Source of the DNA: Chlorella sorokiniana
Taxonomy: Eukaryota > Chlorophyta > Trebouxiophyceae > Chlorellales > Chlorellaceae
DNA length: 64,000 nt
Assembly: GCA_025917655.1 (NCBI GenBank)
Contig: CP084611.1
Coordinates: 3,658,001 to 3,722,000 of the forward strand
Reading direction: 5' to 3'
In this document: in pieces, positions 1-64,000 of the stretch
How positions within the stretch are numbered: the stretch's first letter is position 1
Layout: every line of letters begins with the position of its first letter
The notes under the pieces: model-generated
Told to the model about the DNA's origin: nothing
Databases searched by the model: none
Seen by the model: the letters and a program-made list of their open reading frames with translations, nothing else
Made by a program: the position numbers and the translations under genes

Positions 1-524
1 GCCGCCGCCAGCAGCGCGCCGCCAAACACCGCCGTGCCGCTCAGGCTGCCCAGGGGCTCCAGCGGCGCGATGCCCCGCGGCATGGAGAAGACCGCCGCTG
101 TGTCGGCCGCCTTGGCCACCAGCGCGCCGGAGGCCATGAAGGTGAGGGTGGCCGCCAGGGAGCGAGGGCTCAGGCGCGCGTTGCCGCAGACGCCGTGGCC
201 AGAGGTGCAGCCCGACCCGCGAGACGAGCCCAGCCCCACCAGCAGGCCCGCCAGCACCGCGCGCTGCAGCGTGAACGCCGGAGGCAGCACCTCAAAGGCG
301 CTGGGCAGCGCCGCGCGCAGCAGCACGCCGCCCGCCAGCAGGCCGGCAAGGAAGGCGACGCGCCACGCCTCGCTCGCTCCGCGCACCACGCCGCGCACAG
401 CGCCCGAGATGCCCAAGACGCGGCCCGTCAGGCGCAGCTTGGCATACGCCATCAGGCCCAGGGTCAGCCCGCCCAGCAGGCCCTCCACCGGTGTGAAGAA
501 GAAGCTTGACTCAGGCGCTAACAT
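1..524 (-). CDS. YeeE/YedE family membrane protein (sulfur transport), 5' part only
   Basis: Integral membrane protein of the YeeE/YedE (DUF395, TsuA-like) family; bacterial members import thiosulfate or other sulfur compounds. Reading down from ATG 522-524, about 174 residues are open to the window edge without an intron. The protein has hydrophobic helices near residues 13-30, 48-70 and 85-105. The family signature GCTSGHGVCG sits at about residues 118-127 and is followed by RLSPRSLAATLTFMASG, which matches the conserved Cys/His/Gly pattern of these transporters. The usual length is about 350-400 residues, so roughly the C-terminal half lies outside the window. The ATG at 524 begins the recognisable fold, but an upstream exon with a targeting peptide cannot be excluded. 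Family assignment is firm; the substrate in an alga is inferred. Confidence 0.85.
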   Translation of the reverse strand, partial: MLAPESSFFFTPVEGLLGGLTLGLMAYAKLRLTGRVLGISGAVRGVVRGASEAWRVAFLAGLLAGGVLLRAALPSAFEVLPPAFTLQRAVLAGLLVGLGSSRGSGCTSGHGVCGNARLSPRSLAATLTFMASGALVAKAADTAAVFSMPRGIAPLEPLGSLSGTAVFGGALLAA

Positions 525-1077
525 GGCCGCAGCGGCAGAGACGCAGGTGGGCTGGCAGGGGCGGGGGCGCTGTGCAGTGCGCACGAGCTGGGGCTGGATG
601 GCACGTCGGGACACTGCAGAGTCAGGAATGTAGACAAGCAGCATGGTTTGTGCTTGGCTGATGGGGCTGTGCAAGCAAATGTGATGCAGGCACATGGGCG
701 AACAGGCGGTGGAGGGGTGCAACTAGCATTGGCAAGGAAAAATGTCTGGCAGCTCCCACCTTGGCCAACCAGGCGGTGCACCTTGGCAAATGCGCGGCTG
801 CAGGGCGTGGCGGTGCAAGGTAGGACTTGTTGTGCAGGTCGGCAGGCTTCAACAATTGGCATGGGTCCCCTGGATCGCTCAGGGTGGCGAGGGCTGCAAG
901 GTTCCGCAGAAGATAATCGACAGTGACTGAGATGGAGGAGTACGCGGTTTTAGTCTCGGTTGCACGTTCGCATAGCGTCACGGCTCTCGCTAACAGGTTC
1001 ACCTCTCGTGAGGTGCAGACAAATTAAAGAAACACAAACTCGACTGCCTTGCGTGCCAATTGCACATTTATGCGATG
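525..1077. other. Intergenic, upstream of YeeE/YedE and downstream of the DUF3253 gene
   Basis: No convincing gene. The open frames here are short, overlap on both strands and resemble no family I know. It should hold the promoter and 5' UTR of the leftward YeeE/YedE gene. The leftward DUF3253 transcript probably ends at its upper edge. Confidence 0.5.
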
Positions 1078-1082
1078 TTACA
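1078..1082 (-). terminator. TGTAA polyadenylation motif of the DUF3253 gene
   Basis: TGTAA, the usual polyadenylation signal of chlorophyte algae, reads on the minus strand 111 nt beyond the SECIS-like hairpin and about 200 nt past the terminal TAG. This places the hairpin inside the 3' UTR. The motif is only five bases, so it is supportive only. Confidence 0.5.
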
Positions 1083-1192
1083 AGATCGCGCACGCGGGCG
1101 GAGCCCTGGCCCAGCTGGGGGAAGCTGCGGCGCGCATGGCGGTGAACCACCTTCAACTTCCCGCAGGTGCTCACTCAGCCTGGCGCCATGCC

Positions 1193-1263
1193 GGTGTAGA
1201 GCGGTTCAGCAGCTTCCTGCCCTCCAAAGAGCTTGTGGGGAGCCGCGTCATGTCAGCTCCACC
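1193..1263 (-). promoter_or_regulatory. SECIS-like hairpin (type II form) in the 3' UTR
   Basis: This lies 22 nt after the terminal TAG of the DUF3253 gene, read on the minus strand. Helix I pairs GGUG-GAGC (1263-1256) with GCUC-UA-CACC (1202-1193). An internal loop follows, then the 5' quartet strand AUGA (1251-1248) faces UGA (1208-1206). Helix II pairs GCGGC with GCUGC, then UCC with GGA around one bulged A. The unpaired AA (1234-1233) comes 13 nt after AUGA, within the canonical spacing. A CUC/GAG mini-stem above it gives the type II shape. The quartet fits the UGAN/NGAN rule. Pairing was done by hand, with no folding energy calculated. Confidence 0.75.
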
Positions 1264-1285
1264 CCCCTCCCCGCGCCAGCGCCTC

Positions 1286-1847
1286 CTAATCCTTCCGACA
1301 GCCAATGTTGCTGCCGCCAGGTGCTAGCCGGAAACGGACTGGCCCTTTGAAGGCATCGGGAGCCACCACCACTCCCTTCTGTGTGATGTGGATGATGCCT
1401 CGTCGAGCTAGCATCCTGCCCACATCCCGCGTGGCCTCCATGAGCTGACGCCAGCGGGTGGGGAAAGCTCGCCGCGGCACCTCGCTGGGTCAGCACGTCT
1501 TCCCTGGACCACGAGCGCGCAGTATCTCTAGCACTGTGCGCTCCAAGATAGCTAGTTCGTCCTGCATCAAACAGCATGCATGCAGATGGCCCAACCTGTT
1601 GGCAGGGTTGGGACAGGTGCAGCAACTCACTTACCGACGTTGCCGGCAAGCAAGTGCTGTCCTTCTGTATTTCACTGGTGGAATCAATCGCTGGCAAACC
1701 TCGGTCCTCCTGAGCTTGGATTTGCGGTGGGCCAGGCATTCCTGCTGCTTTTCGCCGTTGTCGCTGCTGCCGAGGTTCTTGCACTGCATCCTCGCCAGTG
1801 ATGGCAAGATCTCTTAGTGAAACCGATCTTCCTCGTTTGCTTGACAT
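1286..1847 (-). CDS. DUF3253-family small protein, candidate selenoprotein (in-frame TGA)
   Basis: Two exons: 1847-1635 (71 codons, ATG start, basic N-terminus) and 1561-1286. The intron has a perfect GTAAGT donor and a TTGATGCAG acceptor, in phase 0. The 162-codon product ends at TAG. Exon 2 is a whole DUF3253 domain: LEILRARGPGKTC, then TGA, then PSEVPRRAF, WRQLM, LARRGIIHITQKG and GPVRFRLA. As I remember the bacterial family, this region reads ICPSEVAR, so the TGA (codon 95) falls on the conserved Cys. The frame is intact on both sides, so a homopolymer indel cannot explain it. With the SECIS-like element just downstream, selenocysteine insertion is the best reading. Alternatives are a base-call error or a recent nonsense mutation. 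The function of DUF3253 is unknown. The gene is divergent from COQ8. Confidence 0.75.
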
Positions 1848-1994
1848 CGAGAAACGTCGATGTGGGGGTCGCAGAGCGGCTCAAGGGTTCGGCAAGGCTG
1901 TACTGCAGGCGCGCGAAGAAGGTGTGTTGCGGCGCTTGGACAGTATATCGGCGCACCTTATGATCTCTTGTGCGTTCAAAAGTGTGATCAGACG
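1848..1994. promoter_or_regulatory. Shared upstream region of the DUF3253 (-) and COQ8 (+) genes
   Basis: Only 147 bp separate the two opposing start codons, so both 5' UTRs and a probable bidirectional promoter must fit here. The stretch is less GC-rich than the flanking genes. I see no named promoter element. Confidence 0.4.
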
Positions 1995-4900
1995 ATGTCG
2001 GGCAGAAACTTAGAAGACTTGCGGCGCATTCTTAGCGGGGTTGTCTCTGTCGCCCAGGCAGGGGCTGCAGACAGGTGTGAAAACCGTTGGGAGGATTGAA
2101 ATTGACTGTACTTGCGGTTCTGGCTGGCTGGCGTCTGGCTGCCTCTGCAGCGGCAGCCTGCTCGCTGGCGGCGTCATTGACGAGGGGCACCAACTCCCTG
2201 CCCTGCAGTGCCGTTGTTCGACGGTTGCTCAATGGTGATATTATTCCCAATGTACGGCCAGCCCAGGAGGCTTTGCGAGCGGCAGGTAAGACAGAGGCTG
2301 CAGTTTGAATGATGCTGAGGCACTGTGGACCCCACAAACAATTTCATGTGCCTGCAGGACAGCGTGCATTGCAGCAGCAGCAACAGCAACAGCCGCAGCA
2401 ACAGCAGCAGCAGCAGCAGCAGGAGTGGCAGCAACAGAGTCCAACTGGAGCCCTGTTGCGCTCGCAACCAGCTGTGTGTGGGCCCATCAGTTCCGCTGCA
2501 GAAGCTGGCCAGCAGCTCAAGAGAGCAGACGCTCCAGCCAGCTTGTCGAGCACACATGCAGTGCCACCAGCAGCAGCTTCCACCCCGCAGCTGCCAGCAG
2601 CATCACAGCTAGTACCAATTCCGCATGGGCATGATGCCACAGCGCAGCCACCCTCTTCTGAACTGGGTACGTCGGCGGCCGCATCCCATAACCGCAGCCC
2701 AGCATCGCACGAGCAGCCGCCGCCAGTGCGTGGTGACACACTATCCGTCACTGCTGATGCCACAGACTTGGTAGGCGGTTTGTCGGCAGGGGCAGAAGGC
2801 GCCGCAGCGGGGATGCTGTGAAGGGCCCCAGGCGCAGCCGGTTTGTTCCGCGCGGCGCGCCGTGCCCAGCAGCAGCCTGGGCCGCGTGGTGGGCTTTGCG
2901 CAGCTGGGCACCTCGCTGCTGTACGGCACGGTGAGGGAGGGCGTGAGCCGTGCCCTGGGCGGCGGCAGCAGGCAGGCCGACAGGTGAGCACAGCAGGCTG
3001 CGGCCGGCTTCCGCGCTGCTGCCTCGCCGCCTACCCCTTGCACTGCTCCCCATGGTGTTGTCACGTGAGCTGCCCTGGCTTGCCTCTTTTCCACGGTTGC
3101 AGCAGCGGCGGCGCCCACTCCACCAGCTCCTGGCTCACCGAGGACAACGCGGAGCGGCTGGCCAACGCGCTGTGCCGCATGCGCGGCGCCGCGCTCAAGC
3201 TGGGCCAGATGCTCAGCATCCAGGACGAGAACGTGCTGCCGCCGCAGTTTCAGGCTGCGCTGGAGCGGGTGCGGGCGGGGGCTGACGTCATGCCCCGCCG
3301 CCAGCTGCAGCAGGTGAACCGGGATACGCATGTGGGGAGGGGGGAGCTGTGTCGTGTGTGTTTGTTAAGTTGTGTGTGTGGGTGGGGGGTGGAGGGTTGG
3401 GCAGGGGGGCTTATTGTTGCTGCATCGAGGGCCGGCCATATCCATCCCGTCCCTCCCTGTCAAGCTTCCACCCGCCCGCTCTGCGGCAGGTTCTGGTTTC
3501 TGAGCTGGGGGAAGACTGGGAGACCAAGGTGGCGGAGTTTGACTGGCAGCCCATGGCGGCGGCATCCATCGGCCAGGTGCGCACCACTGAAGGGCGCCCA
3601 ATTGCCCTGCAGGCCGGCGGCAGCCAGCTCGTGGTCTGTTGATGGATGGCCTGGCGTCAACCCGCGCGTCGTCATGCCCCCTCCCCCGCACCAGGTGCAC
3701 TCTGCGCTGCTGCACGACGGGCGGCGCGTGGTGATGAAGGTGCAGTACCCGGGTGTGGCGCGGTCCATCGAGAGCGACGTGGACAACCTGATGCGCCTCG
3801 TGTCGCTGGCCAACATACTGCCCAGGGGGCTGTACGTGGAGAACGCGGGTGGGGAGGCGGCGCCGCCCCTCTGGATGCCGGCGGCAGTGCAATGGTCGCT
3901 CGAAGAGGGGCCTCAACAGCAGGACCTTGCCTCGGCTCAAGTGCGGTGCCCGCAGCGGCCCTGCCTCCTTACAGCGAGCCACACCACGCGCGCGCCGCCC
4001 CCTTCCCGTAGTGAGCGTCGCCAAGCGCGAGCTGCGCCTGGAGTGCGACTACCGGTACGAGCTGCAGAGCCAGCAGCGGTTCAAGGCGCTGGTGGCGGCA
4101 GATGCCTACGCGGCGCAGGTGGGGCCGCCCACGGCAGCGGGCCCGAGCCGCGGCGCAGGGCTCGCCAGCTTGCCAAAAGCCTGCCAGCGAGCAGCCTTGC
4201 CTGGCCTCCACCACCGGCCTCATTGCTCTTTGCCGGCACCTCTCCCCGCATAGCCAGCGCTGTTCTTTACGCAGCCTCCGTTTGCCCTACCCTCCACCCC
4301 CACCCCAACAACCACGCACGCTGCGCTTGGCGCAGCATTTCTACGTGCCCGACGTGGTGGCGGAGCTGTCCACGGAGCGGGTGCTGGCCAGCGAGTGGGT
4401 GGCGGGGTGCACATCGACCGCGTGGCGGAGATGGGGCAGGGCGTGCGCGACGCCGTGGGCACCGCGCTGCTCAAGCTGACGCTCAGGGAGCTCTTCCTGT
4501 GGCGCTACATGCAGACCGACCCAAACTGGTGGGTGGGGAGGGAGGCGGCGGGGCAGGGCAGGCAGGGCACGATGCATGGCTCTGCATGTCAGCCCAGCCT
4601 TCGGCCTCCTCCCGACCCCGTCCGCCCCACTGCATGCGCGGCCCTCCCCCGCAGGGGCAACTTTTTGTACGACGAGGCCAGCGGGCGCATCAACCTGATC
4701 GACTTTGGCGCCGCCAAGGACTACCCGCCCCACTTTGTGGCCGACTACCTGGAGATGGTGCGGGCGTGCGCGGAGCGGGACCGGCAGCAAATCATCGACC
4801 GCTCCACCAGCCTGGGATTCCTCACGGGTGGGCGGACGCGGAGCTGGGGAGGGGGAGGGAGGTTGCTATATTGGGGGCCCAGCGCTGGAGCACGCTTGCT

Positions 4901-5462
4901 GTGCTGGTTGTGTTTCGCGATCAGCAGCATGATCGCCGCTGCAGCTGTGCTGGCGCGCGAGCTATGGTTGCTTCCATGCCCTGCATTCCAGGCGATGAGT
5001 CCCCCGTCATGCTGGATGCCCACGTGGAGGCTGGCATCATGGTGGGCCTGCCCTTCGGCCACCCTGGCATCTACGACTTTGGCAGCCACGGCGGCTTGAC
5101 GCGCCGCGTCAGCGAGCTGGGTGCCGTCATGCTTAAGCACCGCCTCACGCCGGTGAGTGCCGTGAGAGCGAGATACAATGGATTCCCGCTGGGCACCTGG
5201 CGGGTGGACTGAGGGGGCCACTCGTAGCAAGGAAGACAAGGTGCTGCCCCTGTTCCATGCCGTGCAGCCTCCCGACGAAAGCTACAGCCTGCACCGCAAG
5301 CTCAGCGGCGCATTCCTGGCGTGCATCAAGCTGAAGGCGCGTGTGCCGTGCCGCGAGCTGTTCCTGGAGGCCTACGATGCCCACCAGGCCCTGCTTGCGG
5401 CGGAGTCACAGCACAGTGCGGAGGTGGTGGAGCGGCAGCACGCGCGAGCAGCCACAGGGTAG
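1995..5462 (+). CDS. COQ8: COQ8/ADCK3-type ABC1 atypical kinase (ubiquinone biosynthesis)
   Basis: UbiB-family ATPase/kinase that supports the coenzyme Q biosynthetic complex, usually at the mitochondrial inner membrane. Twelve exons fit: 1995-2074, 2209-2285, 2358-2770, 2832-2983, 3103-3313, 3490-3576, 3695-3848, 4012-4118, 4336-4528, 4655-4827, 4992-5152 and 5268-5462. Diagnostic motifs run in order: [10 protein letters not shown] (the KxGQ motif of COQ8), AASIGQVH (Ala-rich loop), [10 protein letters not shown] (Lys), TDPNWGNF (catalytic loop) and LIDFGAA (DFG). The C-terminus, [19 protein letters not shown], matches human ADCK3 closely. The N-terminal part (exon 3) is a Gln/Pro/Ser-rich insert unlike animal COQ8. 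Exons 1-4 rest on splice motifs only. Near 4408 one G is missing from a G run, so the frame slips between two well conserved halves; this is probably an assembly error. Confidence 0.9.
2370..2432 (+). repeat. CAG/CAA repeat encoding polyglutamine in COQ8
   Basis: Imperfect CAG/CAA trinucleotide tract that encodes about 19 Gln within 23 residues, interrupted by Pro, Glu and Trp, in exon 3 of the COQ8 model. The opposite strand gives a Cys- or Leu-rich shadow frame. Length polymorphism between strains is likely. Confidence 0.85.
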
Positions 5463-5879
5463 CGCTCCCAGGGCGCACCGGCCCCATGGTGCATGGGACT
5501 GCGGCACATGTATTTGATTTTTGTGCGCCTCTGGCGGTAGTGTATGCATCATCCAGTTGCTGGCCCACAAACCCATTCCAGCACGGCCGCCCTGTGGCGC
5601 ATACAAGGCGGCGATGAGTGGTTGCCCAGCAGTGAACCCTCCCTGGCTGCCATTCAATTTGTTGTAGTTGCAGAAACGTTTTCTGCAGGGTGTTACCCTT
5701 CACAACCTGCGTGTATTCCCGCCCAGCAGTGGCGCTGCGGTGGGACCAAACCGGGAAGAGTGCTGTTAGCATCCACAACTCGCAAAGAAGCGCCCGAGGG
5801 CGATCAGCGCCGAAAGGAAGGAACTGGGGGCGGTGTACCGGGGCCCGCGACACCCCGCCTCCTGAGCTTGCGCGGGAAA
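5463..5879. other. Intergenic, COQ8 3' end and SWEET promoter
   Basis: No gene seen. It should contain the COQ8 3' UTR and the promoter of the sugar transporter on the same strand. No TGTAA motif was found close to the COQ8 stop. Confidence 0.5.
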
Positions 5880-6986
5880 ATGACGGATGGTAGCACAGCA
5901 TGGTGGCAAACGCTTGTAGCCGCGCTGGGGGTGTCGTCGGTGAGTGCAGTGTGTGGTGACTGGCTCTTCCGCTCCCGTCGGCCGCCATGTGACAGGACCG
6001 TGCCTGCCCTCCACCTCATATCCCGAACCTACCTGCAAATATACGCAGGCCTCCTCCTGTTCCTTTCCCCAGCAAAGGCAGTGCTACGTGCCAGGAGTGA
6101 GCGCGTGCTAGGGGTGAGCAGGGGCTGGCAACTAAGCAGCCTACTCGCGCTGCTGCTCTTGGGATGGTTGCACCTGCTTGCACCTCTTCCTCAGCCGCTG
6201 TCACTCCCCACTCCTTGCAGGACCTCAACCCGCTGCCCTTCCCCTCCATCGCTGCAAACTGCGCCAGTTGGGTTGGGTACGGGTGGGTCACGCAGGACAT
6301 TCTTGTGCTCTGGCCCAACGCCCTTGGCCTGCTGCTGGGCCTCTTCTACACGCTGTCGGCCTACGCCCTGGCGGACAGCAAGACGCGGGGACCGCCAGGT
6401 GGCCATCCTGCTGCTCTTCTCCACCGTGTTCCTGGTGGTGGGCAGCGTGGGCACCATGGGAGACATGGGCGACGGCGGACGCAAAACGCTGTGGGGCTTC
6501 ACGTCAAACGGTGGGCACGCCCTGCGCGCTGGGCCCTGTGCTGCTGCGTGGCGTCTGCATGCTCACCCCCAGTAACTCCAGCCCAAGCGCCATGCGGTGC
6601 TTCCAAGTGCGCAGCGGTGCCCCTGCCCTCCCCACCCTCCCCCAGGCATCCTGCTCATATTCTACGCCTCCCCGCTGTCCACGTTGCTGGAGGTGCTGCG
6701 CACACGCAGCTCAGCCACCCTCAACCTGCCGCTGTCTGTGATGAACGTGGTCAACGGTGGGTGGCTGGGGTGCTGCATCCCCACCGCCCGCAACGCGTCA
6801 GCCAATCCGTCCCAGCCTTTCACACCCACTTGGGCTGGCCACCTACGCCACGCAGGCACCCTGTGGCTGGTGTACGGGCTGGCCATCAGCGACTACTTCA
6901 TTGCGGTGCCTAATGGAGTGGGCGCCCTCTTGGGCGCCGTGTACTGCGTCCTGATCTGCATCTTCCCAAGGAAATCCGCCAAGTGA
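5880..6986 (+). CDS. SWEET (MtN3/saliva) sugar transporter
   Basis: Seven-helix uniporter that carries sugars down their gradient across the plasma or an internal membrane. Five exons: 5880-5955, 6049-6113, 6221-6510, 6646-6756 and 6856-6986, with matching phases. MtN3 repeat 1 carries the LSPAKAVLRARSERVLG and DLNPLPFPSIAANCASWVGYG segments. The second half holds ILLIFYASPLSTLLEVLRTR, then SVMNVVNGTLWLVYGLAISD and VPNGVGALLGAVYCVL, the second MtN3 repeat. The length, about 220 residues, is normal. In exon 3 at about 6386-6390 there is one extra G in a run of four, so the frame changes between SKTR and DRQVAILLLFSTVFLVVG. Both sides are conserved, so this looks like an assembly error. Substrate preference cannot be read. 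Confidence 0.9.
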
Positions 6987-7586
6987 GCCAGGCTCTGTCC
7001 GCCGCCAGCTGCGTTCCACTCGCTAACCAAGCGGCCACTCAGTCACTGGCTGTGCCGGGTGCAGCACATCCTATCGCTGCCGGCTGCCACACCCTTGGCC
7101 CGCCGCCCTGCGCAGGAGGTCTCCGACCAGCTCGGAGGCAGACACCTCTTCATCCCGCAAGGAGCTGGTGAGCAGCCCAAGCGGCGGCGGAGCTGCTACC
7201 AGAGGCAGCAGGTGGCGCTGGGCCGTCAGCCATGCAGCATGTGTGATCGCTCGGCACCTGCCGCACCCCCACGGCCCTTGCGCTGATCCCCAGCAACTGC
7301 CTGGCTGCTCTGCCTGTCCTGCAAGCTGCCACAGCTCCTACCCTGCCCTTTTGTTCGTGCTAGATTTGCCCGCTCTATGTATCAGGATCAATTTTGTCAT
7401 TGCTCAACACTGTACATCCCATCGCAGCGGCACATTGCTGCCTGCTGAATGTATGCAACCATAGAAATCCAACAAGCGCAACATTGCGTCACTAAACGTC
7501 ACAAAAGGGGTCAAAGCAAGTGTGGGTCATATATTGATTCAATGTGTGCTGCTATCGTGAACCAGTGCGTGCTCCTGGCACTGCAG
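6987..7586. other. Convergent intergenic region between SWEET (+) and SUV3 (-)
   Basis: The two genes face each other, so this 600 bp stretch must hold two 3' UTRs. The part at 7370-7560 is markedly AT-richer. No supported gene or RNA was found. Confidence 0.5.
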
Positions 7587-9866
7587 TCAGTGCTGCCGGT
7601 GCTTCTGGTAGCTGTGTTTGCGCTGCAACCAATCGTGCTCCTGCTGCTGCTCCAACTCCTGCTGCACGCGCATGCGCAGCAACGCTTGCTCTTCCGCAGA
7701 GGCATTGCTCACTTTCCTGCCCTGTGAACGCCTTCGTGGGGCCGCCCCCATCGCGCGGATGCTGGCGTCAATGAGGGCGCACAGCGCTGCCCGCCGCTCG
7801 GCTACCTCCTCCGCCCCCACAAACGCCTCGGGCAGGCGGTAGGCCAGCCAGGCATACAGATCCAGCACGCGGTGGGCGGCCTCCAGCTGCGGCGGGCAGC
7901 AACAAGGGCGTCAGCCGATGGGCAGCAGACGATCAGAACCTGAGCGGGCGACGGGCATCGCAGACAGCATCCCCTCCACACCGGCAGCGATGGCACCCTG
8001 GCCAGCCTGCCAGGCCCCCACCTGCTGGAGCTCCACCTCGCTGCGCGCTTGGGCCAGCGGCGGCAGCATGATGGCGGCGGGGGTGACGGCGCGGCGCGAG
8101 GCGTAGGCGGCAGCAAAGCCCAGCAGGGCAGCCGCCACTGGCGCGTCGTCGGGGCGGCGGGGGCGGTCGAGAAGGCCCAGGCCTCGCGCAGGCCGAGCGG
8201 CAGGTGGCGCAGCATGGTGGCCAGGGCCAGCTGCTCGTCAAAGCGGGCCAGGCGGTAGTGGGGCGTGCGCTCCAGCGAGCCCTCCGCCGCCTCGGCAAAG
8301 CGTCGCAGCAGCGCGGGCAGGCTGTCGCCCGGGTGGCGCGCGTGCAGCGCCTCCAGCTGGGCCAGGGAGGGCAGCAGGCGCGCCGCCGCCAGCTCCTCGC
8401 TGGGGGCCTCCAGCGCCTGCCGCACCGCCGCCAGGTCACCCGCGTCCAGGGCCGTCACCACGCCGGCGGGGTAGCGCGAGGCGTAGCGCCCTGCCCGCCC
8501 CGCCACCTGCCTGATCTCCGCCGCCGTCAGCGCCCGCTCCTCCACGCCGTCGAACTTGCGCAGGCTGCTGAACACGACGCGGCGGATGGACAGGTTCAGG
8601 CCCATGCCCACCGCGTCTGAAGAGCAAGGGGATTGGTGCTGGGTGTGGGTTGAGGGGCAGCGAGGGTGGGGGTCGGGGTTGCAGGGCTGGGGTTTCAGGA
8701 GGACACCCCCTTGTAGTGCAGGCATGCAGGGCCGGTGCGCAAAGCGTCCCTGCCTGCCCGCCCAGTCCCACCCCACCCGAGGCCGCCAGCACGCCAAAGC
8801 CGGAGCGCGGGGTGTCAAACAGCTGGGCCTGCATGCGGCGCGCGTCGGGCGGCAGCGCCCCATACACCACGCAGGCGCGGTGCGGCGTGGCGGCCTCGAT
8901 CTCGTGGCGCAAAGCGTGCACGTCGCGCCGGGAGAAGGCCACCACGCAGTCGCCGCGCTGCACCTGGGCCAGGCTGGCCAGGGGGCGCCGCGCGACAGCC
9001 AGGGCGACAGCCGCTCGTACTGCCGAACCTCAAGGTGGTCCCCTGACAGCGGGTTTGGGGTGGGGATTGGATGGCTGGGACGCCGTGCAGAATAGCCGCA
9101 GGTGGCAGTGGCAAGGCCGGATTTGTGCGGCGCGGCGGCACTGCGACCCGGCCTCCGCACCGTGGTTGTGGGGCAGCAGGCGGCCGGCTGGCCGGCCTCC
9201 CCTCACTGCGCACCCACCCGACTCCGCCACAACTCTCTCCAGCAGCGGCAGCACCGCAGGGTCGCCACACACGTGCAGGGTGGCGGCAGGCAGGCCCAGC
9301 AGCGCGCGTGAAGGCCCAGCCGCGCGCAGCGTCCGCCACCAGCTGCACCTCGTCCAGCACAGCCACCTCCACCGGCGAGCGCGTGCTGGCCATCTCCACG
9401 GTGCACGCGGTGTGCGCCGCACCCTCCTCCCACCGCTCCTGCCCCGTCACCAGGTTGCAGGGCGTGCCCTGAGCCCGCAGCTGGTCGTGCACCTGCCAGG
9501 CCAGCAGGCGCAGCGGGCCGGCGTACAGGCCGCTGCGCGCCGAGCGCAGCGCCGCCAGCGCGGCGTGCGTCTTGCCGCTGTTGGTGGGCCCCACGTGCGC
9601 CACGATGCGCCGCTCCAACGCCCGCGCGGTGGGGTAGAAGGAGGCCGGGCGGCATAGGTCGGTGACGGCCTGGGTGTACTCATCCACAGCAGCTGGGCCA
9701 GGGGACCCTGTGCGGCAGAGGCGACGAGGGGGCAGGTGGGCGGGGGTGGGGGCGCTGGCGGGGGCCTGACGGAGGCCGACTGAATCAAACTACATCCCTT
9801 ACCCGTGTAGCATCGATTGAGGGTCCGTAGACCCGCTGGACGGGCCAGCAGGGCCCAGGTCCTCAT
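7587..9866 (-). CDS. SUV3: SUV3-type ATP-dependent RNA helicase, mitochondrial
   Basis: DExH RNA helicase of the mitochondrial RNA degradosome. Exons read down: 9866-9803, 9707-9218, 9042-8777, 8616-8022 and 7886-7587. Exon 1 (MRTWALLARPAGLRTLNRCY) is a typical Arg-rich mitochondrial presequence. Walker A is VGPTNSGKTH at the start of RecA domain 1. The DExH box reads LDEVQ, and CTVEMAST is motif Ib-like. RecA domain 2 contains ACVVYGALPP, then GMGLNLSIRRVVF and IRQVAGRAGRYAS (motif VI). The C-terminal part LDLYAWLAYRLPEAF is the SUV3 C domain. Three one-base slips, near 9305, 9010 and 8160, interrupt an otherwise continuous homology and are probably sequencing errors. It is divergent from the DNA glycosylase gene. 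Confidence 0.88.
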
Positions 9867-10062
9867 GGGTTCGCCGCTGAGGCCCGCAGAAATTCGCAGC
9901 AGGTTGCTTTTGCATATGAAATCACCTACGGCTGTGATCTCAATGTCCAAGACCGATAAATAAGGGGAAAGGTGAGCGAGTTGGCCCTCCCGCCGCCAGC
10001 AGGGCGGCGCTGGGTCCAGCTGGGGTTCTCAGACTTGTGCCCGGTGGGCTTGCTTCATTGTG
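9867..10062. promoter_or_regulatory. Shared upstream region of SUV3 (-) and DNA glycosylase (+)
   Basis: A 196 bp interval separates two divergent start codons and is probably a bidirectional promoter. No recognisable box was seen. Confidence 0.35.
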
Positions 10063-11577
10063 ATGCTGCGCTTCACAGCCATATCACTAGCTCTTGGGAA
10101 GGCCAGGCTCGGCAAGTGCCTCCGAGTTCCCTTCCGAAGCACTGCAAATATGGTTGTCAGCACTCGAAAGCGGACTTCGATTGTCACAGCGAACGTGGAC
10201 CGCGATGGAGGAGTTCACGATACGACCAAGGCTCTCAACCAGTCGGAGTCGACAGCGCCGGCAGGCTTGCCGCCCGCCGCAGCGGTGCCCACGCCCTCAC
10301 AGCCCGCAGAGGAAGACAGCAGCCAGCCAAAGAAGCGGAGCAGGACGCGCAAGACGCCACAGGACATCGGCACTTCAGCCCTGATCCTGGGCGGCGGTGC
10401 CGACGTGCAGGAAGTGGCAGCAGCCGCGGATGCGGTGGACGGGCTGCCGCTGGCGACGGCGGGCTTCACGCGCACGTCCCTGCAGGCAGCCTGCGACTAC
10501 CTGGCGCAGCGCGACCCCAGTGAGTGCTGCCGTCGCCAGATCAGTCTGCAGTATGCTTTCCGGTGGTGACCCTCCGCTGCTCTGCCCTCCCGCAGGGCTG
10601 CAGGCCCTCATCCAGGCGCACGGCCCACCCGAGCGCCTGCTGAAGAAGAGCGGCAGCAACTTTGCCACCCTGGCCAAAGCCATCGTGTTCCAGGCAAGGC
10701 CTTCACAGCGTCGTCCTGCTGCACCAAAGCTGACCGTGCGACAATCCCCCTCCGTGCTGTGTGGCAACTCCCTTCTCCGTGCTCTTCCCGCCGCAGCAAC
10801 TGGCCACCAATGCGGCCGCCACCATCTATGGGCGTGTGCTTGCGGCATGCAAGTGCGCCGAGCAGCTGACGCCTGAAGCGGTGCTGGCGGCGCCGGAGGC
10901 GGACCTTCGATCCGCGGGGCTCAGCGGGCGCAAGGCCAGCTACATGGCTGACCTGGCGCGCCACTTCAGCAACGGCAGCCTGTCGGACGAGGCCATAGAG
11001 CAGATGGAGGAGGCGGCCCTGGAGAAGGCGCTTACCGCCGTACGCGGCATTGGCGTGTGTGAGTGGGGGGACAGAGGAGGGGCACGAGGCCTTGTTGGCC
11101 CGGAGGAAATGGGGAGTGGGAGTGGGTGGCACCACATCCCGTGCCAGCTGTTGGCCCTCCTCCACGCCCTCTCCGCGCCTGCCGCCCGTGCAGGGACGGT
11201 CCACATGCACGCCATGTTCCATCTGGGCTCCCCGACGTGCTGCCAGTGGGCGACCTGGGCGTGCGGCGCGGCATGCAGCAGCTCTACGGGCTCAAGGCGA
11301 GGGCTGTGCTGAACCGCAGGACTTGCTGCTGCAGCTGCACATGGGTGGCTTGATGAGCGCAGCCGCTTTTGCGGTATGCTCGTTTGTGTGTCTTCCTAGC
11401 AGAAAACGCACACCCAGCCTGCGGCTGCCGTTTTCTGTGCAGGACCTGCCGGATGTGGCCGCCATGGAGCGAATCAGCGAGTGCTGGCGCCCCTTCCGCT
11501 CACTGGGGTCCTACTTCCTGTGGAAAGTGGAAGTGCCACGCGGGAATGGCGCTGTCAAGAAGAAGAAGAAGGTCTAG
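10063..11577 (+). CDS. DNA-3-methyladenine glycosylase II (AlkA/HhH-GPD)
   Basis: Base excision repair enzyme that removes alkylated purines. Exons: 10063-10519, 10596-10693, 10797-11058, 11194-11296 and 11443-11577. The N-terminal 130 residues are low in complexity: an Arg-rich stretch that could be an organellar presequence, then a KKRSRTRK motif that could be a nuclear signal. The HhH-GPD fold follows: AIVFQQLATNAAATIYGRV, then the helix-hairpin-helix LTAVRGIGVWTVHMH and PVGDLGVRRGMQQLYG with the catalytic Asp in the VGDLG segment. Two introns (after 10693 and 11296) use GC instead of GT donors. One C is missing near 11235 in a C run, between FHLGSP and DVLPVGD. The product ends with a Lys-rich tail. 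A TGTAA motif lies at 11884. Confidence 0.9.
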
Positions 11578-12460
11578 TCGCAGCCGGGCAGGCGTTGGGC
11601 CAGGATGTGTAGGCAGGCTTAGATAAGCGCCTGGAGTCGCATCTGATCTGCCGTCGCGCTGACTGCGACGTGCCACGATGTGTGCCATTGTTGTGTGGCC
11701 GCTGCACCAAACGGCGCCTTCTCTAAAACAATTCTGGTGCACCACTCGCTTGCGTTACCTCCCCAACGGACTCAGGCCTCATACTCGATCATGTTCTTGA
11801 CAAGCTAAATTGCCCACTGCCTTGTGGGTGCAAAGGAGGGCTTCACAAGAGTAAGTTGCCCTGTTCCCCAGTGCCGTTTCAGCTGTAAAACCTTTAGTTG
11901 GGAGATCACCTAACTTCCCTAGCCTTCACCATGCTTTGACATGATTCGATAGGGGATGTCAACACCCTTGGGAATGTGTTGCAAGCAAGGATGGGCGCAG
12001 TGGTCACTGATGCGCATCTTATTCTTACTGGAGCATGGCAGGCCCGAAGTTGATATGGCGGCTTATGCAGAACGGATAAGAGTGTCAGATTGATGTTTCA
12101 AACGGCAGACCATGCTTAGGACGCGGACTTTGCATCGCAAACACCCTTCAAATGCAACAGTGCGGGGCGGCACCCATGCGGCGCTCAATTGTGTCTTGAA
12201 CGTCTGCTTCAATGTAGAAAAAGTAATTAAGGGGTAAACAAGCCAACAGCGAAAGGGAAATGGTGGGGCAGTACCCTTCACACTGTTTGAGATCAAGTCG
12301 CCCTTCAGTCTGTACTCAGCGGGTTTGCGTATCCGTACATCTTTCTGCAACGGCATTCACAGAGACGCCGTGTCTTGCCAAGCCCAAGAAGTTCCAGCAA
12401 CACCCAGCAGCGCGAGTGCCGCAGCGCCACGCAGCGCAGCGAGCGGCAAAAGCTCCCACA
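11578..12460. other. Intergenic, glycosylase 3' UTR and PP2C promoter
   Basis: This is 880 bp without a supported gene and is less GC-rich than its surroundings. TGTAA at 11884-11888 is a plausible polyadenylation signal for the glycosylase gene. The rest probably carries the promoter and 5' UTR of the phosphatase gene. Confidence 0.5.
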
Positions 12461-14128
12461 ATGCGGGGTGTAGCCTTCAGGGCCCATGGCGTCGGTGCCC
12501 GCAGCATAGCTAGAAGTGGACTGCACGTCCGCAGTGCGTTCCCGCAGCACTGCTGGCCTTTGATGTTGTCTGAGGGGCTGTATGGCCTGCTGCAGGGGCT
12601 CGCAAGCTGTGCAGCCGCTGCCGTCCCTTCTCCTACTGCCGCCGCCTGGGTGGGGCCGAGGCAGTTCGCTCCCTGAGCTCCATTTGCTGGCCTGCAGGCG
12701 ATGCAGCGCAGGTGACCTCCACACCGGCCGCCACCACCTCCATTCGGCTGCCGGGGCAGCAGGTGCGCCTGCAGTGCGGCGTGAAGAACATCCCGCACCC
12801 CAGCAAAGCGCACTACGGCGGCGAGGACGCCTACTTTGTGTCAGACCTGGGCGGCGGCGCGTGCGGCATCGCCGACGGCGTGGGGGCTGGCACGACAGCG
12901 GCATCAACCCCGCCGACTACTCCAAGACCTTCATGGCCACCGCTCGCCAATACCTGGAGGAATGCGCCAGGTGGGTGTGCATGTGGGTGGGTGGGCGGGT
13001 AGAAGATCTGACAGGCTCTGCTGTGTGCGCCACGGGGCCGGGCATGGAGGCTGCCATGGTAAAGGAGGAGTGCTTGGATGGGGGCTGGAACCTTGGGAAG
13101 CGCGACCACGACTGCATCGGCCCAGCGGGTGCTGTGCTCCCCCCTCACGCCGGGCCGGGCCCCTCCGCCCCCTGCAGCCTGCGCCCCGACACCCTGAGCT
13201 CCGGCGAGTGGCGCGCGCAGCAGGAGCAGGCGGCGCAGCAGGCGGCCGCTGAGGAGCTGGCCGCCGCCGCCGCCTCGCTGTCCAGCGTCGAGGTGGAGCC
13301 GCGTCGGGCGGTGGACGCGCTGGACGCCGCCCACCGCTCCACCCAGCTGCCTGGCTCCGCCACCGCCTGCGTGCTGCGCCTGGACGGCCGCACCGGCCAG
13401 CTGGACGCCGCCAACCTGGGGGACAGCGGCTTCCTGGTGGTCCGCGACGGCGCGCTGCACTTCCAGTCCCCCGCCCAGCAGCACTTCTTCGATTGCCCCC
13501 TCCAGTTTGGGCAGCCCCCGACACCGACTGGGCCGAGGACGCCGCCGTCTTCTCCCTGCAGCTGCGCCCAGGCGACGCAATCGTGCTGGCCACCGACGGC
13601 CTGCTGGACAACCTGCCCGCGGAGGACATTGTGCGGCTGGCGCCGCGCTCCGCCGCCGACGTGCAGCGCGGGCGGCGGCCATGGCCGAGCTGGCTGCCCG
13701 CAACGCCGCCGACCCGGACTACGAGTCGCCCTACACGCGCGAGGCGCTGCAGGAGGGCTTTGACATCCCCATCTGGGAGAAGCTGCTGCAGGCTCGCATC
13801 AAGGTGGGCGGGGGGGGGCGGGGCTCCAGTGCGGCGCATGGGGGTGTGGAGAGGCTGCATGGATGCGGCCATGCAGGGGGCAGGGGGGGGTTGGCAGGGA
13901 GGGGCTGCCAAGAACCGGGACCCACCGCCCTTGGCGGCTGCTGCTGCTGCTGCACGTGGCGATGGGCCAGGTCGGCGCGGTTGACGCTGCCTCCTTGCCT
14001 GGCCGCCTCTCAACCGCTATCGGGGCCCCTCGCAGGACGGCAAGCTGGAGCTGGGCAAGCTGCGGGGCGGCAAGATGGACGACATCACCGTGGTGTGCGC
14101 GTACGTCGCGCCTGTCGAGGGCAGCTGA
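12461..14128 (+). CDS. PP2C-family protein phosphatase, probably organellar
   Basis: Mg/Mn-dependent Ser/Thr phosphatase of the plant group that includes the chloroplast/mitochondrial PP2C55-like and PBCP proteins. Recognisable motifs are GGEDAYFVSDLGGGACGIADGVGGW (in two pieces around an indel), ATACVLRLDGRTGQLDAANL then GDSGFLVVRDG, DAIVLATDGLLDN, and the last exon, KLRGGKMDDITVVCAYV. The metal-binding Asp residues are in these blocks. Exons: about 12712-12970, 13178-13803 and 14036-14128, plus an N-terminal exon from ATG 12461 with an Arg/Ala-rich possible transit peptide, whose junction to the next exon does not keep frame as written. One-base slips near 12885, 13520 and 13670 sit in G/C runs. 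Confidence 0.85.
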
Positions 14129-14624
14129 GGCGCGTGCGCGCCGTCCTGCCTGGCCCACCTCGCCCCCTCGCAACCCCTTGTCCCCGCCTCAACTGCTGTA
14201 CACTTGCCGGTGCCAAGCCTGAGCCAGGCCCTGCCGCATCTTGCTTCCAATGTCCGCGGCAGAGGCCGCTGCCACCCCCACTGCACAGTCCATCCCCTCA
14301 TTGCTGCCCTGCCCCGGGCTGGTCTCAGCCTCTCGAGACTCTTTCATGGCTCCTTTCATGCCGCAGCGTCCTGCCCTGAATCCACACCCATCAGCTGTGC
14401 ACTCCCGCTGTGCATGCTCGTCCCCCGTTTGATCACCGTGCGGCATCTTTCTGCTTGCGAGAAGAAAACAAACGAAGTATTGAACCTCAAGGGCGAACCC
14501 CAAATTCTGTCAATCCGTTCCTTTTCTCAGCCCTCCCCCTGCTTGCCTGTCAAGCATGCAACCTGAGGCATGACAGAAGCAGTGTTTAACAGTGCTGGAG
14601 GTTGCCAATGGGCACCTCACACGC
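14129..14624. other. Convergent intergenic region between PP2C (+) and the DUG gene (-)
   Basis: About 500 bp holding the 3' ends of two converging genes. No supported coding feature. Its right edge depends on where the DUG frame really stops. Confidence 0.4.
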
Positions 14625-17600
14625 TCACGCTGGCACACAAGTATAGTGTTGGGCGGGAAGAGGGAACGGAAGCAAGCAGACCTGTCCTACAAGCAGATGA
14701 ATCAAAGGCAGGGTAGATGTAGTGTACAGCAGCAGCGTGGAGAGGAAACAGGGTATGAGTACATCCAAGGGAAGGGCTGAGGACGGGTACAGTGCTTGCA
14801 GAGGCGGCTGGCCGGGAGCAGGGGTCACTTGCCCGCCACCCCCATTCGCCTGCTGCTGCTGCTGCGTTGCAGCCGCCCGCCCAACCTCCACCAGCAGGTT
14901 CTTCACCACGTTCTTGCCGCGCAGCAGGTTGAGGCGACGGATGCGCTCGTTGGCCAGGTGAGGGCAGTCGCTGGCCTGCCGAGGGCGGGACGGGCAGGGG
15001 AGGCAAGGGGGGGGTGAGGTGGGGTGGGAGGGGAGGGCAGAGGCGGCGCCGGGCGACCAGGCGCCAGCCAGCTGGAATCGCCCCCGCCGGCTCACCTGGC
15101 CCATGGGCAGCAGCAGCGCGGGCGCCCCCAGCATCTTCTGCAGCGAGCTCGCCACGGGCATGGTGCCGCCTGCGAGGGGGCAAGGCAGGGGCCGGCGGGC
15201 CGCTGTGCAGAAGGGGGGCAGCGAAACGAACCACTTCCCTGCGGGCTGGCATGCGGGTGCGCTGCGCAGGGCAGCCCAGCGCGCGCCAGCCCCCCTTCCC
15301 CTGGGTCGCTCCCACCTTCCCGCACTAGCAGCGGCTCCACCTCCCACTCCTGCTGCAGCGCCCGCTCCGCCATCTTCATGTAGGGAGAGTCGGGGGCGCC
15401 TCCCACCAGTCGCCGATGGAGTGCACCTGTGTCGGGGTGGGGGTGGGGGGTGGGGGGTGAGGAGCGGGGAAGGCGGCAGAGGAGCCAGGATGAGGCAGAT
15501 GGGTCCGACCGGCTTCTGTACGCAGGGCGCAGGCGCTGGAGCACAGGCTGCCATCGCCCGCCGGCCCGCCGGCCCCGCCCTTTCCCACCTCCACCGCCAC
15601 GCTATTGGGCGAGCGCAGCTTGGCAAACTCGTGGCGTACGTGGGCGGTGAGCAGGTCCACCAGCTGGGCGGCATCCTGGTCAGGCACAAAGCGGATGGAC
15701 ACCTGGCCCACAGCGGCCTGTGTGTGTGTGGGGGGTGTGTGTGGGGGTGGGGTGGGGTGGGAGGGGGACCGGGGGGGCAGCTTTTGATGGGCAGAACATT
15801 TCATGGGCACAGCATTCGAGGGCCAGAGCATGTGAGGGGCAGGGCATTTTAGGGGCACGCGACGACTGAGGGCCGGCCACCACCGGCCAATCCCGCTCGC
15901 ATGTGCGGAGCACCGCCCCCGGCACCTTTGGTATGACGGAGAAGCGCGTGGGGCCGAAGCGGTAGTGCGCCGCGCCGCTGGCCTGCTCCTCGGTGGTGCC
16001 CACCCGCACGTCCACCACGCTCAGCGAGGGCTGGCACCACCGCGCGCTGAGCAGGTCGTGCTCGCTGCGCCCGCAGTCAGCTGCTGCACCCCCAGGTACT
16101 GCTTGTACCTGCATGCCAGGGGCGCCAGGGGTGGAAAGGGTCAGGGGGGCTGGAAAGCGCTTGGGCAGGCGCGGCAGCCAGCAGAGGATCGGAGCCTTTG
16201 TGGCAAGCGGCTTGGGTGCGGAGCTGCATCGCACGAGCCCCCGCCTCGCCCAGCCCCCTGCCGGCCTCACCCGTCGAGCGAGAACTCGTGGCTGGTCTCC
16301 AGGCGGCGCAGCGCTGCGGCCAGCATGTTGGGCCTGACGTTGGCGTAGAAGCCGGGCACCAGGATGTTGGAGTGGGAGTCCACCAGGGAGGCCAGCACCT
16401 TGGACAGGTCGGCCAGGGGCTCGGTGAACACGCCGCCCTCGTTGCCGCTGTGCAGGTCGCGGGCGGGGCCCCGCACCTCGATGGACAGAGAGATCATGCC
16501 GCGCATGCCGTAGCTGGGGGAGGGGGGCGGGGTACTGGGTGGGTGGATGGAGGCGTGCGTGCTGGGCGGGTGGCTGGCTGGGGTCGCCGCACGTGGCGGT
16601 GAGCTGGAGGCAGGGCCAGGTTCAACCCATGGGGCACCCCCTGAGGCGGGCGCCAGCGCGGGCGAGGAGCAGGCGGCGGCGCGGCTCACGTGATGCACGG
16701 GATGCGCTCCCCCACCCAGAGGGTGTTGGAGATGAGGATGAGGCTGGTGCCGGCAAACCAGCCGGTGCGTGCGGCCGCCTCCACGGCCTGCCTGAAGCCG
16801 GTGGAGCCGTTCTCCTCCTCCCCCTCCACCAGGAAGACGACGTTGCAGGGCAGGCAGGACCCCCCGCCTTGCACTCCTCCAGCAGCTCCTTCACGGCGTA
16901 CACAAAGGCCAGCACGGGGCCTGCGGGGCGGAGCCAGGGGGAGGGAGGAAAGGGAGGGTGAGGCCTTGCGGACTGCAGGCGCGAGCGTGCCGGGCCGAAG
17001 CAACAGCGCGGGGAAGGTGCGGGCAGGGGCAGGCAGCTGCAGCAAGCACCCTTGTTGTCGGTGGTGCCCCGCCCGTACAGCCAGCCGTCCTCGCAGTGCA
17101 GGGTGAAGGGGTCGGTGCGCCAGGTGTCCTCCATCGCGGGCTGAACGTCTGTGGGCAGCAGGGAGGAGGCAGGGCTGGCAGGGTGGGGAACCGGCGCAGA
17201 TGGGCATCGGCACAGGCGACCGCCAGCAGGCTGGTCACATGCTGCCACGCCCGCCAGCGCCCGCAACCACCCCGCTCTCATCAGCATGCCCCTCTCACCG
17301 TAGTGGCCGTAGAAGCAGACTGTCGGCTTGGTCGGGTCGGCCACCAGGCGGCCCAGCACCACTGGGTTCTTGCCCTCCACAGGCTGTGTGGGTGTGGGGG
17401 AGCGGGCGTGTGGGTGTGGGCCAATCAATTACGGATGGTAGAGTATGGCAGGGCAGACTTGCGTGGTTGCAGGCAGGCAGGCAGGCAGGCAGGCAGCATG
17501 AAGCTCATGCGCGAGGCGCAACGGCGGCACACCTGCGCCAGCTTGACCTCGCAGCCAATGCCCTCCAGCAGGCGCAGCAGGAACTTGGCTCCCAGCTTTC

Positions 17601-20600
17601 CTCGTGCAGCGAGGGGTCGGCAGACACGGTTCTGGGGGCAGAGGAAGGGGTGTGCGGGGTCGGCAGCGGTGGGGCTCGGCACCGGCAGGCAGCACAGGCG
17701 GCGCCGCTGCACAGCAGTGCATGAGCACAGTGCGTGCAAGCCAGGCACGCGCGCAGGGCGCAGGCGGGCGGGCGGGCGGGCCTCACTTGATGCGTATGAA
17801 CGCCCTCAGCGCCTTCTCCAGCTCACGCTCCAGCCGAGACTGGCTGAGGGCAGGCACGGCGGGGGCAGACGCCAGCGAGCCACACCCAGCGGCAGCCCCG
17901 TTGCCCGCGGCGGCGCCGTCCGTGCCGGCCTGCGCATCCAGCCGGGCACGCTTGGCGGCGGGGCCTTTGGGGCTGGCCTGGCCGTGGCCGTTCTCCGCAA
18001 CGCTGGGCCCGCGGTGGCCGCCCTCGCAGTCGGAGGGCCCCCAGCCCAGCAGGCCTGCGAGAGGCAGGTGTGGGCAGGGGTGCGGGGAACGGGATGGTGG
18101 TCTGACGCAGGTGCAGCGCTTTCCAGGCGGTGCACAAACCCAGGCAGCGGCAGCCAGCGCGCTGGTGCCCACCACCCCGCCCACCCGCCAGCGCCACCGC
18201 AAACACGTCGTCGGTGCGCCATAGGCGGATGAGGCCGTCCTGCATGCCGCCGGCGGTGACGCTGTCGGTGATGGCGGCGCTCATCACGGGGGCTGGGGGC
18301 CCGACGCGCGGCTGTAGAAGACGCGCAGGCAGCTGTAGCACTTGGCTGCAAGGGGGTAGGAGGGTCGGGACGGCCAGGTGAGGGCGACTGGACAGGGGCG
18401 CTGCAGGTGCATCAGGTGTGACCTCCACTCTTGCTGCTGCCTGAGCCCCGCGTTGAAGCAGGGCCAAGCATCCCCCAGCCGTGTGGCCTGCTCAGGCATC
18501 GACGCAAACCCCCCCGACCCTGCCCACCTGACCACAGGCGCACCGCTCCATCCGCCCCCGAGCTCACAAACAGCAGCGCACGCTCCAGCCCGGACCGAGG
18601 GCTGCCAGGGGCGCCGGGGCTGCCGGGCGCGGGTGGCAGCGGCGCGCCCATGGGGCTCAGCCCTGCCGCCATGGCTGCCGTGGAGGGGCTGCCGGGGGAG
18701 GTGAGCTGGGCCAGGTCTGGCGGCGACACCCCCACCGACACGCCGTCGAGCGACAGCACGTCGTCGGTGTGGCCAGACAGCGTGCGACGGCACACCAGCG
18801 TCTGCGAATCAGGGGGGGGGGTGCCAGGACTCACAGCTTGACGAAGGTGCACGGCCCGTTGGCAGGTTTGACTGGAGGACAGACAGGGGAAGGATTGGCG
18901 TGCAGCTGTGCAGCTCAAGAGCGGGCCCACCTCCACATCCCACACGCGGATGAGGTGGTCCCGCCCGCCGCTGCAGCAGGCACGCAGCGCAGGGGAGGTG
19001 TCGGCGGTGAGGGCAGGCAGCCAGGAGGGGAGGCGCAGAGCAGGCGACTGAACATCCTCGGGCCCCACGCACAGTCACCCTCCCCCCCGCCCTCACCTGA
19101 GCACGATGCCGGGCCCGGCATACAGCGCCAGCACCGACCCCCTGTGCCCGCGCAGCACCTTGACGTGCTCCAGGGTTGCCGCGGCCCACACGCGCACAGT
19201 GGAGTCTGTGGAGGCTGAGAAGAGGTAGGGCCCGCACGCCACCAGCGCAGTGATGCTGCCGCAGTGGGAGTGGCGCGGGTCCGAGGCCGCGTCTGGCGCC
19301 GCCGCCCGCCCCACCATGGCGCGAATCGTCTCGCTGCTGGGCCCGCCGCACGCTTCCGCCACGCTGGCAGCCGCCGAGCGGGGCCGCCGCCCGCGGTGGG
19401 CCAGACGTCGGGGGAGGCGGTGGCTTCAGCCAGAGAGGCGGCTCCTGCCAGCAGCTCGGGGCTCAGCCGGTAGGCTGTGACCTGGCAGGACTGCCCCCAC
19501 ATACAGCCAGTCGGCAGCCACGGCAACAGCCTTGAGCGAGCCGCGCAGGTCGGCCACTTGCATGCGTGCCAGGCAGGGAAGCCCGCGGACAGGGACCACA
19601 TGCACACCGTTTTGGCGCCCGCTGCGCAGAGGGGAGGGCAGAGGCCGGGGGAGGGGCAGGCGAAGGGGGTGTCTGGTGGAGGCCGCAAGGGAGCGTGCAG
19701 GCATGCCAGCGCGCAAGCGCAGTGGCAGGCGTGCCATGCAGCGCGGCGCGGGTGCAGACTGGCGACGCTGGGCTTGTGCCGCCTCACCCGAAAAAGGCGC
19801 CCCCACAATCTTCAGCTTGCGGATGGGCCCCCTGTGCGCCTCCAGAGCAGCCACGCACTTGGACCCGGACAGGGACCACACCTGGGCGATTTTTAGGGGG
19901 CAGAGGCAGGGGGCCTGCCGGTTGGGAGCTGAAGAGGCGGGGAAACGGCAAGCTCGGCTGCCGCCGCCCTGGCCTCTGTGCAGAGCAGCCTAGCGCGCAT
20001 TGAGCACCACCCGCGGCGCAGGGCACCCCCGTGCTGGCTGCCGCCTCACGCGTATCAGCGAGTCGGTGCCTCCCGAGAAGAGCAGGCCGTTGGCGGCGGC
20101 CAGGCACAGCACCGAGGCAGAGTGCCCCGTCAGCCGGTCGTCCTCCCCCGCCGACACCGACGGCCCGCCAGCCGCCAGCCGGTTGCCGCCCCGAAGCCAT
20201 GCCCATGCTGGCAGCCGGCCACGGGGCTGAAGGGCACCGCGTGGCCGCTGTCCCCGCTGTCGGTCGGGCCCTCCAGCATGCCCTGGCTGTCTGGCCGCGA
20301 CAGGCTGGCCAGGCTGCGGGACTGCGGCAGGCCGGGGGCGCGCCGGCGCTGGGTGCGTGCTGCAGCGTGCTGCCGCCCCCAAAGGCCGCCGGGGTGCTGA
20401 CCGCCTCCAGGCAGCGGGCCACCTCCTCGTGCCGCTCGTGCTGGCCGCCCTCCGCCAGCGGCGACAGCAGGATGTTCAGGATGCCGCCCTTCTCGCGGCA
20501 CACCACCAGCGCCGTGTTGGCAGGCACCTCAACCTGCAAGGCCGGGCGGTGGGGAGGCACGTTGGGTGGGTGGGGTCAGCTGCTGGAGGCAGCCAGGCCA

Positions 20601-22376
20601 GGCTGTGCGGCCAGGCAGCTGCCGGCTGGGAGGGCGGGGCGGGAGGCCGCACCCAGTCGTTTGCGGCGGATGTGACTGGCTCAGAGGCCACCAGGCACAC
20701 GCGGGAGCCCTTGTCCGAGTAGAGCAGGTGGTAGTCCCCCTCCTCTGCAGGGATGGTACAGGAGGAGAAGGGCGCAGGAGAGGTGGGCGAGCGCACGCAG
20801 GGAGGCTGACGGTCGGTCCTTGCTGGGAGGCAAGCGAGGCACAGGGGCCGTCCGGCTGGCCGCTGCAGCGCAGCCGCCCCTTCCTTCCTGCCCCCCTCTC
20901 ACCGGTGACGGGGCGGCTGCGCGCCCCCGCCACCCCCTCCATGCCCTCTGCGCCGTGCAGCGCGCGCGCCGCCGCCGACAGCCGCGCCGTCACCTCGGGC
21001 AAGCGCTGCTCCCGCTCGTAGGCCGACCCCTCGGCGTAGTAGAGGGAGGCGGGGGCCTCGTCGCAGGCGGAGACGTAGCGCGTGGCCACCAGGCTGCGCC
21101 CGTCGCTGACCACAAAGTTGAGCAGGGAGACGTCGCAGGGCGGCACGCCAGCTTCGCGCTGGATCCTGCGAACGGAGAGCAGGCGAGGGTGGAGGCGCGA
21201 GGGGCGAGCGAGCGTGGAATGAGGGGCCCGCTTGCGGGCGAGTGGTGGCACTCGTCAAGCCAAGGGATGGGTCCTCACCCAGCCCACCCCTCCCCACCTG
21301 CCGATGGTGGCGATGGTCTTCTGCACCGCGCGCAGCAGCACGTCTGGCGGGTGCTGGGCGTGCAGGTCGGGCAGGTGGTTCAGGAAGAGGGCGAAGGAGA
21401 CGGCGGAGTCGGAGTGGAAGGACTGCACCGCGTTGTACGCCGCATCGCCCAGCTCCGCCAGCAGGCGGCGCCGCACCTGCATGAACCCGGCCACAACGCC
21501 GTTGTGCATGAACAGGTAGCGGCCTGCGCAGGGGGGAGCAACAGCAACCAGAGTGTGCTTGGGGGTGAATGGATGGGCTGGCGGTTCAAGGGCCCAGCAG
21601 GCGCTTGCCCTGCCGGGATGTGTGAGGGGGCAAGCAGCAGCAGCTTCCTGTGCGGCATGCGGCTTGCCGTGCTCCCTCCGATGTGCACGGCGCATGGGCC
21701 CAGCCCCCTCACCCCATTGAAATGGGTGGCAGTTGGACTCAGACACAGGCATGCCCGGGTACGCGGCGCGCACGTGGGCAAAGATCAGCCCGCTCTCCAG
21801 CTTGGCCGCCAGCCGGTTGAGGTTGTCGTTGTTCCAGGCCGGGGTGATGGAGGTGAACACCTGCGCCACAGGAAAGCGGCAGGCGCTTGAGCGGCCCTTG
21901 TAGCCCCGCCACCGCCACCATCCTGAGACCCCTTTCGGCACGCTGCCAGTCGAGAGTCGGGCAACTTTGCAGCGAGGCCGCGGCGGCTCACGCAGGGCGT
22001 GTGGTCCGAGGTGGCGGCGGAGTCGGGTGGGAACCAGCCGATGCCGAAGCCGTCGCCATTGAGGTTGCCGTAGCCCAGGTGGAAGGGGAGGGAGGAGTCG
22101 TTGCGACGCTCCCTTGCGTCGTAGCTCTGCTTGATGATCGAGCGGGAGGGGCGCACCACCACGTCTGCCACGTTGATGGGCGGCCCCATGAAGGCCATAA
22201 GCCTGCGGCGGCGATACAAGACACGCAGGCAGCACTCAGCGTGCCGGCATGTCGCCCAGGGCTGCCCATGCACGAGCAGTCACTGTCGGTGGCTGGTGAG
22301 CAGGAGCAGCGGCTGAGGACAGCGCGCTGACATGCATTTATTGTTGTACAATGCCAGGCGGGGCAAACCTGCACAT
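14625..22376 (-). CDS. Fused Dug3-Dug2: class II glutamine amidotransferase + WD40 + M20 peptidase
   Basis: In yeast, Dug3 (amidotransferase) and Dug2 (WD40-M20) are two proteins that together cleave glutathione. Here one reading chain carries both. Part 1, 22376 to about 20400: an 8-nt first exon (22376-22369) gives Met-Cys-Arg with the nucleophile Cys2, then exons 22202-21992, 21860-21713, 21523-21298, 21165-20903, 20744-20653 and 20533-20050, with NGDGFGIGW, FAHVRAAYPG and MHNGVVAGF. Part 2, about 20140-18180: seven WD40 blades, e.g. LFSGGTDSLIRVW and LFSASTDSTVRVW. Part 3, 17850 to about 14850: M20 peptidase with YGHYDVQPA, GRGTTDNKG, EGEEENGSTGF and SDCPHLANER, all metal and catalytic residues present. 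Exon 7 joins parts 1 and 2 without a stop. Several one-base slips occur in G/C runs. The C-terminal stop at 14625 is uncertain. Confidence 0.85.
17470..17496. repeat. (CAGG)6 tetranucleotide microsatellite
   Basis: Six perfect CAGG units plus CAG, inside an intron of the DUG fusion gene (M20 part). It is a simple repeat with no coding role. Confidence 0.9.
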
Positions 22377-22814
22377 CGTGCACGCTTGCAGCGGCAGCGC
22401 GGGGGGGCACTGTTGGCCGCTACAGCTGCCGCCGCCCCGTCTCTGAGGCCTCGCGGGCAAACACCACTCAAGCTGTGGGCCTCCAGGTTACTGCAAATGG
22501 GCACCGCATCCAAATCCCCAACCAGCGGGCTGCACCAACACTTTAACGCTGCCTCGGCGTTCCGCCCAAGCCGCAACAGCGCCTCTGAACAAGGCTCTCG
22601 AATGCGCGTGCATGAAGCGCTTTAGGCGAAGCGAAGCATCCCACCGGAAGCGGAGGGCAACTGGGCGACACGCTGGCAGGGGCCATGGCCGGACACTCGA
22701 GGTACAGGTCTGAATTGCCTTCGCACATTCCCACAAGAGACGTCTTTGGAAGAACGCTCCAGTCGCAGCTAGTTGCCCTCTTCGGTGCTGAGCCGTGTGC
22801 CTTGCTTGCGCCCC
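22377..22814. promoter_or_regulatory. Divergent intergenic region between DUG (-) and HAD-like (+) genes
   Basis: A 438 bp space lies between opposing start codons and contains short overlapping frames only. It probably carries both promoters. No element recognised. Confidence 0.4.
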
Positions 22815-24466
22815 ATGAGCCCCGCTGCCAGCTTGCAGTCGACGCTGCAAACTCGTGTAACTCACATCTCAAGAACGGCCCCCAGACATCGGCACAGGTG
22901 CCTCCGAGCAGCGAGAAGAATGGTTCTGGCGGCGGCAAGCGGCGGCAGCAAGGCAGTGTGGGCGTTGGATTTCGATGGCGTTGCGTGTGACTCCGTGGGC
23001 GAGTCTTCCCTCAGCGCCTTCAAGGTGAGGCTGCACTTAAAGTAAATACTCCAATGTCTCTGAATCTCTGGCGGCCATCCTGAAGGCGCTGCGCATGCTG
23101 GGTTTTGCTCCTCCTGCCACGGCCAGGCCGCCGCCAAGCTGTGGCCAGACGTGTTCCAGACGCCCGCCGCCGAGCAGCGCAAGGAGGAACTGGTGGAGAA
23201 GATGCGGGTGGTGCGGCCAGTTGTGGAGACGGGGTGAGCCTGAGTGGAGGTGAATGCGTGTGCACCACGGCCTGTGCCCTCTGCGTGAACCCGCCGAGGC
23301 CCCCGCCCTGCGTGCCGCTGCAGGTACGAGAACATCGTGCAGATCCGGTGTTTGCTCGAGGGCGTCGACCCGCAGGATATGCTGCAGCAGTGGCACGACA
23401 TGCTGCCCGGGTACATGCAGCGCTGGGCGCTGGACCGCGCGGAGGTGCGCCGTCGCCGCTCTGTGTGCAAACCACAGAGTGTTCGTCTTGCATCCCCTTC
23501 TGCACCAGGCGGTCAACCAGCTCAGCTTCCCTCACAGCTGCTCCCACTGCTGCAGCTTGTGGAGCTGTTTGGCAGCACGCGGGACGAGTGGATGGCAGCC
23601 GACCTGGAGGGCTGGCTGGCACCCAACCGCATCTACCCGGGCGTCGCGCAGGCGATTCAGGCGCTGATGGAGCGGGACGAGGTGTACATCGTCACAACCA
23701 AGCAGGTGGGGGCGTCCTGCAGCAGTCATGGTGCCCCAGCTAAGAGGGCGACAGTGGCTTCAGCTGCCGTGCGCCGTGCCCGCGGCACACGCCGCTGCCT
23801 GACGGCAGCTGCCCTGCTGCCCACCCACCTTTGCAGGCTCGGTTCACAGAGGCCATCCTGCGGCAGATGGCGGGCATTGCCTTCCCGCCCGACCGCATCT
23901 TCTCGCAGACGGTGTCGGGACTCCCGAAGAGCGAGGTGCTGGAGTCGCTGCGGGAGCGGCACCCAGGCGCGCAGGCCTACGTGTTTGTGGAGGACAAGCT
24001 GTCCACGCTGGAGAAGGTGGGGGCTGCGAGTGGGGGTGGGTATGCTGGCCTGGCCAGCCAGTCAAGTGCACGGCGCAGTGAATGGGAGGGACGTCCGGAG
24101 GCGGGTGCGGCACAGCTCATCACAGGGCAGCGGTGGATCAAGGGCCCCCGCTGCACTTCATGGCCGCGTGCTGGCGTGGTGCTTCCGAAACCATCCTAAC
24201 GCGAGTCTTCTTGGCATCGTCGGTGGAAGGCCTAGCAGCTGCATCTGCTGTGGTATCTGCTCACCACCTGCCCTGCCCCTGTTCCTGCGCAGGTGGCCAA
24301 GCAGCCAAGCCTGGCCGACTGGCAGCTGGTCCTGGTGGATTGGGGCTACAACACAGAGGCTGAGCGGCGGCGGGCAGCGACAAATGAACGCATAGAGGTG
24401 GTGGGCATTGACCGGTTTGTCAACTTGGCGCATGGGGCAGCCGCGGAGGCCACAGCACAGCCTTGA
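22815..24466 (+). CDS. HAD-like hydrolase family protein, probably organelle-targeted
   Basis: Six exons: 22815-23024, 23127-23233, 23324-23444, 23556-23705, 23837-24016 and 24293-24466. The first 40 residues are Ser/Thr/Arg-rich without acidic residues and look like a transit peptide. HAD motif I reads VWALDFDGVACDS (nucleophile Asp and the second Asp). Motif II is the Thr in VYIVTTKQ. The Lys in FSQTVSGLPKSEVL and the acidic VFVEDKLSTLEK and LVLVDWGYN segments give motifs III and IV. The protein resembles plant proteins of unknown substrate such as the At2g45990 group. About 310 residues, no slips noticed. The fold is certain; the substrate is unknown. Confidence 0.85.
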
Positions 24467-25174
24467 TTGACCTTGAAAACGCACTGTGAAGCACACATAG
24501 TGGGCTGGGGGTGAGGAATACAAAGGGGGACCGGGATGGGGCATTGCTTGGGGCTGGAATTGGAAAGCTGCTGAGCAGCTGGAGGCTCTTGCCCATGCTG
24601 CGCGAATTGAAGCCTCGCGACAGGTGTCCCGTCGAAACGCTACGCTGCGCTGCGGCCGCTGGCAGCATTCTGAGCTGCTCTATTTGGCGTCGTTCTGGCG
24701 CAGCGATTCGAATCAAATGGTGTTCTGATTGTTGTGAACTCGCATGGAAGTATTGAATCGTTGGTTGGACGGCAGTAATTCATTGCCTCTCGGCCATCCT
24801 CTCCTGTGCGGCGGTGGTTGCAAGTTTCAAGTTCAAGGTGATAACAATAGTCGTTTTGACGAGGCAGAATGCCACCATCTCTTCGTTTCAGCCAAGTCTT
24901 TCAGCTTGAAGCCAGCACCCACATGGACGACAGAGGCTGCGCGCCAATGGGCCTGTCGATCATGCCTTACACGCAGCATCTGCACTGTGGTGGCCGGGGC
25001 CTGGCATCAGGGCGAGCTTGGCTCAAGCACGATCAGGGGTTCCGAACACTGCTGCTAGCCACCCTCTGCCCGGTAAAGCAGCTGTCTGTAAACGCCCCCT
25101 TGCTGCCCACGACCGCAGGCGCCCAGCGATGTCGCAGTGAGGGGGCCTCAAGCAGCAGGGGGAAGCCACAACTT
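24467..25174. other. Intergenic/5' region before the DDT-PHD-bromodomain gene
   Basis: This is AT-richer than its flanks. The frame of the next gene stays open upstream to an ATG at 24869, so its last 306 bp could be coding. That extension (Cys/His/Leu-rich) looks unlike a chromatin protein, so I treat it as 5' UTR. Confidence 0.45.
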
Positions 25175-28100
25175 ATGGCAGGGCAGGACAGCAAGCGGCG
25201 GTCTGGGCGGCAGCAGGATGAGGGCCCAGACAAGGAGGAACCTGCCGAGAAGCCTGCCCCACGGCGCTCAGGCCGCACCGCCAGTGCCACGCCCGCGCCA
25301 GAGCCGGATCAGAAGCAGAAGGGCAGCGCGGCCAAGTCCACCGGAAAAGCCTCAGGCAAACCCGCGTCGCGGAAGTCTGGCAGCAAGCGCAGCCGCTCCC
25401 CAAGCCAGGATCTGCTAATGCAGAAGGGCAGCAGCGCCAAGGACAACAGGCCAGAGCACGACGACATGACAGCGGACGGGAGCGAGGCGGCAAAAAGCGG
25501 GGCAGCCGGCCGCAAGCGGGGTGCGCCGGTGGCCGACGTCAAGCAGCCCAACCCCAAGGGCAAGGCCATCAGCAAGCAGCCTGCAAGCAAGGAGGAGGTT
25601 GACGACGAGGGCAAGGCAGGTGCAAAGCCCTCTGGCAAGGCCAAGCCAAGCGGCAAGGCATCTGGCCAGAGGCAGGCAGACGGCCAGCCATCCGGCAAGG
25701 GCCGGGCCAGCGTGGGGGCCGCGGCAGGGAAGACGCCCGCCAGCAAGCAGGATGCTGAGGCTGCGGGCAGGAGGAGCGGGAGCAAGCCGCCGCTGCCCAA
25801 GAAGAGGGGCGGCAGTGCGCCCAAGGAGGCGGAAGAGCCAGGTGGGTTCGGTGTTCTACCAGCGTTGCGCGCCAAAAAGCAGCACCGCCTCAATCAGCAC
25901 CCACATGTGTGTTGGTGGCCAGCTGCATGCAACTTTGCACCCGCTGCCTGCCTGCCTGCAGACTCCCCCAGCGCGGCTGAGTCGGAAGACGGCAGCGGCT
26001 CTGATGGCGCCGCAGGCAGCGACTCGGGCAGCGGTTCCGGCTCCCAGCCCTCCTCTGACGACGAGGAGATTGACCAGACCATCTACGCGCCTCCCAAGAC
26101 CGCCGCCCTGCCCACCCTGGCCACCGTTGTGGAGGCAGACGCTGAGCACGGCGTGGCTGGGCTGACGGTGCCGTCGGCCGCCCTCGGCGAGCTGCTGGCT
26201 GCCTACAACCTGATCCGCGCCTTCTCCTGGCAGCTCCGCATCTCGCCCTTCTCCTTCCCGGACTTCTGCGCCGCCATGGCCAGCAACCAGGTGGGGGTTC
26301 CAGCAGAAAGGCTGGGCTGCGGGTTGACATCCTGCTGAGGCCGCACCCTCCTTGCTCCTTGGCACCATGCCCTCGCCGCCGACACAAAGCCCTCGCCTCA
26401 CGCTCGCCGCTGCCTCCCCCTCATCTCAGCACTGAGCCCCTGACCCGCCCCCTTTCCCCTGCAGCCCACCCCCTGATGGATGAGGTGCACGTGTGCGTGC
26501 TGCGTGCGCTGGTGGTGGACGAGACGCCGCGGGAGCGCGGCGAGCACGCTCTGGACCTCGCCCTGCTGGACCACCTCACCTGGCCCGCCTACGCCTGGGA
26601 GTTCCTGCGCCTGGTGGACGACCCGCTGGCACAGCACCAGTGGGCGCACCGCCTGAGGGAGCAGCAGCAGCGGCCCGCCGCCAGGCCCGGCACCAAGGGC
26701 GGCAGCAAGGCCAGGAAGGCTGGCGCAGCGGGTGTCGGCAGGGGCGCCGCTGCCGCCACGGCGCCCGCCGCCGCGCGTTTGAGCCCCTCGCCAAGAGCGC
26801 GGCAGCGGCGGTGGATGCCGTGCTGAGCGGGCAGCCCGCGCAGCAGGCAAAGGAGGCAGAGCAGGGCGACGGCGCGGTCCAGCTGCCGCTGACGGCGGCG
26901 CAGGTGTTTGTGGCGATGCCCGCGCCGCCGCCGCCGCCTCCCGAGTACTACAGCCTGCCGCTGGAGCTCAAGGCAGCGCTGCTGTCCCGTCTGTGCGACA
27001 ACTTGCTGGACTGCCCCACCATCCGCGCCGAGGTGGACCGTCGCGAGAAGGCGGGCCAGCTGGTGGCGGGCAAGGGCGGCATGGGCGGCGCCTTTGCTAT
27101 CATGAGTGAGGAGGAGCGCAAGGCGGCAGAGGAGAAGGTAGGGTGGTTGACGGATGGGTTGGTGGGGGTGGGGGTGGCCGCCGCTCAGCCATCCTCAGCA
27201 GCAGCACCAGGGGCTGCGCAGTGCCACCCCCGCCTCCTCCCAGGCAGCCACCCAATCTCCCCCGCGTGCTTAACGCACGGCTGCCCCCTCCCCCGCCCCT
27301 CCGCCTTCCCTCCCACAGGCCGCCAAGGAGGACCTGAGCGATGCCAATGCGGATGTGTGCGTGCTGTGCGGGGCGGGGGCAACCTCATCTGCTGCGACGC
27401 CTGCCCCGCCGCCTACCACGTGCGCTGCGTGGGGGAGACGAGCCGGGCCATGGGCGCCTCGCAGTGGTTCTGCCCAGAGTGCCGCGTGGGGGCAGGGGTG
27501 AGTGGGTGCTGGAGGGGGGCTGGGGGGCAGCATGCGGCGCCAGGACCGCCCATATGTCTGGCTCAAATTGAGGGGGAACCTGCGGCAGGCTCCTGCGCAC
27601 GGCCAGGCTCGGCGCCGGCTGCTCAGCCTGTCTTGTCACGCCTGCGCAGGAGAGGCGGCGGGCCTGCGCATCCCAGTGGCGGCGCGCAACCGCTGGAAGC
27701 AGCCGCTGCACATCATGCACGGCACGCTCTGCCGCTCCGCTCCGCCCGCGGTGCGCAGCAGCGGCCGGCATGCGGAGGAGCTGGAAGACGGGCCCAGTGA
27801 GTGCAGTGCAGGCAGCTGCCTGGGTGCTTGCGCGCCTCTGGCATCCACCCGCCTGCGGCCGCCTTTCCCGATGGCCCGCGCAGCCGGCTTTTAGCCAGTC
27901 TCAGCCGCATGCAGCCCCTCCCATTCCAAACCGCATGCACACCGCCCCCACCCTCGCAGTCCCCGCCACCTGGTGCTACGGCCCTGCCGCCGAGAAGGAG
28001 CTGGCGGGCGCCACGCGCGTCAAGGGCTCGGACGACGGCCCCCACCCCTCCACCTACGACTCGGTGGCCTCGCCGCCAGAGGTGCACGAGTACGACTACG

Positions 28101-31100
28101 GTGAGCGCGCGCAGGCGACGGAGGCGGCGCACGATGCGGCCGTGGTGTTGCCCCCTGCATGCCGCCCCTGCCTCCCCATGTCCCCCACCACACCCTCACT
28201 CACCCCCTGCCTACCTGCAGAGTGGGGCTGCGGCCCCGCCAGCTACAACAACCGCTACCGCCACGCCTGGCCCGCCGCCGCCGCCAGCATTGCGGCGGCC
28301 ATCGAGGATGCCAAGCGGCGTCGCCACCGCGGCGGCATCTGGGTGCCCACCGGCACCTGTGGCCGCCTCATCGTCCCGGAGCTGCCCGCCCCGCTGGTCA
28401 TGCCCAGGTTCAGCTGGGGCCAAGCAACGGTGAGTGTGGGTGGATGGGTGGGTGGGTGGGGGGGGTGGGTGGGGGGGGGCGGCTTTCTGGTGATAAGGAC
28501 AGCAGGATTGGTGCGGGCCACAGGCCGGAGGGGTGCCCAAGGGGCGGGCCCTGCTGCCGCCGCCTGCTCCTGCTCCCCGGGCAGGCCCTCACCCTCACCC
28601 GCCGCTCGCTCCCGGTGGCTCCGCTGCAGGGCAAGCTGCCTGCCCGCAAGGCCAGCCGCTGCGGGGGTGCAAGGCATGCCTGCGCCCCACGCTGCGCAAG
28701 CCCTGCGAGGCGCCGGCGCCTCGCTCCGACGACGCAGCCCCGCTGGGAGCGCCAAGTGAGTGCGAGCTCTCCCGCCACGCCGGCAGCCTGCTGCCCAGCC
28801 CCGCGCCCTGTGCCGCGGCTGCCAGCATCACCCCAGCTCAGCCCGGCGCTGCCGACTGCGTCTCTCTCCGCGCAGGCTGGGCTCCCTCATCGCTCAGGTG
28901 GTCCGCATCGAAAACGCGTTCTGGGGTCTGGCGGAGGGCCCCTGGGCGGGCGGCGGCGGCATGCACTTCCGCCAGCAGTGGCTGTCGGCACTGCGCTCCG
29001 CTGGCAGCGTGCGGGAGGTGGCCCACGCGCTGCTGCAGCTGGAGGCGGCGCTGCGCCCGCTGGCCTTTGCGCCAGGCTGGCGCGGGGAAGAGGCCGCCGC
29101 TGCTGCTCCCGCCGCCGCGGCGGCGGCTGGTGGCACAGAAGCGGGCGCAGCCAGTCCCAGCCGCCCTCCCGCTCTGTGAGCCGCGCGCCCTCGGCCGCCG
29201 ACCTGGAGGCAATGGCGGCGGCGGCGCAGCCCAGCGGCGGCGAGGAGTCGGGAGCATCGCGGTGGCGGGCGGCGCGGGCGAGGCTGAGGGTGGCGGCGCC
29301 ACCGCCGCCGCGCGCGCCGCCGACCCGTATGACCTGCGCTACGAGCGGCCGGTGATGAAGGGCTGGGAGATGGACCGCCGCCACCACGTCGCCCGCCAGC
29401 TGGGAGTCAACCGCCTGCCGCACGCGCTGGCTCGCAAGGTGGGAGTCTGAGAGGGTGCCATGTGTATCAAATCGGGCACGCCAGCTCAGCGCGAGTCACA
29501 CCGTGTTTGCTCCGTCTTGCCCCTCCACGCGCTCCGTCCTTGTCCTGCCTGCTGCTGCAGGCTGCACGCCAGGCGGGCTGGCGCCCCATCCCCGGCGTGC
29601 GCTACCGCAAGCAGCGGTGGAGCGTGTCTCTGCGCACGCGCTGGCAGGCGGACGTGGAGGCGGCGGCCACGGCCGCCGACCTGGCGCTGTGCGTGCGCCA
29701 GCTGGACCCCAGCTGCTGTGGGAGGGCACGGAGAAGCCGAAGCAGGAGGGCGGGGAGCCCTTCTTCTTCGCCTCCCTGCTGGCCAAGCGCCCCGGAGGAG
29801 GGCGTCGGCGGGGCCCCGGTGCCTCCGAGTACCTGCTGCAGATCAGGCCGCCGCCCACGCCACCCCCGCGCAGCAGGCTGCGGTGGCAGCCATGCTGCTG
29901 GAGCAGCAGCGGGCCCTGCGCCAGGCGCAGGCGCAGCTGCAGGTGCAGGGGCAAGCAGAGCAGGAGGCAGCTGCCATGCAGGTGGACGCCAAGCCGGCTG
30001 AGCAGGCAGGCGTAGCAGGCGCAGCACACCCCGACCCCGGCGCCGCGCCCCACCAGGCAGCGCAGGCGGAAGCCGTGGGTGGTGGCCCTCCCGCTGCTGC
30101 CTCTTCTGGCCAGGCCGCGCAGCCGCCCTCGGAGGCCAAGCAGGAGCAGCCCGTAGAGCAGGTGCCGCAAGAGCAAGCGGGCCAGCTGACGGCCGTCGCG
30201 GTCGAAGTGCAGGCGCAGGCAGGGCCAAAAGCAGGACCCGATGCCGCGGCTGTGGCCGCAGCAGCCCCAGCACCCCCGGGGGCCTGCTGCCGCGGCTGAG
30301 CCGCCAGGGGCAGGCGGTGAGCCCGCAGCGCCCTCTGTTGCAGCTGCCGACCCCGAAGCAGCTGATGCTGCCATGTCAGCTCACCTGGCACAGCCGCAGC
30401 AGCAGGCAGCTGCTGCCGCTGCAGATGAGCAGCAGGCTCCGGCGCCAGAGGCCAGCGTGCCGCAGGCTTCTAGCCACCCTCTGGTTGCCGCGGCGGCGCC
30501 TCCTCCGCCTGCTATGCCTGCTGTGCCCACGCCTGAGCCCAACAGCAGCCAAGCACCGGCGGCTGAGGCTGCAGGCGATGTGGGTGCCGATGTCGGGCAG
30601 GCAGCGCCCAGCCCTCAGGCTGCCGCCCAGCTGCCTCCGCAGCAGGAGGACCGGGAGGGTCGGCGCGCTGCCACCCCCGACGGCGAGGCGGCTGCCTCCG
30701 GCGGCGAGCCCGCCGTGATAGAGGCCCCCGCCGCCGCCCTGGCCGCGAAGATGCGCTCTGCTGCAGCTGCAGGTGAAGAGTGCTGGGTGGGGCCCGCGTG
30801 CGGTTGCCTTGCTTGCGCAGCCTGCCTGCTTCCCTGCTCTGCTCCTGCATGAAGGGGACCTTCACTCCCATGCCGCAGAGCGCGCCAAGGCCGAGGCGGA
30901 GGAGGCGGAAAAGGCGGCCAAGCTCAAGTCCAATCTGGGCAGCTCAGCTGCCAACCTGGCCACGCTTGCCTCGGACGCAGCCACCAGGGCGGCCGGGGGG
31001 CGGCGCGGCAGCGGCATACTGGCAGGCGGGCGCGGGGCCAATGACGCCGGTGCAGCTTGCGCGGGAGGCCCACGCTTGCAGGGACCCCATCTGGGCGCCG

Positions 31101-34100
31101 GAGGCCTTGCTGCCGCTGTGGCTGGTCAAGGCGTATGAGGAGCGGGTGAGGCGGGGCCGTGTGGAGATACGTGGCCGAGGCCCTGGAGTGCCGTTGAGCG
31201 GCTCCCGCGCATTCCCCGTTTGGAATGCTGCCGCGTGTCGCTGCACTGACACGCTTCCCTGCCCCCGCCCCTGCCCAGCTGCGCCGGGAGTCGGCCAACG
31301 CCGCGGCGCGGGAGGCCGCTGCTTCGGCGCGGCGCCAGCTGGCAGCCGGCGACGTCTCTGCGGCAGACATCCAGGCTGCCCGTGAGGCCGCGGCGCAGGC
31401 TGCCGCCGAAGCCGCGGACGCGTGCGGTGCCTGCGGCGCGTTCTACGGCGACGACGAGGAGCTGGATGCGCTGTGGGTGTGCTGCGACACGTGCAATAGG
31501 TGGGCCGGGGCAGTGGTGGTGGTGGGGGTGGGGTGGGGGGGGCTGCGGGGGTTGGGGGGTAGCAGGGCAGGAGGCTGCCTGATCAGGGCTGTCCACTGCA
31601 TGGGGCAGCGGGGCAGGAGGCTGCCTGATCAGGGCTGTCCACTGCATGGGGCAGCGGGCAGGCGAGATGGCTGCGTGGGAGCATGCTCACAGCGCAGGGG
31701 CCACATGCCCGCTTGTTGTCCAGGTTCACCAGAATGTCCGCTGATGTTTGCCCCCATCCTCATGCGACTCCCTGGCCCCTCCTTCAACAGGTGGTTCCAC
31801 GGCGGTTGTGCCAAGGTGCGGCAGGAGGAGGTGGACAGCTGGGCGGAGGACGACACCTGGGACTGCGCCGGCTGCAAGGCGTACAAGCGGCAGCAGGAGC
31901 GGGCCGCGCTGCGTAGCCAGCGGTGAGTGCGCCGCCCCGCGCGTGCCCCAGCGCGCCCTTGCCGCTGCAGCTTGCCCCAGCATGCCAGCTGGCTGCCCGC
32001 CTGCAACCAACGGTTGCCATTGCCCTCTGCGTGCCTCTGCCTCGGCTTGCCCCCTGCAGCAACAGCAGGCCGCCGCAGGCCTTCAGCCCCGATGCCGACC
32101 GCGGCAAGGCCGGGCGCCCGCCGCTGCCGGGGGAGAAGAAGGGTCAGAAGCGGGCGGTGGAGGAGGGGGGGAGGAGGGGGAGGGCGCCGTCACGCGGCCG
32201 CGCGGCCCCCAGGATGCCGAGCGCAGGCGCAAGGAGAAGGAGGAGCGCGTGCGCCGCCGCCGCGAGGAGGTGCGCGGGGTTGCCAGGTGGAAAGGCGCAC
32301 AGAGGCGGTTGCCAGGCTTTGCCACACGGAACCTGCGCTCCCGCCATGGCGGCATCTGAGCTCAACTCCTTGCGGTGCCCGACCCCCCCCTTACTTTCTG
32401 CTGCAGCAAGGCGCGCCGCCCGAGACTGAGCCCTGGTTCTGCCCCGTGTGCAAGTTCCCCGACCGCGGCCGCCCCCTCATCCAGTGCGCCTCCTGCCAGG
32501 ACTCGTTCCACTTTGAGTGCGCCGGCACACACGCAGAGGTGAGGCCCGCCTGGCTTCTTGTGTTTGTGCGTGTGTGTGGGGTAGAGTGGGGGTGGGGTGG
32601 GGGCGCGCGCTGCACAGCAGCATGCACCCAACTGGGGGCCATCCCCGTGCTGCTGCCGCGTTTCGGGCCTGTGCGCCACGCGCCCAGCCCGCCCTCCCCC
32701 GCTGCAGGAGTATGCGGCCAAGACCACGGCGGGGGAGAGGGTGATGTGCCTGGCGTGCCAGGTGAGCCCTTGCCCTCCTGGCGCCACTGCCCGGCGGGCT
32801 GCCTGGCTGCCTGCGGTGGGCGCCCCTGCGCGCCGCCCCACCCAGCCTGCCGCCCCCTGCCGCAGGGCAGCGCGTGCGCGCCCCAGCCAGGCCGCCATCA
32901 ACGCCGCCATCCGGGCTGCGCAGCGCGCGGCAGGCATCGTCCCCGCTGTGGGGGCGACTCCAGCGGGGAGGAGGACAGCAGCGAGGAGGAGGCCAGCGAT
33001 GAGGAGGCGGAGGCCGGCGGCAGCGGCGGCGACGAGGTCGCCGCCGCCAGCCCCCCGCGGCCAGGGCGGGGGCGGCGCTGCCGGTGCTGCCCACCCGGGT
33101 GCTGAGCCCCGAGGAGGCGGTGCTGGCTGAGCTGGCGCGCGGCGCGGGTGGCATCTCGGTGCACACGGACGCCAGCTGGGGCGCGCCGCCGACCGCGCGC
33201 TGGCCAAGGTGCTGCGCCTCGACTGCTCCGCCGACTTCCGTGCACCCGTGGACCTGCGGGCCTTCCCGACTACGCCGACGAGGTGGAGGCGCCCATGGAC
33301 CTGGGCACGGCGCGGGTGGGCGGCAGGGCTGGCCCGCGGGCTGCGCCTGGCTGTGGGTGGGACAGCAACGGCAGCGGGGATTGTGCGGCGCAGCAGGCGG
33401 GCGCCGAGGCGTCCGGCCCGCCAGCTGAGCCTCACCTGGCAAGCCCCCTCTTCTTTCCCCGCGTCCAGGCCAAGCTGGGTGAGGGGCGGTACGCCTCCCC
33501 CTGGACCTGCTGGTCGACGTGCGGCTGGTGTGGTCCAACTGCCGCGCCTACAACGACCCCGCCTCCGCCATCGTGGCAGACGCCGCCGACTGCCAGCGCG
33601 CGTGGGAGGCGGCCTGGCTGCTGGAGGGGCTCCCCACCGAGGTGGATGCGTGGCAGCCCGACAGGGCGGCGCAGCTGGCGGCGGAGGCGGCGGCCAGGGT
33701 GGCGGCCATGCCGCCCCACGAGCGAGCCGCCATGGGCGCCATGCTGGCGGGGCGGCGCCGCCCCCGCGCCCAAGCCGCCGCCGCCCCCAAGCCCCAGCCC
33801 CGCCCAAGCCCCAGCCCGTTGCCGCCCCCAAGCCTGCGGCGGGCAGCGGAGCAGCCAGGCCCAGCGGCGGGGCCAAGCCCGCCCCCAAGCGCAAGCAGCC
33901 CGAGGGCGGGGCGGGGAGCGCCGGCAGCGCGACGGCCATGGGCGGCGCGCTCAAGAAGCTGCGGGAGGGGGACTGGCAGTCGCGGGCGGCGGCGGCGCTG
34001 GCGCACCTCATGCGCCTGCCCGCCTCGGAAGCCTTCCATGAGCCGGTGAGGCGCCCGGGGTGGGGCATGCCGCGGCCCTCCAAACCTGCGCGCCTCTTGC

Positions 34101-36575
34101 TGCTGGGCGTCAGCCTCCCTGCCCCTGCTGCCACACACGCTCACTGTGCACCGCCAGCATTGCCGGATCACAGCAAGCCCCCCAACACACACCCCCACCC
34201 ACACACACCCATACACCCCCAGGTGCCGCGTGACGTCCCCGGCTACCACGACGTCATCAAGAAGCCTCGCTGCCTGGAGCAGATCCAGCGCGGCCTGGCC
34301 AGGCGCAAGTATGCCTCACCCGCCGACCTGCTGGTAGACGTGCAGCTGGTGTGGGACAACTGTAGAGAGGTGGGTCGGGTGATGTCTGGAAGGGGGCTTG
34401 TGTGGGGGAACGGGGACGGAGGCGGGTGCAGCAGCGTCTCCAGGCAAGGGCAGTGCCATCGTCGTTCCTTGCTGCCGCTTCTCTCTGCGAGCCGAGCGGC
34501 AGGCTGGCGACGGCCGCCAGGCACCTTTTGCAGAGGTGCCGAGCATTCTGCTTGCTTGCCCAGTCCTGCGCACCCTTGCCAACAAACATGTACTGCCTGC
34601 CGCTGCAGTACAACGAACCTGACGCGCCCGTGGTGGCCGAGGCAGCCGAATCCGAGGCGTACTGGCAGCAGTGCTGGGCGGCCACAGGCATGCCGGTGCC
34701 GCCGCGGCAGCCGACCGCGGCGCAGAAGGCGGCGGCGGCGGCCAGGGAGGCGGCGGCCAAGGAGAAGCTGGAGTCCACGTGGCGCTCGGCGGCCAGAAAG
34801 GTGGGGCCCTGCCGCGCACGCTGTGGCCGTGCCCGCACCTTTCCAGGGCACCCCGTGGACCCGCCTCCCCCTCGCCATTCCGTCCCGCAGGCCATCTTCC
34901 GGCTGCAGAAGGTGAAGGAGAGCAGCTGGTTCTGGTCCCCCGTGCGCGAGGAGGACGCGCCCGGCTACGCCGCCGTGGTGGCGCGGCCCATGGACCTGGC
35001 CACCATCAGCGACAGGCTGGCGGGGCGGGGCCAGCCCTACGCCAGCGTGCAGCAGTTCCTGGCTGACGTGCAGCTGGTGTGGGACAACTGCAGGGAGGTG
35101 AGCGGCGGGGCGGGGACTGCCGTGGGAGGCGCTGCGCGCCACGCCGCTGCAAGCTGCTCCGCGGCTAGCGTCGGCAGCCCCGCCCGCAAAGCTTGGCTCC
35201 GACCATTTCCCGGCTGCTGGCCGTGGTTGCACCTCCGCCCACGCACTTGCCGCCCCCTAAACTCCTGCCCCGCAGTACAACGGCGAGCAGCACGACATCA
35301 CAGCAGACGCGGAGCACTGCCGCCGCGCCTTTGAGACGTACTGGGCCCAGGCGGGGTTCACCCTCGACGGAAGGCTGGCCTCCACAGCGCAGCCGGCCCC
35401 GCAGCGGCCGCAGCAGGCGCAGCAGCAGGGCTGGTACGAGCAGGGCGGGGCGCAGTACCAGCACGTGCAGGTGCAGCAGGTGGCGTCGGCGCCGCCCGCC
35501 ACCGCGGCGCTGCACCAGCTGCTGCAGGGCGGCGCTGCCGACCAGCAGCAGCAGCAGCAGCAGGCCGCGGGCTATGGCTGCCAGGGTGGCAGCGGCGGCG
35601 TCCCTGCCACCGCGGCTGCCCTGCTGGCGCAGGACCCCGCCCTTCAGCAGCTCCTGCTGTCGCTGCCGCCGGAGAAGCAGGCGCAGGTGCAGCAGCTGCT
35701 GCGCACGATGCCCGCGGACCAGGTGCAGCGGGTGCGGACGGTGCTGCAGCAGCTGGCGGCGCAGCAGGCAACAGTGGCTGCTCCCCCGCAGCAGCAGCAG
35801 GTGCAGCAGGTGCAGCAGCAGCCTGGGTATGGTTACGCGGCGCAGCAGCAGGGCTATGCCTTCCAGCAGGCGCAGCAGGCGCAGCAGGGTTTCTACGCGC
35901 AGCAGCAGGCACAGCAGCAGATGATGCCGCCGCTGCAGCAGCAGCAGCCGCAGCAGCAGCAGCAGGCCTACGGGTACCAGGACCAGGTGCAGCAGCAGGC
36001 GTACGGCCTGCAGCAGCCCCAGCAGGCTGCCGCCGCCGTGGCACCTGCCCAGCAGTGGGCCTCCGCGGCGCCCAGCCAGCCGTGGCAGGTTATGGCGCGG
36101 CAGCTGCTGGAGGGGCTGGCCCGGCTGCCTGCCGCTGCCCACTTCCTGCAGCCGCAGCCTGCCTTCTACCAGGTGTGGAGGGGGTGTGGGGTTGGGGCGA
36201 GCATGCCTGGGGGCATGAGATCACGGGCGCGTTGAGGGCGCCTTTGCCACACGGCAGCCCGCCTCTCCCGTCGACCACCCCGCCTCGCGCCGCCATGACC
36301 GCTTGACGCGCTCACTTGACCACCCACCGCTCTTTCCCTCCCACACGCGCCCTCCTGCAGGGTGCGGAGGCCCCCTGGACCTGGGCACCGTGGCGCAGAG
36401 GCTGGGCGCCGGGCTGTACGCGCGCCCCTACGACCTGGCCGCAGACGTCATGCGCGTGCTGCAGGGCGGCGCCGCGCACCCAGAGGGCAGCGAGCTGCAC
36501 GCGGCTGCCAAGCAGGTGCAGGCGGTGTTCGAGGCGCTGTGGCAGCAGCTCATGTCCCCCTACTCCAACTTTTGA
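25175..36575 (+). CDS. Large chromatin reader: DDT, PHD fingers and four bromodomain-like segments
   Basis: A gene of roughly 23 exons. It opens with a Lys/Ser-rich basic region (MAGQDSKRRSGRQ), then an acidic Ser/Asp/Glu stretch. The DDT domain lies at about 26160-26640 (LLAAYNLIRAFSWQL, LLDHLTWPAYAWEFLR), a WHIM-like helix at 26880-27137 (PLELKAALLSRLCDNLLDC) and PHD1 at 27349-27495 (NLICCDACPAAYHVRCVG). A PTM-like central part includes a Cys-rich CGGCKACLRP stretch near 28660. PHD2 lies at 31410-31900 (LWVCCDTCNRWFHGGCAKV) and PHD3 at 32410-32770 (PLIQCASCQDSFHFECAG). Bromodomain-like segments lie at 33205-33620, 33975-34680, 34890-35350 and 36075-36560; three keep the LVWxNCRxYN core. A Gln-rich linker runs 35400-36060. 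The order DDT-PHD resembles plant PTM/ISWI partners, and the bromodomains suggest acetyl-histone reading. It could be two genes meeting near 30300, where a slip occurs, but frames continue. Confidence 0.8.
31565..31656. repeat. Perfect 46-bp tandem duplication in an intron
   Basis: The 46-bp unit at 31565-31610 is repeated exactly at 31611-31656, followed by a few bases of a third copy. It lies in the intron between the two halves of PHD2. Perfect identity suggests a very recent duplication or an assembly artefact. Confidence 0.9.
35548..36020 (+). repeat. CAG-rich polyglutamine tract of the chromatin reader
   Basis: CAG/CAGCAG clusters encode Gln-rich, Tyr/Gly-spotted low-complexity sequence between the third and fourth bromodomain-like segments. 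The composition is prion-like. Confidence 0.8.
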
Positions 36576-36945
36576 GGAGGCCTGCGGGCGCAGCGCCCAC
36601 CTTGCACCCTTGCCTCCCTTGCCCCTTGGCCCCGCCTCACCCTCCACCCAGCGGCCTGTTTGCTGGCGCGTCACAGTGTGAGATTGATGTAACTTGCGTG
36701 TGCTAGCTTGCTGGCGAGTATCGGGTGTTGTCATAATGATCAGAATGCGCTGGGCAGGGAGCGTGAGCACACCAACGTTACGCTCCCTGCCCTATAGCTG
36801 ACGCAAATTGCGAGATGCAGCAGTGCGACTGCAAAGAGAGAGCCAGAGCAGGACAGAAGTCAGTGCGGGGAGGAGTCAGCGAGCGGGAGAGCACTTCAGC
36901 GCAGCGGGTGGAGGGGCGCAGGGGCGCTGCGGGTGGCGCGGGCGC
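36576..36945. other. Convergent intergenic region with TGTAA signal
   Basis: TGTAA at 36688-36692 lies 113 nt after the stop of the chromatin-reader gene and is its likely polyadenylation signal. The remainder is the 3' flank of the leftward GH47 gene. No other gene seen. Confidence 0.5.
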
Positions 36946-39688
36946 CTATGCCTGCACGCGCAGCGGGTGCGCCTCTGTGTTGAGCACCCAGCGGGACAGG
37001 TCCAGGGCGGAGTCGGGGGAGAAGAGGAGGTAGAAGTACTTGAGGGTCTCCGCGAAGAACCAGCTCTGGGAGACGTCGTCGGAGGGGGGTACCTGCAGGG
37101 GAGGGGGCGGCGGGCTCACCGTTGGTTCGGCAGCAAAGGCCAGGAGGGCGGGGGGCCAATGGGCGGAGGGGCCCGGATGGGCGGGCATCGAGTGTGGAGG
37201 TGATGGGCGGGGGCGCTGGCAGGGCGCTGCAGCGCCGGCCACCTGGTCAGCGTCCTGTGCGCCGCTGTAGCCGCCCTCCCACTTGCAGTGCTGCTCTATG
37301 GCGCGCCACATGCGCCAGCCCATGTCCCGCCAGCGCGCCTCCTTGGTGGCGCGCCACAAGTAGAATATCGACTCTATGACCTCTGGGCGCTGCCAGTAGC
37401 GGCCGTCCGTGATGGACAGCGAGCCGCTGCCCATGTCAAACATGACGCGCTCGGCGCCCAGGCCTGGGGGCAAGGGGGGCGGTGGACACGCGCACGGCGC
37501 TGGGCGGCCGCTCATCCCAAGGGCACAGGTTCCGAGCCCTGCACCCGCCTCCAACCCCAGACCGCCCACCACCCGTCACCCACCGCTGGCTGTCGCGTTG
37601 TACAGCTGGAAGCAGGCGTGCGTCATGTTGGCCGCAAACTGGAGGTAGCGCTCCGCCTTGTGCCCCGCCACCGCGCCGCTCATCACCCCCAGCGCCAGCG
37701 AGCCCGGGTAGAAGCAGCGCAGGTGCTCCAGACCGCCGTCCAGGGAGCCGCCGCGCAGGTCGGCGGCAAAGGTGAAGGGCCAGCCTGGGGCGCCACCACC
37801 AGCTGCTGCAGCACCTCGTCGGTGGCGGCCTCCCAGCGCGCGCGGAAGTGCTCGTCCCGCCGCCCCCAGCACCCAGTACTTGATCAAGTACTCGTAGTAG
37901 CTGTCGGTGCCGGCGCCCACGCCCGCGTCATGCCCACCTCCCGCGCAGACTGGCGGTCCACGCTCTCAAGCAGCAGGGCCTGTGTGTGTGTGTTGAAGGG
38001 AAGGGGGTTGAGAGGGGGCGCAGGGCCGCTTGGCACCAGCAGATACTTGACCAAGGCCTTGGACACGCGGCTACGCGGCTACACACCCCACAACACCCCG
38101 CCCCTGCTGCCGGCAGGCGGTGCCAGGCCGCGTCAGCTGCGGGCTGCCCCCCCCCCACACACACACACACATTCTCGTTGGCTGTGTGCACCGCCCGCAG
38201 CCCCTTCTCCGCCGCGCGCCGGTACTTGTCGTCCCCGGCGATGCGCCCCACGGCTGAGAACTCCAGCACGTTGGTGCCCATCTCCGCCAGCAGCGTGGCG
38301 CCCGAGCCGCCGTCGGGCACCACGCGCGGCAGGCTGACCGTGTTGCCGATGATGCCTGGCCGAGCCCAGGGAAAGGGGAGGCGAGTGGGGCCGTGGCTTG
38401 TGCAAGGAGAAGCACGGTGGGTACGTCGCTGCCAAGAAAGAGAGGCAGCATCTGCGGCAGGCCCCCACAAAGCGCGCGCCTGCACAGCCCACCAGCCACC
38501 CCGCACCCGTGGGCGCCGCGTCAAAGGCGGGCAGCAGGCGGTCGGCCAGGTCGCGTGCCTTGGCCCCCAGCCCCGGGTCGCCGCTGAGGTCGTGCGCCGC
38601 TGCAAGGCCGCCCAGGATGCTGCGGCCGGGGGAGGGGGCCAGGCGGGCCGCCAGCTTCAGCAGCAGACCCGGGGTAGCCGGTACATCCGGCACAGCCAGG
38701 CACAGCGTGGAAGCGGGTGCCTCACGGCAGCCATGCATCGTGGCGCCACGGCTGCGCCGAGCGCCGTCCTCACCGTATGACAGTCTCGAAGAAGGAGACG
38801 GTGGTGCTGCGCTCAAAGTCCAGCTTGCCCAGCACCCAGCTGCGCCCCCTGCAGCAGCGGCGACAACAGCCCGACCTTCAGCCTAAATCGCAACCGCATC
38901 ACAGCACCAGCAGCAGCGTGGCTGGTCACACGGCCCGAGGCAGCGGGAGCGGGCAGCCGCGCCCACTCACTCCTCGAACTCGCTGTCGAGGCCCATGATC
39001 TTCAGCGTGGACAGCGCATCCACGATGCTGACGCCCATGCCAGACACGCCCGCGCCGCCCTGCAGGCGGGGACGTGGGGGGCGGCGTGGTTCATGTTGCA
39101 CCTGGAGGTCCCGTGTTGAGCCTGGTGGGCAAGACTTCCAGCCGCCTGCAGCCTCACCATGATGTCGGTCTTAGCGGTCTTGGACTGGGGATGGATTTCG
39201 TCGGCGCCCCAGGCGTACGCCTTGTACCCCGCCCACGCGTGCTGCATGCCCTTGCGCACCGCGGCTGCGCGGTGCTGCGCCACGCGCTGCTCGCACCAGG
39301 AGCGGGCCCAGCCGCCGCACTCGCGCTCCGTGGGCGCCACCTGCCGCACCTCGGCGCTGTCGCTCAAGCTCAGCTGCCCCTCCAGCACGCCGTGGAACAT
39401 GTAGGTGCAGAAGAAGAGCCAGAAGGCCGCCGCCACAAGCACCACCCCCTGCGCAGAGAGGTGCAGGGTGCTGGCGGTGGCTGTCAGGAGCGGCAACAGG
39501 CAGGCGGCAGCTGCGGCGGCAGAGTGTCTGTTGCAGGAGGATGAGCACGTCCGCTGATTACCGGCCTGCGTCCTAGCGTGTCGTACTGCCCTGCAAGCTG
39601 AACACAAGCGCAAGGAGCTTGCAGCAACGAAGAGATCGCGCACCTGGCCCACCCTGCGGGTTCGCACCCCGCGCTTGAACACGGCCAT
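36946..39688 (-). CDS. GH47 class I alpha-1,2-mannosidase (ER/Golgi N-glycan trimming)
   Basis: Type II membrane glycosidase that removes alpha-1,2-mannose from N-glycans. Exon 1 (39688-39644, MAVFKRGVRTRRVGQ) is a short basic cytosolic tail. Exon 2 (39448-39158) starts with one membrane anchor, VVLVAAAFWLFFCTYMF. GH47 blocks follow: MGVSIVDALSTLKIMGLDSE, then VSFFETVIRILGGLAAAHDL, GTNVLEFSAVGRIAGDDKYR, DSYYEYLIKYWVLG, RPEVIESIFYLWRATKEARW and SWFFAETLKYFYLLFS, ending WVLNTEAHPL. The acidic catalytic residues and the NTEAHP calcium-site motif are present. The length, about 590 residues, is normal. The intron 38170-37980 has GT-repeat and AC-repeat ends. Slips occur near 37790-37870. Confidence 0.9.
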
Positions 39689-40071
39689 GAACTAGATGGT
39701 CGCCTTGTTCGCTTAGGCCCTGTAGCAGCGCGGTGGGCCCCAGCGGCTCTTACCGGCTGGGTGCGCGGCAAAGCATCGCGCGCTGGTACCCCTGTCCTTT
39801 TTGCATTCACAAATGATGCAAGGAGTGCATTTTTGTGCAAAATTAAGCGCCTCAGCTGAGCCAGAGTTCTGGCCCTCTGACCTGGCAAGAGGAAGTCTAT
39901 TCCCGCGGCTTCACGGCGCCGGGGCCCTGGAGCCATCATCAATTAGTGATTGAAACTGAAATCAAGAAGAAATACCGCAGACGACATGCGGCGCACACCT
40001 TCAAGCTCTTGACTGTCGCATTCCGTGCCTTGTTTGCCGTTCATTGGCTTAGCGCCATCAAATAAGGCGCT
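39689..40071. promoter_or_regulatory. Divergent intergenic region between GH47 (-) and coiled-coil (+) genes
   Basis: A 383 bp stretch, AT-richer in its right half, lies between opposing start codons. It probably contains both promoters. A short GCTGAGGGT-GTACA motif is repeated at 40092 and 40112, within the first intron of the right-hand gene. Confidence 0.35.
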
Positions 40072-43000
40072 ATGGACCTGCAGGTGCGCCGCTGAGGGTC
40101 GTACAAGGCCCGCTGAGGGTTGTACAGGGACCAGCAAGCGGCGCCTGTCACTGCCTGTTGCTGCCCCCGCCGTGTTCAGGCCGCGTTGCGGCAGAAGGAT
40201 GCGGAGCTGGAGCAGCGTGCAGGCCTCCTTCTAAAAACCAAGGTGGGGCGTGTGTGCACAACGTTCCTCGCAGGGTTGCGTTTATGAGCTTGCTGCCTAC
40301 TGCTACTCCTCCCGACCGCAGGCGGCGATTGAGCAGCTGCAGGACGAGCTGGCGGGCGCTCGCCATGAGCTGGCCAAGTGGCGCCGGGTGAGAGCTTAGC
40401 ACAACATGCGCAAGCCAGCTGCAACCCTTTCCCTTCTTTCCAAACTGAAACAGCGTCGTGCGGTGATGCAGGCGGCTGACCGCCAGGGCGGCGAGCTGGC
40501 GGATGCGCAGCGCCAGGTGGCGGCTCTGGAGTCGGAGCTGGAAGCCAAGGCCAGGGAGGGCAGCGCCCTGCTGGCCGACAACCTGGCCCTGAAGGTGAGG
40601 GATGCTGGCACGGCATGGTCGAGAAAGGCGGTGTCCCGCCCAGTAGTGGCCTGCTACAGCGTTTGGCGCTCGCTGGCTCACCCCTGCCGCCCCCTGGCCA
40701 TGGCACACCCCTGCTAAGCAGCGCCAGCTGCAGGATGCGCAGGACGGCCTGCACAGCGCAGCAACCAGCCACTCTGCACAGCACGCTGCTTTCCTGGACA
40801 AAATGAGGGATATGGAGAGAGCTGTGGCGTCCGCCCAGTCTGATTGTCGGGCGGCCCAGGAACAGGCTGCCAAGCAGGCTGCAGAGAGGGAGAAGGCCCT
40901 GGCTGCAGCCGTAGACCAGGAGCGGTTACTTGCTGACCAGAGCGCTGCCCTGCGGCGCCTGGAGCACCAGCGTGCACAGCTGGAGGATCAGACTTCCCAG
41001 CAGCGTGCGCAGCTGGAGGCACTCAACGCTCAGCGGGCGCAGCAGCTGAGCGCTGCACAGAGTCAGGTGCGGGAGGCGGCTGCGGCGGCGGAGCTGGCCC
41101 AGGATCGGCTCAGTGCTCGAGCGATGCAGTTTGAGGCGCAGCTGGCAAAGGAAGCCGAGGCGCGGCAGCAGGCGGAAAAGCTGTTGCAGAGGTGCGGCAG
41201 CAGGCGGAAAAAGCTGTCGCTGAGGCGCGCCAGCAGGCGGACAAAGCTGTCGCTGAGGCGCGCCAGCAGGCAGACAAAGCTGTCGCTGAGGCGCGCCAGC
41301 AGGGCGAGCAAGCCGCCGCTGAGGCCCGGGAGGCCTTGGCTGACGAGCGGCGCAGGCAAAGCCTGGACGCAAGCCTGTGGGAGCGGCGGCTCAAGGATCT
41401 GCAGCAGGACGCTGTGCAGCAGCTGGCCGCGAGGGAGGCTGCGGCGGTGGCGCAGCGCGAAGCACAGCAGCGGGAGGGGTGCGCTGCGGTGGAGGAGGCG
41501 CGTCGCCAGCTGACCAAGCGGCTGTACCTGGCTGAGGGGGAGTGGGCGCGCAAGCTGCAGCAGTCCTCCGCCGAGTGGGGTGAGAGGTTTCCTCATGGAG
41601 CAAGCCTTGCGCCATCTGACCTGCCCAGCACTGCCTCCACCCTCCCCCGCTCACCTGCCCCGCAGCCGCCAAGCTGGACACGGTGGGCAGCGAATGGCTG
41701 CGACGCAGCGAGGCCGACAAGGCGGCATGGGCCGCGGAGCGCTCCCGACTGGTGGAGCACGCTGAGCAGCGAGTGGCGGAGGCTGAGCAGGCCGGTGGCA
41801 GCCGTGGAGGGTTTGAAGCAGCACTACCGCTGCCGCCTGGCCGCCGCTGAGGCCAGGGCCGAGGCGGGGGCTCAGGCTGCGGAGCGAGCCTTCCAGCAGC
41901 GGATGCTGGAGGCTGCCGCCAAGTCCCAGGCCGATTTGAAGGCCGCGCTCGAGTGCCAGGAGGCGGCAGCATCCCAGAGGGAGCAGCAGCTGGTGGGCCA
42001 GCTGGCGGCTGCAAAGGAGCAGGCAGCAGCCAGGCTGGCGGATCTGGAACAGCGGTGGGCGGCGAAGCTGGCGGCAGCACAAGAGCAAAGTCTCAAAGTG
42101 AGGGCGCGGCGGGGCATGCAAACAACTGGCAAACTTCTATTCTTTTCTTTTCGGCAGCTTGCTGCCCTGCATGTGTCGTGCCCGCCACCCCCCCCGCACC
42201 GCCTGCAGGAGAAGCATGAGCTGGAGCGCAGCTGGGCGGCAAAGCTGCACGATGCTGGGCGCCAGGCAGGCGAGGCGCAGGCAGCGCTGAGGGCCCAGGT
42301 GGAGGCGCGCCTGGCGGCGGTGACGCAGCACGTCGGCGTCATGGTGCAGAGGGAGGCGAGGAAGGAGAGGAAGCGAGGTGGGCATGGGGCATCGGCAGGA
42401 GGGATTGAAGGCTGACAGCCAAGCACATAGCCTTTGCTTGCCAAGCAACTGTGAGCACCCTGCCCCCCCCTTGCCCTGGCTCGCGCAGCTGAGCTGCTGC
42501 GCCGTGTGGCGGAGCAGGAGGCGGGCGGCGAGGGTGAGCGGGGGCGGCGGCGTGAGGTGGAGGCAGCGCTGCAGGAGGCCTCCGCCATCTTCAAGCGCGA
42601 GCTGGCGGACAAGGGGCAGCAGCTGGAGCAGCTGCGTCAAGAAATCAGGTGGGGTCCTGGGAACTGCATGCCTACTTCTGGCTTTTCTTGGTGTGCTGCA
42701 ACAGCGAGCCACAGTCAGCGGGCCGTCCGGTCCTCGCAGGTTCCTGCGCACCTGGATGGCGGGCGAAGCTCCCGTCGTTCCGCTGCCAGCGCTTTGCACG
42801 CTGTCAGCTGGGCCTGCAGCCGTGAACATCCCGCCGCCCAGCCCTGCCCGCTGCACGATCCCATGCGTGGCGGCGGGCTCGCCCGTCTGTGCGCACAGAG
42901 TTTGCTGCAGCGCCAGCCCCACCAGGCTCAGTGCCTCGGTGTGCCAGCCTCCCCCATGCACAGCGCGGCAGCTTCGGCAGCGGCTGCCGCCAGGGCGGTA

Positions 43001-43246
43001 GAGGCTGAGGTGCAGGCGCTGCGCTCTGCACGGCGTGCCTACCAGCGCTCCGCGCTGCAGCGTGATGACCTGGCTGCCAGCGTGGTGCGCACAATCAACC
43101 AGGCCCTGAAGCGTGATGACGCCAGCCAGGCCAGCATGCTGTGTCCTCCCATCCGGCCGCCCTCGGCAGGTGCCAGCTGCACATCTGATGCAGCAAGGCG
43201 CAATTGGAAGCGCAACCTCGCAGCGGACTTGCAGGGGCTGTGCTGA
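40072..43246 (+). CDS. Long coiled-coil protein of unknown function
   Basis: I do not recognise the family. About nine exons start with a 12-nt coding exon (40072-40083, Met-Asp-Leu-Gln), then 40180-40242, 40322-40387, 40454-40594, 40722-41579, 41666-42097, 42209-42377 and 42489-42648, plus a terminal part to 43246. Nearly the whole product is one alpha-helical, Ala/Gln/Glu/Arg-rich heptad array (LEHQRAQLEDQTSQQRAQLE is typical). Five 11-residue repeats of the type ARQQADKAVAE occur at 41157-41320. The C-terminus (SALQRDDLAASVVRTINQAL) is less repetitive. Such proteins in algae are often centrosomal, flagellar or Golgi tethers, but nothing here decides. The last exon needs a slip or an extra intron near 42800 to reach the 43246 stop. 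It shows general similarity to myosin-tail-like coiled coils only. Confidence 0.7.
41157..41320 (+). repeat. Five-copy 33-bp coding tandem repeat
   Basis: Units at 41157-41188 (32 nt), 41189-41221, 41222-41254, 41255-41287 and 41288-41320 each encode the 11-residue heptad-like block ARQQADKAVAE. The first unit is one A short in its GAAAAG run compared with GAAAAAG in the second, which shifts the frame exactly there. The periodicity of 11 suits a continuous coiled coil. Confidence 0.9.
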
Positions 43247-43636
43247 GTGTGGAGCTGAGCGCCGGCGCCGCCGTGCCGCGACGGGGCGATATCGGGTGAC
43301 GGCCTTTTCACTGAAAAACACAACCCTACTGTGTTGATGAGCAATATTAGCGGAATTTTAGCAGAAATCCCTGCAACCGGCCTGCCTGCTGGCGCAGCAC
43401 AAGATGTAGGACTGCGCGGTGGTGGCACCAGCGGCGCATGACGAGGCGGGCGCACCAAACATGCGTGGATCCGAGCTTAAGCCATGTATTAGCTTGCCCT
43501 CCTCGCTCAGGCCGTCGTCGCAAACCTCTTCAAAGCGCACATATCGACAAACAAGCAATGCAAGATACGAACCAGCAAGCGGAGAAACGGAGTTGCCGAG
43601 CCTGACACGAGGGGCTGCCAGCACTCTTCGCCCAGG
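43247..43636. other. Intergenic, coiled-coil 3' end and LPA1-like promoter
   Basis: This is 390 bp with no supported gene, AT-richer than the genes on either side. Confidence 0.45.
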
Positions 43637-46519
43637 ATGGAGGCAGAGGCGCAGCAGCGCAAGTTGTTGGAGTTGGCGGCACAGCGCTTGCTGGCGGAGG
43701 CGGCGCCTGGCGGCAAGTCGGCATCCAGTTCCTGTGAGCCCCCGCAGCCAGGCCGCTGCACGACCGCGTGTCCCTGGCTATGCTCTGAAGTTTGCTTCTG
43801 GAGCAAGTGTGTAATGTTGAGCGCGTGGGCTGCTCCAGACGCCTCTGCCCCACCGCTTGTGTGCCCATATTCGCCATCCCTGCGCAGACGACTTTGTGAA
43901 GATCAAGGTGCGGCTGGGCAGCCAGCTGGAGCACTACTACATCCTCTCTCGCTTCCTGCTCTCCCGCATGCTCACCGTCATCACCCTGCCGCAGCACAAG
44001 GTAGTTGATGGTGATGTTGTGTGTGTGTGTGGTGGTGGGGCTACTGACAGCGGCGGCGGCGTTTGGAGCAGGCAGTGAGGACCAGCGGCTCCCCCGCATA
44101 GTTGCAATCTCTATGTGGTCCCTGGTGCCCCTCCAGGCTGTGCGCATTGCGCTGGACGTGAAGAAGCATTTGGTGGACCACGACAGGCTGGACATCACGC
44201 AGGTGGGTGGGCTGGGGGGTGGGGGCGGAGTGCAAGCCGGAGGCCTCATCATGCCGCAGCAGCCGTTGCCCACGAGCTTCCACTCCCGTCTGTACTGTTG
44301 CGCACCTCATCCTGTGCGGTTCCCACCCCCATCCACCCTCAGGAGGAGCTGGAGGAGGTCCTGTTTGATTTGTTGCGCCAGCGCGGGTATGACGACGCGT
44401 ACGTGCGCCGCTACCAGATGGTCACGCGTTTCTTCCAGCAGAAGCGCCCCCTCATCATACTCATCGCCGGCTCAGCCTGCACGGGTGCGCGACGGTGTGA
44501 AAAGGGACGTTACGGGGCGAATATACACGCCTTTACTCTTTAAGCTGTAGCTGGGGACCCGGTGGGGTGGCGCCTGGCAGCCCGCCCGTCCTCCCCCTGA
44601 GTGTGTATGCCGCCCGCCGCCTCGCAGGCAAGTCCAGCCTGGCGCAGCAGCTGGCATCGCGCCTCAACCTGCCAAACGTGCTGCAGACTGACGTGCTTTA
44701 CGAGGTGGGAGCTGTGTGTGTGTGTCTCTGCTGGGGGGCCGGGGGGGATTGAGGGATTGCTTTTGTCTTTTGGAGCAGGGGAAGGGAAACTGAATGGTGT
44801 GAACAGCCGAGAACTGTCACTGGTGCTGCCTCAGCATTCTCCCCACTGCATTCCTACGCCACCGCCGCCCCCTCACACCTGCACGCGCGCACGCTCACGC
44901 ACACACGCAGCTGCTGCGCTCCAGCGGGGTGGGCGAGCTGCCGGCGGAGCCGCTGTGGCGGCGTGCGCTGCCGCCGGGCGCCGACCTGGTGGCCGCCTTC
45001 CAGCGGGAGTGCGCCACCATCCGCTGCGCCCTGGACGGAGACCTGTGCAAGGTGGGAGGCCGGGGTGGCGGGCAGCGGGGCCCAGCTGTGTGCAGGGCTG
45101 GGAGCAGCAGCATGGTGGAGCAGGCAGCGCCTCAGCTGTTGCGCAAGGTTGGGCCGCCAATGTTTGGGCATTGGGCGTGGCCCCCTCCCTCAAAAGCACA
45201 CACGCGCCCCTTGGTTTGCCCGCTGTCAGTGCATCCGCGACGGCAAGTCCATCATCATTGAGGGCCTGCACCTCGACCCGGGCCTCTTCCTGCTGGAGTT
45301 TGGGGACCCGCGTGGCGGCGCCTCACCCCTCCCCAGCGCTGCCGCCATACCCGAGGAGCAAGGCAGCGGCGAGCTGGCAGAGGGCGCAGCGGCCGCAGCG
45401 CACGGAGCTGCGGCAGAGCAGGTGGCGGATGAGGGGTTGGCAGGCTTGCGGCTGACATCGCCTCCTGCGCAGGCTGCTCGGCACGGGGATGCGCGACCTG
45501 CCACGGCCCCTGGTGCCAGCCTGTCTGACAGCTCGAACCCGGCAGCATGCAGACCTCAGCAGGGCGCAGCGGCCGCAGCAGCGGCCGCAGGGGGGAGGGC
45601 CAGCCCGCGCTGAGCGTGCGACGCACCGCCAGCTTCAGCGACGCGGTGCACCGGCTCAGCTACGCCCGCCTGCACCGCCTGCAGTCGCCGTGGCGGGAGG
45701 CGGGCAGTCACCGCGGCGGGGCCCTGACGCGCCCACGGTCCGCGCGCTTGGGCAACAGCAGCAGCATGGACCGCGGCCAGGCCGTCTTCATGCTGCAGAG
45801 CCCGGAGCCGGGCGGCGGCGACGGCGAGGCGCCCGGCGCAGCGTTGCCGCCGCGGCAGCCCAGCCCCGCCTGGCAGCCTGCGTGAGCCTGCCGCCCGCGC
45901 TGGAACGAGAGGCACAGCTGGCGTCCATGCGTGGCGTGTCCATGCCTGCCTCAGCGCGCAGGCGGAGCGGCGGCAGCGGCGGCGGCGCACAGCCCGCCAC
46001 TGTGCCAGAAGAGGAGGAGGGGAAGGAGGAGGAGGAGCCTGTAGCAGATGTGGCTGTGGGTGTGAGCAGCTTGTACCATGCGCAACAGCACGCTGCTGCG
46101 CCTGCGCCCGATCAAGCACAGGGCAGCCATGCGCAGCTGGCGCACCAAGAGCCTGCCACCCGGGCGTCTGCGCCACCCCGGCCGTGCAACATGCGAGCAT
46201 CGCGGTAGCAGACGCGGCGGCGGCAGCGGCCGCGGGCACTGGCCCCGTGTTTGTGCCCATGGTGTTGTCCATAAAGGACGAGGAGTACGAGGGCATGCTG
46301 CACGACTGGCTGGCGAACCAGCAGCGCGCGCTGGGCGGCGGCGACGGCGCGACGGCGCCCGGCGAGGCGGCGGCGCGGCTGCGCCGCCTTCAGGAGCACC
46401 TGCGGCGGTACAGCGCCACGGGCGTGCCGGTAGTGGAGTGTGACCCCAGTGACATGGGCCCGGCTCTGGACGCCATGCATGCCTACGTGCTGCAGTGCAT
46501 AGAGCTGGCGCTGACCTGA
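43637..46519 (+). CDS. P-loop protein related to LPA1 / 2-phosphoglycerate kinase
   Basis: Homologue of the plant low-phytic-acid protein LPA1, which carries a domain like archaeal 2-phosphoglycerate kinase. Exons: 43637-43733, 43888-44000, 44137-44202, 44343-44484, 44628-44704, 44911-45051 and 45230-46519. The N-terminal ATP-cone-like part reads SQLEHYYILSRFLLSRMLTV and LEEVLFDLLRQRGYDDAYVR. The P-loop, LIILIAGSACTGKSSLAQQL, is split by the intron after its ACTG. Then come LNLPNVLQTDVLYELLR and SIIIEGLHLDPGLFLLEFG. The last exon has a long Ala/Ser/Arg-rich low-complexity middle, with slips near 45880 and 46200, before the conserved VFVPMVLSIKDEEYEGMLHD and YVLQCIELALT end. TGTAA at 46624 follows the stop. 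Its role in inositol phosphate metabolism is known only from plants. Confidence 0.88.
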
Positions 46520-46843
46520 AGCTTGGGGGTGGGGGCATGTTCCAGCGCCGCATGTAGACGCGCCACACAGGTCCCATCCTCCTGTCAGCCACTTCAGATT
46601 TTCACGAAGTTCTCATCATTCCATGTAAAGTGGCAGGATTGGAGGAGGAAGGTATCTGCAGGGACCAAACCAAGCCCTGCCAGCAACCATCTCGCGATGC
46701 TGCTGGCGGTGCCAGCAGGCGCGCTCCCGCGCTTCCCCTGGCCTTGAGCGCCCCACCCTGCAGTCCGTCCTCACTTTCCCTCTTTTTGCAGACTCGGAAG
46801 CGCTAGATTCATGCTGAAATAGCCGAGGAGCAGCAGCGGAAAA
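46520..46843. other. Short intergenic region, LPA1-like 3' UTR with TGTAA
   Basis: TGTAA at 46624-46628 lies 105 nt after the LPA1-like stop. The rest is the promoter/5' UTR of the acyltransferase. No other feature seen. Confidence 0.5.
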
Positions 46844-48663
46844 ATGTCTTCGTCGCTTGAAGGGCTGGAGCCGTTCCAGCGGCACGACAAGGTGAGGACG
46901 TGATGCTTCGCATGAAGGACATGGCTGCATGGAGATGGCGTGCCCGCTGGGGACGGAACCCAGCTGCTGGAATAGACGAACACAAGTTGCAACGTGACCC
47001 CCGTCGACCCGGCGGGAATAAAGTACAGCGACACATCGCTGCTGATGCCCTTGTAGCGCCACTAGCAGCAGGGCGATAGTGGGGGCTGGTGGTTCACGAC
47101 GGCCGGCACCGTCGCCGGCACCAATACGAGTGTTCCGTCATATTGACAGATGGGTATGCCTGCTGTCGCTTGCAGTATGGCACCCTTGGCATCGGCCCCA
47201 TCACGGTTTGGGAGAAGCTGCGGTTAGGGCTGCTGGCCATCCTGGTGAGCCGCGCGTGAGCCTGCATCACCCGCCTCTTGGCCGCTGCTCTTCCACGCTG
47301 TGGTGCGCCACGCCAGCTCAACCCGCTTGGCCGCAGGTCCTGCCGATCAAGCTTGTGGGAGCCATGGTCAGCCTGCTGAGCTTCTGGCTGTGCTGCCGGC
47401 TGAGCTTCCTGCTCCCCTCCAGCGTACGCACGGAGGCCATTGCGCAGCTAGGCAAGTGGCACTGCCGCACCTGCCTGTGGTGGCTGGGCTTCTGGCGTGT
47501 CACTTGGATCAGGGTGGGGCAGCAGGCCAACGGCAGCAGCAGCAGCAGCAAGGGCAGCAGCAGCAATGATGTGCAGGCAGTCGGCATCGTCAGCAACCAC
47601 ATCAGCTGGTGCGACATCCTGCTGCACATGAGCCACTCCTTCCCCTGCTTTGTGGCGCGGGCCCAGACACGCAACCAGCCCATCATCGGCATCATCAGGT
47701 GAACCGCCCGCCCCAGCGTGGGCTGCGCTTCACACCCACCGCTTTGACCTGAGCAACGGGCTCTCCTTGTGCGTTCTGTTGCCCGCCTGCACGCGTCTCC
47801 TCCGGCGGCCGGTTCAGGCTGCTGCCGCCCTGCCTCCGCTACAAATCTGCGCCCTACCCTGCTGCCCGCAGCCAGCTGATGGGCTGCCTGTACGTTGACC
47901 GCGACAACAAGGCGGGCGACAACGGCAAGGCCCGGGTTTCGGACCTGGTGCGGCAGCGCATGCAGGAGATGGCGGCGGGGCAGCTGCCCCACGCGCGGCC
48001 GCTGCTGCTCTTCCCTGAAGGCACCACCACCAACGGCCGCCACCTGCTGCCCTTCAAGACGGGCGCCTTCCTGGCGGGGCAGCCGCTGCAGCCGGTGGTC
48101 ATCCGATATGGGGAGGTGGGTTGTGAATGTTGAGCGGGGGCGCCGGCCAACAAAGGCTGGTGCGAGGGGCAGCTGGTGGAGCAGAGCACAGCCTCATCCC
48201 GAACCTGGCCAGCATTGTGGTGGCGGTCCACGAACAGCCACATGCGAGCCTCTGAAAATCAGTTTGCCGTGGACGTGCAGGGCCGGGTGTCGGGCCTGGG
48301 AGATGATCCCTGCGCCGCGCCACATCTTCCTCATGCTGTGCAACCCGCTGCACAGCGTGACCTGCTTCGAGCTGCCCGTGTACCGCCCGTCCGAGGCGGA
48401 GCGCCGCGATCCCAAGCTGTACGCGCACAATGTGCGCAAGCTCATGGTGAGGGCATGCCTGGCTGGGGCGCCTGCTGTCGCTGCAGAGCAGCGCAGGCTG
48501 GCGTGTACACTGGTGCATGCTGTGCATGCCAAGGGACGCTGCTGCTCCTGCACTGCGCCCCCCTTTGCAGATGGATTTTGCGGGTCTTCAAGATGCAGAA
48601 GCAACGTATGAGGACAAGATGCAGTACATGCGGCAGCTGAAGCAGGAGTACGGGCTTGCTTAA
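46844..48663 (+). CDS. Lysophospholipid acyltransferase (LPEAT/LPCAT-like, PlsC domain)
   Basis: Membrane O-acyltransferase of the PlsC superfamily, closest in layout to plant LPEAT1, which reacylates lysophosphatidylethanolamine. Exons: 46844-46891, 47176-47244, 47337-47698, 47872-48115, 48263-48446 and 48571-48663. A hydrophobic segment ([20 protein letters not shown]) precedes the catalytic block [20 protein letters not shown] (HX4D motif). Block III follows as [20 protein letters not shown], then [10 protein letters not shown]. The region [20 protein letters not shown] and [20 protein letters not shown] is typical of LPEAT. The C-terminus [15 protein letters not shown] is short and lacks the EF hands of animal LPCAT. 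A one-base slip near 48297 lies in a GGCC run. The acyl acceptor is inferred. Confidence 0.9.
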
Positions 48664-48952
48664 GTCGGATGTGCCTCACGTTCGGCGTTGGGCATCCTTC
48701 TATGTCAAAGTTTTGACAACCTTGCGGTCGCATCACTCGTGCACATGAGTTTTGAACCACAGTGTAGAATTGTCTCCATGGGATTTGGGGAACATCCCTG
48801 CCATGGAGCTTCGCATGCCAGCGCCACCCTGCGTACCGCGCCGTGCCAGTACATCCCGACACGGCTGTGCTAGATGAAGGGACTTAAGCGCCCCTTCTGT
48901 TCCACAAGTTTTACTACATATTATAAGCAGCACGGGCGCCAGGAGCCGTCGT

Positions 48953-49394
48953 ATGGCCGAGCAGCAAAGCAAACGACCTCTGGAAGCAGAGGAGGCCCCC
49001 GGGAAGGTCGATCAGGGCAGCAAGCTTTCGTCTCTGGCAAATCAGATCGAATATTTTGAACAGATCGTTGAGGAGAGTGAGGCATCGCCGCCTGCGGCCA
49101 AGAAGCCCTCGCTAGGCGTGCACAGCCTCACCCGGAACACCACCCATCGTAAAATCAGGTGAGAGAGCTTACAAATATGGTGCACCGCCACGCCGCCTCT
49201 ATCAAATGACAGCCTGCCGCTGCCGCCAACTTGCGGCTGGTGGCCTGCTGTGTGCGCGACAGAGAGCCGGGAGAACACATATTTACATCATGCTTGGTGT
49301 GTGCTGCAGGGTGGGACCGGAGTATCAGGCTGTCCTTCCGCCCCTGCCCCCTCCTAAGAAGCAATCAGCGACGCGACAGCAACAAACATCGTGA
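48953..49394 (+). CDS. Small protein with an ELM2-type motif
   Basis: Two exons, 48953-49158 and 49310-49394, join in phase 2 through a GTGAGA donor and TGCTGCAG acceptor to give about 96 residues. The product starts MAEQQSKRPLEAEEAPGK and contains ANQIEYFEQIVEESEASPP. The splice creates HRKIRVGPEYQAVLPP, which resembles the start of the ELM2 domain in CoREST-type corepressor subunits (RVGPQYQAVVP as I recall it). The rest of an ELM2-SANT protein is absent. The stop lies only 22 bp before the best ATG of the BEACH gene. It could be a free-standing small corepressor piece, an upstream frame on the BEACH transcript, or a truncated gene. Confidence 0.55.
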
Positions 49395-49415
49395 GCGGAC
49401 GGCCTCTGCCGCGCG

Positions 49416-54632
<5,217 letters not shown>

Positions 54633-54996
54633 GCAGAGTTTCGTGGGACACAGGTGGATGACGTAATGCTGCTGGCCGCGGCCCGCACCTGCACATTGCA
54701 AGCGTGAATGCAGCGCTCCCTGCAACTCGACAGGCAGAAGCTGATTATGGTAAAACCCAGTGTACCCCACCAAGACAAGCCAAGGGAGCTAGGGGCGAGT
54801 ACAATTGGGCTGGAAGCTTCAGCTACTCCCCATGCTGGCACAGCGCCATAAGCCTCTTCCCAACTGATGTGCTCATCCCTGCCCTTCTCCACCATAAATT
54901 CTTCCTTTCTGACTCTTCTGTAACATGCTTCATCTTGCCTGCCGATACCACCCCTCCCTTGTTTCTGCCCGCTCCTTCTCCCGCACAGTCGCCGCG
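54633..54996. other. Intergenic, BEACH 3' UTR and GST promoter
   Basis: The sequence is AT-richer, with TGTAA at 54919-54923, a possible end signal for the BEACH gene. No gene seen. Confidence 0.45.
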
Positions 54997-56254
54997 ATGG
55001 CAACCCGCGTGCACTACGATTCAAAAACTTGCCCCTGTGAGATGAATGTACCAGGATGCAATGCCGCACGATCGTTGTCCCGCGCAACCTGTAGCCAAGG
55101 TTTTGAGCTGCTGCCGCCAGTCTGACGCCGCCGCCCGCCCCGCCCCTCCACTCTGCAGACGCCCAACGCTCCTGGATTGCGCTCATCGAGAAGGGCCTGC
55201 CCTTTGAAATCCGCCAGGTGGACCTCAACAACAAGGATGCCGAGTTTGTAAAGGTGGGTTGGCCGTCTGTGCGCGGCGGGGAGCATAGGAGCGCCGCTGC
55301 CGCCTCCAGCGCGGCGTGCCAGCTGCCGCTCCCGACCCTCTGGCCTGGCCTCCCCTCTTGGCAGGTCTACCAGAGCATCAACCCCGACCCCGCAGCATCT
55401 GCCAAGGTTCCCATCCTGGTGGACGAGGACGGCACCAAGCTGATTGAGAGCCAGTTGGTCGTTGATTACTTGGAGCAGCGATACCCCCAGCCCCGCCTGC
55501 TGCCCGAGGACCCGGTGGCCGCCTACCGCGCCCGCCTCTGGGTGGACGCCTTCTCCTCCCAATTCACCCCCGCCATCTTCGCGCTGCTGCGTGCCGCCGA
55601 CGCCGACGGCGTGGCTGCGGGCAAGGCCAAGCTGGAGGCGGCGCTCACGGTGGGCCAAGGGGTGAAGGGTGCGGGGCCAGGGCTGCGCCGTTGTGCCGGT
55701 GCACAGCGGTGACGATCTCTCTCTCCTCGTCTGCCGTGGTGCCCATGCTTGCCGATGAGCGTGGCGTTGGCCAAGCACCGAGCACCGCCTTGCCCCCACA
55801 CCCCTCCCCGCACAGGTGCTGGACGCCTTCCTGCGCCAGCACGGCAGCAACGACGGCGGCGACTTCTTCCTGGGCGGCACCTACAGCTACGCCGAGACCT
55901 GCACCACCGGCTTTGTGCAGCGCGCGCTGGCAGCCCTGCCAGCCTTCCGCAGCGTCGACCCTTGGGAGGTGGTGCGCAGCAACAAGCTTGACAGGTGTGG
56001 GTGGGTGTAAGTGGGTGAGGGTGCCGGCGACAGCGGGCAGGTGGTCAAGCGCCCTGCTAGCAGCACACAAGGTGCCTAACTCTGCGCAGATAGCCCCCAA
56101 CCCTCCCCTCACCGTCGCTCCCTCGTGATCTGCCCGCAGGCTGGAGCGGTGGATGAAGGCGGCGCTGGCGCGGCCCTCCGCGCAGCAGACCAAGCCCGCC
56201 GACGAAGTCATCGTGGAAAGCTGGAAGAAGTTTGTGACGCCGCTGGCCAACTGA
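54997..56254 (+). CDS. Glutathione S-transferase with CPYA active site (lambda/omega-like)
   Basis: Thiol-transferase type GST. Five exons: 54997-55036, 55159-55253, 55365-55649, 55816-55994 and 56140-56254. The first splice reconstitutes the active site SKTCPYAQRSWIALIEKGL, with catalytic Cys rather than Ser or Tyr. This is the pattern of lambda, omega and DHAR classes, which reduce glutathionylated substrates. The glutathione-binding fold continues with KVPILVDEDGTKLIESQLVV, DYLEQRYPQPRLLP, then the helical C-terminal domain (AETCTTGFVQRALAALPAF). About 237 residues, a normal length, with no slips. TGTAA at 56360-56364 lies 106 nt past the stop. The exact class needs a tree. Confidence 0.92.
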
Positions 56255-56431
56255 AGCACCCCCTTGCACATGCCTGCCGGTCTTTGGCCAGCATCCCTTG
56301 CGCACATGGCGCACCATACCGCTTGCACCGCCTGCTCCATGCCCTTGGCGTGGCAGCTTTGTAAAGTAGCACATGTTGGCATTACGTGTGATGATGCTCT
56401 GCCTCAGTAGCACTGTGAGGGCAGAGCAGCC

Positions 56432-58269
56432 TCATGCCGCTGTCAACAGCTCATAAGCGTGCTGCACCTCCTTGAAGCGAGCCTCCGCCGCCGCCAGCTC
56501 ATCGCCGCCTGCGCCCGCCCACTTGTCTGGGTGCCAGCGCGCCGCCAGCTTGAGGTAGGCCTGGCGGGCCTGCGCTGCGCTGGCGCTGGCGGGGACGCCC
56601 AGCACGCGCAGCGCCGCCTCCACGGCTCCGCCGCCGCCGGCTCTGGCCGCCGCGCTGTCGCCGCAGCAGCGCTGGCCCGGGCCCGCGTTGAGGCTGAGCC
56701 GCGCCGCCTCCAGCAGCAGCTCCTGCAGGCCCGGGGTGCTGCCGAAGCAGCCCCCAGCACCTTCTTCAGCTCCTGAAGGTCCAGGAAGCAGGCGGTGTAG
56801 TGGCCCGCACCCCTGTGCACCTCCGCCCGCAGCCGCAGGCAGCCCGGGTGGGCGGGATCCAGGGCCAGAGCGGCGCCCAGGTCGGAGAGCGCCGCCTCCC
56901 ACGCCCGCCGCCCGGCCTGCGCCTCCGCCCGCCGTCGCAGCACGCTGCAGGCCAGCCCCACGCAGGCGGGGGGTGCAGGAGTGCCAGCAGCGCGGAGCAG
57001 GCGTCGGCGCAGGCCAGGAAGCGCCCCTCCTCCGCCGCCACCTCAGCCTGCTCCTCCAGCTGGCGCAGCTGACGCACAAAGGCCAGCAGGCTGCTGCACC
57101 GCTGGCTGCTCCCCTCGCCTGCCTCCACCGCCGCCTGCTGCAGCTGCGCGCTGGCATCCTGCAGCCTGCCCTGGCGCCAGGCGGCCTCAGCCTGGAGGTA
57201 CCGCCTGTCTGGGGACCCGTCCAGCAGCGCGCCGCAGCCCGCCTCGGCGTCGCCGTACCGCTGGCACAGCAGCAGCGCTTCGACGCGCGCACACGCGGCT
57301 GCGTGCATGCGTGGGTGGGCGGCCAGCATCTGCTCGGCGGCGTACAGCTGGCTGACCGCCTCCTGCTCCGGCACTGCCTCCCGTGGCAGGGCAGCACGCT
57401 GGCTGCTCCGAGCAGCAGCCGCCTCCGCCTCCGCCTGCGCTGCCAGCTCCTGCGCCACCCGCGCTGCTTCTGCCAAGCCCTTTGTGGCTGCTGCACAGTT
57501 GCAGTCAAGCTCCAACGCGCGTTCAAAGCTCTGCCGCGCCGCCTCCGGCTGCCGCAGCTGCAAGTGTGCCCTGCCGCCCCGCAGGTGGGCGCGCAGGTAG
57601 GCTGGGTCGCGCTTGGCGGCATTTGCCGCATCCTCTGCGGCTATGGCCGCCTGTCCCAGCTTCAGCGCCGCTGCGGCCCGGTTGCAGTGGTACACGGGGC
57701 TGGTAGGGCAGAGCCTGATGGCTTCCGTGAAGGCGTCAAAGGCCGCGCTGTGCTTGCCACCGCGGAACAGCTGCATGCCGTGGTCGTTGGCGCTGCGTGC
57801 GGGGATCAAAGGGTGCTTGCCAAGGCCGTGCAGCGACTGAAGTGGTATATGGCTGGTTTGCTGCGCGGAGCAACAGGCCCTGCGTGGCCTCCCACCTGTC
57901 AGCACGAGCCGCGTCGTATTCGCCATCCTGCCACCAGGGCCGCTGGTAGTCAGGCTTCTTTTGCTGCTCCGCCAGGTCATCCAAGGCCTTGCTCTCTTCT
58001 GCCACCTTTACGACAAGCTCCGCAAACAGTGGGTCGTTTTCGAGGCCAAGGCTTCGCAGGCGGAATACAAAGTCGCTCAGCTTGTCGCTTCGCCACACGG
58101 TGCCGGCATCGCCTGCAGTGGGCGCGCGACGGAGAGGGCGGCGGCAACGTCAGCAGAAGCAGGCGCAGCTCTTCCCGTGACAATTAAAGCGCCCAACGCC
58201 GAGGCAAAGTTAATGCGGGACTCCTATCCTCTCACTCTCGTTGGGAAGAGGGACGGGCACGACGTTCAT
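56432..58269 (-). CDS. TPR-DnaJ co-chaperone (DNAJC7-like)
   Basis: Cochaperone that would hand clients between Hsp90 and Hsp70. A 34-nt first exon (58269-58236, MNVVPVPLPNE) splices in phase 1 to an exon starting at 58112. Next come SDKLSDFVFRLRSLGLENDP and a PWWQDGEYDAARADRWEA stretch. TPR units follow, such as ANDHGMQLFRGGKHSAAFDA, then AIRLCPTSPVYHCNRAAAAL and AYLRAHLRGGRAHLQLRQPE. A long Ala-rich helical middle leads to a C-terminal J domain, ALRVLGVPASASAAQARQAY, with the HPDKW motif (HPD intact) and FKEVQHAYELLTAA. The J domain last, after TPRs, is the DNAJC7/TPR2 order. One-base slips lie near 57830, 56960 and 56750. It is divergent from GSH2 with 158 bp between starts. Confidence 0.85.
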
Positions 58270-58427
58270 GGCTTGTTGGGGCGGCCAGTTGCTAACATAC
58301 AATACCTATCAGACCCTGCAAGAGCTATGGCAGCCCGGATCGCAGAACAATTCCCCACAGATGTCAGCATGTCTCCGCCGCACCGCTGGCACCTGGCACC
58401 CCTTTCATCATCCATCGGCACAGTTAA
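58270..58427. promoter_or_regulatory. Shared upstream region of TPR-DnaJ (-) and glutathione synthetase (+)
   Basis: A 158 bp AT-richer space between opposing start codons, a likely bidirectional promoter. A shared stress response of chaperone and glutathione genes is conceivable but no element is visible. Confidence 0.35.
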
Positions 58428-60775
58428 ATGGAAAACTTTGATCAAGGGCGGATGACTGCTGCCTCAATTTCTCAACGCTGCCTGCGCGCACCCCTGCAAG
58501 TCGCAGCGAGTGCCGCGCGACGCACGGAGCCCGTGCGGCTTGTGTGCGGAGCAGGCCCGCCCCACATTGTCACCATCAGAAAGGGCGGGACTGCAGGATG
58601 GCCGCAGCCCAAAGACCGGATGCAATTCCAGCACCTGCCATCGGTGGCGGCGGCACTGGCCGCCGACCCTGCCGCGATTGATGATTTGGTGGAGGATGCC
58701 GTCGTGTGGGCCAGCCAGCACGGCCTGGTACGACACGCTGGAGCCACTGCATATTGGGGAAAGCTGTCACGTTCTCTTCTGCCTGCCTCTAGCACACGGA
58801 TCGCACCATTCTTGCAGCACTCGTTTCTTGTTTTTACCATACCTGCAACAACCTGCCCTTAAGCCTCGCGCAGCTGGTGGGCGCGGGACTAGCGGAGCCT
58901 GCGTGCGCGGCTGTGCACGCGCCCATGGCGCTGCTGCCGGTGCCGTACCCGCGTGACACCTTCATGCGGGCCAAGGCCGCCGCCCTGGCCTTCAACGCCA
59001 TGATAGATGCCGTGGCACGCGACGAGGCCTACCTGCGGGAGGTCTTGGCGGCGGCGGCGCGGGAGGACGAGTTCACGGTGAGGGCAGGGGATCCTGGCAC
59101 CTCGGCAAGGCTGTGCTGCCGAGGGTGGCACGGCTCCGCCTCACCGCCGTCACACCTGGCCGGATGTCTTGCCTGGTGCACCGGCACTGCCGCTCGGAAG
59201 CTGATGAGCCACTCTTGTGCCCACCATCGGTGCTTGGCCGCCACCCGCAGGCCCGCCTGCTGGACGTGTTTGAGCAGACGGCGGGTGTGCGGCGTGAGCG
59301 GCGCGGCGCCGAGCGCGTGCTGGCCGTGCTGCGGTCCGACTACATGCTTCACGCTCCCACATCCTCGCTGCTGCAGGTGTGGTCGTGGGTGGGTGGGTGG
59401 GCGGGGGCAGGGGGCGGGGAGAGGCCAGCAATGAGCTGCAGAGAGCATCGTGCATGAATATGTCTGCTGCCTGCCAGTTGGAATGGGCTTCGCAATTCAT
59501 AGCAGGCTTGAGACTGCCTGCCCTCCCGTTCGTGCACCTCCTAGCAACAGGGCCGCATCCTGATCCTTCCCCCTCCCCCAGGTGGAGCTCAACACCATCG
59601 CCTCCTCCTTTGGCTGCCTCTCCACCCTGGTCGCCCGCATGCACCGCCACCTGCTGGGCCGCCTGGACGCCGGGGAGGCGGAGCTGGCAGCGCTGCCGCA
59701 GCACAACGCCATGGACAGCATCGCCGACGCGCTGGGGCGGCGGCGGCGGACTACGGCGCCCCCGGGGGTGTGGTGGTGATGGTGGTGCAGCCCGGGAGCG
59801 CAACGCGTACGACCAGCACTGGCTGGCGGCGCGGCTGTGGGAGCGGCACGGCGTGCGCACGCTGCGCGCCTCGCTGGCGCAGCTGGCGGAGCAGGGGCGC
59901 CTGCAGGGCGACGGCCGCCTGCTGCTGGGGCGGCACCCCGTGGCGGTGGTGTACTTCCGTGCCGGCTACACCCCCGCCGACTACCCCAGCCAGGCGGAGT
60001 GGGATGCGCGGCTGCTGGTGGAGCGGTCCGACGCGTACAAGTGCCCCAGCGTGGCGCTGCAGCTGGCGGGGGCCAAGAAGATCCAGCAGGTGTGTGCTGC
60101 AGGCGGGGCACGGCGGGCTGCCGGGCAGTAGGACATCACAGGCTGGGCTGCCAGTTGCCATGCTCGAACGCTACTTGCGCCTGCCTGCCCGGCTGGCATG
60201 TGTTGGCGGTGCCCTGCCAGCACGCTCTGCCTCGGCTGCTGCCTAGCCTCGCCCCCAAACCCCTCTGCCTCCCTCCCACCCTGCAGGATCTGGCTCGGCC
60301 CGGCGTGGTGGAGCGGTTTGCTGCCTCGCCTGAGGATGCCGCGCTGCTGCGGGTCCTGTTTGCGGGGCAGTGGGGGCTGGAGGACCTCGCCGACGCCGAC
60401 ACCGCCGCCGTGGTGGCCGACGCGCTGCGCCACCCCGAACGCTACGTGCTCAAACCGCAGCGGGAGGGCGGCGGCAACAACTACTACGGAGAGGAGCTGC
60501 GGGAGAAGCTGGGCGGCGGCCGGGGCCTGGCCGCCTACATCCTCATGCAGCGCATCCTGCCGCCGCCCCAGCGCGCAATCATGGTGCGCGGCGGCAGGGC
60601 TGTGGAGGCGGAGACGCTGTCTGAGCTGGGCATCTACAGCACCTTTGTGCGCTGCGGCGACCGAGTGCTGCTGTCGGCGGAGGCGGGCCACCTGGTGCGC
60701 ACCAAGAGCGCCGACAGCAACGAGGGCGGCGTGGCGGCAGGGTTTGCCGTGCTCGACTCTCCCATGCTGGTGTGA
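58428..60775 (+). CDS. GSH2: Glutathione synthetase (eukaryotic type)
   Basis: ATP-dependent ligase joining gamma-glutamylcysteine and glycine, the last step of glutathione synthesis. Exons: 58428-58727, 58874-59077, 59251-59376, 59582-60089 and 60287-60775. The first 40-50 residues are Arg/Ser/Ala-rich and suggest an organellar peptide before LPSVAAALAADPAAIDDLVE. Substrate and ATP-grasp blocks are clear: VELNTIASSFGCLSTLVARM, then ERSDAYKCPSVALQLAGAKK, the Gly-rich loop KPQREGGGNNYYGEEL, and the C-terminal ADSNEGGVAAGFAVLDSPML. A slip near 59745 in a CGG run interrupts exon 4 between ADALG and the next block. TGTAA at 60817-60821 follows the stop by 42 nt. This and the DUG fusion give synthesis and breakdown of glutathione in the same window. 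Confidence 0.95.
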
Positions 60776-61141
60776 GGCGCGGGGCCTGGGCAGCGGCTTG
60801 CAAGCTCGCCCAATGTTGTAAGATCCCGTCAGCCCTTCCTCTCCTGACACGTGCCAGGAAGGTGGCACTGGCTGGCACACTAGCCCTCGGCGGCGGCATG
60901 CTGCACGCTGGGCGTGTGGCGGCAGTGCTGTGGTTTGGGCCACCTTTCAGTTTCGGAGTGAATGCGCGCCGTATTGCGCACAATTTGCCTCGTAAAATCA
61001 GTTTACTGGTGCGGGTGGTGGCCCTGCGGCCCCCGACGAAGTTGTATGAGAGCTCTTCCACCCGCTGGGCCCTCAGCGAGCCACGCTGGTTGTCCCAGCT
61101 TGAGCCGGATCAGGCGACATTGTCACTTGAAAGCACGAGCA
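60776..61141. other. Intergenic, GSH2 3' UTR with TGTAA and HDAC promoter
   Basis: TGTAA at 60817-60821 marks the likely GSH2 transcript end. A frame open from upstream to 61281 covers the rest but has no family resemblance, so I regard it as non-coding. Confidence 0.45.
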
Positions 61142-62932
61142 ATGGGGTGGGCAGTCCAACAGCGGGAGCGCCTCCTGCCAACTGCCGCGCAGCTCTTGCA
61201 GGGGCGTCAACGGACATCCCACTCGCCCTGCCTGCAGGGTTGCCCCGAGCAGCAGCAAGGCCGCTCCATCAGGACCCCTGACAGCGCCTGAGCAGCACGG
61301 CTCTGCCTTTGCGGCGTGCGCGCGTCCCGACATCGTGCCGCTGCTGCGGGACAAGTATGGCGACCTCGGGGGCTGGCCCTCGCCTGCCCAGCTGCCCGTG
61401 CTGTACCACCCGTGCTACAACATCGGCTTCTGGGGCCTGGAGAACCTGCACCCCTTTGACAGCAAGAAGTTCCAGCGCGTGCTGGCGCTGCTGGAGGAGC
61501 GGGGGTGCTGAGCGCGGCGCAGCTGGTTGCTGCGGCGGAGGCTGGCCACGGCGTGCTGCGCGAGGTGCATGCTGAGGCCTACCTGCGCCGGCTCGACTCC
61601 AACAGCTTCTACGTCGCCCAGGCAGGCACTGGGTTGAGAGGGAGGAGGGGGTCCCTGAAGCGACACCTCCACCAGGCGTGCCGTGGCGGGCAGGCCTACC
61701 AGTGCCCTGCCTTATGGAATCTCAGGTTGTCGCCCCCGCCCCCCCCAGGTTACCGAGCTGGTGCCGCTGGCCTTCCTGCCCCCTTTCTGCTGCGCCGCAA
61801 GGTGCTGCGCCCCATGGCCACCATGGCCGGCGGCACCATGCTGGCGGCAGCGCTGGCGCTGGAGCGCGGCTGGGCGCTGAACCTGGGGGCGGCATGCACC
61901 ACGCCAGCACCGACGCCGGCGGCGGCTGGTGCCCTTACGCCGACCTGCACCTGGCCATGCGCCGCCTGCGAGCAGCGTCGAGCGGCAGGCTGCGCCGCTT
62001 CATGGTGATCGACCTGGACGTGCACCAGGTGTCGACCCGGGGCGGGCAGCACCGGGGGCCCGGAAGCATGCCACACAAGGAGGGAACGTTGCAAAATAGG
62101 CACACGCTGCCCAGGGCTATTCCCCCAGAACTTGGGCGGCGCTCACATTGCCGTTCCCCCCCCGCCCCTCCGTCCCCAACACCTCCCCCATTCCCCAGGG
62201 CAACGGCGTGGGGCGGTGCAAGCAGCAGCTGGGTGAGGGCGACGAGGAGACCTTCATCGTGGATGTGTTCAACGGGGCAGCCTACCCCTGGGACACGCCC
62301 GCCAAGCAGGTGGGCCCGCTGCCCAGCGCTGCCAGGCGACGGCGCAGGATGGAGGCAACCCCGGCAGCGTCCTGCGTGCCGGGGCAGCGGTGCTGCGCTG
62401 TGCCCTGCGTGTCGAATGCCAAGGGCGGGCTGCGCACGCCCCCTGCAGGCCATCAACGTGAAGGTGGAGCTGCGGCCGGGCTGCGGGGACGCCGAGTACC
62501 TCGCGGCGGTGGGGGCGCTGCGCGACGCCTTCTCCGCCTTCACCCCCGACCTGGTGCTGTACAACGCCGGGACAGACGTGCTGGCGGGTGGGTGGGCTGG
62601 ATGGCTGGCAGGGAGCCAGAACCGGTGCCACCGAGGCCCTGTCCCGGGCACCTCGGGCTCCGCGTCAGGCTGCGTACTGCCCTGTCAGCGCCACCTGGCC
62701 CGCCACCGCCCATGCAGGCGACCCGCTGGGGCGGCTGGCGGTTAGCGCGGAAGGGGTGGTGCGGCGTGACGAGATGGTGTGGAGGGCCGCGCTGGAGCGC
62801 CGCGTGCCCGTTGTGCAGGTGCTGTCGGGTGGCTACACGCGGGAGTCCACCCCCTGCATAGCAGCCTCGCTGGAGCACCTGTTCCGGACCTTTGGCCTGG
62901 GCGGGACGTCGCAGCAGGCAGCAGCGCAGTGA
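61142..62932 (+). CDS. Class IV histone deacetylase (HDAC11-like)
   Basis: Zinc-dependent deacetylase of the HDAC11/plant HDA2 class. Core exons: 61238-61621, 61749-62028, 62199-62309, 62449-62587 and 62718-62932. The fold is complete: QLPVLYHPCYNIGFWGLENL, then LRREVH-like YLRRLD, LALERGWALNLGGGMHHAST (active His pair), FMVIDLDVHQGNGV (metal Asp/His), DLVLYNAGTDVLAGDPLGRL (third metal Asp) and PVVQVLSGGYTRES. It matches human HDAC11 block by block. A five-base first exon at 61142 (ATGGG) spliced to 61238 would supply Met-Gly-Val-Ala-Pro; this start is tentative. The intron after 61621 has a GC donor. Slips lie near 61505 and 61893. Confidence 0.92.
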
Positions 62933-63140
62933 TGGCGTCACATTGAGTCTTGGCAAGGCAAGGAATGAATGCTCACAACCAATCAAACGACCAAATCAGA
63001 AAATGAATGCAAAGGAGTAGAGGTTTTGGCAGGGGGCAATGAGCAAGCGACAGTGCGGCTGAGGAGGAGGCATGGTACATTGGTGGCGACATTCCCTTCC
63101 ACCTCGCAAAACTGGGCGCCCAGCTGTGGGTGCGCGTGCA

Positions 63141-64000
63141 TCAGGGCGCGGCGGAGGGCAGGCGCGCGCTCCTCAGCCCCAGGAAGTCTTTCATGTAGGA
63201 AACCATGACGGGGGGCCAGCGACTGCAGAAGGGGGGGGGATGGTGCAGGGCGCTGCGTGTGTCATGCTGGACAGCGGCAGAAGCTCTGTCTGCTGGGCAG
63301 ACATCAAAGCGGCACAAGTCCTGTCCTGCGTGGCCACTCTGGCGCGCGCCCCCCACCTCCCCCCCCCCCCCACACCCACACACAAATCCATCCACGCCAC
63401 ACCCCTCACCGCACTGTGCGCAGCCACTCCTGGTCCTCGTACTTGCGGCAGCCCACGGTGATGGAGGTGCAGGCAAAGTCCCACTCGCGCTCCGCCGCCG
63501 CCTCGCGCCCCTGCTGCCAGTACAGCGCCGCCAGCGCCGCCCGCATGTCCACCGACCCGGGCGCCCGCCGCGCCACATCCTGCACCTCCTTCAGCGCCCC
63601 CGCCTCGTCCCCAGCTGCACCAGCATCAGCGCGGCGTTGCTGGCGGCAAAGACGGCGCCGTCCAGGCGCGGCGTGGTGCTGCGGCCGTATCGGAAGCCGG
63701 AGGCGCGCTGGAAGCCGTCGGCGGAGGCCAGGTAGGCGCGCGCGCGCGCCGCCACTCCCCCAGGGACGCGTGGCAGTTGCCCACCGAGTTCTGGATGTAG
63801 GGGTCGGGGGAGGCCCGCACCGCTGGCCAGCTCCAGGGCCGCGTTGTAGTCCCGCAGCGCAGACGGCCACTCGCCCAGCCCCTCGTACGCCAGGCCGCGG
63901 CCTGCAGGGGGAAGGGGGAGAGCGGCGCGGTGCATGCTCGCCACGCGGCCGACCGCCAGCACGGACTCCTCACCCAGGCAGCGCGTGCAGAGGCGTGGCG
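63141..64000 (-). CDS. TPR-like protein of a plant-type family, 3' part only
   Basis: Exons read down: 64000-63974 (cut by the window edge), 63901-63410 and 63222-63141. TPR-like helices read CLGRGLAYEGLGEWPSALRD, then YNAALELAS and QNSVGNCHASLGEWRRAR, DGAVFAASNAALMLVQLG and MRAALAALYWQQGREAAAER. The conserved tail follows: EWDFACTSITVGCRKYEDQE, then WLRTVRRWPPVMVSYMKDFL. This tail with RRWPP is the mark of a plant/algal TPR family (the At2g37400 group), members of which are thought to be chloroplast-located. Function unknown to me. A C12 run at about 63359 lies in its last intron. Slips near 63610 and 63760. Confidence 0.8.

Follow-up and report, generated by a model that had tools for sequence, protein, structure and literature searches.

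On the minus strand of a 64-kb window of the Chlorella sorokiniana genome (the window being the whole stretch of 64,000 nucleotides that was analysed, in whose coordinates all window positions below are given), we find a two-exon gene with a single in-frame TGA at the position of a cysteine that is conserved in DUF3253 proteins. Its stop codon is followed by a hairpin with SECIS geometry. The best reading, to which we assign a probability of about 85%, is that the gene encodes a genuine selenoprotein of 162 residues. Selenocysteine (Sec) insertion in eukaryotes by way of SBP2, the SECIS quartet and eEFSec is an established mechanism. Here, the UGA at codon 95 would be read as Sec during translation: SBP2 would bind the SECIS in the 3' UTR at its non-Watson-Crick quartet (AUGA/UGA) and recruit eEFSec together with Sec-tRNA-Sec. 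The product would be a winged-helix DUF3253 protein in which the family cysteine is replaced by Sec and the preceding residue, usually isoleucine, is now cysteine. Such a Cys-Sec pair would most likely serve as a fast redox switch or a nucleophile in a nucleic-acid-binding protein.

The gene and the signals around it are laid out as follows, with the basis of each assignment in brackets.

1286-1847, minus strand: gene of two exons, 162 residues with the TGA read as an amino acid
1635-1847, minus strand: coding part of exon 1, 71 codons, with a putative start ATG at 1847-1845 (open reading frame)
1562-1634, minus strand: GT-AG intron of 73 nt, phase 0 (predicted from sequence alone)
1286-1561, minus strand: exon 2, 91 residues, with the DUF3253 domain and ending in TAG (frame and PF11625 match)
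1490-1492, minus strand: in-frame TGA, the proposed Sec codon, residue 24 of exon 2 and residue 95 of 162 in the protein (frame and alignment to the family cysteine)
1286-1288, minus strand: TAG stop codon (sequence)
1078-1082, minus strand: TGTAA, which we take to be a possible green-algal polyadenylation signal (sequence)

Within exon 2, the TGA at 1492-1490 is the sole in-frame stop ahead of the TAG at 1288-1286. Splicing and the start codon would be as listed. What speaks for exon 1, which has no homologue and no Pfam match over its 71 codons, is just that it is open. Removal of the TGA by splicing was considered by eye: the nearest AG after it falls in the next two codons (CCCAG), and any such intron would also delete the conserved Pro 25. 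A divergent neighbour gene lies at 2843-5212 on the plus strand of the window; it has a partial ABC1 atypical kinase domain (PF03109, 39.3 bits) and is apparently interrupted by introns.

With the TGA read through, exon 2 matches DUF3253 (PF11625) at 80.8 bits (E 8.8e-23), and in a six-frame search of the whole genome at E <= 0.001 the same family marks a single place, with one TGA inside, at 75.6 bits; both scores clear the curated cut-off (22.1 bits) by a wide margin. Taken alone, the 67 residues C-terminal of the TGA still match DUF3253 (55.2 bits, E 8.3e-15). No such match is seen for the 23 exon-2 residues preceding it when they are taken alone, though they add to the total score. A profile search returned 1677 relatives, and the best 120 of these were used for comparison. 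In every one of the 120, the column of the TGA (residue 24) is cysteine. Nine columns are invariant across these best 120 of 1677 homologues; the alga keeps the other eight, all of which lie C-terminal of the TGA. Consistent with this, the codon at the TGA position is TGC at 52 and TGT at 7 bacterial genome loci, that is, cysteine at 59 of 59. The residue before it is where the alga departs from the family: position 23 is Ile in 117, Leu in 2 and Phe in 1 of the same 120 homologues, whereas the alga has a cysteine, and this Cys 23 adjoins the proposed Sec 24.

Much of this gene had been described in an earlier note on this DNA. The two exons, the single in-frame TGA and the frame continuing to the TAG were borne out by reading the minus strand, and the TGTAA is indeed found downstream of the hairpin, at 1082-1078. 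The DUF3253 homology said to flank the TGA is also there, with the part before the TGA matching only jointly with the remainder. The alignment of the TGA with the cysteine of the family, which the note had proposed, proved exact in proteins and genome loci alike.

The genome (38.8 Mb) contains genes of the Sec decoding machinery, some of them as candidates. A tRNA-SeC(tca) on contig C8 scores 67.6 bits (cut-off 47); three weaker tRNA-Sec matches turned out on a second check to be other tRNAs. SepSecS (best exon 164.9 bits) and the eEFSec_4th domain (38.3 bits, with matches in 0 of 14 control genomes) are both on C3 and both over their curated cut-offs. Candidate SelD exons on C8 reach 64.1 bits (cut-off 125) and have GGCGSK, without a TGA, at what is presumably the active site. 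A PSTK candidate on C3 scores 91.8 bits (cut-off 382), and an SBP2 candidate on C6 is a weak match to the solved SBP2 structure 7zjw (E 7.1e-6 overall and 2.1e-4 in its best stretch). Across the 14 control genomes, RF01852 gave matches in 14 (5 over its cut-off), PF05889 in 3, PF21131 in 0, TIGR00476 in 14 (2 over its cut-off) and TIGR03575 in 1. Because most of these models also give matches in control genomes, no single machinery match amounts to proof. Judged by these genes, the genome is evidently one that decodes Sec. Contig C15 (117,793 bases, 31% G+C), with psaB, psbA and part of rbcL, is a green-algal plastid genome. Of the solved structures, 6zzx, from Chlorella ohadii, is the closest to its PsaB (1669 bits, with 1592 for the runner-up), and the organism is accordingly likely to be a Chlorella-like trebouxiophyte.

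Other putative selenoprotein genes of the same genome provide a standard of comparison. Two GPx genes have a TGA at the catalytic position and a SECIS-like element after each (GPx-C5 and GPx-C7); their TGA stretches score 22.8 and 22.6 bits against PF00255, under its cut-off of 27. In the GPx gene at L011 (C7) 414-416, which reads NVASE-TGA-PLQNVNY, the TGA is followed by Pro, and the other TGA GPx has Gly. In a gene on C11, TGA-LFC lies upstream of a PF13911 match, and the SECIS-like element of this gene reaches -47.8 kcal/mol. We assigned this gene by eye as SelU-like; its 46-residue TGA stretch alone matched no Pfam family. In the SelT gene (L020, C3, ~946-1686), FCTRSFKG takes the place of the expected CxxU and contains no TGA, yet a SECIS-like element follows the stop of this gene (L020 1770-1850; -35.4 kcal/mol by our scanner, 29.4 bits by Rfam). 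Either the Sec of SelT was lost while the SECIS was kept, or three bases are missing in the assembly. At eight places matching PF02852, neither a TGA thioredoxin reductase nor a SECIS was seen. The four comparison elements are themselves predictions, two of them first found by our own scanner and one following a SelT gene without TGA.

Downstream of the DUF3253 stop codon, the proposed SECIS has these parts.

1193-1264, minus strand: SECIS-like element (scanner and folding; weak or absent in covariance models)
1264-1256 paired with 1202-1193, minus strand: helix I, 9 pairs with one bulge
1251-1248, minus strand: ATGA of the quartet
1246-1238 paired with 1217-1209, minus strand: helix II, 8 pairs with one mismatch
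1234-1233, minus strand: apical AA, 13 nt after the ATGA
1232-1228 paired with 1223-1219, minus strand: mini-stem
1208-1206, minus strand: TGA partner, 24 nt after the AA

The two GPx genes and the SelU-like gene likewise have a TGA within the reading frame and a SECIS in the 3' UTR, and their elements agree with that of the DUF3253 gene in the ATGAC core, the apical AA at a distance of 12-13 nt, the GA partner and both helices. The ATGAC core is common to the elements of all five genes, SelT included. Helix II is shorter in the DUF3253 element, 8 pairs with a mismatch as against 10 pairs in the GPx and SelU-like elements.

To find such elements, our scanner looks for an ATGA followed at 9-14 nt by an AA, and requires a GA partner as well as both helices. 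Since these rules were written after the element had been seen, the scanner and shuffle figures are somewhat flattering to it. On both strands of the 64-kb window, the scanner found two places, of which the DUF3253 element is the better (-26.7 vs -16.2 kcal/mol). When the 300 nt after the stop were dinucleotide-shuffled 20,000 times, any hit at all appeared in 200 shuffles, a hit of -20 kcal/mol or below in 82 and a hit as good as the real one in 19. The bare motif ATGAC-N(9-12)-AA-N(8-38)-TGA has one occurrence in the window, where 0.85 would be expected by chance; what is rare is therefore not the motif by itself but its placement just past the DUF3253 stop. At the other loci scanned in the genome, the scanner matched three of the four other SECIS-like elements, two of which it had been the first to find, and missed GPx-C7, though this is matched by Rfam; it also returned two nuclear sites taken for chance (-21.5 and -14.7) and 19 weak plastid ones (best -17.3).

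Covariance models were less favourable. Rfam SECIS_1 gave no match to the DUF3253 element up to E 10. It matched two of the four other elements, with scores of 29.4 and 24.6 bits that do not reach its gathering score of 35, and its miss is given limited weight because the other two were missed as well. A model built from the two GPx SECIS (R1), which we judged too narrow, missed the DUF3253 and SelT elements and matched the SelU-like one at 17.9 bits. A second model (R2), for which ten synthetic sequences with a generic SECIS geometry were used, recovered two of the four other elements with default filters and three clearly with filters off. In this latter setting, the four scored 21.8, 21.7, 20.5 and 10.7 bits and the DUF3253 element came last of 21 matches at 9.3 bits, so that both it and GPx-C5 (10.7) fall among chance matches.

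Folding gave a divided picture. Eight pieces were folded. Both SECIS helices appeared in the minimum-energy fold of three, including 1193-1264 alone (-25.3 kcal/mol). In five of the eight, including all four of at least 93 nt, the minimum-energy fold was a competing hairpin, GGAGCUG/CGGCUCC. Holding the quartet and the AA open cost 0.2 kcal/mol in 76 nt and nothing in longer context; the nil cost is no evidence, because the competing fold also leaves the quartet and AA open. For comparison, the GPx-C7 SECIS held open in longer context cost 5.4 kcal/mol. The hairpin claimed in the earlier note stands in its ATGA, its spacings of 13 and 24 nt, its helices and its mini-stem, with a distance from TAG to helix I of 21 nt and not 22. 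As to its score, the geometric and energetic scan speaks for it, and Rfam SECIS_1 (no match) and our own covariance models (9.3 bits or none) do not. The note had also raised the possibility that the organism lacks Sec machinery; it does not lack it, with tRNA-Sec, SepSecS and eEFSec over their cut-offs and SelD, PSTK and SBP2 present as candidates.

Could the TGA instead mark a dead gene? An acquired bacterial-type DUF3253 gene might have suffered a nonsense mutation at its cysteine codon, with the SECIS-like hairpin there by chance. A single change turns TGC or TGT into TGA, the gene is the only match in the genome, the searches run showed no TGA relative, and its branch in the tree is long. 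The hairpin, for its part, is rated weakly by covariance models, is outdone in longer pieces by a hairpin that folds better, and contains a bare motif of which 0.85 would be expected per window. However, we consider such a pseudogene improbable: 91 codons run without any other stop or frameshift, 8 of the 9 columns invariant in the best 120 of 1677 homologues are kept, the sole stop is a TGA and sits on the family cysteine, and a hit as good arose in only 19 of 20,000 shuffles.

An error of sequencing or assembly, with TGC or TGT as the true codon and an ordinary Cys DUF3253 protein as the product, would have to have struck the family cysteine in a gene that also has a SECIS-like element. We regard this as very unlikely, even with one assembly at hand in which SelT is without its expected Sec despite a SECIS-like element, so that small errors are possible. 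Finally, ribosomes might pass the UGA without any Sec insertion directed by the SECIS, or might end there as at an ordinary stop, which would yield a 94-residue protein. Both exon 1 and the stretch of exon 2 ahead of the TGA are free of stops, as suits a short product, but such a product would lose most of DUF3253, including the eight other columns invariant in the best 120 of 1677 homologues, all past the TGA, and would retain 23 residues of the domain that are matchless alone. We find either outcome hardly credible. The selenoprotein reading is the one that we prefer.

The fold of the proposed selenoprotein was predicted in its Cys form. AlphaFold2, run with 40 sequences, gave a model with pLDDT 92.6 and pTM 0.81, in which a helix, a short strand, two helices and three strands follow in this order, a predicted winged helix. 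Residue 24 follows the first strand and precedes the second helix. A Foldseek search of the PDB with the Cys-form model had 2ns0 as its best match (E 3.8e-7) and its sole match below 0.001; the matches after it include winged-helix regulators, Zalpha and O-methyltransferases. This best match, Rhodococcus RHA04536 (PDB 2NS0), has the same DUF3253 (PF11625) domain as the alga, with 41-42% identity and the same predicted fold.

DUF2256 (PF10013) is also present in about a third (~40) of the best 120 DUF3253 proteins (P0036-P0121), a hint that DUF3253 works with nucleic acid. The Cys pairs of DUF2256 in those proteins resemble a zinc ribbon. Exon 1 of the alga showed no match to DUF2256 (PF10013), and neighbour genes listed at 10 of the 59 bacterial DUF3253 loci revealed no evident common partner. 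From the predicted fold and the chemistry of the site, we infer a redox-sensitive nucleic-acid-binding role. A more specific proposal is tentative, and we think it rather doubtful as a whole: that the protein is a selenium-dependent, nucleic-acid-binding winged-helix regulator, whose new Cys-Sec pair would switch its binding of DNA or RNA according to redox state, and which would have arisen by algal Cys-to-Sec conversion of a bacterial Cys protein.

Among the best 120 of 1677 homologues, those bearing an organism name are bacterial. A single-sequence search, with 9 candidates scored, returned only P0003, a Cys form of 88 aa that is 48% identical to the algal sequence and shares PSEVPR and MEATR with it. 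P0003 could be the Cys-containing equivalent of the algal protein in another eukaryote, or could belong to the lineage of the donor. With the 162-residue query, no relative was found among 104 candidates; the viral contigs yielded none either, and no relative named as algal was found by the single-sequence searches or in the viral contigs. In a tree of 43 rows, the alga groups with P0003 (83/64), although both are long branches whose join may be false, and the resolution is too poor for naming a donor. A transfer from bacteria followed by a change from Cys to Sec is the likely history.

A comparable case is AhpC_b of Thalassiosira oceanica, for which the authors suggest horizontal transfer; it is likewise an algal selenoprotein with prokaryotic Cys homologues, but has an AhpC/TSA domain with a UxxC motif and not DUF3253 (PMC7539508). 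The same paper gives, from a survey of 137 algae, 42 selenoprotein families, three of them new (PMC7539508). The terms 'DUF', 'winged' and 'HTH' are absent from the main text of that paper, and a 'Hypo' family is included that the passages searched leave undefined (PMC7539508). In the literature searched, which comprised the main texts of journal papers outside subscription, DUF3253 is not mentioned and no function for it is on record, though an earlier listing elsewhere is conceivable; two papers mention DUF2256 without DUF3253. Titles and abstracts searched for selenoproteins with a winged helix and for new selenoprotein families likewise had nothing on DUF3253. The earlier statement that no DUF3253 selenoprotein has been described thus holds within the literature searched, to which DUF3253 would be a new selenoprotein family.

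New eukaryotic selenoprotein families are seldom found. The usual place of Sec is a redox enzyme, often one with a thioredoxin fold, and its presence in a winged-helix domain would for this reason be unexpected: in contrast to the thioredoxin-fold enzymes among eukaryotic selenoproteins, DUF3253 is a predicted winged helix. Sec at this site would mark the cysteine of an uncharacterised bacterial family as chemically active, and would offer a direct way of testing the function of this cysteine. Gene callers that end at a TGA would miss genes of this kind, and as a result more of them may be hidden in algal genomes.
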